Origin: a virus
Length of the DNA: 40,019 nt
Virus record (IMG/VR): IMGVR_UViG_3300045131_001374
Location: 1-40,019 of that record
Direction: 5' to 3' (one strand)
Below the pieces are notes generated by a model. That model did no database searches, was not told the DNA's origin, and was given only the letters and a program-made list of their open reading frames with translations. Shown piece by piece: positions 1-40,019 of this stretch (positions are counted from its first letter, which is position 1; each line of letters begins with the position of its first letter). Position numbers and translations under genes: made by a program.

Positions 1-150
1 GGGTACGCCTCGACCCTCACGGGCGGGGACGACTCGACCCTCACGGGCGGGAACGCCTCGACCCTCACGGGCGGGGACGCCTCGACCCTCACGGGCGGGA
101 ACGCCTCGACCCTCACGGGCGGGTACGCCTCGACCCTCACGGGCGGGGAC
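1..150 (+). repeat. 24-bp tandem repeat, right-hand block
   Basis: There are six full 24-bp units from position 7 to 150, preceded by a 6-base partial unit. Each encodes [A/D]STLTGG[D/N/Y]. The DNA is nearly invariant except at two codons: GCC or GAC at the first residue and GAC, AAC or TAC at the last. The same repeat closes the window at 39737-40019. Confidence 0.97.
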
Positions 151-336
151 GCCTCCGGATTCACTTTCAAATATTGGGATGGTAACAAATATCGCTTCGC
201 CCATGGCTACGTCGGTGAGGACGGCATTCTCCCTGGCGTCGCCTACAAGTGCGTGTCGGGCAAGTTGGTCCCGGTCGATCCCGTGAAGGCTGCGGAAGTC
301 GCGGCGCAGATTGAAGCCGGGAAGGTGTCCCCATGA
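1..336 (+). CDS. Octapeptide-repeat protein, C-terminal part (continues from 39350-40019)
   Basis: This is the 3' end of a gene whose 5' part lies at 39350-40019. It opens in frame inside six full STLTGG octapeptide units and then has a unique C-terminal region of about 61 residues that begins SGFTFKYWDGNKYRF and ends with TGA at 334-336. The aromatic, beta-rich sequence looks like a capping domain for a repeat solenoid. The next gene starts inside the stop (ATGA at 333). Butt-joining the last and first bases of the window puts the two parts out of frame; a one-base overlap restores the 24-bp unit and the frame. The link between the two parts is inferred from the shared repeat. Function is unknown. 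Confidence 0.8.
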   Translation, partial: GYASTLTGGDDSTLTGGNASTLTGGDASTLTGGNASTLTGGYASTLTGGDASGFTFKYWDGNKYRFAHGYVGEDGILPGVAYKCVSGKLVPVDPVKAAEVAAQIEAGKVSP

Positions 337-518
337 CCCACGTCCTGCGCGAAACACCCGCCGTCATTGGCGAGTACCGCAACCCCATCACCAACCCCTC
401 AAACCCCGGCGATGCTCCGGGGGTCACACTCACGGGGGTTTTGGTGACGTTGGGCGGGATTGCGATGGCGGTGCTGTTTGGGTGCGTGCTGGTCAATGGC
501 TGCGCGGGGGTGCTGTGA
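333..518 (+). CDS. Small single-span membrane protein
   Basis: A 61-residue protein with a hydrophilic, Pro/Asn-containing N-terminal 30 residues and a hydrophobic stretch from about residue 32 to the end (GVLVTLGGIAMAVLFGCVL) that should span the membrane once. The start overlaps the stop of the repeat protein (ATGA) and its own TGA overlaps the next ATG (TGATG), so it is probably translationally coupled on both sides. No family is recognised. A holin or superinfection-exclusion role is conceivable, but its place in the early/accessory operon, far from the endolysin, argues against a holin. Confidence 0.7.
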   Translation: MTHVLRETPAVIGEYRNPITNPSNPGDAPGVTLTGVLVTLGGIAMAVLFGCVLVNGCAGVL

Positions 519-832
519 TGCGCGATTCTGGCCCATGCCTTTGTGGAGGCTCAGATTGTCCGCGCTGCTTCCCGAACTCATGGAACATCTGCGAAACGTG
601 CGGCGGTGAAGGGGTCCTAACCGACTGCACCGAATGCGAGTTTGAGTCGCAGAAGGATGAGGATGGGGAGTGTCCGCATCGAGACGAGGAAGGTTGTCCG
701 GTGTGCGACGAGTGCGGCGGCGTGTCTGCGCAGGACGACGCGGACAACCTTGCGGAACAGAGGGCGGAGGCGCGTGCGGATCGTTTGGCGGATGAACGCG
801 ACGATCCCAGGAGTTACGATCATGACTACTGA
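518..832 (+). CDS. Cys-rich zinc-cluster protein
   Basis: A 104-residue protein whose first 75 residues carry several CxxC-type pairs (CLCGGSDCPRC, CETCGG, CPVCDECGG), a pattern typical of zinc-binding treble-clef or DnaJ-like knuckles. The C-terminal 30 residues are highly charged and probably helical. The ATG at 518 overlaps the TGA of the gene before it, and the end overlaps the exonuclease start at 822. The role is unknown. A nucleic-acid or protein-binding adaptor for the adjacent recombination genes is a guess from context only. Confidence 0.72.
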   Translation: MRDSGPCLCGGSDCPRCFPNSWNICETCGGEGVLTDCTECEFESQKDEDGECPHRDEEGCPVCDECGGVSAQDDADNLAEQRAEARADRLADERDDPRSYDHDY

Positions 833-1658
833 TCTGGAATACGCAGCACTGGACGCGATCAACGCCAGTTCCTTGAAAATCCTGTACCAGAAGTCGCCGC
901 TTCACTTCATGTATTCGCAGACCCACCCCCGTGAAGAAACCGCGTCGATGACGCTCGGGACTGCGGTACACATGGCGATCCTTGAGCCGGAACGGTTCGC
1001 GTCCTATTACATCGTCGCCCCGGATCTGGACAAGCGCGCGAAGGAATACAAGGCGTTTGTCGAGGCTTGCGGTGGACGTCCGTTCCTGTCCGCAGACCAG
1101 GCGGAAACGGTCCTTGCGATGCAGTCGGCGGTTGAGCGGTGCGAGGCTGCGCGTCCGTACCTGCTTGGCGGCGAAGCGGAAAAGGTGCTGACGTGGACCG
1201 ACGAGGAAACGGGCATCGCGTGCAAGGGGCGGTTGGACCTGTTGCTTGAGGACGGCACCATCGTTGACCTGAAAACCGCCCGCGACATCAGCGCGCGTCC
1301 GTTCGCGTCCGACGCCGCGAAGTACGGTTACTTGTTCAGCCTTGCTTTCTACCACGACGGTTGTGTGGCGTGCGGAATCGACCCGCCCGAAGTCGTCATG
1401 GTGGCGGCGGAAAACTCCGCGCCTTTCGACTGCATCGTTTACCGTGTGTGCGCGGACGACATCGACGTGGGGCGCGAGATGTACCGCACGGCGTTGACCC
1501 GCTTGGCGAAGTGCCGCGAAACGGGGCGGTGGCCGGGTCGGTTCGGCGTTGTGCAGGACTTCGTGCTTCCGCCTTGGGCGTATCCCGAGGAAAAGCCGGA
1601 AACGCTGCGCGGTTGGAAGGGGTTGGAGCAAGAAACGATGGAGGCTTCGGATGAGTGA
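822..1658 (+). CDS. RecB/RecE-type PD-(D/E)XK exonuclease (DUF3799-like)
   Basis: A 278-residue protein resembling phage exodeoxyribonuclease VIII-like nucleases, which resect double-stranded DNA ends for single-strand annealing recombination. Visible motifs are GTAVH at 46-50 (the helical motif before the core), GRLDLL with D139, and VDLKTA with D149 and K151, followed by a Tyr-rich helix (Y168-Y177) in the place of the QxxxY motif. The ATG at 822 has AGGAG about nine bases upstream; an in-frame ATG at 792 has no ribosome site. It overlaps the next gene by 8 bp, which is probably its annealing or ssDNA-binding partner. The family call is from motifs. Confidence 0.85.
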   Translation: MTTDLEYAALDAINASSLKILYQKSPLHFMYSQTHPREETASMTLGTAVHMAILEPERFASYYIVAPDLDKRAKEYKAFVEACGGRPFLSADQAETVLAMQSAVERCEAARPYLLGGEAEKVLTWTDEETGIACKGRLDLLLEDGTIVDLKTARDISARPFASDAAKYGYLFSLAFYHDGCVACGIDPPEVVMVAAENSAPFDCIVYRVCADDIDVGREMYRTALTRLAKCRETGRWPGRFGVVQDFVLPPWAYPEEKPETLRGWKGLEQETMEASDE

Positions 1659-2097
1659 TCATGTGGACGGACCCGCGCAGGAACCGGAAGCAATCTCCTA
1701 CCGTGAAATGCGGTCCAGCGTCTACCTGACAGCCGAGGACTTGAAGAATAAGCCTCGTGTCGCAAAGGCGTTGAAGGTTACGCTGCGGGGCTTGCTTGAC
1801 GAAAAGGGTGCGATTCAGACTCGCGGTGTAGTCAAGCTGGATTTCACCAAGTTCTGTAAGGATTGGATTCTCAACGTGACCAACGCGGTCTGTTGTGAGG
1901 CGATGTTCGGCGCGGACCCTCGCGCGATGGTCGGGAAGCGCATCACGCTCGCCCCCGAAATGGATCGGTTGCAGGGCAAGCCCACGATGTGCGTGCGGGT
2001 TGTGGGCAGTCCCGACATCGACAAGGACTTTGACTGCACGATCAAACTCCCACGTAAGACCGCGAAGGTGAAGCGGTTGACCAAGACGGTTCTGTAA
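1651..2097 (+). CDS. Conserved phage protein, possible ssDNA-binding/annealing partner of the exonuclease
   Basis: A 148-residue protein overlapping the exonuclease by 8 bp. Residues in the middle read W-x-LNVTNA followed by MFGADPRAMVGKRITL. This combination (Asn-Thr-Asn turn, then a GDD/GAD-x-x-x-W/VGK loop) is one I associate with uncharacterised phage proteins found beside exonucleases or recombinases; a beta-rich OB-like fold is plausible. The very basic end (KTAKVKRLTK) fits nucleic-acid contact. No catalytic motif is seen, and it lacks the features of a classical RecT. The assignment to recombination rests on the operon position. Confidence 0.72.
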   Translation: MSDHVDGPAQEPEAISYREMRSSVYLTAEDLKNKPRVAKALKVTLRGLLDEKGAIQTRGVVKLDFTKFCKDWILNVTNAVCCEAMFGADPRAMVGKRITLAPEMDRLQGKPTMCVRVVGSPDIDKDFDCTIKLPRKTAKVKRLTKTVL

Positions 2098-2106
2098 CCC
2101 TTGCGA

Positions 2107-2167
2107 GGGCGGTTGGGTAGGGGACGGCGCGCGACGTGCCCGGTGGGTTCGATTCCCACGCTGCCCG
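2107..2167 (+). other. tRNA-like element lacking a D arm
   Basis: The segment can fold with a 7-bp acceptor-like stem (GGGCGGT at 2107-2113 with GCTGCCC at 2160-2166, two G-U pairs), a hairpin in the anticodon-arm place (GGGGACG with CGTGCCC, one mismatch, 8-base loop) and an excellent T arm (GTGGG-TTCGATT-CCCAC at 2143-2159). Only six bases lie between the acceptor stem and the hairpin, so there is no D arm, and no CCA follows. It fills the 115-bp gap between two co-directional genes. It may be a decayed tRNA, a tRNA mimic, or a tRNA 3'-end copy left by integration. Confidence 0.55.
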
Positions 2168-2212
2168 CTGTGGTTTTTGACCCCGCCGCGTGCGGGTGTG
2201 GGGAGGGGTGTG

Positions 2213-2992
2213 ATGAGTGACCAGCCGAAACTTGTTGCCATGTCCGACATCTCCAAACGATGCGCGATTGGCGCTACCGTTAGCAGAAGCGCTTGGCACA
2301 GCCGCGTTGTCGATGCGTTTCCCCGGAACGAGCGTATTCCGATTGCGGGAGTTTTGTACGTTACCAAGGCAAACGCAGACAAGCGGATCCCCATCCTTGT
2401 CAAAAAATGGGCCGAAAAAGACGCCGCCTCCACAAAGGCTCTTTCGGATGCGTTGGCTGTGCCGGTTGTCAAAGTGACGGATCCAGCCGCCGTCTTGCCC
2501 GCGCCTGCGAAGTCCGACGATTCGTACAGTGTGCCTGCGCAGCCATGTGGGTTGCGTGTAGCCGACGTTGCGCCCGCGGTTCGTGAGCGCCAGATCAAGG
2601 TGTTTCCGACGAATCCAAAGGACGTGTTTCGCATGGTCCTGGAGTGCTTCGAGACTTACCGAGGCACGGACCGATGCGTGCGCTTCGTTGGCCTTGATAG
2701 GCATCAGCGCGCGGAGGTGATGGATCACAAGGCGAGGGCGTTGGAATACGGAATTCTGTTGATTGAGGATCCGGGTCGCCCCGGAGGACGTAACGTGATT
2801 AACGCACTCTCGCTGCCTCCCTACGAAGGCGAGATGATCCATCGTGGGCACACGCTTGCGGCCGAGCAGCGGGCAGAACGCGCCGCGGTGGTCAGGTCGC
2901 TGGGCGCAATCAACGCCGCTGTGGAACGTCTTGCAGCAGCATGGGAACGGACGGATTCGGAACTCGCCAGCAACGAACCGCAGGGGGCGTAA
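2213..2992 (+). CDS. Unknown protein, possible HTH at N-terminus
   Basis: A 259-residue protein that I do not recognise. The ATG at 2213 follows a strong purine block (GGGGAGGGG) four bases upstream. Residues 1-60 are basic with a Ser/Arg-rich helical segment and could hold a helix-turn-helix. Residues about 85-115 are Pro/Ala/Asp-rich and look like a linker. The second half is a compact alpha/beta-looking region (KVFPTNPKDVFRMVLECFE onward) ending in a long charged helix (RAERAAVVRSLGAINAAVER). The stop overlaps the next start (TAATG). Confidence 0.72.
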   Translation: MSDQPKLVAMSDISKRCAIGATVSRSAWHSRVVDAFPRNERIPIAGVLYVTKANADKRIPILVKKWAEKDAASTKALSDALAVPVVKVTDPAAVLPAPAKSDDSYSVPAQPCGLRVADVAPAVRERQIKVFPTNPKDVFRMVLECFETYRGTDRCVRFVGLDRHQRAEVMDHKARALEYGILLIEDPGRPGGRNVINALSLPPYEGEMIHRGHTLAAEQRAERAAVVRSLGAINAAVERLAAAWERTDSELASNEPQGA

Positions 2993-3276
2993 TGACCCAC
3001 GCCGAAACGACCCGCGCCCTGTCCCGTGCCCGCTCGGAATCGGACGCCCCTCGCCGTCTGTGCGAGGCGTATGCGGACCGGGACGCGGGAAGGGTCGCGA
3101 TGGCGGTGCGGCGGTTGGAAGTCCTTGGGGTGAGTATCCCGAGGTTGACTCGCGCGGCGACAATGCCGCCGACGCGCATCCCTGAACGCCAACCCAAGGC
3201 GGGATGCGCTGCGCTCTTTTCGGACCGGGACGATGCGCGCAGCCCTTCCGTGCGTGCGTCGGGGGTCCGAGTGTGA
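2992..3276 (+). CDS. Small Arg-rich unknown protein
   Basis: A 94-residue protein with an Arg/Ala-rich helical N-terminal half and a basic, Pro/Ser-containing C-terminal half. The start is chosen at 2992 because its ATG overlaps the TAA of the preceding gene. The stop overlaps a GTG of a possible 24-codon reading frame (GTGA at 3273). No family, transmembrane segment or metal site is evident. Charge suggests nucleic-acid binding, but this is weak. Confidence 0.6.
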   Translation: MTHAETTRALSRARSESDAPRRLCEAYADRDAGRVAMAVRRLEVLGVSIPRLTRAATMPPTRIPERQPKAGCAALFSDRDDARSPSVRASGVRV

Positions 3277-3347
3277 ACGGTCGGGGGCGGGGGGATTACG
3301 ATCCGGACAAACCCCGCTCCCGGCTGTCGAGGATTGACGCGGCGTGA
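3273..3347 (+). CDS. Possible 24-residue micro-ORF linking its neighbours
   Basis: A GTG at 3273 overlaps the TGA of the preceding gene (GTGA), and this frame ends in a TGA that itself overlaps the GTG at 3344 of the next gene (GTGA again). It would encode a 24-residue Arg/Asp/Gly-rich peptide starting MNGRGRGDYDPDKP. The exact double overlap copies the coupling used throughout this operon and closes an otherwise empty 67-bp gap. It could be a real peptide or just a re-initiation bridge. Confidence 0.4.
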   Translation: MNGRGRGDYDPDKPRSRLSRIDAA

Positions 3348-3652
3348 GTCGCAAGGGGGATAGGGTGATCACGTTGACCGATACGCTGTCAGTCGAATGG
3401 GACGGGGCTTGTTGGGTTCTGACGCAGACGCTTCCGGTGCGCAAGCGCGACAAGGCCACCGGAAAATTGGCAACGGAGGCGACGGCGGAACGCGCCAAGC
3501 AAAGGTACTACCCGAGGCTTGCGGACGCCTGCAAGGTTGCTATGGACCTTTCAGGGGTCGATTGTGCGACCCTCGCGGAAGTGGTGGCGGAATGGAACAA
3601 GGTGACGAAGGCGGTCAAGGGGATTGCGGACGGGATGGGGGTAGCGCGATGA
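3344..3652 (+). CDS. Small phage protein of unknown function
   Basis: A 102-residue protein from the GTG at 3344, or 95 residues from a second GTG at 3365 that has a better purine tract (AGGGGG) just upstream. The core begins ITLTDTLSVEWDG and has a WVLTQTLPVRKRDKATGK strand-turn-strand, then a helical half with YYPRLADAC. This layout (beta-hairpin with a conserved Trp, then a YYP-helix) is common in short phage early proteins without assigned function. The stop overlaps the next ATG (ATGA at 3649). Confidence 0.7.
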   Translation: MSRKGDRVITLTDTLSVEWDGACWVLTQTLPVRKRDKATGKLATEATAERAKQRYYPRLADACKVAMDLSGVDCATLAEVVAEWNKVTKAVKGIADGMGVAR

Positions 3653-3969
3653 ATACGAAGCCCTGGCTCCTATCCACCCCCGACGGTCTGACCCCAGCAC
3701 AAGAGCGGGATTGGGAAAGTATGAGGGGGGAGATTGAGAGGTTGACCGCCTCCGAATCCCTGTGCCTCGCCGCCCACGCCGTGACCACGGAACTCGCGGA
3801 TGGGTTGCGGGGTGAGAACATGATGTTGCGCGCGCGCCTCTCCACCGTCCGCGCGACCCTGTCCCGCCGCCCGTCCGATTCGGTGGCGGGTTGTTCCCCG
3901 GACTATGCGGATTGGGCGGAAAGGTTGATTGAGGAAGCCAAGGTGGAATGCGGGGAGGTTACGCCATGA
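3649..3969 (+). CDS. Small coiled-coil protein of unknown function
   Basis: A 106-residue acidic protein. Residues about 18-65 form a strong amphipathic helix (ERDWESMRGEIERL, then GENMMLRARLSTVRATL) suited to a coiled coil. A C-terminal helix WAERLIEEAKVE follows a short SPDYADW motif, a motif often seen in small phage proteins with coiled coils. It is coupled by ATGA overlaps to the genes on both sides. No enzymatic motif is seen. Confidence 0.68.
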   Translation: MNTKPWLLSTPDGLTPAQERDWESMRGEIERLTASESLCLAAHAVTTELADGLRGENMMLRARLSTVRATLSRRPSDSVAGCSPDYADWAERLIEEAKVECGEVTP

Positions 3970-4082
3970 GCGAAGGGGATGATGCTCGCGAGCTGGAGCG
4001 GGACGGTAGTGGGGTGCTTTGGGGACAGCCTACACTGTTCCTCGCCGTCCTCGCCGCCATGCGCGCGGAGGGAACGAGATGA
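3966..4082 (+). CDS. 38-residue peptide
   Basis: An ATG at 3966 overlaps the stop of the preceding gene (ATGA), and the reading frame ends at 4080-4082, overlapping the next ATG at 4079 (ATGA). It encodes a 38-residue peptide with an acidic N-terminal half and a short hydrophobic C-terminal helix (GQPTLFLAVLAAMRAEG). The perfect double coupling is the main reason to call it a gene. Function is unknown. Confidence 0.6.
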   Translation: MSEGDDARELERDGSGVLWGQPTLFLAVLAAMRAEGTR

Positions 4083-4333
4083 CCCGCACCCTCACGATTG
4101 AATCCCCGGAGTGCGAGTCCGAAACCTGCCGGTGCCCCTATCTCGCGCCGGAGGGGACAACCGAAGATGCCTGCGTGTGTTGGGGTGTGGAGGGTGACAT
4201 CCTCGGCATGGGTAGGTCCGTGGTGGACGATGGACCGGGGACCGAACCGCCACGGTACTCCCGGCACGTTGACTGCCCGTTTGGGGCGCGGGCGATTGCA
4301 ATCACCATGACGGCGAGGCGAGCGAGTAGATGA
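4079..4333 (+). CDS. Small Cys-containing protein of unknown function
   Basis: An 84-residue protein with paired cysteines in the first half (CESETCRCPYL and CVCW) and a further CPF near the end, consistent with a small zinc site. The acidic middle (GVEGDILGMG) and a short basic tail follow. ATGA overlaps join it to both neighbours. It belongs to the string of small, unassigned proteins before the integrase. Confidence 0.62.
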   Translation: MTRTLTIESPECESETCRCPYLAPEGTTEDACVCWGVEGDILGMGRSVVDDGPGTEPPRYSRHVDCPFGARAIAITMTARRASR

Positions 4334-4596
4334 CCACCCGCCGTCACCACGTCTGCCCATGCTGCGGGACACGCCTCGCGGATGGTGCTACGCTTGCCAT
4401 CGTCGTTCTTCGGCAGGGCGAGGAGCATCCATGGGACGCGGCGGAACCGGTGCCTACGACGGTCGGATCACGATCCGCGTCGCGTGTTGGGTGGGGCGGT
4501 GGCGCGTCATCAAGCGCGAAGGGCCGGGACCGAGCGGACGCCGTGTTGTCACGGTGGGCAGCAGAACCGAAGCGGACTCGCTTGCCGCAGACCTGA
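4330..4596 (+). CDS. Half zinc ribbon, probably frameshifted; overlaps integrase
   Basis: The ATG at 4330 is coupled to the gene before it (ATGA). The first residues contain VCPCCG, half of a zinc ribbon. In the -1 frame the same DNA encodes RGWCYACHRR, the missing second CxxC, and that frame runs straight into the integrase. A single extra base after about 4368 would give one complete ribbon, CPCCG-(7)-WCYACH. In the frame as found, residues after about 30 look like an out-of-frame shadow of the integrase and overlap it by 166 bp. So it is probably a damaged gene, a sequencing error or a programmed shift. Confidence 0.45.
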   Translation: MTTRRHHVCPCCGTRLADGATLAIVVLRQGEEHPWDAAEPVPTTVGSRSASRVGWGGGASSSAKGRDRADAVLSRWAAEPKRTRLPQT

Positions 4597-5651
4597 TCGC
4601 CGCCATTGACGCGGGACGACTCGCCGCCCTCCGTTCCGGTCCCGAGCCAACCACCATCGCAGATGCCCTGAACCGACACGTTGACGCTGTGGATGCGCGG
4701 GTCAAGGTCGGCAAGAACCGCCCCGGCAACGCCGAATGGACCCGCGCCATGGTCAAGCCGTTGCTCACCACCCTCGGGACCGTGCGCCTCCAGGACGTGA
4801 CGGACGCGACCGCGGAACTGTACGCGCGGGACCGCATCGCCCTTGGTAAACGTCCCGCGTCCGTGTGGGGTGAACTGCGGACCCTGCGATCCGCCCTGAT
4901 TCTCGCCGTCGCGCAGGGGTGGATGGACCTGCCAGTGACCACAACTATTCCCGCGATGTTCCGCTACCTGACCCCGGATCAACTAGGGGACGCGCGGGAA
5001 ATCCAATGGCTGCGGACGGGCGAAGTTGGTCCGTTCCTGACCGCCGCCCATTCAACCCAACCCGCGCCCGTGGTCCTCGCGTACCTGATCGCCCTTCACG
5101 CGGGATTGCGTGGCGGGGAGGTCCTGGCGTTGCAGTGGAGCGATTGGTTGAAGCGGGACCGGGAACTGTCCATCCGTCGCGAGAAAGCCGCCATCGGGTA
5201 CAAGGTGAAGGCGGGCAAGGCTCGGATCGTCCCGGTGACGGGCGAACTGCACGCGGCGTTGACCGAGGAATGGGTGCGGCAGGGACAACCAGGCGCGGAC
5301 GGGTGGATCACTGCGCGTCTTGACGGGGGCCGCCGCACATCCACCGACTCCCTGACCGATACCGTCCATCAGACGTGCGCGAGCGCGGGCGTCACGCGCG
5401 TCACGTTCCATGGACTGCGGCACACGTTTGCGACCCTCGCCCTTGCATCCGGGGCGCTGTCGTTGGTCGAGGTGTCCCGCATCCTTGGGCACGCCTCGGT
5501 CGATTTCACGGCGCGCCTGTACGTCCACGTCGAACGCCGACGCCTCGCGGACGGGGTTGATCGGTTGGCGGCGTTCTACGGGTGCGAATCTGCTAATCAG
5601 GGTGCTAACGTGCTAACGGTGGCACGCGGAACCGCCCGTGATGATGCGTGA
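4431..5651 (+). CDS. int: Tyrosine-family site-specific integrase
   Basis: A 406-residue tyrosine recombinase that would integrate the circular phage DNA at attB. The N-terminal 60 residues form a basic arm-binding-like region, residues about 75-180 a SAM-like core-binding domain, and 190-390 the catalytic domain. Catalytic residues are R227 (HAGLRGGEVLAL), a lysine in KVKAGKARIVPV (258-263), H327 and R330 (HGLRHTF), H354 (LGHAS) and the nucleophile Y364 (ARLYVHV). The start at 4431 has GAGGAG six bases upstream. It is the last gene of the rightward operon, followed by a repeat-rich region that may contain attP. Confidence 0.95.
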   Translation: MGRGGTGAYDGRITIRVACWVGRWRVIKREGPGPSGRRVVTVGSRTEADSLAADLIAAIDAGRLAALRSGPEPTTIADALNRHVDAVDARVKVGKNRPGNAEWTRAMVKPLLTTLGTVRLQDVTDATAELYARDRIALGKRPASVWGELRTLRSALILAVAQGWMDLPVTTTIPAMFRYLTPDQLGDAREIQWLRTGEVGPFLTAAHSTQPAPVVLAYLIALHAGLRGGEVLALQWSDWLKRDRELSIRREKAAIGYKVKAGKARIVPVTGELHAALTEEWVRQGQPGADGWITARLDGGRRTSTDSLTDTVHQTCASAGVTRVTFHGLRHTFATLALASGALSLVEVSRILGHASVDFTARLYVHVERRRLADGVDRLAAFYGCESANQGANVLTVARGTARDDA

Positions 5652-5935
5652 AGTTCGCGCGGAAAATTGCCTGCAGTGCAAGCGTTGCAACGAGGAAATA
5701 CGGTAGGTTGCGCGGGCGACTCTGCTAACGGATCGGGGAAGTTCCCGGAAGGTTGGGGGTGAAGTTTGCGGGTAGTGTTGACCGCAAGATGCTGGCGTTT
5801 CACCACCAACGGTTTTTTCAGCGAATGGTGAAAACGCAACGGTTGTCGCAGACTAAACCAGCGAGGTTTATCGACTTGCCGTTTCGCGCTGCAACCGGGG
5901 GTGCGGGTACGGGTTGCGGGGAGGATTGGCAAGTC
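5591..5935. other. Candidate attP/intergenic region between convergent operons
   Basis: The rightward integrase and the leftward late operon meet here; 5652-5933 is non-coding. TGCTAACG occurs at 5603, 5611 and 5723, with a near-copy TGCTAATC at 5591, as direct repeats suited to integrase arm sites. A perfect inverted repeat TAAACC-AGCGA-GGTTTA lies at 5854-5870, suited to a core site or a protein-binding palindrome. TTTCACCA (5798-5805) is mirrored by TGGTGAAA (5826-5833). GACTTGCC (5873) pairs with GGCAAGTC (5928) around an inner GCAACC/GGTTGC pair, giving a structured end for late mRNA. No clear U-run terminator is seen. Confidence 0.45.
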
Positions 5936-6620
5936 AGAGAGGCTTGACCAACCGCACGGTGTAGACGGTCTGATGCGTGTTCGCCACGTCCGCAGTCCCG
6001 AACCAACCCCCGCCCGTCGCGCCCGTAACGATGTCCTTCAACACTTCGACCACCACCTGAAAACCCTTCGCGGTGGCGCACTGAATGAAACAGTCCTTGA
6101 TGGCATCGCTGTTCGCCGTCCCCGCGATACCGTCCGCAGCCGCCTCGACTCCGCAGGTAATCGCGCACCCGCCCGCGTCAAGCCCGATGCTCGCGTACTT
6201 CTGCTGCGTGGCATTCAACGGACCGGCGCAACCCACAAGGAACTGAGCGCCACCCTGCCCGCGAGTCTCGCGCGCAACCGCCGCCGCCCAATTCAGGCGG
6301 GTATTGTTGTCGGCACGGACGACCTCGCCAGCGCCCGTTTCAGCCCCGTAAACCTCCGGGGAGGGCAAGGACACGTCGGGGACGACGGAAGGGGCGGGAA
6401 GGTCAACAGGGCAACTCGTGCCCGTGCAAGTGGGGGTCGCGTTCGGCGCTACCAAGGGCAGAACCTGCGACACGCACGTCAGGAACAGGACCGCGATGGT
6501 CAACGCGGTTGTGATACTGCCCGCGACCTGTCCGATGGTCGCGTTGCGGGTGAGGAACAGGAAGTTCTTGATGCTGTCCACAACGGACGCGGTCGGCGCG
6601 GGAATCTGAATCTGTGCCAT
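5934..6620 (-). CDS. Cys-rich membrane-anchored protein in the lysis cassette
   Basis: A 228-residue protein, last gene of the leftward late operon. Residues about 28-58 hold a hydrophobic segment (GSITTALTIAVLFLTC) after a polar N-terminus, predicting one membrane span. The remaining 170 residues carry many cysteines (for example CTGTSC, CAITCG, CFIQCA) and would be disulfide-rich if periplasmic. The start has AGGAG seven bases upstream. Position next to the endolysin and the XhlA-like protein suggests a role in lysis (holin-like or spanin-like), but no family is recognised and no lipobox is present. Confidence 0.7.
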   Translation of the reverse strand: MAQIQIPAPTASVVDSIKNFLFLTRNATIGQVAGSITTALTIAVLFLTCVSQVLPLVAPNATPTCTGTSCPVDLPAPSVVPDVSLPSPEVYGAETGAGEVVRADNNTRLNWAAAVARETRGQGGAQFLVGCAGPLNATQQKYASIGLDAGGCAITCGVEAAADGIAGTANSDAIKDCFIQCATAKGFQVVVEVLKDIVTGATGGGWFGTADVANTHQTVYTVRLVKPL

Positions 6621-6650
6621 GATGATTCTCCTGTCCCGATTGGGGGACGG

Positions 6651-6875
6651 TTACGGGGCGACGATGCGGGCGACGGCGGGACCAACAAAGGACGCGGCGA
6701 GTCCGACCGCGACCATGATCCCAACCATTCGCCACCTGAACGATTGCAAGTCCTCGATTTTGGAAGTGTGAGCGTTCAGCGTGTGTTCCAAACTGTCCCA
6801 TCGCCCCCGCAGGTACGCGACATCCTCGGCCATCTTCAGGAACCGTTCGGTGTGGTCCGCGTCCTTCGGGGGCAT
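6651..6875 (-). CDS. XhlA/holin-like protein, C-terminal transmembrane segment
   Basis: A 74-residue protein with a charged, heptad-like helix (residues about 8-45, including RWDSLEHTLNAHTSKIEDLQ) followed by one C-terminal membrane segment (MVGIMVAVGLAASFVGPAV). This soluble coiled coil plus tail anchor is the layout of XhlA-type lysis helpers and class III-like holins. A strong TAGGAGG site lies seven to eight bases before the ATG. It sits directly after the endolysin gene. The lysis role is inferred from architecture and position. Confidence 0.72.
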   Translation of the reverse strand: MPPKDADHTERFLKMAEDVAYLRGRWDSLEHTLNAHTSKIEDLQSFRWRMVGIMVAVGLAASFVGPAVARIVAP

Positions 6876-6887
6876 GATGCGGACCTC

Positions 6888-7403
6888 CTAAACAATCATC
6901 GTCCCGGTCTGCCACGCCATCAACGGGATTGCGTGTTCCCAATGCCACGGTTCGGGCAGGTACGGAGTGAACCTGAACCGGTGCGCGTTCGCCTTCAACC
7001 ACAGGAACGCGGGGGTTTTCTTCTGCTTCGCGGCGGTCTTGCTGTTCGGGGTGAGTCCACCGCCGACCAAATCAGGGACCAATCCGGTTTCGTGCGGGGA
7101 GTCGAACGCTACCCATTTGCGCCCTTCCGCAACCGACCCGTACTTTTCGATCATGATGGCTTCGTAGGCTTCCCGCGATTCCCACCGATGCGCGCGGCAA
7201 CCCGAGATTACCCGCAGTTCAACGCCCGTTTCCGCCTTGCACGCGGCGAACATGGCGAGCAAGTCTTGTTCGATGCAGGCGTGCAGTTTGCAAGCGGTTC
7301 CCGGTGCGGACGGGACGGGGACCAGGCGCGGATCGTTGAGGGGGATTCGCCCGTAGTCCTTCACGCGCACGCGGCGCTCGGTGTAGGGGGTTAGGTCGGT
7401 CAT
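6888..7403 (-). CDS. Endolysin, M15 (VanY-like) D,D/L,D-carboxypeptidase-type peptidase
   Basis: A 171-residue zinc peptidase of the M15 family, which cuts peptide cross-links of peptidoglycan. The diagnostic motifs are SPHETGLVPD at 102-111 (zinc ligands H104 and D111) and EPWHWE at 151-156 (catalytic E151, zinc ligand H154), with SGCRAHR at 67-73 supplying the substrate-site arginine. No signal peptide or cell-wall-binding domain is visible, so export would rely on the neighbouring membrane proteins. The ATG at 7403 faces the divergent ligase gene 56 bp away. Its own ribosome site is weak. Confidence 0.9.
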   Translation of the reverse strand: MTDLTPYTERRVRVKDYGRIPLNDPRLVPVPSAPGTACKLHACIEQDLLAMFAACKAETGVELRVISGCRAHRWESREAYEAIMIEKYGSVAEGRKWVAFDSPHETGLVPDLVGGGLTPNSKTAAKQKKTPAFLWLKANAHRFRFTPYLPEPWHWEHAIPLMAWQTGTMIV

Positions 7404-7424
7404 GCGCGCCCCGCAGAAAATACC

Positions 7425-7452
7425 TTGACACCCCCGCTAGCAGGTCCACAAT
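7425..7452 (+). promoter_or_regulatory. Candidate promoter for the DNA ligase
   Basis: A perfect -35 TTGACA (7425-7430) is followed after 16 bases by CACAAT (7447-7452, four of six to TATAAT). The predicted transcription start is at or within a base or two of the ATG at 7460, so the mRNA would be leaderless or nearly so. This would let the ligase be expressed independently of the opposing late operon. Confidence 0.5.
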
Positions 7453-7459
7453 CGGGGGC

Positions 7460-8098
7460 ATGGACACGCGCAACCTTCAACACCCCGCGGACCTCAACTG
7501 GACGTGCGTGGCGTACCCGGTCGCGGTTGAACCCAAAATCGACGGTTGCCGTTGCATCGCCACGGTGGGCATGGATGGCACGGTCCGCGCCTACTCGCGC
7601 CGCAACACCGAATGGACCGCTATCGCCCCCGCACTCGCGGACCTGTCGCGGTTCCTGGGGTGGACGTTCGATGGTGAGATTCAGGTCGGTGGCGCGTGGG
7701 GACGGACGAATGGCGCAATCCATCGTCGCGTCCTGTCCCCCGCGGAATTGGCTACCGTTGTATTCCACGCCTTCGATTTGCCCACACATCCGGGTACGCA
7801 GACGGAACGGCGCGCGGTCCTGGTATCCATGCTCGCGGACCTCCCCGCGCGCAGCCCGATCCGCATCGTCCCATCCGTCGATTGCGCTGATGAACGCGCC
7901 GTCCGTGCCGAATTCGCCCGCGTCGTTGCCAATGGCGGCGAGGGTATCGTGGTCAAGGATCCGTCCGCGCGTTACATGGCGGGACGCGGCGGGGCTTGGT
8001 CGAAGTTGAAGCCTCAAATCACCACCGATATCCGCATCTTCGGGACCGTCGTTGAGCGTGGGGACGGGATTGTCCGCGTCCGCCATGACAGAGTATAG
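7460..8098 (+). CDS. Minimal ATP-dependent DNA ligase (adenylation domain only)
   Basis: A 212-residue nucleotidyltransferase with the ligase motifs in order: EPKIDGCR (motif I, lysine nucleophile K26), FDGEI at 70-74 (III), FHAFDL at 102-107 (IIIa), EGIVVKDP at 161-168 (IV, K166) and WSKLKP at 180-185 (V). Only about 25 residues follow motif V, so most of the OB-fold domain with motif VI, normal for ligases that self-adenylate, is missing. The gene ends 9 bp before a gene on the opposite strand. It may work with a partner domain, be a specialised minimal ligase, or be truncated. It is the only rightward gene in the late block. Confidence 0.85.
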   Translation: MDTRNLQHPADLNWTCVAYPVAVEPKIDGCRCIATVGMDGTVRAYSRRNTEWTAIAPALADLSRFLGWTFDGEIQVGGAWGRTNGAIHRRVLSPAELATVVFHAFDLPTHPGTQTERRAVLVSMLADLPARSPIRIVPSVDCADERAVRAEFARVVANGGEGIVVKDPSARYMAGRGGAWSKLKPQITTDIRIFGTVVERGDGIVRVRHDRV

Positions 8099-8106
8099 CA
8101 TACGCC

Positions 8107-8784
8107 TCATCGCGCAGTCTCCAACGCCCGCTTGATGCCTTTCTCCATCGCAGCCGCCCAATGTTGCGCCACAACTCGGTTGACTGACGCGGATAGGTCA
8201 TACCGCGCCTTGATGTTTTCGTGAGGCTCTAGCCAATACGCCGCCTTGATTTTGCGGGACAGGTCGGACGGGCGGTAGTAGATTCCGGGCCAGATTTTGG
8301 CACCCGTGATGACCTTGAAATACCCAACCGCGTTGACTGTCTTGACCTTCGTTTCGCGCCCCTTGCTTGCGCCGCCCGGGGTTTTCGCACCCGCGACGTT
8401 GGGGCGGCGTGCGGCGGGGATCGCCTTGTTCCAATCCGGTCGCGGACTGCGCGGACCCGTGGCGAGCGGTTGCCAGATCGGCTTATCCCCCGGCTTCTTC
8501 CGCGCGCTGCCCCCCTCTACCTGTGACGGCATCCACCAACGCGACGAGAGGAATCCCACGGCGCCCGTGAGGTTCCGTTTCGTCGCCGTGCTGATGTGGA
8601 CACCCTTCTGCGTGTACGGCGTGCGGATCGTGAAGTGCTTTGGCAATTCCGCCTGAATTACGGGACGCGCCTCGAATAGCACCAAATTGATTGACGCGGC
8701 CATGGCGTAGGGAATCTGCTTCGCGCACGTCATCATGCGCCGCTCGAATTCGGCGGCGTCGATTTTGATGCTCAGGTCGGACAT
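8107..8784 (-). CDS. Putative minor tail/virion morphogenesis protein
   Basis: A 225-residue basic protein between the fibre and the lysis genes. The N-terminal part has the pattern AASINLVLFEARPVIQAELP followed by FTIRTPYTQKGV and a TKRNLTGAVGF strand, which resembles a group of phage proteins near tail genes (HK97-gp10/minor-tail-like) with an N-terminal helix and RTPxT turn. The middle is rich in Pro/Gly/Lys and the end returns to a helical segment. GAGGAACC precedes the ATG. The family placement is tentative; a structural role is inferred from context. Confidence 0.6.
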   Translation of the reverse strand: MSDLSIKIDAAEFERRMMTCAKQIPYAMAASINLVLFEARPVIQAELPKHFTIRTPYTQKGVHISTATKRNLTGAVGFLSSRWWMPSQVEGGSARKKPGDKPIWQPLATGPRSPRPDWNKAIPAARRPNVAGAKTPGGASKGRETKVKTVNAVGYFKVITGAKIWPGIYYRPSDLSRKIKAAYWLEPHENIKARYDLSASVNRVVAQHWAAAMEKGIKRALETAR

Positions 8785-8793
8785 GGTTCCTCG

Positions 8794-9840
8794 CTAGGGT
8801 GCTGGGTTTTCGATGCGGTACCCGATCACAATGTCCGCGTCGGTAGCAACAGTCGGATCGATGTTTCGCAGAACGACGTACACGCTACCCGCAGAAAAGT
8901 ACGAATTGATGACAATCGGAATGCCCGCACCGCCGTATCCGCTAATCCACGCCTGAACCAAAGCACCTGTGTCGCCATAGGTGTTGGCTTCGTTCAGGAG
9001 TGTCGAATTCGTCAGCGCGTTGATTACCGCAGACGTGGTAAGCGTATCAACCTGCTTGTTCGCCCCGTGCGCGACCCGCACGCCCCCCGTGAACACCCCC
9101 AACCCCGTCGCCCCATCCACGCTCGCCAAGGCGCCCGTGCCCGCGTCCACGTCGCCGCCGATCTTCAGGACGCCCGCGAGGTGCGCGTTCCCGCCGTCCG
9201 ATTCGATGCGCCACGACTGGTTTTGGTTCGTGCCGTTGGGGGTGATGGCGGCTGCTTTTCCACCAGCGACACTGTATTTGGTCGCGTTCTCCACATGGCT
9301 AGATGCCAACACCTGTGCCGCTTCGTCTGAAGCGAACCCCAACCACGAACTCAGCACTGTTGATATCGGTGCGGAAGTCTTGCCGCCAGAGCAAGCCATC
9401 ATGGCAGATTCAAACCCGCCCGCCTCAGATCCTTGGGAGGCAAGAACAACAGCGTCTGCCGTACTCGCCCTGCTATTCGTCGCCCCCACCACCACCCGCA
9501 GATGCGCCGTGGTGACAACACCCGTGTCGGTGGCGTGGGAACGAATCCCCTCAACCCGAGGCGCAAGCAGCGCCCACAACTGCCCAGATTCGGTCCCGTC
9601 AAGGGTGCCGCCCAAGCCTTCGATGGTTTCGCAGATTGCCTCCTGAACGAACTCGGTCCATTCGGCGCTCTGTTCGGTCCCGCCGTCCGGGTCCGTATCC
9701 TGCCAATGTCCGGTTCCGCCGCCCGCACCCTGATACGCGTCTGCCGCTTGGGGGGTGTCAATCCGCAGTCCCATCGTTCCGTCCTCCATGGGCAGGCAAC
9801 CCGCCAACCCGAACACCGCAACCATCGTAAGCCAACGCAT
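8794..9840 (-). CDS. Tail fibre-like protein; start uncertain (lipobox or internal start)
   Basis: Up to 348 residues. The middle and C-terminal parts are Gly/Ala/Thr/Ser-rich with repeated short strands (TGALASVDGATGLGVFTGGV) typical of trimeric fibre shafts, and the gene sits just after gp48, where Mu-like phages keep fibres. The longest frame begins MRWLTMVAVFGLAGC, a perfect lipoprotein signal with lipobox LAGC, very unusual for a fibre, and has only a weak GGGG ribosome site. An internal ATG at 9774 (MGLRIDTPQAADAYQG) has GGAGG eight bases upstream and looks like a normal fibre start. The internal start is more likely for the virion protein. Confidence 0.7.
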   Translation of the reverse strand: MRWLTMVAVFGLAGCLPMEDGTMGLRIDTPQAADAYQGAGGGTGHWQDTDPDGGTEQSAEWTEFVQEAICETIEGLGGTLDGTESGQLWALLAPRVEGIRSHATDTGVVTTAHLRVVVGATNSRASTADAVVLASQGSEAGGFESAMMACSGGKTSAPISTVLSSWLGFASDEAAQVLASSHVENATKYSVAGGKAAAITPNGTNQNQSWRIESDGGNAHLAGVLKIGGDVDAGTGALASVDGATGLGVFTGGVRVAHGANKQVDTLTTSAVINALTNSTLLNEANTYGDTGALVQAWISGYGGAGIPIVINSYFSAGSVYVVLRNIDPTVATDADIVIGYRIENPAP

Positions 9841-9852
9841 GAGCGGACCCCA

Positions 9853-10404
9853 TCAAAGGTGGGTCCACCATATCACCGAATGCGCAGGCTTGTACCTTGT
9901 GAACGCGTGCGTCAGTCGTTTCCCCGATGCAGAAACCGTCACCAAGCCAACACCGATAGGCGCGCCCGCAACCTTGCGCGTCACCGCCGCCGGGGCACTC
10001 ACGGTCCACCAAAACGCCCACGGTCCTTTGCTGCAAACCGCCGTGAACCCGTAAGCCAACGCGACCTGAACGAAGTACGCCGCAGACTGCCCGCCCTGCG
10101 CCGCGAGTTTACCCAACAGGGTCGCACGCCGATCCGCTTCAAGCGTGGGGATGTACCCGAATTCAGGCAGACCCGCGACCCGCTCCCAATCGGACAAGGA
10201 ACCCGCGGGCGTCGCCGTCTGCGGATCCGCTTCCGTCATGAGGTTGGACGCGCTGTTGTGGGCGCGGACCAACTCGTCAGCCATGCCACGCAGGAACTTG
10301 GTCAACCGGCTCGCTTCGTCACGAGTCCACAGGACGCCGCGCGGAATCAGCCCGCGCAGCACCCGGAGGTAATCGTCATTCGCCGCGGTCCAAATGCTCC
10401 CCAC
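9853..10404 (-). CDS. Mu gp48-like baseplate protein (DUF2313/YmfQ family)
   Basis: A 183-residue baseplate protein of the gp48 type, thought to connect the wedge or hub to the fibres. The pattern near the N-terminus (LRVLRGLIPRGVLW, then FLRGMADELVRAHN and a DPQTATPAGSLSDWERVAGL stretch) is characteristic of the family. The start is GTG at 10404 with GGAGG six bases upstream, directly after the TAA of the gp47 gene. Gene order gp45, gp46, gp47, gp48, fibre is that of Mu. Confidence 0.88.
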   Translation of the reverse strand: MGSIWTAANDDYLRVLRGLIPRGVLWTRDEASRLTKFLRGMADELVRAHNSASNLMTEADPQTATPAGSLSDWERVAGLPEFGYIPTLEADRRATLLGKLAAQGGQSAAYFVQVALAYGFTAVCSKGPWAFWWTVSAPAAVTRKVAGAPIGVGLVTVSASGKRLTHAFTRYKPAHSVIWWTHL

Positions 10405-10405
10405 G

Positions 10406-11533
10406 TTAGACCTCCGTCAACGCGATTCCAGCCGGGATCACGGTCGGGTATTCGTGCGCCGCGAGTGCCAGGTCCGCAGTTCCGTTACCCGAGCCATCCA
10501 CGTTGGTCAAGGTGAAGTAATCCATGCCCGGAACGCGCGCGACGGCGGCGTGGATGTCCGAATTGGGCACGGTCGTTGCCAGCGGTCCAACCGTGACACG
10601 ATCCGCAAAGGTCGCTTCCAGTTCCGTCGCGATGTCCGCTTCGATTTCGTCGCCCGTGCGCGTGCCGTCAAGGTGCCCGGACAGGGCGAGGGTGAAAGCG
10701 TTCGGGGTCGGGGACGCGATGGTGACGCCCGCTTCCGCAGGCTGTCGCGAAAGGATGTACGCCGTCACAATCGCGCGGTCGGGGGCGGTCGGGATCACGT
10801 CCGCGCCGGTTCCAGCGACCGTGAAGTAGACCGCAACGTAACCGTCCGCAAGGATACTGCCCGCATCAATCCACGATTCAACCCACACGCCCACAGCGTC
10901 AACGCCCGCGTCCCGCGTCCACCGTTCGTAATCGTCCCGCGACCCACCCTGCGGAGGCGTCTGGATACGCTGCAACAGGCGGATCAACATGGCGGGCACG
11001 GTTTCCGCGTCCCGCCCGTTCGTGACGGCGACAGTCAGGAGGTTGCGCGCGACCACACCTGCAGGGGGTGACACGAATTCAAAGGCGGTCCCGACCACGG
11101 CGTTGCCCGCGGTCCCGGTTGCGACCGCCTCAAACGCCACGGACACCTTCGCGGGCGCGGCGAGGCAGGTATAGGGTCCACCCGTGACGACGTATGCCAC
11201 GCCGCCCACCTGAATCGCGGCACTGTTCGGGATGGTGGAACCCGCGGACCCGGCGACGGGGATGGACCCGGACGCCTTCGATGCGGCGACGCGGTAGATC
11301 CCGAAGATGCGCGCCCACCGTTCCTGGTACTCGCCTTCCGCGGTGTCCGGGAAGACTTGATCCATGATGTACTTCTGGTATTGGTACAGCCCGTACACTG
11401 CCGCGGGCACGATCTGCGCCGCGACCCACGAAAGGGAGCGGGTGATGTACGAGTTGCTATCCCCAAGGCGGCTGTTCAAGTCGCCTTTGGACCTGGCAAG
11501 CAACGTCGGCAGGGTCGGAATGGTGAAAGCCAT
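10406..11533 (-). CDS. Baseplate wedge protein, Mu gp47/P2 gpJ family
   Basis: A 375-residue baseplate J-like protein, part of the wedge around the hub. Recognisable features are the N-terminal SITR-like helix (YITRSLSWVAAQIVPAAVYGLYQ), WARIFGI with a Gly/Ser-rich beta region, and GGSRDDYERWTRDA with GVWVES, the conserved core of this family. The ATG at 11533 lies five bases after the stop of the preceding gene and has GAGG upstream; a longer frame to 11725 is not needed. It works with gp46 and gp48. Confidence 0.92.
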   Translation of the reverse strand: MAFTIPTLPTLLARSKGDLNSRLGDSNSYITRSLSWVAAQIVPAAVYGLYQYQKYIMDQVFPDTAEGEYQERWARIFGIYRVAASKASGSIPVAGSAGSTIPNSAAIQVGGVAYVVTGGPYTCLAAPAKVSVAFEAVATGTAGNAVVGTAFEFVSPPAGVVARNLLTVAVTNGRDAETVPAMLIRLLQRIQTPPQGGSRDDYERWTRDAGVDAVGVWVESWIDAGSILADGYVAVYFTVAGTGADVIPTAPDRAIVTAYILSRQPAEAGVTIASPTPNAFTLALSGHLDGTRTGDEIEADIATELEATFADRVTVGPLATTVPNSDIHAAVARVPGMDYFTLTNVDGSGNGTADLALAAHEYPTVIPAGIALTEV

Positions 11534-11537
11534 CGGT

Positions 11538-13442
11538 CTACCTCGCTCCGTCCAATGCCGCCCACAGGTCTGCGAAAAGTATCGGGGTGTCCGTGCCGTC
11601 AGATTTGCTGATGGTGACGTGCAGACTGATACCATCCATACCGATTCGGGATGCGGTCGCGTCCACCCGCGCGGCAACGCCACGAGCGACCATCCATGAC
11701 AACGCCTCGCGCGCCATTTCCTCAACCGCCCGGGGCGTGGCGTCCGTGATTCGGGAACCGCGAATCAACCACAGGCGGGAACCGAACAGATCCCCACCGT
11801 CCGCGTAGGCATCCGCCCACCATCCGCGACGGTCGTTGTCCCGCACCGCATCGTCCGGGTTCGCGCGCCGGTCGGACGCAAGGGACATCAGGACCGCGTC
11901 ACGCAGCGACACGAGGGGGGCGTCTGCAGCGACAGGTACGAGCGCAAACGGACCCGCGCCGAGGTCTACCACGTCGCCCGCAAGGGTCGCGGTCAGTTCG
12001 TCCTGAGACTCGCGGGGCACCCACGCTGGCGTCACGAAATCGGCGGTAACGGTGTCAATCAGATTGCCGCTCAGGTCCACCAGGGTCGCGGGGCACGTCA
12101 CGCGATAGAGGGTATCACCGCCCATTTCGGAAACGGACAGGACCGCGTTGATGCCGTCCGCGCAGGCGACGGACGCGACCGCAACCGCCGTGCCGCCAAA
12201 CGGAGCGGTGACGGTCCATTCCGCAGCGTCCGTTAGGTCCGCGCCCGTGACAGCCTCGTCAAAGGTGGCAAAGATTCGGGTGCGTCCGTCAGGTGCGGCG
12301 GTTGCGAGGTTCGGAGCCGTGAAGTCCATTTCAAACGCGCCGATATCGAACGCGGGGCCGACCGGGCGCGGGACACCCCTGTAATCGTCCGCAAGGGCGA
12401 TGGTGGCACCGGCGTTCACCCACGGGCTTCCGGTCTGCGGCATGTGGGCGGCGTCCAACAGGGGGTCTGTGGACACGCACGCGGTCTTCGTGACGTTGGC
12501 GCTCGCTTGCGCAGTGCAACCGTAGAACCCGTGATTGAGGATGGTGACGGGGTCGTTCACGGACTTGACGCCAGTACCCCATCCAACGCACCCGTTGTTG
12601 ATCAGGGACACGCCCGCGGTCGCCCCGCCCAATTCAATCGCCCGCGCGGAACCCGCCGCGCCGAGGTTGATGAAGTGGTTGTTCCACACGTCGGCAGATG
12701 CCGCGACGGACGCCGCGCCCTCGTACAGCGGCAGGTAGCACGCCCCGGACGGACCCGCGCCCGTGGAAAGAAACACGTTGTCGGCAATCGTCCACTTCGC
12801 GGAGGGGGTAATGCCAACCCCGGACGTGGAAATCAGGACCGCGCCCGTGCCTTCGACCTTACACTTGGACATCGCGAGGGCGAGGCGTCCGACCTTGAGT
12901 AGTCCCGCGCTGAACGTGCCCCCGAACACGCATCGGGTCAGGGTTGCGATGCCCGCGTTCGTGCCCGTGGTCAGGTTCAGAAACGCGCCTGTGGTGATGC
13001 AATCTTCCAGGGTCCATGCGAGCGTATCGCCCCACGCCGTACCGTTGCCCCCGATGGCGTATCCCGCCGTCCCGAGTTCAAACGTGACGTATTGCAGGCG
13101 GAAAGGTTCGGAGGTCTTAAATAGGGATTGCGCGCTTCCCGACGTGGACTTGAGGGTGATGCGATGGGTTGCGTCCGAACCCACGATTTCGATGTGTGCC
13201 GCACCCGCCGCGCAGGTAATCGGGTCGGACGCGGACTGGATGGTGGACGACACGCCCGCCGCAGTCGCGATCCGCAAGTACGATAGGGTTCCGGGGATGG
13301 TCAGGGTCTCAAGATAGGTCGCGTCGTACAGGGTGATGGTGGACGGGTCGCCCACAGACCCGGACGACGAACCGGCGATTGCCGCGGCGATGCTGGTGTA
13401 GTCGCCGCCCGAGGATTTGACCGTCTTGTGTGTGACTGCCAT
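11538..13442 (-). CDS. Beta-helix/Ig-like/gp46 fusion baseplate protein
   Basis: A 634-residue protein. Residues about 10-370 look like a right-handed parallel beta-helix (GGDYTSIAAAIAG start, short N/G-turn strands, and the PAFDIGAFE signature that closes many such domains). Residues 372-470 form an Ig-like domain (APNLATAAPDGRTRIFATFD onward). Residues about 500-634 match Mu gp46 (LRDAVLMSLASDRRA, GWWADAY, GSRLWLI, ALSWMVARGVA), normally a free protein of about 145 residues. So a spike-like receptor or polysaccharide-binding domain seems built into the baseplate wedge. The ATG at 13442 is used rather than the TTG before it. Confidence 0.85.
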   Translation of the reverse strand: MAVTHKTVKSSGGDYTSIAAAIAGSSSGSVGDPSTITLYDATYLETLTIPGTLSYLRIATAAGVSSTIQSASDPITCAAGAAHIEIVGSDATHRITLKSTSGSAQSLFKTSEPFRLQYVTFELGTAGYAIGGNGTAWGDTLAWTLEDCITTGAFLNLTTGTNAGIATLTRCVFGGTFSAGLLKVGRLALAMSKCKVEGTGAVLISTSGVGITPSAKWTIADNVFLSTGAGPSGACYLPLYEGAASVAASADVWNNHFINLGAAGSARAIELGGATAGVSLINNGCVGWGTGVKSVNDPVTILNHGFYGCTAQASANVTKTACVSTDPLLDAAHMPQTGSPWVNAGATIALADDYRGVPRPVGPAFDIGAFEMDFTAPNLATAAPDGRTRIFATFDEAVTGADLTDAAEWTVTAPFGGTAVAVASVACADGINAVLSVSEMGGDTLYRVTCPATLVDLSGNLIDTVTADFVTPAWVPRESQDELTATLAGDVVDLGAGPFALVPVAADAPLVSLRDAVLMSLASDRRANPDDAVRDNDRRGWWADAYADGGDLFGSRLWLIRGSRITDATPRAVEEMAREALSWMVARGVAARVDATASRIGMDGISLHVTISKSDGTDTPILFADLWAALDGAR

Positions 13443-13445
13443 CAA

Positions 13446-13970
13446 CTACACCCCAGCCTCAACCCACGCGAAACAACCCGTCGCGGAAACGTCCGTGATG
13501 ATGCCGCCGTTCAGAACGAACAACAGGACGCCCACGTTTCCGGGCAGGGTGAGTGTCGCCGTCATGATCCCGGACTTGCCTGCGGACCCACCAACCTTGA
13601 ACCCGTCCGACGCATCCACCGACCCGTCAACGGTCGTGTCGCAGTTCACCGCCGCGCCCGTGTCCGTCAGGTCTACGCGGTGCCCGTGCCCGTCATACAT
13701 GGTTGTGTCGCCGTCGTCCAAATCGGTCGGACGAATGCGACGATCGGACACGGACAGGACAACCGAATGATCCGCGCCGCCCAACGAACCAACGAGCGCG
13801 TCCGCACCCTGCCCGTTGGCGGGCGGGGACGGTTTGTGCGCAAGTCCGGCTGGCTCGAAATGCTCAACGTCATCGCGAACATCGTCATCGCCCCAGACCT
13901 GAACCTGCAACGTCTGCATCTTCGGGGTGGCGTCGGACCGCATCACTTGGCCGCGTTCAAGGTCGCTCAT
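13446..13970 (-). CDS. Baseplate spike protein, Mu gp45-like
   Basis: A 174-residue protein with the gp45 pattern: an N-terminal LERGQVMRSD motif followed by QTLQVQVWGDDDVRDDVEHFEPAGL, a PANGQGADALV turn in an OB-like fold, and a C-terminal beta-rich Gly/Thr region that would form the trimeric spike needle. It is thought to pierce the outer membrane at the tail tip. The ATG overlaps the stop of the gpP-like gene (ATGA). Confidence 0.88.
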   Translation of the reverse strand: MSDLERGQVMRSDATPKMQTLQVQVWGDDDVRDDVEHFEPAGLAHKPSPPANGQGADALVGSLGGADHSVVLSVSDRRIRPTDLDDGDTTMYDGHGHRVDLTDTGAAVNCDTTVDGSVDASDGFKVGGSAGKSGIMTATLTLPGNVGVLLFVLNGGIITDVSATGCFAWVEAGV

Positions 13971-15106
13971 TCGTCGGCCTCCGCGTCTGCGCCAAAGTTC
14001 GCGTCGCCCTTCGCGCGGTCAAACACGCTCGCCGCCTTGGTAATCCTGCCCCTGCGCGAGGCGGCGCGGACCTTGGGCGGCTCGGTTTCGTAGGCACCGG
14101 GGGGCGCGAGGGTGATCACGGAAATCAACCCGCCCGATTCGTCCGCGGTGAACTCCACGCCGACCGCAAGCAGGTAGCCATCGCAGTAAATCTGCGGGTC
14201 GCGGACGTAATGGATCACGTTCTTCTGGTACAGTGCACCCTTGGAATCCCGCCAGCCCGCGACGGTCACGGACACGTTGACAGACCGACCCGCGCGAATC
14301 GTCGCCTCGGACGTGGCACGGCGTTGACAGGCGGCGGCGTCCGATTGCCGTTCCGCCTTGATCACGAGTACGCGGCGGCGGGGGAGGTCGTCGTCCTCAA
14401 TGACCGCGCCCGATGTTGAAGCCGTCCCGAAATTCTGGTCATCCCCCGCGCGCTGCCCCTTGACGCGGTACTCGGTGAACCGGTCCCGCCCGCTGTACTT
14501 CCCGGACGCGCGCAGGATGTTTCCAGGGCAGATCAGATCGTCGCCTTGTTCGGCGTCCGCGATGCGGGTCAGCACGAGCCGCCCGTATTCGTCGTCCGTC
14601 ACGAGGATCCCTTCCTCGCGGGCAAGGCGTTCGATTGCAGCGAACACGGTTTCGCCCACTTCGGGAACGAACCGGGGCAGCGTTTTGATGTCGGTGAGAT
14701 TGCAGACGACGGACACGCTGTAAGGCGCACACAACGCCTCCGCGATTTGCTTGATGGTTTGCCCCGCCTTGAACTGCAACGGTCCCGTGTCGCTGATGCA
14801 GGAGCATTCGGTGAGGTCCACCGTCCACGAATGCCCGCTGATGCTGATGGTCCGACTCGTGCCATCGTGCGAAGGGTTCACGTCCTCAACGTACCCCGTC
14901 AGGACGCACTCACCGCCGATCATCACCTCGCATTCGTCCCCGATGTAGATGCGGATCGGGTCCGCCTGTCCCGGCCACGATTCGGTCACGTCCAGCGAGA
15001 ATGAGGACGCTGCGGCCTCGATGGTCGTGTTGACGCTCTGGGATTTCCACCCCCCGAAATCTACCCCGTTGATCCGCAGGGTGAGTCTGTTCGGGTCCGT
15101 CGCCAT
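13967..15106 (-). CDS. Baseplate hub protein, Mu gpP-like
   Basis: A 379-residue protein of the gpP/gp27-like hub family, which forms the ring at the base of the tail tube. The N-terminus reads LTLRINGVDFGGWKSQSV and ASSFSLDVTE with IYIGDECEVMIGGECVLTGYV, the first tube-like domain; the later IEDDDLPRRRVLVIKAE segment matches the typical D-D-x-x-R-R region. The start at 15106 overlaps the gpN stop by one base (TGATG). Confidence 0.9.
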   Translation of the reverse strand: MATDPNRLTLRINGVDFGGWKSQSVNTTIEAAASSFSLDVTESWPGQADPIRIYIGDECEVMIGGECVLTGYVEDVNPSHDGTSRTISISGHSWTVDLTECSCISDTGPLQFKAGQTIKQIAEALCAPYSVSVVCNLTDIKTLPRFVPEVGETVFAAIERLAREEGILVTDDEYGRLVLTRIADAEQGDDLICPGNILRASGKYSGRDRFTEYRVKGQRAGDDQNFGTASTSGAVIEDDDLPRRRVLVIKAERQSDAAACQRRATSEATIRAGRSVNVSVTVAGWRDSKGALYQKNVIHYVRDPQIYCDGYLLAVGVEFTADESGGLISVITLAPPGAYETEPPKVRAASRRGRITKAASVFDRAKGDANFGADAEADE

Positions 15107-16299
15107 CACACCACCAACACGCGCAGGGTGCCGCAAACGCTATTCGGGTCCGCGATTCGGTTTCGGCTCACGATTTCGTCCGCCCGGGTCGCGTCGCCAT
15201 ACAGGGCGTGCGCGATTTCGATGGCGGTGCGGGGCGTCGTGACTTCGTAGGTTGTGATGCGGGGCAGTTCAATCGCTTCGTCGCTGATGGCAATCGACGC
15301 CGCCGCTTGCAGGTCCATCAGGGATGCGTAGGTGTCCGGGTCAACGCAGTATTCCGCGACCGCCGCAATCTGTGTGGCGAGCGCGTCACGGGTCGCGATT
15401 GCCTCGTCATAGGCGGTGTACGTCGCGGCGGATGCCACCTCGGCAGACGCGGACACGGCGGACACGACAATCAACAGGTCCAGGTCCGCGCGGTTGTCGA
15501 GACATGCCTGAGCGACGGGCGACGCGGAACCTGCCGTTGCCGCCGCCTGCGACGCGACCAACCCCGGCAGGAACGTGTCAACGAACGTCTGCGCGCTGCG
15601 GGGGTCGGTGAACGACGCGACAACATCCTGCCACCCTGTAGACGTGGCGGCGGCGTCATCGCGCATGGTTGCGTTGGTGTCCTGTGCTGCGGACACGGCG
15701 GATTGATAAGCGGACATGTCAACGCCTGACATCAACCCGACGATTCCCATTGCGGCGTTGGCGCGATCCGCGAGGTCTCCGGACAGGGCGCGGCGGGTGA
15801 GATTGTCGATTCGACGGGCGGCGCGACGGATGGCGTAGGACCGCGCTACAGCGGCACGCACGGCGGTTGCAAACCCCGACGCACGCGCGGACTGCACAGG
15901 GATGGCGGTAAACGCGGAACCGGCCTCAACGAATCCCAGGTTGAATTCGACGTACTGCAACCCAACCGAAACGCCCTCGGAAACCTCGATAGTCTCGCAC
16001 CGCGCCTGAATCTCGCCGTCCGTGGGGTGGATGAGTTTGCCAGGACCGTACCCCTCGCACGCCTCGCGGACCTGGCGTTTCCGAGCCTGCAAACCCGCGT
16101 GGGTTTCGTCGCCCTCGCGGACGATGAAGGCTTGCAGGCGCCACCGTCGCGTCGCGCGCCCGTGGTCATCCGCGCCCGGTTCGTCGCGTTGGGGGTACTC
16201 ATGCACCGTGAGGCGACGCCCGCCCGTGTAGCCCGCTTCCCGGGCGTCAAACGGCACGCCACGGAATGAGGCGGGGCGGATGTCGGTGGGGATGAGCAT
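15106..16299 (-). CDS. Tail/DNA circularisation protein, Mu gpN-like
   Basis: A 397-residue baseplate-associated protein. Residues 8-95 match the N-terminal domain of the gpN family (SFRGVPFDAREAGYTGGRR, EYPQRDEP, FIVREGDET, KRQVREACEGYGPGKLIHP). A long helical middle and a small C-terminal domain with a TYEVTTPRTAIEIAHALYGD element, LysM-like in appearance, follow. Family members link the tape measure end to the hub. Its start shares a base with the tape measure stop. Confidence 0.9.
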   Translation of the reverse strand: MLIPTDIRPASFRGVPFDAREAGYTGGRRLTVHEYPQRDEPGADDHGRATRRWRLQAFIVREGDETHAGLQARKRQVREACEGYGPGKLIHPTDGEIQARCETIEVSEGVSVGLQYVEFNLGFVEAGSAFTAIPVQSARASGFATAVRAAVARSYAIRRAARRIDNLTRRALSGDLADRANAAMGIVGLMSGVDMSAYQSAVSAAQDTNATMRDDAAATSTGWQDVVASFTDPRSAQTFVDTFLPGLVASQAAATAGSASPVAQACLDNRADLDLLIVVSAVSASAEVASAATYTAYDEAIATRDALATQIAAVAEYCVDPDTYASLMDLQAAASIAISDEAIELPRITTYEVTTPRTAIEIAHALYGDATRADEIVSRNRIADPNSVCGTLRVLVV

Positions 16300-17693
16300 C
16301 AGTATCCACCTCGCCGCCAGCCGGTGGGCGCAAACTTGACGCCCGCGCCCGCCACTTCCTGCGTGACCGACGTTCCCAACGGGGCGTTCGGGAGCAACAC
16401 GGAAACAGTCACGGTGCCATTGGGCATGCTCATTCGCTGGTCTGCGAATAGGGCGTTCATGGCGTCATTGGCTCCCGACGTGGCAGCCTCGAAAAACGCG
16501 GAGTCGCGTTCGGTGACGGGCAAACCCTGCATCTGCCGTTCGCGGGTCGCGGCAAATCGGGGGTCAGACTCAACCGCCTTTTTCGCGCCCGACTGTTCCG
16601 CGAGATAGTCTGTGTACTTCGCCACATCGATCAATGCCGAAACCAGATCCCACACGCCATTGAGGAACAACCCGAGCGCCACCGTCCCGAACGCCGCAGC
16701 CAACACCCCCGAAAGCGTCCCGGCGAGTGCGGTTGTCGCAATCAGGGACGATGCGAGGTGCCCCGAAATGTAGGTGATGGCGAGCAACTTGACCGCCCCG
16801 CCAAGCCCGCCAATGGCGTCGATGATGCGCAGCGCTGTATCGAGGAATTCACCAACGCGGGCGAACCTGTCCCCCAAGTCCTCAACGAACTTGACAACCT
16901 TGGACGCAATCAGATCCTTGTTTTTCACCACCCATGCGGTAGCGAGTGCCACGGTTTTTTCAAGGCGGGGCAGGAGCGCGGTCATGATCGTTCCACCCAA
17001 CCCCATCCCGATCATTTTCAGGCGAGCGAGGTTGTCCCCGAACGCCTCCGCGCCGTTGACTGCGGCGGTGGACATGACGATTCCGAGGCTTACAGCCTCT
17101 TGACGCAAGCGAGACAGGCCCGCGGAGCCTTCGACGGCGAGGCGGGTCATAACAGCACCGGACTTGCCAAACGCCGCCATCGCGAAACGGGCGCGTTCGG
17201 TGGGGTCCTGGATTCGCTCCATTTCAGCGACGAGCATTTGCAGGGCTTGCTCGGGTGATGCCGATTGCAGCCTGCGGAAAAGGTCAACGTTGTTCGTTTC
17301 CTTGAGGATGGCGAACAGCGGTCCGGTTTTCGCCTTCATGTCGCCAAGGGACTTGTTCATTTTCGCGACCGCGCCGTTGAGCGCATCACCCTTGACGCCC
17401 GCCTGATCTGCGGCGTAACGCCACGATTGCAGTTCTTCGGCGCTGAACCCGACTTGCGCGGAGAAGTCCTTGATTTCCCCCATGGCATCAAGCCAATCCG
17501 AACCCATCTTGACGGCGGCAGCGCCAACTACTCCGGCGGTCGCAAACGCATACGCGCCCGCCTTCGCAATCCCCTTGCCCGCGGACCCGATGCCGTCCGC
17601 AAGCCACTTGGATTTCGCGCCAACGCGGTTGAGGGTAGACGACGCCTTATCCACCGCCGCGATGATGACTGCGATGTTGTATTTGGAGGCCAC
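16299..17693 (-). CDS. Tail tape measure protein
   Basis: A 464-residue helical protein starting MASKYNIAVIIAAVDKASS from a GTG at 17693, with AGGAG seven bases upstream and one base after the stop of the frameshifted chaperone. Features are an N-terminal Ala/Gly-rich region (GIGSAGKGIAKAGAYAFATAGVVGAAAVKMGSDW, shown here only as a span at about 40-75), a long coiled-coil part and hydrophobic segments near residues 310-370 that may insert in the membrane. At roughly 1.5 angstrom per residue the tail would be about 70 nm long, short for a myovirus. Confidence 0.9.
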   Translation of the reverse strand: MASKYNIAVIIAAVDKASSTLNRVGAKSKWLADGIGSAGKGIAKAGAYAFATAGVVGAAAVKMGSDWLDAMGEIKDFSAQVGFSAEELQSWRYAADQAGVKGDALNGAVAKMNKSLGDMKAKTGPLFAILKETNNVDLFRRLQSASPEQALQMLVAEMERIQDPTERARFAMAAFGKSGAVMTRLAVEGSAGLSRLRQEAVSLGIVMSTAAVNGAEAFGDNLARLKMIGMGLGGTIMTALLPRLEKTVALATAWVVKNKDLIASKVVKFVEDLGDRFARVGEFLDTALRIIDAIGGLGGAVKLLAITYISGHLASSLIATTALAGTLSGVLAAAFGTVALGLFLNGVWDLVSALIDVAKYTDYLAEQSGAKKAVESDPRFAATRERQMQGLPVTERDSAFFEAATSGANDAMNALFADQRMSMPNGTVTVSVLLPNAPLGTSVTQEVAGAGVKFAPTGWRRGGY

Positions 17694-17694
17694 G

Positions 17695-18155
17695 TCAGGA
17701 CTCCTTTTCTGCCGCCTTGCGAGCCTTGTCGCGGGCAGCAACGAACGCCAGGAACCGCCTATCCCACGCCGCGAGTTCCGCACCCGTCAACGCCATGATC
17801 GCATCCGGCGACCAATGGCATTCGACGGCTAGAAATCCATGGAGGGCGTCAAGTTCAGCGCCGACGGGTCCACTCCAAGAAAAGGGAGCATGGCGTTCGT
17901 GATGCTCCCGATGTCCGTGTTCGTCAGTTCCTGCACGGCTTCCCACGAAAGGCGGTGAGGATTGCCCGCCTTGTCCGCGTGTTCCGGGGTGACGCAAAGG
18001 CGCTGGATGAAACGCAGCGTGCGGGTTGCGCCGCGCGTGCCGTCCAGGTCAACCAGGTCTTTCCCGTTGGACTCACGGACGCAGGCGATCTGCGTGATGA
18101 CGCGCCCGAAATCCTTGATCGGCGTGGTCAGTTCGATGGTGACGGGTTCGAGCAT
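17695..18155 (-). CDS. Tail assembly chaperone, -1 frameshift product (gpG-T-like)
   Basis: If ribosomes slip -1 at the CCCTTTT heptamer (17886-17880 on this strand), the 92-residue start of the short chaperone continues as SWSGPVGAELDALHGF and 61 further residues to a TGA at 17695. The extension has ECHWSPDAIMALTGAELAAW and a charged C-terminus, as expected for the T domain that binds the tape measure protein. The fused product has 153 residues. The stop lies immediately before the tape measure start. Frameshifting of these genes is well known in long-tailed phages. Confidence 0.75.
17829..18155 (-). CDS. Tail assembly chaperone, short form (Mu gp41-like)
   Basis: A 108-residue protein of the gp41/E/14 tail chaperone group, between tube and tape measure genes as usual. 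It has VTIELTTPIKDFGRVITQI, the typical beta-start, followed by a helical region. The ATG at 18155 has AGGAG upstream. The short form ends at TAG 17829-17831; the longer form arises by -1 frameshift. Confidence 0.85.
   Translation of the reverse strand: MLEPVTIELTTPIKDFGRVITQIACVRESNGKDLVDLDGTRGATRTLRFIQRLCVTPEHADKAGNPHRLSWEAVQELTNTDIGSITNAMLPFLGVDPSALNLTPSMDF
17880..17886 (-). promoter_or_regulatory. Slippery heptamer CCCTTTT for -1 frameshift
   Basis: On the minus strand the zero frame reads CTC CCT TTT CTT, so the heptamer C-CCT-TTT has the X-XXY-YYZ form. Slipping one base keeps CCC and TTT pairing and enters the open frame of the chaperone extension. It lies 17 codons before the zero-frame stop. 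Confidence 0.72.
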
Positions 18156-18199
18156 GACGGCTCCTTTTCAGGGTAGGCGGGTGAGTGGGTGCGGAGGCG

Positions 18200-18565
18200 T
18201 CAGACGCCGGTTTCTTCGGCGGACAGCGCCTCAAACGACAGGTCGCAAGTGCCCTCGCCCACGTCGTATTCGGGCGGGTCGGTGATGGACGCGCCCTCGA
18301 ACACGAACGAGCGCCCGCCCGCGGTCTGCCCCTCAACCGTTTCGTTTTCGATGTTGGACAGGAAGTCCATCGAAACGTCATCGGTAACAACCACGGTCGC
18401 GGTCAACTTCGGGGCGACGGCTTCCACCTTGTCACCCTTCGGACCGTCCATAGACAGCACCTTCGTGCGCTTTTCCGCGCCGATGGTTGCCTTGATGGCG
18501 GTACACGACAACGTCTTGGACCCGACGCGCAACGACCCGCGCCCGGCAATCACGATTCCAGCCAT
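18200..18565 (-). CDS. Tail tube protein, Mu gpM-like
   Basis: A 121-residue protein in the place of the tube gene, directly after the sheath. It begins AGIVIAGRGSLRVGSK and contains KLTATVVVTDDVSMDFLSNIENETV and CDLSFEAL, the beta-sandwich pattern of Mu-type tube proteins that stack as hexameric rings. GGAGG lies eight bases before the ATG. Confidence 0.9.
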   Translation of the reverse strand: MAGIVIAGRGSLRVGSKTLSCTAIKATIGAEKRTKVLSMDGPKGDKVEAVAPKLTATVVVTDDVSMDFLSNIENETVEGQTAGGRSFVFEGASITDPPEYDVGEGTCDLSFEALSAEETGV

Positions 18566-18596
18566 GGGATTAGCCTCCGTTCAACGCGGTTGGGAA

Positions 18597-20171
18597 TCAG
18601 GCGGCCGAGACTTCCTCGGCCGAGTACATGAGCCGGAATTCGGTCAACGCGGCCATCAGGCGGCACGTCTGCGCGAGAGCGGGCGGGAAGTAGATGTTGA
18701 CGCGACCCGGGACAAGGGCGTCCATGGTCACGACCAACAGGCGGGCAAACGTCTTGACATCGGACACGAGGCCCAACCGCTGCCAAACCTTGTACTTCGC
18801 GACAATCGCCGCCTTGATGGTGGACGGGCGGACGGCGTTGGACTCCGCACCCGTAACGCGGTCGGTGTCCGGAACGATCTTCACGCGCCCGAACTTGCTC
18901 GAAAGCATACCGTCAAGGTCCGTCAGGATGTAGTCGAGGTTGGCAAGGGTTTCGCTGTCGCGGAACGATTGGTCCGCCGCGCCGTAAGCGTTTTCCGTGT
19001 AGGACGTGACGGCCCGTTCAACGCGGACAACGTCGCCGGGGATGGTGGTCGCCCAACCAAGTCCGAGCAACGTCTGACGGTCGCCCCAGGCGAGTTGGTC
19101 CGCCAACGCGGGCGGCAGGATTCCGATCAGTTCCAATGACTGCAACCCGAGGGCGGGGTCAGACCGGAACGCGCGGGCGCCGCGACCGCAGTACGCGGCG
19201 GCGATTTCCCACGGCGGATTCGGACAACCCACGACGCCAACGGGGGTGGTGTGCGGGTCGTTCGCCAACACGACCGCGGCAAGCCCGTCCGCGTCAACAC
19301 CCTCGTTGTACGCGGTGAACGCGTGCCCGTAATACTTGCGCACGGGCGACCAACGACCTTCGCCGTCGTCCGACAGTTCCACCTTCCACGAAGCCAGCGA
19401 CCCGGACGACGCCGTACCGTCAACGTAGGGGTGCCCGATGTACCCGAACCGCTTGTTTACGCAGGCGGCGAAACCAGCCGCCCAACTCGGGACGCCAACG
19501 CCCGCGGTGTTCGCGTGGACGTAGCGGGCGGTCGCCAGTTCGGTAATCGCCAAACCCGCAGGGGTAGATTCGCCCGCGGCGTCACCAAGGTAGTTCAGGC
19601 GGAAGTCGATCTGCAGGCCGGTAGCGCCCGCCCACCGAGACTCGAACGTCATCACGCCGTCAGCGACGCCGACCGTCTTGAGGATCACGGGCAGGGTGGA
19701 CTTGGCTGTAATCGCCGCCGCCTCGTTAATGCCCACCGCGGTCTGCACCTTGATTGCAACCGCGTGCGCGGTGTCACCCGACGCAACCACAATCGGGACG
19801 CGCTGCCCGGCAATCCACAGGGACAGGACGCCGGATTCCGTGGCAGGTCCGGTCAAGGTCAAAACACGCGTCGCCTTCGTGCCCGCGGTCGGGTCCGTCA
19901 CGGGCAGGCACCACAGTTCGCCGTAGGGGTCGTTCGCCTTGTAGGCGGCAACCATGCGGTGTAGCATGCTACCGAACCCGAACAGGTCAATCGCCTTGCC
20001 GACCGAACTGCACCGGACGGGGGTGTCAAGCGTTGCGGTACCGGACGCGACCTTCTGCCCCGTCAGCAGCGTCGGACGCGCGGTGGACCCGCCCGCCGCA
20101 GCCGCGCCCGAAACGCGGAAATACGTCAACGGAACGAGGGTATCCTGCGGGATCACGTCGTAATAGTTCAT
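18597..20171 (-). CDS. Contractile tail sheath protein, Mu gpL-like
   Basis: A 524-residue sheath protein, the proof that the tail is contractile. It starts MNYYDVIPQDTLVPLTYF and has the tell-tale RVHANTAGVGVPSWAAGFA-like middle, a PNPPWEIAAAYCGRGARAF region and the C-terminal DTDRVTGAESNAVRPSTIKA segment typical of Mu-type sheaths. Length is near that of Mu gpL (about 495). The start overlaps the stop of the DUF2635 gene (ATGA). Confidence 0.93.
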   Translation of the reverse strand: MNYYDVIPQDTLVPLTYFRVSGAAAAGGSTARPTLLTGQKVASGTATLDTPVRCSSVGKAIDLFGFGSMLHRMVAAYKANDPYGELWCLPVTDPTAGTKATRVLTLTGPATESGVLSLWIAGQRVPIVVASGDTAHAVAIKVQTAVGINEAAAITAKSTLPVILKTVGVADGVMTFESRWAGATGLQIDFRLNYLGDAAGESTPAGLAITELATARYVHANTAGVGVPSWAAGFAACVNKRFGYIGHPYVDGTASSGSLASWKVELSDDGEGRWSPVRKYYGHAFTAYNEGVDADGLAAVVLANDPHTTPVGVVGCPNPPWEIAAAYCGRGARAFRSDPALGLQSLELIGILPPALADQLAWGDRQTLLGLGWATTIPGDVVRVERAVTSYTENAYGAADQSFRDSETLANLDYILTDLDGMLSSKFGRVKIVPDTDRVTGAESNAVRPSTIKAAIVAKYKVWQRLGLVSDVKTFARLLVVTMDALVPGRVNIYFPPALAQTCRLMAALTEFRLMYSAEEVSAA

Positions 20172-20368
20172 CGCGTTTCCTCGGTTGCGGGCTTGGTTTT
20201 CGCGACCTTCACGGATTCGGCGGGGGTTTCACACAGAACGAGCGAACCCCACACGAGGCGGCGACGGATGTAGGGCGAATCCGGAACGTTCATGCCGTCC
20301 GCGGGGATGAACGAATACGGATGGTCCGGGAGTCGCACGAGGCGACCGGGAGCGGGCTTGACGAACAT
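20168..20368 (-). CDS. DUF2635 protein (Mu gp38-like)
   Basis: A 66-residue protein starting MFVKPAPGRLVRLPDH with GMNVPDSPYIRRRL, which matches the DUF2635 family found before the sheath gene in Mu-like phages. The ATG at 20368 lies just inside the intergenic step after the previous stop (20370). The role in tail assembly is unknown. A longer frame to 20422 would overlap the previous gene and adds nothing family-like. Confidence 0.85.
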   Translation of the reverse strand: MFVKPAPGRLVRLPDHPYSFIPADGMNVPDSPYIRRRLVWGSLVLCETPAESVKVAKTKPATEETR

Positions 20369-20369
20369 T

Positions 20370-20924
20370 CTACGCCTCCCCGGTGATGTCGGAAACTGGA
20401 CGGTCGGAAACGAGCGCGCCATCGGGCGTGGTCGTGTTGGTGTTGACGTACAGAGCGGTCAGGTCCACCGCAGGAACGCGCGCGACGAATGGTTGTGAAT
20501 ACTTGACTTCCAGCGTCACCGTCACGCCAAAACACGGGTATTTCACCCGGTCTTCGGGCTGCCACCGCTGAACCTTCGCGGAGTCCACCGATTCAAACGC
20601 GCCAACCCACTCGCAGTCGCCCATCAGGGAATCGACGATGCTTTCCGCGATGGCGTCCTGCGACGCAGCAAGGGTCGCCTCATCCCCGCCCGTAACAAAC
20701 GCCGTCACCTGAATCGACCCCGCCCGCTTGTTGAGCGTTGTGTTGCGGGACCATTGGGTAACGCTGTCCTCTGCCGTGAACACGCAGATCGCGGGCAGTT
20801 CGGACGGCTCAAACGGGGTGTACCGGGAATCGTACACGCGCGCCGCGGCAGGGGTCGCGGCGGCAATCAGGCGCGTTACGAGGTCCGTGCGGATGCCTTC
20901 GGGGGTGAGGATGGGCGCTGCCAT
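20370..20924 (-). CDS. Tail terminator-like protein (Mu gp37-like)
   Basis: A 184-residue protein in the position of the tail terminator. Features are ILTPEGIRTDLVTRLIAAAT with a following VYDSRYTPF and LPAICVFTAEDS, then a beta/alpha region (SIQVTAFVTG, ASQDAIAESIVDSLM) matching the gpU/gp37-type terminator fold that caps the tail tube. The C-terminal 40 residues are an acidic extension. The ATG at 20924 overlaps the stop of the gene before it by one base. Confidence 0.78.
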   Translation of the reverse strand: MAAPILTPEGIRTDLVTRLIAAATPAAARVYDSRYTPFEPSELPAICVFTAEDSVTQWSRNTTLNKRAGSIQVTAFVTGGDEATLAASQDAIAESIVDSLMGDCEWVGAFESVDSAKVQRWQPEDRVKYPCFGVTVTLEVKYSQPFVARVPAVDLTALYVNTNTTTPDGALVSDRPVSDITGEA

Positions 20925-21241
20925 CAAACCACCTCCAACGGCAACGCGACCATACCCGAACCGTCAGGGCGCGGGACATCGGAAACCTTGTAGGTCACGA
21001 CGCCAATCGTCAGACGATCGTAGGCGTGGGGCGCGACGGGGAGGTCCGCAAGGCGAATCGTGAACAGGCACTCGGTCATGGGCACGCCGGGGTTCGCCTG
21101 GTCAAACACCTTGGCGGATTCGTCAAGGATGCCGGTGATGAGGTGCGAACCGCCCGCGGCAGGCAGGTAGACCGCGGACGTAGGGAACGTGTCCCGTAGC
21201 GTCCGGTTCATGCGGTCCACACTGGCTTCCCAACGGGTCAC
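20924..21241 (-). CDS. Head-tail joining protein (lambda gpFII-like)
   Basis: A 105-residue protein between the capsid and terminator genes. The layout (amphipathic N-terminal helix, then beta-strands with AVYLPAAGGSHLITGILDES, ECLFTIRLADLP and YDRLTIGVVTYKVSDVPRPDG) fits the gpFII/attachment family of small beta-barrel neck proteins. The start is GTG at 21241 with GAGG upstream. The family call is from pattern and position. Confidence 0.72.
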   Translation of the reverse strand: MTRWEASVDRMNRTLRDTFPTSAVYLPAAGGSHLITGILDESAKVFDQANPGVPMTECLFTIRLADLPVAPHAYDRLTIGVVTYKVSDVPRPDGSGMVALPLEVV

Positions 21242-21250
21242 GTTGCCTCA

Positions 21251-22093
21251 CTAGCCAACGAAGAAGGCGAACTTCACAGTGCCGTTGAGGGCGTCAGCCG
21301 TTTCCATGCTGACAATCGCAACGGTGAACGAGCCATCACCGGAGGTTGCGCCGGGGACGTAGACGTTCTTCGTATTCGTGCCCCCGCAGACGGACGCAAC
21401 TACGGGCGTGGTGGGCGTAACGTAGGAATTCGTGATGGTGATGGTTTCGCTCGCACCCGCGGCGGTCGTGAGGGCTTCCGTCGTCACGATACCGGACTGC
21501 CCGTTCAGGGTCGCGGCGTTGGACGTGCAGGCACCCGAGGCGCGGACGGGGACGATCGCGCCCGTCATCGTGCCGCCCGCCTTGGGCAGTTTCGCGAGCA
21601 GGCTGATGGCGACTTCGGCCATGACCACTTCAAGGTTCGTGCCGGTGTAGGCGCTACCGGTATCCTCGATACCGATCAGGCTCGCGCCCTTCGCGTTGGC
21701 GACGCTGGCGAGGTCCAGAAGGTTCGCCTTCGCAGACAGGTCGCCGTCAACCGCGGGCGCCGAAACGCCGTTGAGACAGACGACGGCGTGCGTCGCGGAG
21801 TACGCGCGATCGTAGGTGCCGATCAGGCGGTTGGTCGCGCTGTCCGTGTCCTCGCAGAAGTTCGTCGGATGCCAGTACACGGGCAGACCCGAGGTTGCCC
21901 ACGTTTCACCCGACTTGATAGGCAGGGCAACCAACCCGCCCTTGACGCACACCACGGGCAGACCCGCGGCGGTGGTCGCGGACGGAATCAGGAATTCCGA
22001 ACCGAGGACAAACGGAACGTCAACCGTCACGCCACCAACGGGGGCGGTGCGAACAGCCGTTTCGTGCGTGGAACCGGGGAGAGTCGAACGCAT
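21251..22093 (-). CDS. DUF2190-like capsid cement protein with extended C-terminal domain
   Basis: A 280-residue protein straight after the capsid gene, where capsid decoration proteins are expected. Residues about 10-110 have the DUF2190 look (VTVDVPFVLGSEFLIPSAT, VCVKGGLVALPIKSGETWA, PVYWHPTNF). The C-terminal part (LPKAGGTMTGAIVPV and many Thr/Ser strands) resembles fibre-like beta structure and is not normal for the family, suggesting a fused outer-surface domain. GGAGG lies six bases before the ATG. Confidence 0.75.
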   Translation of the reverse strand: MRSTLPGSTHETAVRTAPVGGVTVDVPFVLGSEFLIPSATTAAGLPVVCVKGGLVALPIKSGETWATSGLPVYWHPTNFCEDTDSATNRLIGTYDRAYSATHAVVCLNGVSAPAVDGDLSAKANLLDLASVANAKGASLIGIEDTGSAYTGTNLEVVMAEVAISLLAKLPKAGGTMTGAIVPVRASGACTSNAATLNGQSGIVTTEALTTAAGASETITITNSYVTPTTPVVASVCGGTNTKNVYVPGATSGDGSFTVAIVSMETADALNGTVKFAFFVG

Positions 22094-22124
22094 GATGCGC
22101 CTCCGTGCGATGTGTCAGGAGCAT

Positions 22125-22158
22125 CCCCGGGGGCAACCCTTGCGGGTCACCCCCGGGG
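22125..22158 (-). other. Very stable hairpin after the capsid gene
   Basis: In the transcript a perfect 9-bp stem CCCCGGGGG/CCCCCGGGG encloses an inner ACCC-GCAA-GGGT hairpin, so the top is a GNRA tetraloop. It lies between the capsid stop (22171) and the next start (22093). There is no U-run, so an mRNA-stabilising or processing element, or an attenuator, is more likely than a terminator. Confidence 0.7.
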
Positions 22159-22170
22159 CGTTCAAGCGAC

Positions 22171-23478
22171 CTACTGGCCCGGGTTCGACGCGAAGTCCTG
22201 ATGCCGGATCACGCCGATGCCGAACACGTTGCGGGCGTGCCAGATCAGCGAGTCGGACTTTTCCTCGGCGTACTGCGTCACGGTCGGTCCGCCCTGGTAC
22301 CAGCCGTACTCCATGCCGAGCGGGTTCGCGGTACAGAGGAAATACTTCGTGGTCAGACCGGGGACCGCGCGCCGGTTTTCGGCGGACAACGGAACGGTCG
22401 GGCAGTCGGCCGGGTCCGCCGCGTACAGGCGGTCCGAGTACAACTGCTCAACGGTCGTGCGCTGCGCAACGGGAATCAGTAGAACCTTGCCAGCGGTGCC
22501 GATGACGTGCGGGGTAACGAGGTGCCCGTCCGTCGCGGCGCGCAACTTCGCGTCCAGTTCCGCGATCTTCGTCAGGTCGGGAGCGCCGCCAGAGGTGGAC
22601 AGGTTGGCGTGCGCCGCGGAGCAAACCGCCTCGCCGTCCGCCATGTTCGCCTGAATCGCAGCCAGCGCCTTCAGGTGTTCACCGATCTGCATCGTCTTGC
22701 CGAGTTCAGCGGCGCAACGGGTGAACGCGCCGAGGTCGTCCCGGCCCTCCATCTCGAACGTCAGCCGCAGTTCACCACCCGTCTTGGGCAGGGGGTTGAT
22801 CGTTTCGGCGGAATCGTACTGCGTCACACCCTGGTAATCGGCGCCTTCATTGACCGTGGGCAGCCCGCCCATACCCGTCATCTTGACGATGGTCCGAGTG
22901 TTCAGGGTGGAGAAGTCCGAACGCCGACCCAGATCCTTCCACCAGTTATACTCGTTCGCGAGGGTGTACATGCCCATCAGCGACTTGTAGCCGACGGTGC
23001 TGAACACGCTGGAGAAATCGCCCGTGGTGTGACCGGCGACGGCGCGGATCGCCATGCGGATCGCTTCGGAATCGCCCAGACCCGCGGACCGGATCCCCTT
23101 CGCTTCCAGGTTCATCCGGGCGAGGTCAGCGAGGGACTTGCGGGCCAGCCCGCGCCCCGGCTCAACCACGTCGGCCAGCGTTCGCACGCCCGCCTGATGC
23201 TCCACGGCCTCGGCAATGGCGCGGAACTGCGCGTCCCCGGCGTCGCGGCCCGCTTCGATGCGCTGCGACCGAACCGGATCGGCGGCGTCCTTGGCGGCGC
23301 GGATGTCCCACATGCGCACACCGGCCGACTCCACCGTGACGGCGGAATCGTCCAACAGGGCGCGCACGTCGGTTTCCGTCAGGCTCGCCTTTTCGGCCAG
23401 CGCGCGGATACCGGTCTGACGGGTCGCTTCGGCCTTCGCACCCTCGGCACGGAGGGCTTCCATCTGAGTCTCGTCCAT
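22171..23478 (-). CDS. Possible nested start: protease-free scaffold-capsid protein
   Basis: Inside the fusion gene an ATG at 23478 is preceded by AAGGAGG with an eight-base spacer, a better site than that of the full-length start. It lies exactly where the protease linker ends and the helical scaffold-like segment begins (MDETQMEALRAEG). The product, 435 residues, would be capsid protein with scaffold but no protease. This recalls the nested scaffold starts of lambda (Nu3) and Mu (Z), and would solve the stoichiometry problem of a 1:1 protease-capsid fusion. Confidence 0.5.
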   Translation of the reverse strand: MDETQMEALRAEGAKAEATRQTGIRALAEKASLTETDVRALLDDSAVTVESAGVRMWDIRAAKDAADPVRSQRIEAGRDAGDAQFRAIAEAVEHQAGVRTLADVVEPGRGLARKSLADLARMNLEAKGIRSAGLGDSEAIRMAIRAVAGHTTGDFSSVFSTVGYKSLMGMYTLANEYNWWKDLGRRSDFSTLNTRTIVKMTGMGGLPTVNEGADYQGVTQYDSAETINPLPKTGGELRLTFEMEGRDDLGAFTRCAAELGKTMQIGEHLKALAAIQANMADGEAVCSAAHANLSTSGGAPDLTKIAELDAKLRAATDGHLVTPHVIGTAGKVLLIPVAQRTTVEQLYSDRLYAADPADCPTVPLSAENRRAVPGLTTKYFLCTANPLGMEYGWYQGGPTVTQYAEEKSDSLIWHARNVFGIGVIRHQDFASNPGQ

Positions 23479-24096
23479 GGTCTGAACCTCCTTGGGGGTG
23501 GTAGCGCCGGGCGTTGCCCGGGTGTCTCCTGCGGGGGGCACGGTCTGGTCGGCGGAACGAATGCCGCCCGTGGTGTCTGCGGGAACAGGAACGACGGAAC
23601 CCTCTACGGGTTCCCAATCAACGGCGGTGCGGGTTTCCTCGTTGGTCGTTTCGTCCCGGGTGATTTCCATCCGGTAGATGCGATAACCAACGGACGTATC
23701 CGCGAGGATTCCGTCAACGATGTCGCCGGTCGTGTCTGCGTTGCGAGCCGCCTTGCTCAGACGGACATCGCCCACCAATTCGCCATCAACGATCGCGACG
23801 GTCCCGGCGACGAAGCGCCCAATAACCGCCTCGGTGCTCCACTGGCGATGGTCGGTCAGGAACGGAGCGCCGCCGTTCATGCGCTCAAGGCGAACGTGGG
23901 TAGGGTCCATCGAAAGGACTTCGGTATAGGTTCGGTCGCTTGCCCAGTCGTACCGAAGCACGGGCGCGCCGGTTCCAAGGCTCACGCGGACGGTGCGGGT
24001 TTCGGGGTTGTAGGTGGCCGCGCGGAACGAGGCTCCGCGCGTGAACAGCGGTTGACCATCGCGGGTCAGTTGTTCGGGCGCGTTGCGTTCGGGCAC
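22171..24096 (-). CDS. Prohead protease/scaffold/major capsid fusion protein
   Basis: About 641 residues from a GTG at 24096 (AGGGAGG five bases upstream); a GTG at 24144 without ribosome site would add 16. Residues about 20-185 are an HK97/herpes-type prohead protease: FLTDHRQ with catalytic H83 and TSVGYRIY with catalytic S135. A Pro/Thr/Gly linker and a charged helical scaffold-like segment (about 205-300) follow. The rest is the capsid domain (VGYKSLMGMYTLANEYNWW, GMGGLPTVNEGADY, ARNVFGIGVIRH). Fused protease-capsid genes are known; self-cleavage is expected. Confidence 0.9.
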   Translation of the reverse strand: MPERNAPEQLTRDGQPLFTRGASFRAATYNPETRTVRVSLGTGAPVLRYDWASDRTYTEVLSMDPTHVRLERMNGGAPFLTDHRQWSTEAVIGRFVAGTVAIVDGELVGDVRLSKAARNADTTGDIVDGILADTSVGYRIYRMEITRDETTNEETRTAVDWEPVEGSVVPVPADTTGGIRSADQTVPPAGDTRATPGATTPKEVQTMDETQMEALRAEGAKAEATRQTGIRALAEKASLTETDVRALLDDSAVTVESAGVRMWDIRAAKDAADPVRSQRIEAGRDAGDAQFRAIAEAVEHQAGVRTLADVVEPGRGLARKSLADLARMNLEAKGIRSAGLGDSEAIRMAIRAVAGHTTGDFSSVFSTVGYKSLMGMYTLANEYNWWKDLGRRSDFSTLNTRTIVKMTGMGGLPTVNEGADYQGVTQYDSAETINPLPKTGGELRLTFEMEGRDDLGAFTRCAAELGKTMQIGEHLKALAAIQANMADGEAVCSAAHANLSTSGGAPDLTKIAELDAKLRAATDGHLVTPHVIGTAGKVLLIPVAQRTTVEQLYSDRLYAADPADCPTVPLSAENRRAVPGLTTKYFLCTANPLGMEYGWYQGGPTVTQYAEEKSDSLIWHARNVFGIGVIRHQDFASNPGQ

Positions 24097-24111
24097 GGGC
24101 ACCTCCCTAAA

Positions 24112-24153
24112 GGCAGGTTGACTTGGCGTTGGGGTGTCGCGCACGGTGGGGGA
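24112..24153. repeat. 42-bp direct repeat, copy A
   Basis: This segment, spanning the region between the portal stop and the protease-capsid start, matches 26069-26110 over 42 bases with five differences, all in an 8-base patch. The last 23 bases are identical (24131-24153 and 26088-26110). The two copies flank gpW and portal. Confidence 0.85.
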
Positions 24154-24156
24154 TGT

Positions 24157-25776
24157 TCACAAACCACCCCCCTTCGGCGGCGGTCCCGACTCTGACGCGT
24201 CCGACGCGATGATTTGAGCGTTGCCCGCCGCAGACACCTTGGACAAATCCCACAGGGGAACGACGCCCGCGTCTTCCATCGCCTCGCGGTCCTTTTTGAA
24301 CTGCGCCAGGATGTCGTCAAGGTCATCGCCGTTGGCTTCCACAACCGCAGTCGGCGTCGTCAACCCCATCTGCAACCGCAGAAGGTTCGACTTCGCATCC
24401 TGCAATTCGTCCGCGGATCGCGTCTTGGGCTTGCTCCATGTCACGTCATACAGGCGCGGGTCATTCGGGAAAATGCCGTTCAGGATTCCGGCGTCAATCC
24501 ACGCTTTCCACAGGGGCGCGAGGAATCCGGGGATGTACGTCTGTTCACGCAGGCAGGCGATGACCGCGCCCTGTTCCAACAGTCCAAGTTTCGCCTGCGA
24601 GAATGAGGCGTCGGACATGTCGCCGGTCAGGGTGTAATAGGACAACCCGACGCCCGCCGCGATCTCTTTCAGAACCACGCGGACGTAATCGCTCACGCCC
24701 TGCGGCGCGGTAGGCTTGTTAACCGTGATCGTTTCGTCGGGGGACGCCTGATAGACCAGCCCCGGACCCATCTCGAAAACTGGACGCCCTTCGTCGTCAA
24801 CCTCAGGATTGCCGGATGCGTCGCGAGCCTGCGACGGGGGCAGCGGTCCACCATCACCAACGCCGCCGTCGTCAACATCGCGGCGATTCACAACAATGGA
24901 CATGTCGTTAGCAACCGCCGCGCCAACCTGCACCGCCTCGTGGTATTGGTCGTGCAGGTAAATCGACTTGACGATGGGGGCGAGTAGCGAGATTCCGCGC
25001 AGTTGCCCCGCGTCCTCCTGCCGGAACAGGTGAATCATCTGCGCGGCAACGATGCGTTGAGTCGTGTACGCGCCCGCCGTCACGGAAAACAGCGAGCCGG
25101 GCGCTTCGTTCAGGACGTGGTACGCCGCAACCTCGCCCAGGGCGTCAATCTCAACGCTACCGATAATGCGATTCAGACCGTTGCCGACCTGTTCCGTTTT
25201 CTCAACGGGCAGTTGACCGGCGTCCAACGGTTCGATCATGATCGGGGGCAGGCCGGGCATGTCCGCCTTCTGCCTGCCACGGATGCGAGACAGGAATTCG
25301 CCGTCCTTGACCCACGTTCGGCAGGCGAGTTGCTGCAATCCGGCGATGGTCAGACGCGAACCTGGAACCGGATGCCGTCCCCACTTCGCCCAAGCTTCGT
25401 ACAAGTAGGCGTCAACCCGGATCGGTTCCTTTGTCAACGGGTGGCGCATCATGGCGTCACCCACGTTGACGGTCGGGAAAATGCCCGTCGATACGATGGC
25501 GTTGGTCAAAGCATCAACGGTACGCCGCCCCCATGCGGACGAATGGTAGAGGTCGCGTGCGCGTTCCCGAGTGCGAACGAGCGAGTTGGACCGGAACAGT
25601 TCGGCGTTGGGGTCGCGGGATCCCGGGTTCCATCCGCCCATGTGTCCGCTGCCCGCGGAGGCGTAGGAGCGACCGGCACGGACGGATCGGGGATGCGAAC
25701 GGCGCGCGGATTCAACGGGCGCGTCGCGACCCGTCAAGGTGTCCCATGCGCGGCCCCATTTCGAGCGACCGGACAT
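24157..25776 (-). CDS. Portal protein, lambda gpB family
   Basis: A 539-residue portal that forms the dodecameric DNA channel at one capsid vertex. Family features include the N-terminal LFRSNSLVRTRERARDLYHS, NAIVSTGIFPTVN, RLTIAGLQQLACRTWVKDGE with FLSRI, MIHLFRQEDAGQLRGISLLA and KEIAAGVGLSYYTLTGDMS followed by FSQAKLGLLEQ. The ATG at 25776 follows the gpW stop directly. It lies between gpW and the protease-capsid gene, the order of lambda. Confidence 0.95.
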   Translation of the reverse strand: MSGRSKWGRAWDTLTGRDAPVESARRSHPRSVRAGRSYASAGSGHMGGWNPGSRDPNAELFRSNSLVRTRERARDLYHSSAWGRRTVDALTNAIVSTGIFPTVNVGDAMMRHPLTKEPIRVDAYLYEAWAKWGRHPVPGSRLTIAGLQQLACRTWVKDGEFLSRIRGRQKADMPGLPPIMIEPLDAGQLPVEKTEQVGNGLNRIIGSVEIDALGEVAAYHVLNEAPGSLFSVTAGAYTTQRIVAAQMIHLFRQEDAGQLRGISLLAPIVKSIYLHDQYHEAVQVGAAVANDMSIVVNRRDVDDGGVGDGGPLPPSQARDASGNPEVDDEGRPVFEMGPGLVYQASPDETITVNKPTAPQGVSDYVRVVLKEIAAGVGLSYYTLTGDMSDASFSQAKLGLLEQGAVIACLREQTYIPGFLAPLWKAWIDAGILNGIFPNDPRLYDVTWSKPKTRSADELQDAKSNLLRLQMGLTTPTAVVEANGDDLDDILAQFKKDREAMEDAGVVPLWDLSKVSAAGNAQIIASDASESGPPPKGGGL

Positions 25777-25779
25777 GCG

Positions 25780-25980
25780 TTACTCCCTCGTGCGGAAACG
25801 AACGTATCCGTGGGTGATGCGATTCGCGGCGGGTTGCAGGGCGCGGCGAAGGCGTTGGATGGCGTCCCACAGGTCGCCCATGCTGGCGTACGTCACGGAC
25901 TTGTCACCGTGGCGCACGTTCAGTTCGCCAGCCGCGTAGGCGTCCTCAAGGGCTGTCAGTTGGTCCTGGGTGAATGCCAC
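25780..25980 (-). CDS. Head-tail joining protein, gpW family
   Basis: A 66-residue protein with FTQDQLTALEDAYAAGELNV, KSVTYASMGDLWDAI and a basic end, the compact alpha+beta gpW pattern; gpW binds the portal and forms part of the neck. The start is GTG at 25980. A GC-rich inverted repeat CCCCCG/CGGGGG (25986-25999) lies just before it and could mask the ribosome site GGGGGCG or set a pause after the terminase gene. Confidence 0.88.
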   Translation of the reverse strand: MAFTQDQLTALEDAYAAGELNVRHGDKSVTYASMGDLWDAIQRLRRALQPAANRITHGYVRFRTRE

Positions 25981-26002
25981 TCGCGCCCCCGTGCGGGGGG
26001 AC

Positions 26003-27994
26003 TCAGAAGCGGCCCCCGCGGCGGCGAGACAGCCAATCCGCGGAGGTTGACCGCGCGGCCCCCCTACGGGCAGGTTGACGCGGGGGTGGGGTGTCGCGCA
26101 CGGTGGGGGACGGCGACGGGGCAGGTTGGGTTGCGGGTGTGGCTGCGACCGCGGGCGCTACGGGCATGCGGAACATCTGCGGGTATGCCAATTTGATTGA
26201 ATGGGCAGCGGCGAGGGCGTACACGAGCGCATCCCACCAATGGTTATCCCGCTTCTTGGGGTTTTCCCACACCCATCGCCCGCCCGGTTCGCGCACCCGC
26301 TGCTCCGCGGTCAACTGTTCAAGAAAATCGGGGTACCGATTGAGGATGTGCGCCGCGATGTGGACCGACCGCGGGCCAGGTCCGGGGTTGGACAGGTACC
26401 CGAATAGGTCGTTTTTCGCCTCGGTGACGTGAACCGTGAACCATCGTCCGCGCGTCCGGTCGCTGCGTTTCGACCCCTTGATTTTCGCTTCCCATATCGC
26501 GCCGTCCGTCGCCTTCGCTGCGTCGCCCTTGATGCCGTACACGCCGCGACCGAATCGCGGGTCGGTGTACTCCAGGATTTTTGACATCATCCCGCCGTCA
26601 CCCGCGTCCACGCACCAGCGGCGGGGGACTGAAACGCCACCACCCGCGCGAGTGAACCGGCGATTTACGAGAGTGTCATGTTCGACCCATGCATCCTCCG
26701 GGCAGCGGTCAATTCGGTTCGCGTCCAGAATCCACAACTCGAACCCCGCCCCGACGCCTAGCGTCACGGAGTACAGGCATTCGTGTTGCACGTCCGTCCC
26801 ACCCGTTACCGCCTCGATTGCGTCGGGGATGCGGTCAACGTCTAGGGTTTCATCAACACGATCCGCGAGGGCGTGGCGGTCAAGGGCATCACCGGGGGGC
26901 GCGAAAGTCTTAGCCTTACGGATGTTGACGTAGGCGGTCAAATCCTTGGGGTCGCCGTTAGCCTTGTAGGCGGCGTTGGCGTCAATCCACTCCGTCACCA
27001 ACTGCGGCCACGAAACCATGCCTGATGGGCTGTAAAGCGCGTTGAGGTTGGTTGAATGAATCAACCCGTGGTTGGATAGTTCGGGGCGCGAGGGAACCCA
27101 AACCCCGGACGGCATGATGCGGTTTTTTTCCTGCTCTTGCCATTCCTTACCGCAGGCGGCGCACCTATATCGGGCGGATGATGTGTCACCCTTGTCCCAA
27201 ATGAAGCGGCGGATCTCGCGGTTGTCGCGGTCCTCAAATTCGAGCGGTTGCATCTCGCCGCAGATCGGGCAGGGGACATGGAAGTAGCATTGATCGCCCT
27301 TGAGAAACCACGCATCAACCTCGGATGCGCCCTCGATGGTGGGCGTCGAGGTCAATAGCAACTTCCTGGACGCGCCGAACGTGGACTGTCGTGCGATGAC
27401 AAGTTGGACGACGTTGCCCTCGTAGCCGGGGTTATCCTTCGCGCGGTCCACTTCGTCAAGCCAGCAGTATTTCGCGGCCATGCGGCAGACGGCGGACGCG
27501 GAGTGCATTCCGACGATTCGGAGCCTGCCGCCGGGGAAGAACTTGCCCAGCATCGTTTCATTCTTGGCGCGGGCGGTGCTGTCGCGGATGCGGTCGCGGA
27601 GCAACGGAGACAGGCTAATCATGGTGTTGAGGGAGTCTTTCGACCAATCCCGCGCGTTGTCGAGGGTATCGAGCGCCACCAACATGCGGCCAGGGTAGTA
27701 CCCGCCCGCGACAGCCATAATCCAGTTTTCACCGATGGCGGATTTGCCAGTCTGCGCCGCCCATTCGTTGATTGCGATCTGGCAGGGATCGTCGGGGTGC
27801 AACCAATCCTCGATCTGGCGAACCCATGGCATCAACCCGGAGTCGTGTTTGCCTGGGACCGCGGTATCAGACGGCATCCAGCGGTGTTGGTCCGCAACCT
27901 CGTGAATTGCGATCCGGGGCATGGGCTGGATCGCGGTTGCGATGTCATCGTACAAGCCCGCGGACGATACGGGATCACTCAGTAGACCCGGCAT
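26003..27994 (-). CDS. Terminase large subunit, GpA family
   Basis: A 663-residue packaging ATPase-nuclease. The ATPase part shows AAQTGKSA at 79-86 (Walker A), WLDEVD at 178-183 (Walker B) and LLLTSTPT at 212-219 (coupling motif). A zinc ribbon (C242, C245, C278, C281) is inserted, as in lambda gpA. The nuclease part has GGTDVQHE and later CVDAGDGG. The Pro/Arg-rich tail includes the copy-B repeat. The start overlaps the small subunit by 20 bp. This family usually makes cohesive ends (cos), which sits uneasily with a terminally redundant genome. Confidence 0.95.
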   Translation of the reverse strand: MPGLLSDPVSSAGLYDDIATAIQPMPRIAIHEVADQHRWMPSDTAVPGKHDSGLMPWVRQIEDWLHPDDPCQIAINEWAAQTGKSAIGENWIMAVAGGYYPGRMLVALDTLDNARDWSKDSLNTMISLSPLLRDRIRDSTARAKNETMLGKFFPGGRLRIVGMHSASAVCRMAAKYCWLDEVDRAKDNPGYEGNVVQLVIARQSTFGASRKLLLTSTPTIEGASEVDAWFLKGDQCYFHVPCPICGEMQPLEFEDRDNREIRRFIWDKGDTSSARYRCAACGKEWQEQEKNRIMPSGVWVPSRPELSNHGLIHSTNLNALYSPSGMVSWPQLVTEWIDANAAYKANGDPKDLTAYVNIRKAKTFAPPGDALDRHALADRVDETLDVDRIPDAIEAVTGGTDVQHECLYSVTLGVGAGFELWILDANRIDRCPEDAWVEHDTLVNRRFTRAGGGVSVPRRWCVDAGDGGMMSKILEYTDPRFGRGVYGIKGDAAKATDGAIWEAKIKGSKRSDRTRGRWFTVHVTEAKNDLFGYLSNPGPGPRSVHIAAHILNRYPDFLEQLTAEQRVREPGGRWVWENPKKRDNHWWDALVYALAAAHSIKLAYPQMFRMPVAPAVAATPATQPAPSPSPTVRDTPPPRQPARRGAARSTSADWLSRRRGGRF
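26069..26110. repeat. 42-bp direct repeat, copy B
   Basis: This copy lies inside the 3' end of the terminase large gene and encodes part of its Pro-rich tail (TVRDTPPPRQPA). The same peptide pattern (RDTPTPSQPA) appears in the possible N-terminal extension of the protease gene at copy A. Confidence 0.85.
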
Positions 27995-28568
27995 CCTTCA
28001 CCTTTTCCGCTTTGATTCGTAGGGAGTGGGCAAGTCCGCCCAGAATTGACGCAACCTCGGCCGCGAGGATGGTGCGGATTTCGATAGACGACAGCCCAAC
28101 CAGGCGGTCAGAGAGGCGCGTGGGGATCACTTCCCATTCCGCGCGTGCCATAGCGAAGGCGTCAACGGTTACGGCGCGCGCGTCCACTCTGGGGATGAGG
28201 TGGCCCGCGTCTTTGAGGTAGCGTTGCTCCTCGCGTTTGGCTTGGAAGTGTTCTTTGAGTTGGCGAGGTGACATGGGTTTGCCGTCGAGCGTCAGGGGCG
28301 GGTCGTTCAATGGTTCCGGCGCGTCACGCGCGCCCACCTGCGCGCTGGCGTCCGCGGGCGCCCCGGCGCGTTCATGCGGACAGTCCCGCTTGAGGGTATT
28401 TGCGTCCCATTGGCGATCCGCTTCTGCAAAATCGAGGACGCGGGAGCCGTCGAACAGGTCCGCGGATAGGCGCCCATCCTTGCGCGCGTCGTCAATGGCG
28501 CGCTCGGTTGTGCCTCGTTCGCCTAGTTTCCGGCGGTGGGCGGCGTAGTCTTTTTTGGTTCCAATCAC
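27975..28568 (-). CDS. Terminase small subunit, Nu1-like
   Basis: A 197-residue protein directly before the large subunit. The N-terminus (KKDYAAHRRKLGERGTTERA followed by IDDARKDGRL) is the winged-helix pattern of DNA-recognition subunits such as Nu1, with a long helical C-terminal half (LGGLAHSLRIKAEKVKDA) that would contact the large subunit. The start is a GTG at 28568 with GAGG six bases upstream. It binds the packaging site, perhaps in the 206-bp gap before this gene. Confidence 0.85.
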   Translation of the reverse strand: MIGTKKDYAAHRRKLGERGTTERAIDDARKDGRLSADLFDGSRVLDFAEADRQWDANTLKRDCPHERAGAPADASAQVGARDAPEPLNDPPLTLDGKPMSPRQLKEHFQAKREEQRYLKDAGHLIPRVDARAVTVDAFAMARAEWEVIPTRLSDRLVGLSSIEIRTILAAEVASILGGLAHSLRIKAEKVKDAGSTE

Positions 28569-28587
28569 GGATCACCTCGGAAGGTAG

Positions 28588-28625
28588 GAAAAGCGGGGCT
28601 TGCTAGATCCAACGAACGCCCCGCT
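28588..28625 (-). terminator. Intrinsic terminator ahead of the late genes
   Basis: On the minus strand a perfect 8-bp stem AGCGGGGC/GCCCCGCT with an 18-base loop is followed by TTTTCC. It lies between the candidate late promoter and the terminase small subunit, so it would stop late transcription unless antiterminated. Confidence 0.6.
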
Positions 28626-28675
28626 GTACCCGCTCGGGGCACCCACCCTCAGGAGGACCCAACGGGGTAGGGGGC

Positions 28676-28705
28676 TATATATACCCACACGCGCGCGGCT
28701 GTCCG
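28676..28705 (-). promoter_or_regulatory. Candidate late promoter
   Basis: On the minus strand CGGACA (28705-28700, four of six to TTGACA) is followed after 16 bases by TATATA (28683-28678) within TATATATA, the most AT-rich point in a GC-rich neighbourhood. Transcription would begin near 28670, about 100 bases before the terminase small subunit. The 206-bp gap has no gene. Confidence 0.5.
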
Positions 28706-28774
28706 CGTTAGTACAAGCCCCTGATCGGATGGTTCTGATCTACAACTGCGACGCATCGTTCCCCTCGCGCGGCG

Positions 28775-29035
28775 TTAGCCTCGCACCGCCAACCATGCCC
28801 GCCCATACGCTGACGGCAGATACAGGCTCGATTGCCTCACGGACATGTCCACCAACCCCGCTCGCATCATCGCGGGCAGTTCACATTCGGGCACCAATGC
28901 CACCAACTGTTCGCTACTCAACCCTGTGGGCATGGACGCAACGAGGGCGCGCAACACGCCGGTTGCGTGGCGATCCAGTTCGTGCGTCGCCGTATCGGTA
29001 TCACCCACATCAGCCTTCTTTCGTGCCATGGTCAT
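28775..29035 (-). CDS. Small winged-helix-like protein
   Basis: An 86-residue protein at the end of the leftward early operon, starting MTMARKKADVG with an ATGA overlap to the gene before it. After a polar N-terminus, residues 25-80 form helices and a hairpin (LRALVASMPTGLSSEQLVAL, then LPSAYGRAWLAVRG) that look like a winged helix. It is the last gene before the late promoter, so a late regulator or antiterminator is an attractive but unproven idea. Confidence 0.65.
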   Translation of the reverse strand: MTMARKKADVGDTDTATHELDRHATGVLRALVASMPTGLSSEQLVALVPECELPAMMRAGLVDMSVRQSSLYLPSAYGRAWLAVRG

Positions 29036-29562
29036 CCCTCCCGCTGTTCCCTCACCACAATCCTCGCGACCGTTGACGGATGCACCCCGTAACGCGCCGC
29101 TATCGGACGGACGCCGCAACCCGCGACGCCCGCGCGATACTCGCTCATGATCATTTTGACGACTGACGCCGCCGTGATGGTTGGCCTGTTCTTGCCCCTC
29201 ATTGCGCCCGCACACGCCGGATTCGGGCACCCCTTGCGAACCGTTCCGCGTCGTGTCGTTTCGGGCCAACGCTTGCGACAGATCGGGCACGTCCAGAGCG
29301 TGCCGCTTGTTTGCGTAGTTGGATTCTCTGCCTTCTTGGGTGCGTTCGCAACGGGATCCCCACATGACAGCGCCGCATCGTTCCGAATCCACACCTCGCG
29401 CAAACGGTCTAGCGCGTCGTGACGCTGCGTGGTTCGCGGCTGGTCGTTCAGGTACGCGGGGGTTAATGGGTTGGGGTCCATCGCGAACGTGACGCAAGAT
29501 TGATAGCTTGCGGTTTCGTTCATGCCCTTGCGATGATGGACGCACCGCCCGCAGTCAGTCAT
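29032..29562 (-). CDS. Cys-rich protein with C-terminal HTH; paralogue of 29852-30325
   Basis: A 176-residue protein. The N-terminal domain reads TDCGRCVHHRKG and YQSCVTF with VWIRNDAALSCGDP, closely like the protein at 29852-30325. A zinc pair CPICRKRWP/CPNPAC follows near residue 90-115, and residues about 150-175 are a clear helix-turn-helix (VRPIAARYGVHPSTVARIV). It should bind DNA, perhaps as a regulator of the early-to-late switch. ATGA overlaps join it to both neighbours. Confidence 0.75.
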   Translation of the reverse strand: MTDCGRCVHHRKGMNETASYQSCVTFAMDPNPLTPAYLNDQPRTTQRHDALDRLREVWIRNDAALSCGDPVANAPKKAENPTTQTSGTLWTCPICRKRWPETTRRGTVRKGCPNPACAGAMRGKNRPTITAASVVKMIMSEYRAGVAGCGVRPIAARYGVHPSTVARIVVREQREG

Positions 29563-29855
29563 CGCGACGCCCCCCGCTTAAGTTCTAGCAGGAACGCGCT
29601 AGCCAACCCATCAACGCTGTCCTCAACAACCGTGTCGCCGTCGCGGTCGTTGTGCAGGAACGAAAGCAACGCACCCTCGATGTCTTGCGGCGCTTCCAGG
29701 AACAACCCTGCCCGCACCTTACGCCCCTGCGCGCATTGGTAGCATGGAGACTGCTTGCGGCGTAATGCGTTCGCGTTGCAATACCCCGTTTCGCAGCGGT
29801 CGATAGTAACGACCCGCTTGCGGCGGCGGCAATGGATCGTGTCGGTGAGATTCAC
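29559..29855 (-). CDS. Small Cys-rich protein of unknown function
   Basis: A 98-residue protein between the two paralogues. The first half has His/Cys pairs and many basic residues (HCRRRKRVVTIDRCETGYCN, CYQC) suited to a zinc-binding nucleic-acid contact. The second half is acidic and helical. It overlaps its neighbours by ATGA. No family is recognised. Confidence 0.62.
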   Translation of the reverse strand: MNLTDTIHCRRRKRVVTIDRCETGYCNANALRRKQSPCYQCAQGRKVRAGLFLEAPQDIEGALLSFLHNDRDGDTVVEDSVDGLASAFLLELKRGASR

Positions 29856-30325
29856 GCCGCAACCCTCGCATTACGATGGGACATGCACCGCCTTGGAGCG
29901 GGTCTGCTTGGTCGCGTAGCCTTACCCGGAATGGGCGCTCCGCATACCTCGCATTGTCCGTCTAGCACTCGGACGCGGTCAATGGCGCGCAAGCGGCGTA
30001 AATCGTCATGACGCTGGCGCTTTGCGGATTCCTCGGGTGTCAATTCCTTCGGTTGACACGGTTCTTGATTGGATCGAGGCTTTCCGCAGGATAGAACGGC
30101 ATCATCGCGCACCCAAACCGCCTTTAGGATTGGGTGCTGCAAGTCCTCGTTCCACACCTGTAGCGTGCGAAGGTTCGCGATGGTCGCTCCCGTTTCGGGA
30201 TGGGTCGCGAAGATGCGCGCGGGGCGTTCCGTGTCGATGCGCAGTTCGCTGAACACGCAGGATTGATAGCCGGTTTGGTCGCCGGTTCCGTAGCGGTGAT
30301 GGAGACAGAGGATGCAGTCCATCAT
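29852..30325 (-). CDS. Cys-rich protein; paralogue of 29032-29562
   Basis: A 157-residue protein starting MMDCILCLHHRYGTG, with TGYQSCVFSELRID and VWVRDDAVLSCGKP, sharing this N-terminal domain with the gene two positions on. The C-terminal part differs: an Arg-rich linker, then GQCEVCGAPIPG and a final CMSHRNA, a small zinc-ribbon- or HNH-like fold. GGAGG lies before the double ATG at 30325/30322; the first gives the ATGA overlap used here. Confidence 0.7.
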   Translation of the reverse strand: MMDCILCLHHRYGTGDQTGYQSCVFSELRIDTERPARIFATHPETGATIANLRTLQVWNEDLQHPILKAVWVRDDAVLSCGKPRSNQEPCQPKELTPEESAKRQRHDDLRRLRAIDRVRVLDGQCEVCGAPIPGKATRPSRPAPRRCMSHRNARVAA

Positions 30326-31569
30326 CGCACCTCCACATCCGACTGCCATTCAATCCCGCCCGCCTTGGTCAGAATGAACAACGGCAAAGCCCGCTCCGAG
30401 TCGTACTTTGACCGCTTCGTGTACCTATCCGCCGCTGCCGTGGTGGGGAGGACGTACACCCTGCACCGCCCTTGGTCCTCAACCGCGAGGTGATGCGTGT
30501 GCGCGGTAAAAAACGCGTGCCGTCGCGTTGCTGCCCAATCCTTCGCTCGCTCCGTCGCCATGATCTGCCCTAGCGTCGTCCCCTTGGGCGTTTTCGCCTC
30601 GTGCGTGAAACCCATCAGCGTGCAACCGTACCGGACGTATTGGCGGTCGGAATAGGGCGTCACGGACACGTCGGGGGCATTCTCGTACTTCACCATCAGC
30701 GACGTGTGGACTGCGCTTGCTGCGTTCGGGTCGTGATTGCCGGGGCAACGGATGGCGATTACGGGCGCGATTTGGCGGGCGAGTTCGATCATGGTGACAG
30801 CCAGGTCTACGCCATCCCGCAGGATGTCTGAATAGAACCCATCCACGTCCTGTGGCGTCCCCTTGCGCGTCCCGTTGTGGTCGTCGTCAACGTGCAGGAA
30901 GTCGCCCGCGTCGGGCAGGTAGATGGCTTCGGGGCGTCCGAAACGGCATGCGCGTTGAAGCGCGACCGTGAACACGGCGAGGATTACCTTGCGCGCTTCC
31001 TTGCGCCCCTTCCCGTTCGCAGCCCGCATTCCGAAATGAGCGTCAACGGTGGGGATCATGGCGGCGAAGGGTTCAGGGGCGTCGGGTAGAGTCAAGGGCG
31101 TGACGGTAGTTGCGGGGATACCCTCGCGGAAGGCGGCTGCAAGGGGTTCAATCGTATTCGCTTCCCACCGCCGCCATTTGTCCGCGTCTTGCGACGTTTC
31201 CCGCCACTTGTCCGCGTTGATACGATTCTGAACCTGCCCGCGGCGTAGTTGAAAAGCGTCGGCGGCGAGTTCATCAATGGACCGCTCCATCAGTTCTTCG
31301 GCGCTGAACGGCTCCATATCGTGCGTGCGGTGGTGAACGTGCAGGTATCCCCGCATCAGGTCGCGTGGGTAGTGGAAGGTGGCGCACATCTGATTGATGG
31401 TTGCGCCGTTGCTGTACTCACGCAGGATCGCTTTGTGGCGCTCCTCGGACGTAATCAAGACGCGGGACGAACCGGGGACGAATGTACGGTAGTCGCGAGT
31501 GATGGGGTCGAAAACGTACCCGCGATCGTCGTACTTCGGGCCGTCGTAAGCGGTGATTTCTACCGGCAT
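30322..31569 (-). CDS. Metallophosphoesterase with N-terminal HTH
   Basis: A 415-residue protein. Residues about 41-75 look like a helix-turn-helix (SEERHKAILREYSNGATINQ onward), residues 85-160 are a helical linker, and 170-400 are a calcineurin-like phosphoesterase: VDAHFG with D176 and H178, GDFLHVD at 222-228, GNHD at 277-280, and TAHTHH at 355-360. The fused DNA-binding module suggests a nuclease or phosphatase acting on DNA ends or at a fixed site. Such proteins occur near phage packaging or replication genes; the substrate is unknown. Confidence 0.85.
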   Translation of the reverse strand: MPVEITAYDGPKYDDRGYVFDPITRDYRTFVPGSSRVLITSEERHKAILREYSNGATINQMCATFHYPRDLMRGYLHVHHRTHDMEPFSAEELMERSIDELAADAFQLRRGQVQNRINADKWRETSQDADKWRRWEANTIEPLAAAFREGIPATTVTPLTLPDAPEPFAAMIPTVDAHFGMRAANGKGRKEARKVILAVFTVALQRACRFGRPEAIYLPDAGDFLHVDDDHNGTRKGTPQDVDGFYSDILRDGVDLAVTMIELARQIAPVIAIRCPGNHDPNAASAVHTSLMVKYENAPDVSVTPYSDRQYVRYGCTLMGFTHEAKTPKGTTLGQIMATERAKDWAATRRHAFFTAHTHHLAVEDQGRCRVYVLPTTAAADRYTKRSKYDSERALPLFILTKAGGIEWQSDVEVR

Positions 31570-31841
31570 CACACCACCATCCCGGCCTTGCGAGCCTTTT
31601 CGATAGCCTTCGGGGTGCCCCACATCCAACCGTGCGATGCAGCAGCCGACCTCGCGCGCCACGCATCAACGTCGCCCGGTTCTCGACGCAGGCGCTTTTG
31701 AAGCGCGTCACCGTCCTTGACCCCACACTCGCCCGCCATTTCCACAGCGTCCATCAGCATGTTGTCACCTAACTTGGTCAGAATGCCCCGAATCTTTGTG
31801 AGCAACGGGCTTGGATCGTAGGTGTCGATCTGGATAGGCAT
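31569..31841 (-). CDS. Small protein of unknown function
   Basis: A 90-residue protein with DTYDPSPLLTKIRGILTKLG at the start and helical segments including DGDALQKRLRREPGDVDAW. It is basic at the end (PKAIEKARKAGMVV). One-base overlaps with the gene on each side show co-translation. No motif is recognised. Confidence 0.62.
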   Translation of the reverse strand: MPIQIDTYDPSPLLTKIRGILTKLGDNMLMDAVEMAGECGVKDGDALQKRLRREPGDVDAWRARSAAASHGWMWGTPKAIEKARKAGMVV

Positions 31842-32050
31842 CAGTCTTCCTCCGTTTCGTGGTCAACAGCGGCATTGACCGCCAGCATCGCGGAATGTTC
31901 GGACCGTTCCAGGCTCAATCCATCGCGCGGGGACGGGACGGAAACGACTTCGCCATCCATCCCGAAGATGGACAGGAGCGCGGTCAACGCGGCGCACCCC
32001 GCGGTCGGTTCGCCGTTTTCGTCCAGGTGCTCGCCGCGCAGGTGGGTCAT
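31841..32050 (-). CDS. Small acidic protein of unknown function
   Basis: A 69-residue acidic protein (HLDENGEPTAG, DHETEED at the end) joined by an ATGA overlap to the zinc-ribbon gene and by one base to the next gene. Its acidity and size resemble small phage inhibitor or DNA-mimic proteins, but there is no specific evidence. Confidence 0.6.
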   Translation of the reverse strand: MTHLRGEHLDENGEPTAGCAALTALLSIFGMDGEVVSVPSPRDGLSLERSEHSAMLAVNAAVDHETEED

Positions 32051-32361
32051 ACATGCCCCCCAAGCCGCGCAACTTCTGCCCGCAACGCCTCAAGTTCAAC
32101 GTCCTTCGGGTCAACCGCTATGACACGCTCTCCCGGTCCAACGTCGCGGGTATGGCGAATCACCCCCGGTTCGGTCCCTGCCGCGACCTGCGCGTCATGG
32201 CGGGTGCGCAGTTCCTCGGCGGTTTCGGGCGCGTGCTGTCCCACGTCCTCAAAGTCGGCGTCGCGGAGTTTGCCGGGGTGGTAGCAGCATGCGCCGCATT
32301 CCCACCGCCCGTTCACGTCGCGGCGCATCTGGACGGCTCGGCATCGGGGGCAGGTCAGCAT
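32047..32361 (-). CDS. Zinc-ribbon protein
   Basis: A 104-residue protein whose first 26 residues form a zinc ribbon (MLTCPRCRAVQM, then WECGACCYHPG), followed by a charged region and a C-terminal coiled-coil-like helix (DPKDVELEALRAEVARLGG). It overlaps the preceding gene by 7 bp. It is likely an adaptor with unknown partner. Confidence 0.68.
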   Translation of the reverse strand: MLTCPRCRAVQMRRDVNGRWECGACCYHPGKLRDADFEDVGQHAPETAEELRTRHDAQVAAGTEPGVIRHTRDVGPGERVIAVDPKDVELEALRAEVARLGGHV

Positions 32362-32591
32362 GATGCTTCACCCCCATCCGCTTCGTCCTGAATCGCCTTC
32401 CACGCCAGCAACGCCGCGCGGTATCGGTCCTTGCGCTCCTGCACTTGGGATTCAACCGAAGGCGAACCCGTCAACCCCGTCGCCATCATCGCAGCGATCC
32501 GGTCAGGGTGGCATTCATCGCGCGCCGTGGTCAGTTCGCGTTCGGCGGCGAGGTACTCACGCTGCCATGCCCATACTTGTCCGCGTTTCAT
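32355..32591 (-). CDS. Small helical protein of unknown function
   Basis: A 78-residue, highly charged, helical protein (AWQREYLAAERELTTARDE, QVQERKDRYRAALLAWKAI) that would form a helical hairpin or coiled coil. The ATG at 32591 overlaps the stop of the gene before it (ATGA). Confidence 0.64.
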   Translation of the reverse strand: MKRGQVWAWQREYLAAERELTTARDECHPDRIAAMMATGLTGSPSVESQVQERKDRYRAALLAWKAIQDEADGGEASC

Positions 32592-32860
32592 CTCGCCCCC
32601 TCCAACGCCTTCGCGGCATCGCGGTACACCCGGATCGCGTCCTGCACGCGGTCGGGACGGACATGCTGCGTCACGCGACCGTCCGACTCGGACCGCAGAT
32701 TGCCCACGCACGGCATGGACACGCGGCGGGTACCGGAGTCGGGCAGGACGTCCACCGTCACGCGCGGGTCAACGGTGCAATCGGGCGTGCCGAGGTCGCC
32801 CAGGATCGCGTTCGCGATGGTGCGGATGTCGGAAAGGAAGGATTGGATGCGGGTCAACAT
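32588..32860 (-). CDS. Small protein of unknown function
   Basis: A 90-residue protein starting MLTRIQSFLSDIRTIANAIL, with GGAGG seven bases before the ATG, a beta-rich middle (VDPRVTVDVLPDSGTRRVSM) and a helical end. The start overlaps the RusA gene by 7 bp. No family is recognised. Confidence 0.64.
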   Translation of the reverse strand: MLTRIQSFLSDIRTIANAILGDLGTPDCTVDPRVTVDVLPDSGTRRVSMPCVGNLRSESDGRVTQHVRPDRVQDAIRVYRDAAKALEGAR

Positions 32861-33309
32861 TCGATTTCCTCCACCAAGATTTCCGTGTGCGCCTGTTCGC
32901 CAATCGCGGCGTAGAACCGTCGCGAACCGTCCCAGTTGTCGATTTGGGTGTCGTCTGTGAACACGCCCGCCCACTTCATCCCGTCAGCGCTGCTCTTGAA
33001 TAGGTTGTCGAGGTCGGGCTTGCCCGTGAACGGCATCCGCCCTTCGTCCGCGCCCATGAGCAGCCCGGTACGCTTGGAACGCTTCAAGAGGCGTTGCGGG
33101 CGGTCGAAAACGTACAGCGCGCGGACGTGAACCAACCCCGTCAGGAATCCCACGTCACCGTCAAGGGCGATATGGGCGTAGTCGCAGACGCGGGATTGGT
33201 AGTCCTTCGTTTTGCCCGCGGTGAAGGACGTTGCGTGCCCGTTGATGGTCCCGAGCGTCTTGGACTTGCCCACAGGGGGGCCGGGGACGGTGAAGGTCAA
33301 GCGGTCCAT
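32854..33309 (-). CDS. rusA: RusA-like Holliday junction resolvase
   Basis: A 151-residue endonuclease that cuts four-way junctions, useful for resolving replication and recombination intermediates before packaging. Motifs are the N-terminal FTVPGPPVGKSK strand and loop, and KPDLDNLFKSSADG (D99, D101) with a second acidic cluster FTDDTQ (D119, D120), the RusA active site. The start at 33309 has a strong GGAGG site; an in-frame ATG at 33375 forms an ATGA overlap with the previous gene and would add 22 residues. Confidence 0.9.
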   Translation of the reverse strand: MDRLTFTVPGPPVGKSKTLGTINGHATSFTAGKTKDYQSRVCDYAHIALDGDVGFLTGLVHVRALYVFDRPQRLLKRSKRTGLLMGADEGRMPFTGKPDLDNLFKSSADGMKWAGVFTDDTQIDNWDGSRRFYAAIGEQAHTEILVEEIEC

Positions 33310-33371
33310 GCAACCTCCGAGTACGCTATCCGCCACCGCGCGCGCCGCGTGACGTTCCGAGTCAGTGGGGG

Positions 33372-33953
33372 TCATGGGGACACCATCCGCGCCAGGTTCA
33401 ACAGCACGTCCCGAAACTCGGGTGGGGTTGCGAGGCGTTGGTTGTGTGACAACCGCTGGCAAACGCCCGTCCGAATCAACCGCCGCCGTTCCTCGCCCGT
33501 CGCAGTATCAGCACCGGGGACGCGCTTGACCGGATGGTTCCATTTCAGCGCGGGCGGGTTGTCAACGCCGCACAGGTACAACCACGTCAGTTTGCGAGCG
33601 CGGTGCCCGTAGTTCCCTTGTGACACGCAGCAGGTCCATCCGCCGCCGCCGTCCGCGATCCATCCGCCGTGGCGCGGAGGGGATGGAATCCCAAACGCCC
33701 GCCACGCAGACGAACCCTCGGGATGCTCCAAGATACCCCCGAAGCGCCGCACGGATTCAAGGGCGGCGGCAAAGCACCCATCATCCTGCCCTATCGTTTC
33801 GCCAGCGTACCGTCCCCACCGCTGGCACGGCGGGTGCGCCACGACCGGGAATGGACCAGGGCACAACCGCGCGTCCCGCACCTCATCCCACGGGTCAACG
33901 CCGGGGAGGTCGAAGTAGCAGCCGTTTGTGGCGACGTAGAGGGCGGCAATCAT
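33372..33953 (-). CDS. PPCQ-motif phage protein (methyltransferase-like)
   Basis: A 193-residue protein with VDPWDEVRDAR, VVAHPPCQRWGRYAG, FGGILEHPEGSSAWRAFG and GGWTCCVSQGNYGHRARKLT. I recognise this as a common but uncharacterised phage protein that is sometimes labelled DNA methylase because of the PPC motif, like the catalytic PC(Q/N) of cytosine-C5 methyltransferases. It is too short for a full C5 enzyme and lacks an obvious SAM-binding FxGxG. Two ATGA overlaps join it to neighbours. Confidence 0.7.
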   Translation of the reverse strand: MIAALYVATNGCYFDLPGVDPWDEVRDARLCPGPFPVVAHPPCQRWGRYAGETIGQDDGCFAAALESVRRFGGILEHPEGSSAWRAFGIPSPPRHGGWIADGGGGWTCCVSQGNYGHRARKLTWLYLCGVDNPPALKWNHPVKRVPGADTATGEERRRLIRTGVCQRLSHNQRLATPPEFRDVLLNLARMVSP

Positions 33954-34189
33954 TCGGGCACCATCCCGGTTCCATCACAATTCCTACAAGAACCATCCCG
34001 ACCGCCCTTGCCGTTGCAGAACGCGCAATAGACCAGAACCCCGCTTACCCCCGGATGCGCCGCTTCCCACTTCGCCCGGCACGCGGGACAAATCACGTCC
34101 CCATCCAACCATCCCGGCTCGCGCCATTCGGGGACGGTTGCGGGTTGCTCCGTGTGGCAGTCATGGCAGAACCACGTCGCGTCCGTCAT
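33950..34189 (-). CDS. DnaJ-like zinc-finger protein
   Basis: A 79-residue protein with four paired cysteines: FCHDC, ICPAC, then CAFCNGKGGRDGSCRNCDGTG, which repeats the CxxCxGxG style of DnaJ zinc domains. It overlaps neighbours by ATGA on both sides. It may be a small adaptor in the replication complex; the evidence is position only. Confidence 0.68.
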   Translation of the reverse strand: MTDATWFCHDCHTEQPATVPEWREPGWLDGDVICPACRAKWEAAHPGVSGVLVYCAFCNGKGGRDGSCRNCDGTGMVPE

Positions 34190-34752
34190 GCCCCACCCCC
34201 AATCACTTCCCGGATGGCACCCTCAATCTGTCCAAGGCCCGTCCAAGGCGTTTCGCGACCGGACCGGGGGGATTCGCCCACCAAGTCGAGGAACGGGCGT
34301 AGAGCGGGCCGTTTCGCGGCTTGTTGCGCAGCGCGAAGGGAACGACCCCGGCGACACTCGCAAGACGCGGTTGTTTTCATCGCGGTCCAAGTCTTGACGG
34401 GCGGCGACACGACACGTTCAACCTCGGAGCGGTTGCAGTCGTGCGGGAGGTAAAAGTTCTGACCTTCCACCGTCAACCGCCAAAGCATGATTTGCCCGTA
34501 GTCGCAGAACGGGCAGTGCTCATCCTGCATTGTGGCGTTGGAGGCTTCTCGGGCTACGGCGTCCGAGACTTCGCTAGGGGTCGGGCATTCATCGCCCGTG
34601 ACGGCGTGTTCAGCGTAGAACCGCGCGACACGTCCCCACGCGGAACCGTCCTGCAACCGGAGTACCGACTGATACGCCGCCATGCGGTGCGCGCCGCAGT
34701 TGTAGGTACCGCTGAACACGCCCCATGCGTCTGCGAACTCCCTTTCAAGCAT
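34186..34752 (-). CDS. Early protein of unknown function, zinc-binding
   Basis: A 188-residue protein starting MLEREFADAWGVFSGTYN. It has an N-terminal helical domain (about 1-75), a zinc-like cluster CPFCDYG with HDCN and CEC (about 80-130) and a helical basic end. The start at 34752 overlaps the helicase-methyltransferase gene by 8 bp and has GAGG upstream. Position after the helicase and replication organiser suggests a replication accessory (perhaps a helicase loader-like role), not proven. Confidence 0.66.
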   Translation of the reverse strand: MLEREFADAWGVFSGTYNCGAHRMAAYQSVLRLQDGSAWGRVARFYAEHAVTGDECPTPSEVSDAVAREASNATMQDEHCPFCDYGQIMLWRLTVEGQNFYLPHDCNRSEVERVVSPPVKTWTAMKTTASCECRRGRSLRAAQQAAKRPALRPFLDLVGESPRSGRETPWTGLGQIEGAIREVIGGGA

Positions 34753-36982
34753 CGTCGCCCTCGATTCCGTCCGCCGCGAACAGATCGCCCTGCGCCATGG
34801 CGGCACGCAGGTTCTTGCGTGCAACCCGCCAGTATCCGGGCTTCAATTCGATACCGACGTACTTCCGGCCGTGCTGCAACGCGACGTAGCCTTCCGATCC
34901 GATGCCAGCAAAGGGGGACAGGACCGTATCCCCGCGATTCGACCAGAGCCGCACGCACCGTTCAATGGTCCCGAGTTGCAGCGGGCAGACGTGCTTTTCG
35001 TCCTTTTCGTCCCGAGCCTGGGCGACTTGCAACGTGTCTGATTCGCGGATGCCGTACCAGATCGGCCGCGCCCAGAGAATCCAGTCCTCGTTCGTCACGT
35101 CGTCGCCGGGGCGCACGGGTTCCGTGTTTTCCTCGGGATGCCGGAACAGGAGGATGTAATCGGCCATGGCGGGACGCAACCATGCGGAGTCGCGCTCCTT
35201 CTGGACGAACATCAACTGCTTGGACTTCGTCCGAATCGCCTGCGCCTGCGGGTCCTTGTCAATCACGACCTCGCCGTCGTACACCCATCCCGCGGACACG
35301 AACGCGCGCACGGTATCCGCCCGGAAGTCCCGCCACCCGATGATCCCGTGCGTCGCCTTCGTAGTCGTGACCTGTTGAACGTGAACGCAGGCACGCCGCC
35401 CCGGCTTCGTGACGCGGAGCAGTTCGGGAATCAGGTATCCGAAGTGCTTAAAGAACTCGTCGTAATCCTTCGCGTTGCCCATGTCCCGGTCGGACGCGGA
35501 ATAGGTGTAAAGCGAGGCGAACGGCGGGGAGAACACGGACAACCCGATGGACGAATCGGGAACCTCCTGGATGCGCTCCACGCAGTCCCCGAGCATCAAC
35601 TTCCACTGGCCTTCCCGAATGTCATCGTCGGTCGTGTATTCGTCCATCTGCCGCACCCCCCTTACAGATTCGAGTTGTGAATCGTGCATCGCGGCGACCA
35701 CCGCGGAAGCCATGCGGGTCGCGTCCAGTTCCTTCCGGCGCACGTTCCCGGCGATTTCCCCTTCGGCCTCGGAAATGACGATCCGCACATCAACGGGTTC
35801 CTTCTGGCCGAAGCGGTAGCAGCGCCGGATGGACTGGTAGTAGGCTTCGTACGAATCTCCCAGGCCGAGGAACAGCATCTTGTGACAGTGCTGCCAGTTC
35901 ATCCCGAACCCGAAGATTGCGGGCTTGGTCGCCATGTGGCGAACCGTACCCGAGCGCCAGGCGCGTTCACGTTCGATCTTGGTGGACTCGTCATCCTGCC
36001 CGGCGACGGACACGCAATCGGTGCCCAACGCCTTCGCAATCGCGTCCTGTTCCGCGTTCAGTCCGCACCAGATCAACCACTGACTGTCGGGGTCGGCGCG
36101 GATGATTTCGACCGCGCGGGCGACACGCGCATCCATGGTTTCGCGGCGAACCTCGGAACGCCCCGTGACGCCCCCCAGGCCCGCAGCGAAAAGCATCCCG
36201 TCCGGTTTCCAGTCGGACTGGACGACTTCATCCTTAACGTGCATCGGGGGCAGGACAAATCCATCGTCGGCGTATCCAAGGTCGGACGGGGCGCGGATGA
36301 ACGCCGCCCATTTCGCCATCCAAGAGTACATCGCGTCGGCGCTCCAACCCTTGAGCCGCCAGCCGTTTGCGCCGCACTCCCGGCCGTTGCCCTTTTCATC
36401 GTGAACGAACCACGTCGCCAGCATTTCCGTGCGGGACATGACACCCAAGAACTCGGCGTGGTTCGCGAGTTCTGCAACGTCATTCGGGGCCGGGGTCGCG
36501 GTGCAGCAGAGTCGGTAAGGGATGCTGGTGAACTGCGACAGAAGCAGGGACCGCGTCTTGCCGTCGATGCTTTTCAGGATGCTCGATTCGTCCAGAACGA
36601 TAGCATCGAACGGAACACCGACGAACTTCCCGATGCGCTCGTAGTTCGTCGTCCAGACACCAGGACCGTCGCCGCATTCGGACGGGTCCAAGACGCGGCG
36701 GACTTCCATCCCGATTCGGGCCGCTTCTGCGATGGTCTGCGTCCCGACCGCGATCGGGGTGACAATCAGGACGCGGCCCGCGAAGGCACGCGCCCATTCC
36801 AACTGCATCAGCGTCTTGCCGAGTCCGCAGTCCGCGAAGATCGCCGCGCGCCCCAACCGCACCGCCCATCGGACGATATCGGCCTGGAACTGGTACAGCA
36901 TCGGATGGACCGGGGGCGGCTCGATGCCGCACGGTTGGATCACGTGCGCCTTGGATGCGATAAAATCGTTGTAACGGATCAT
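34745..36982 (-). CDS. SNF2-like helicase fused to N4-type DNA methyltransferase
   Basis: A 745-residue fusion. Residues 25-410 are a superfamily 2 SNF2-like ATPase: GLGKT at 53-57, DESS at 131-134, TATPAPND at 161-168 and QSIRRCYRFGQKEPV at 383-397. Residues about 455-735 are a beta-class amino-methyltransferase in permuted order: SPPF at 485-488 (the catalytic motif usual for N4-cytosine) then FAGIGSEG at 691-698 (SAM binding). No endonuclease gene is near, so it is likely a solitary modifier that may translocate on DNA while methylating, for protection against host restriction. The start at 36982 forms an ATGA overlap. Confidence 0.88.
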   Translation of the reverse strand: MIRYNDFIASKAHVIQPCGIEPPPVHPMLYQFQADIVRWAVRLGRAAIFADCGLGKTLMQLEWARAFAGRVLIVTPIAVGTQTIAEAARIGMEVRRVLDPSECGDGPGVWTTNYERIGKFVGVPFDAIVLDESSILKSIDGKTRSLLLSQFTSIPYRLCCTATPAPNDVAELANHAEFLGVMSRTEMLATWFVHDEKGNGRECGANGWRLKGWSADAMYSWMAKWAAFIRAPSDLGYADDGFVLPPMHVKDEVVQSDWKPDGMLFAAGLGGVTGRSEVRRETMDARVARAVEIIRADPDSQWLIWCGLNAEQDAIAKALGTDCVSVAGQDDESTKIERERAWRSGTVRHMATKPAIFGFGMNWQHCHKMLFLGLGDSYEAYYQSIRRCYRFGQKEPVDVRIVISEAEGEIAGNVRRKELDATRMASAVVAAMHDSQLESVRGVRQMDEYTTDDDIREGQWKLMLGDCVERIQEVPDSSIGLSVFSPPFASLYTYSASDRDMGNAKDYDEFFKHFGYLIPELLRVTKPGRRACVHVQQVTTTKATHGIIGWRDFRADTVRAFVSAGWVYDGEVVIDKDPQAQAIRTKSKQLMFVQKERDSAWLRPAMADYILLFRHPEENTEPVRPGDDVTNEDWILWARPIWYGIRESDTLQVAQARDEKDEKHVCPLQLGTIERCVRLWSNRGDTVLSPFAGIGSEGYVALQHGRKYVGIELKPGYWRVARKNLRAAMAQGDLFAADGIEGDDA

Positions 36983-37815
36983 TCCGACCAACCTCCCAGT
37001 TTTGACAACGCCAGTTCGGATGCGGTCATGCGGCGGGCTTCAGGGAACTGCATCGGTTTCGGTTCGGGCGGGTTGTCGTCCGTCGCCATGAACTGATCAA
37101 CGTGCGCGCCGTCCCGCAGAATCAGGTCGATGCCGTTGTACTTCTTGCCTGCGGGGTTCTCACCCATGTGGTAAGACGACTTCGCGCAGCCGTCGATAGC
37201 CTTGCAACAGTCCGCGACGGTGTACTTCCGCAGGATGCGGTTGATCATGGCGCGGCGCTTGTCGTCCAGTTTCGCTTTGGCGTATCCGTGAACCTTCTGC
37301 CAATGGGCGAACACGTCCATAGCATCGTGCCCGTCCTTGGACGGGTGAGGATCCGCAGGATCCGATAGATTTGCTTCTGCTTCTGCTTCTGCTTGGCGTT
37401 TCTGTCCGTTACCAACCGTTACAGGCGTTACAGTAACGTTACCGGGCGTTACATCCTTTCGTTTCCGGTAGTTCTGGACGCGGATTCTGGTCTGCTCGCG
37501 CTGAACAGAAGCGTCTGCCATCTCGCGGTACTTCGAGTAGTTCACGACGTGCCACTGGTTCGGCGCGATTTGCAGCACGCGCCGCCCGTCGTCGCCGGTA
37601 CTTGTGGAACACGCATCGGGATTCTGGAATATTTCAAGGGCTGTGGTCATTTGCTCAACAGTCAGGTTCGCGGAACGGGCAAGGGCGGTAGGCGTTCCGT
37701 ACACCGTCCCGTCTTGGTCCGACAGAAGCAACATCGTTACCCATGCGATCCGGGTCGTTGCCGACTCATCCCACACGGACGACTTGATCATTCGGTCAAA
37801 CAGTTTGACGTACAT
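36979..37815 (-). CDS. Phage replication initiation protein/replisome organiser
   Basis: A 278-residue protein. Residues 1-95 resemble a winged-helix origin-binding domain (YVKLFDRMIKSSVWDES, then TPTALARSANLTVEQMTTAL). A linker contains AEAEAEANL, coded by a GCTTCT hexamer repeat. The C-terminal part (DDKRRAMINRILRKYTVADCC, then HMGENPAGKKYNGIDLILRD) matches the helicase-loading end of lambda O-like and DnaD/DnaT-like proteins. It is the second gene of the leftward early operon, so replication would start from the immediate early promoter. Confidence 0.82.
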   Translation of the reverse strand: MYVKLFDRMIKSSVWDESATTRIAWVTMLLLSDQDGTVYGTPTALARSANLTVEQMTTALEIFQNPDACSTSTGDDGRRVLQIAPNQWHVVNYSKYREMADASVQREQTRIRVQNYRKRKDVTPGNVTVTPVTVGNGQKRQAEAEAEANLSDPADPHPSKDGHDAMDVFAHWQKVHGYAKAKLDDKRRAMINRILRKYTVADCCKAIDGCAKSSYHMGENPAGKKYNGIDLILRDGAHVDQFMATDDNPPEPKPMQFPEARRMTASELALSKLGGWSE

Positions 37816-37829
37816 CCCGCCCCCAATCC

Positions 37830-38066
37830 TCAATCAGTTCCGCTGTTTGCGCATTCTTTCGGCTCCCACAGGTACGCATCGGGGTACAACAGGGACAGCA
37901 GCGGAATCCCGAGGACGGCATGGGCACGGGCGGCGAGTGCAGGCGAACAGGTACCCGACCGTTCCGCCTGACTGACCGCGGATTGCGTCACCCCCAAACG
38001 GATAGCCAATTCCCCTTGTGTTACACGAGGGTTCTGCGCGTTTCTCCAAATGCGAATGAAACTCAT
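37830..38066 (-). CDS. Cro-like HTH regulator
   Basis: A 78-residue XRE-type DNA-binding protein with TQGELAIRLGVTQSAVSQAE as the helix-turn-helix (about residues 16-36), followed by a short helical dimer region and a polar tail. It is the first gene from the leftward promoter, divergent from the CI-like gene, the standard place of Cro. A strong AGGAGG lies four bases before the ATG. It should bind the palindromes at 38115-38159. Confidence 0.85.
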   Translation of the reverse strand: MSFIRIWRNAQNPRVTQGELAIRLGVTQSAVSQAERSGTCSPALAARAHAVLGIPLLSLLYPDAYLWEPKECANSGTD

Positions 38067-38108
38067 GTATCCTCCTCATCAACCCCCGATTCGTTCGGAG
38101 GCGGGTGC

Positions 38109-38137
38109 AGCGTAAACAGCGACGCTGTTAATGTCAA
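38109..38137 (-). promoter_or_regulatory. Leftward early promoter
   Basis: On the minus strand TTGACA (38137-38132) is followed after exactly 17 bases by TACGCT (38114-38109). The -10 is weak, but the -35 is perfect. The entire spacer except two bases is the perfect palindrome of the operator. Transcription would begin near 38101, about 35 bases before the Cro-like gene. Confidence 0.7.
38115..38129. promoter_or_regulatory. Operator O1, perfect 15-bp palindrome
   Basis: AACAGCG-A-CGCTGTT, both arms perfect around one central base. It fills the spacer of the leftward promoter, so a bound dimer would block polymerase directly. Likely ligands are the CI-like and Cro-like proteins on either side. 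Confidence 0.82.
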
Positions 38138-38144
38138 GAGCAAA

Positions 38145-38159
38145 AACACCGGTACTGTT
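38145..38159. promoter_or_regulatory. Operator O2, imperfect
   Basis: AACACCG-G-TACTGTT keeps the outer AACA and TGTT of O1 in a 15-bp frame. Its centre is 30 bp from the O1 centre, about three helical turns, which suits cooperative dimer binding. It lies just upstream of the repressor start and could autoregulate it. Confidence 0.55.
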
Positions 38160-38172
38160 ACGGGGGGGGCAG

Positions 38173-38751
38173 ATGCGTCGCGAAAAGTTGATCGGGTGGC
38201 GGAAGAAAAAGGGGTTGACGCAGGCGAGCCTTGCTGCGTTCCTCAGGTGCGGTCAATCGTGGGTCAATCAGGTCGAATTGGGCACGATTAGCAAGCCCGA
38301 CACTGACCGGATTGAATTGTACGCGCACGCACTCGGGCGATCTGTCACTGAGGTTGCGGAGCAGTTCACGGGGTTGAGCCTCGTGACGCCCGCTGGTGAA
38401 ATAAAACTCACCCCCATGTCGCAACCAACAGGTAGTATCGTCCGGTCAGGGAGAGACAGGATGTGCATCATGCTCGCGAAAGAAGCGCCACACCCATCAG
38501 CGCGCGAGTTTTGGAGGTTGGACGAACCAGGCGGTTTGTTACTCGCCGGGGACGTCCTCGAATCGGTGCGCGGTCAACAGCCCGCGCCCGGCCAGTTCGT
38601 GATCGTGGCGCACGGTGATGTGTTGCTGTTCGGGCGATACCGCAACGACCCGTGCCCGCAAATCGAATCGCTGGACGACGGTTCGCGGACCATCCTGGAT
38701 GAAACGTGGGTCATCCGCGCGACCGTGACCGCCCTGCACCGCACCCTGTAA
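38173..38751 (+). CDS. CI-like repressor
   Basis: A 192-residue protein with an N-terminal XRE helix-turn-helix (LIGWRKKKGLTQASLAAFLR, then SWVNQVELG) and a C-terminal half that resembles the beta-rich LexA/CI dimer domain (GDVLESVRGQQPAPGQFVIV, then GDVLLFGRYR). The serine of the usual G-D-S-M-x-P is absent; the aligned bases give GDVLES. So it may lack RecA-triggered self-cleavage. The ATG at 38173 lies three bases after a run of eight G that doubles as ribosome site. It faces the Cro-like gene across the operators. Confidence 0.85.
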   Translation: MRREKLIGWRKKKGLTQASLAAFLRCGQSWVNQVELGTISKPDTDRIELYAHALGRSVTEVAEQFTGLSLVTPAGEIKLTPMSQPTGSIVRSGRDRMCIMLAKEAPHPSAREFWRLDEPGGLLLAGDVLESVRGQQPAPGQFVIVAHGDVLLFGRYRNDPCPQIESLDDGSRTILDETWVIRATVTALHRTL

Positions 38752-38764
38752 CCCACCCGCAAAG

Positions 38765-38787
38765 AAAAACACGCCCCCTGTTTTTTT
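38765..38787 (+). terminator. Weak intrinsic terminator after the repressor gene
   Basis: AAAAACA (38765-38771) pairs with TGTTTTT (38779-38785) around a 7-base C-rich loop and leads into a run of seven T (38781-38787). The stem is AT-rich, so termination may be partial. It lies 14 bases after the repressor stop and directly before the next promoter. Confidence 0.4.
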
Positions 38788-38790
38788 ATC

Positions 38791-38818
38791 TTGACTCCAC
38801 AAACAGTCCTGCTAATAT
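38791..38818 (+). promoter_or_regulatory. Rightward early promoter
   Basis: TTGACT (38791-38796, five of six) and TAATAT (38813-38818, four of six) are 16 bases apart, in an AT-rich patch. Transcription should begin near 38825 and run through the operon that includes the repeat protein, exonuclease and integrase, with about 190 bases of leader before 39018. Confidence 0.68.
38802..38816. promoter_or_regulatory. Operator-like site O3 in the rightward promoter
   Basis: AACAGTC-C-TGCTAAT has a left arm starting AACAG as in O1 and a right arm sharing GCT and the last T. It lies between -35 and -10, the same place as O1 in the leftward promoter, so one repressor could silence both operons. Confidence 0.42.
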
Positions 38819-38903
38819 CCGTCCACGTTCTGGTTGAAAACCGAATCGATTAGGGGTCAGCGGAAACGCGCTGGACCGTTGCCGCTCAGGTGGTAACGGA
38901 AGC

Positions 38904-38942
38904 CTCGGTAGGACGGTCCGCATCCGTCGAGAACCTACCGAG
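38904..38942 (+). other. Leader hairpin in the rightward operon
   Basis: CTCGGTAGG (38904-38912) pairs perfectly with CCTACCGAG (38934-38942). Directly stacked inside is ACGG (38913-38916) with CCGT (38924-38927), leaving a 7-base loop and a 6-base bulge on one side. It sits in the 5' leader, about 75 bases before the first gene. It could be an attenuator, an antiterminator-binding site or a small RNA. The rest of 38752-39017 has no gene. Confidence 0.6.
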
Positions 38943-39017
38943 CGCGTGGATGGTGGTCCTGGGTGACTCGATTCGGGGGCGGGCTGGACGTTCACTCGGT
39001 TTGATGGAGGGTGTTTG

Positions 39018-39353
39018 ATGGCAACCGATTCTGTCTATCGCGGCCCGATGCTTGTCGAGGTCGTTTCGACCCTGAACGGGACCGTTCGCCGCGTGGCATC
39101 GACCCTGATGCGCGAGGATGCGGTTCGCCTCGTGGACGCGCTGAACGCCAGCCACCCCACGATTCGATACGAGGTTCGTTCGGTGGGCGCGTTGGAACTG
39201 TGTCCCGCTTGCTACCGGGGCCAACGCGAGGAACTTCAGGACAACACGGAACCGCGGCAGGAGTCGGATGCGGGCGTTCCCGTGACGTGCCCGAAGGATT
39301 ACAAGCCGTGCCACATTCCCGGCGCGTGCGATGGATGTGAGGTGACGGCATGA
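39018..39353 (+). CDS. First gene of rightward operon, Cys-containing unknown protein
   Basis: A 111-residue protein. The first 60 residues are alpha/beta (VEVVSTLNGTVRRVAST, then REDAVRLVDALNAS), and the second half carries CPACYRG and CPKDYKPCHIPGACDGCEV, a likely zinc or disulfide site. GGAGG lies seven bases before the ATG at 39018. It overlaps the next gene by 4 bp (ATGA). No family is recognised. Confidence 0.7.
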   Translation: MATDSVYRGPMLVEVVSTLNGTVRRVASTLMREDAVRLVDALNASHPTIRYEVRSVGALELCPACYRGQREELQDNTEPRQESDAGVPVTCPKDYKPCHIPGACDGCEVTA

Positions 39354-40019
39354 AAGCGACAGCGAGGAAGACCGTGAAGAAAACCACCAAGCCCGAAACC
39401 GTCCTGGTCCTACGAACCTGCGATGCGGAGCGGAAATCCTACGGTGGTTTTCAATGGCCCGAATCCGGCCCGGTCGAATGCTCGGACTGGCGGGACAACT
39501 TCGGTTGCGGCGGCGGTCTGCACGGGCTGCTGTGGGGTGAGGGCGACGGGTCGCTACTGAACTGGACCGCCGACGCGTTGTGGTTGGTTGTCGAGGTTCT
39601 TACTTCCGACGTGCGCCACGGGCAGGGCGACATGGTGAAGAAGTGTAAGTTCCCACGGGGCACTGTGCTGTTCTGCGGGACGAGGGATGCGGCGGTTGCG
39701 ATGGTCTTGACTGCAAGGCCGGGATCGGCGTGCGTGGCCTCGACCCTCACGGGCGGGGACGACTCGACCCTCACGGGCGGGTACGCCTCGACCCTCACGG
39801 GCGGGGACGACTCGACCCTCACGGGCGGGAACGCCTCGACCCTCACGGGCGGGGACGCCTCGACCCTCACGGGCGGGGACGACTCGACCCTCACGGGCGG
39901 GGACGCCTCGACCCTCACGGGCGGGTACGCCTCGACCCTCACGGGCGGGGACGACTCGACCCTCACGGGCGGGAACGCCTCGACCCTCACGGGCGGGGAC
40001 GCCTCGACCCTCACGGGCG
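39350..40019 (+). CDS. Octapeptide-repeat protein, N-terminal part (continues at 1-336)
   Basis: The first 129 residues form a globular domain: a basic tail, VLVLRTCDAERKSYGGFQWP, NFGCGGGLHGLLWGEGDGS, ALWLVVEV and KCKFPRGTVLFCGTRDAA. I recognise this as the phage domain (DUF7666-like) that typically precedes short repeats. From about residue 130, eleven full octapeptides [A/D]STLTGG[D/N/Y] and a partial one run to the window end, and about seven more lie at 1-150, about 18 in all. Period and TxT-like Ser/Thr ladder recall ice-nucleation and antifreeze beta-solenoids. The true copy number is uncertain because such repeats collapse in assembly. Confidence 0.85.
   Translation, partial: MKATARKTVKKTTKPETVLVLRTCDAERKSYGGFQWPESGPVECSDWRDNFGCGGGLHGLLWGEGDGSLLNWTADALWLVVEVLTSDVRHGQGDMVKKCKFPRGTVLFCGTRDAAVAMVLTARPGSACVASTLTGGDDSTLTGGYASTLTGGDDSTLTGGNASTLTGGDASTLTGGDDSTLTGGDASTLTGGYASTLTGGDDSTLTGGNASTLTGGDASTLTG
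39737..40019 (+). repeat. 24-bp tandem repeat, left-hand block
   Basis: There are eleven full 24-bp units and a 19-base partial unit. Differences are limited to the first bases of the last codon (GAC, AAC, TAC) and the second base of the first codon (GCC, GAC). All other bases including third positions are identical, a sign of recent expansion or gene conversion. The sequence continues at position 1. Confidence 0.97.

Follow-up and report, generated by a model that had tools for sequence, protein, structure and literature searches.

The window, the whole 40,019-nucleotide stretch of viral record IMGVR_UViG_3300045131_001374 analysed here, starts and ends within a single gene (Table 1). Bases 1-97 are an exact copy of positions 39923-40019, and this overlap sits inside a tandem array of 24-bp units that occupies positions 39737-40019 (11.8 copies) and 1-155 (6.5 copies). 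Joining the contig ends on the 97-base overlap yielded one open reading frame from 39350 to the stop codon at 334-336, with about 302 residues and 14 octads. Direct abutment of the ends was rejected since the reading frame is then lost, whereas the overlap join restores it. The first-pass annotation of this DNA had counted about 18 octapeptide units; the array is real, but the number is inflated, since bases 1-97 repeat 39923-40019 and four units are thereby counted twice. That annotation contained neither the terminal overlap nor two findings described below, the homology to bbp36 and VR2 of BPP-1 and the diversity of the variable positions far above that of synonymous sites. The record represents either a permuted circle or a break within the array.

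Table 1. Features of the array gene and its surroundings in the window.
Feature	Position	Strand	Evidence or remark
HTH repressor-like gene, upstream	38131..38751	+	HTH_31 4.5e-8, phrog_8
111-aa ORF without family match; 4-base overlap with start of array gene	39018..39353	+	ORF, family searches
Array gene, 5' part: start codon, DUF7666 head, first 11-12 octads	39350..40019	+	ORF; runs off record end, continues at base 98
DUF7666/RIIB-C-like globular head, about residues 17-122	39398..39715	+	Pfam DUF7666, alignment of 73 sequences, AlphaFold
Octapeptide array, first section: 24-bp units, TCGACCCTCACGGGCGGG + 6-nt variable cassette	39740..40019	+	Repeat analysis
97-base exact terminal overlap with 1-97	39923..40019	.	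Sequence identity
Array gene, 3' part: remaining octads, C-terminal domain, stop	1..336	+	Bases 1-97 duplicate 39923-40019
Octapeptide array, second section, of which bases 1-97 form the terminal overlap	1..153	+	Repeat analysis
Conserved C-terminal domain (KYWDGNKYR..YVGEDGI..VAYK)	154..333	+	Kept in relatives; pLDDT >94 except tail
Exonuclease VIII / RecE-like (DUF3799) gene, downstream	822..1658	+	phrog_412 6.5e-72, PF12684 1e-31
Integrase	4431-5651		Family searches

Another contig, L009, is 99.9% identical to the window over 6.6 kb and reads through the junction unbroken, showing that the array gene is real and continuous. It contains 8 units, exactly six (144 bp) fewer than the window, and the missing stretch is flanked by two copies of one four-unit block. 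Because the window contig breaks within the array and its near-identical counterpart has 8 units, the unit count of the window is unsafe; the true number is uncertain, and the discrepancy may reflect either a difference within the population or an assembly collapse. L013 with L024 provides another case of a contig with both its start and its end in its array. Short-read contigs break or collapse at octad arrays, and neither repeat counts nor even contig ends can be trusted in such regions.

The N-terminal part of the protein matched DUF7666 (PF24703) with an E value of 1.2e-4 and 22.9 bits, which does not reach the Pfam gathering cut-off of 27 bits. Matches at E 0.01 or better were found in 55 of 58 relatives, several of them above the cut-off, and the DUF7666-like domain that had been proposed in front of the array is thereby borne out. 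An alignment of 73 sequences identified the invariant head residues D46, C53, G54, G56, L57, H58, G63, K98, K100 and G110 (numbering of the window protein). The 223-aa part encoded before the end of the window also matched PHROG 18079 (E = 5.9e-31), as did the full-length L009 protein (1.3e-42) and Bbp36 of Bordetella phage BPP-1 (2.2e-162). By these profile matches, the array protein is a fresh member of the known, uncharacterised Bbp36 family. The family is widespread in phages, with 269 candidate relatives in viral contigs from one alignment search, and DUF7666 is rare in cells: 299 sampled Pseudomonadota genomes gave two matches, one of them the seed. Retrieval of classical DUF7666 relatives relied on a composed 103-residue query, and only the retrieved sequences were used downstream. 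The ES18 gp53-like early proteins of P22-like phages share the C-x-x-G-[FL]-H core and an octad array with the window protein, but have ASNTGDxSA and similar repeat frameworks, and it is the window protein that falls under the Pfam cut-off.

The neighbouring repressor-like, exonuclease VIII-like and integrase genes agree with the earlier description of the array gene as an early phage gene. Similar neighbours were found in the relatives, including CI-like/S24 repressors, PD-(D/E)XK exonucleases, ParB-like proteins and integrases, and in the P22-like phage Emek the DUF7666 relative is placed between c2 and c3-kil-arf-erf. Such a position corresponds to the early immunity and recombination region, a typical site of accessory genes for host interaction.

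The closest parallel in cultured phages is Bbp36 of the Bordetella phages BPP-1, BMP-1 and BIP-1, which has the same head, 24-bp octad units and the same C-terminal domain, is likewise encoded after the repressor region, and changes its array length by whole units. Its unit is GTATAGxx, as compared to STLTGGxx in the window, and the head domains are about 40% identical. In BPP-1 the array carries the annotation 'variable region 2' (VR2). Between near-identical flanks there are 14 units in BPP-1, 20 in BIP-1, about 21 in BMP-1 and 7 in vB_BbrP_003. BPP-1 carries a reverse-transcriptase system, and hypermutation of the kind produced by diversity-generating retroelements was considered for the arrays; it was rejected because no match to the RVT_1 profile, and hence no reverse transcriptase, was found within the window, and because several of the bases at which the BPP-1 cassettes differ are not A-only. 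VR2 has been reported in 9-20 copies depending on the isolate, apparently not tied to host tropism, and bbp36 of BMP-1 is non-essential (PMC2884959). The same study likened the array organisation of mycobacteriophage Tweety gp54 to VR2 and proposed selection for variety in gp54 (PMC2884959). Tweety gp54 resembles the window protein in having a tetra/octapeptide array whose repeats are homogenised, with frozen third positions alongside variable residues; the repeat itself differs, so that the comparison made here is one of organisation.

The octad of the window is STLTGG-[DYN]-[AD]. The 13 units compared had one and the same 18-nt framework and varied at just two nucleotide positions (GAC/TAC/AAC and GCC/GAC), as expected from the first-pass description of two variable residues (D/N/Y and A/D) and frozen third codon positions. 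The same pattern was seen across the family. Among 713 units from 71 arrays, synonymous framework differences separated 2.1% of the unit pairs within arrays versus 59% between arrays, whereas the amino acid at positions 7-8 differed in 63% of the within-array pairs. Nucleotide diversity was 0.02-0.05 at framework third positions as compared to 0.55 at the first position of codon 7, and reached 0.49 and 0.36 at the first and second positions of codon 8 (68-71 arrays, some of which are non-independent). The pattern used to choose the array sections has T2, T4 and G6 fixed, which leaves the synonymous counts unaffected. The frozen framework is explained by the homogenisation of whole units, which leaves the diversity of the cassettes unexplained; these comparisons suggest selection for variety at the two outer residues of the octad as the simplest reading. 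The number of canonical units in 64 metagenome arrays had a median of 9 and ranged from 4 to 28, these lengths being influenced by assembly. A constraint to whole 16-residue coils, for which a bias in unit number would be expected, was rejected since odd and even octad numbers both occur within one linker class.

AlphaFold modelled the L009 protein, with 8 units and an alignment of 58 sequences, as a compact DUF7666 head followed by a beta-solenoid, in which each octad contributes a strand of 3-4 residues, and by a conserved end domain (pLDDT 96.4, pTM 0.86). The pLDDT values were about 97-98 through the array, where AlphaFold tends toward over-confidence on perfect repeats. The beta-solenoid postulated in the first-pass annotation is thus recovered in the model, which places a strand in every octad, and two octads probably form one 16-residue coil. 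The head of the window protein modelled alone had a pLDDT of 92, and a search of the PDB with the head domain gave nothing below an E value of 0.5 and no solved structure resembling it.

When the full model was compared with viral models in Foldseek, the DUF7666 proteins were followed by many RIIB proteins, with probabilities mostly of 0.97-1.0, rmsd values of about 3-6 A across some 100-130 columns and E values of only 0.013-0.12. The aligned length points to the head as the matching region. Profile comparisons with hhalign gave a probability of 71% for the classical phage DUF7666 against the RIIB C-terminal domain, aligned over the domain length, and 69% for a combined DUF7666 profile against a richer RIIB set, with a score of 33.7 versus a maximum of 21.4 among 40 decoys made by column shuffling or reversal. 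With the window-type DUF7666 profile alone, the probability was only 26-40%. Both families have a C-x-x-G-L-H motif followed about 40 residues later by K-x-[KR]. On the basis of these profile and model comparisons, the DUF7666 head and the RIIB C-terminal domain are likely to be remote homologs. The RIIB proteins of T4 and its relatives differ in their N-terminal parts, have no octad array and normally act with RIIA. RIIA carries a domain of the HATPase_c_3 type, and no such domain was found in the window, which may be an incomplete record. In several phages the RII proteins act against RexAB exclusion (PMC11879866), and RIIB and prophage exclusion provide a first lead on the role of the family.

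Our interpretation, offered tentatively, is that a temperate phage carries the array gene as an accessory early gene acting in phage-host conflict, a homolog of bbp36 with a RIIB-like head and a variable solenoid stalk. The protein consists of the N-terminal DUF7666 head, the octapeptide stalk with its predicted beta-solenoid fold and the conserved C-terminal domain, and the DNA of the stalk would behave as a coding minisatellite in which unequal recombination or replication slippage gains and loses whole 24-bp units. Turnover of the units would keep the framework identical while selection maintains the variety of two residues per turn. The exposed ladder of variable residues could then serve as a fast-changing binding face of adjustable length, which would engage a host defence or a factor of a rival prophage, leaving the RIIB-like head to carry out the activity. 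The data point to a protein that varies in the number of its repeats and in two cassette residues per turn, and not by way of reverse transcription. In a wider and decidedly speculative form of this proposal, the Bbp36/DUF7666 proteins would be the temperate-phage counterparts of RIIB, and minisatellite recombination combined with diversifying selection would constitute a diversity generator, free of reverse transcriptase, that is directed against defence factors of the host or of prophages.

The best rival to the conflict-protein reading is that the array is a selectively neutral minisatellite within the coding sequence and acts as a structural spacer; its length would drift through slippage, and its variable residues would have no role. 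The non-essentiality of Bbp36 (PMC2884959) is what such a spacer would predict, as is the wide range of unit numbers, which change by odd as well as by even octads. Drift would, however, leave synonymous differences, and the low frequency of these within arrays, set against the high frequency of differences in the cassette codons, makes this alternative unlikely in our view.

That the repeat is an assembly artefact or a disordered low-complexity segment is much less probable. The contig of the window does end inside the array, and contig ends truncate 13 of the 80 related arrays, but cultured phages and many independent contigs contain intact arrays, and the high pLDDT across the array argues against disorder.

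Nor is there much to recommend the acidic, DNA-mimic-like rod suggested in the first-pass annotation, considered here as a decoy in the manner of anti-restriction proteins. Asp residues are numerous and 51 of 64 arrays have a net negative charge, but the charge is mild, with a family mean of -0.85 to +0.44 per octad, and the sign flips between the arrays of the closely related BPP-1 (+8) and BIP-1 (-7), which have their flanks in common. We consider this reading very improbable, although a decoy role of another kind, which the first-pass annotation also named, is conceivable.

The similarity to ice-nucleation proteins (INPs), noted in the same annotation, holds for the period. Like the INP repeat (PF00818), the window octad is an eight-residue half-coil that contains T-x-T and whose turn holds Tyr/Asp/Asn and variable positions, and PF00818 was matched by 6 of 58 relatives (best E = 1.5e-23; 82.5 bits for L086). 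In addition, Burkholderia phage Mica gp52, another member of the family, is annotated as 'ice nucleation protein', and there was a weak PDB match to the grass antifreeze protein 3ULT. The window protein itself fails the PF00818 profile, however (E = 0.72; 9.9 bits versus a cut-off of 27), and is not a member of that family. A function in ice nucleation or antifreeze, with water ordered by Thr ladders, is the least credible of all readings, since the window protein has no INP anchor or N-terminal domain and 7 coils at most (14 octads) versus 65 in PbINP (PMC9418140), since its array contains no arginine and lacks the C-terminal R-coils that were found to be critical in INPs (PMC9418140), and since neither hosts nor contexts offer a reason for ice activity.

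A few contigs (L018, L103, L114, L019/L020, L068/L082 and L074/L075) contained two DUF7666-array genes, some of them adjacent, with differing frameworks and unit numbers. In L025 (2569-4206) the DUF7666 head and an octad array of the SQLSASG type are preceded by a fused macro domain (PF01661, 22.2 bits), and the DUF7666-array protein of Acinetobacter phage fLi-Aba03 (L142, 1459-2334) is annotated as a 'putative ADP-ribosyltransferase'. These two observations were taken as a hint at most of such an activity, which was set aside for want of fold support. The octad array of a DUF7666 gene in Vibrio phage 1.185.O (L145, 1248-1465) is annotated as CRISPR spacers, probably a mistake due to the tandem repeat. 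The bacterial copy in a Martelella alba contig (L036) carries a TAG codon in frame, within or close to the domain. Elsewhere in the window, on the minus strand at 34745-36991, a single ORF combines an SNF2-type helicase region with an N6/N4 DNA methylase domain.
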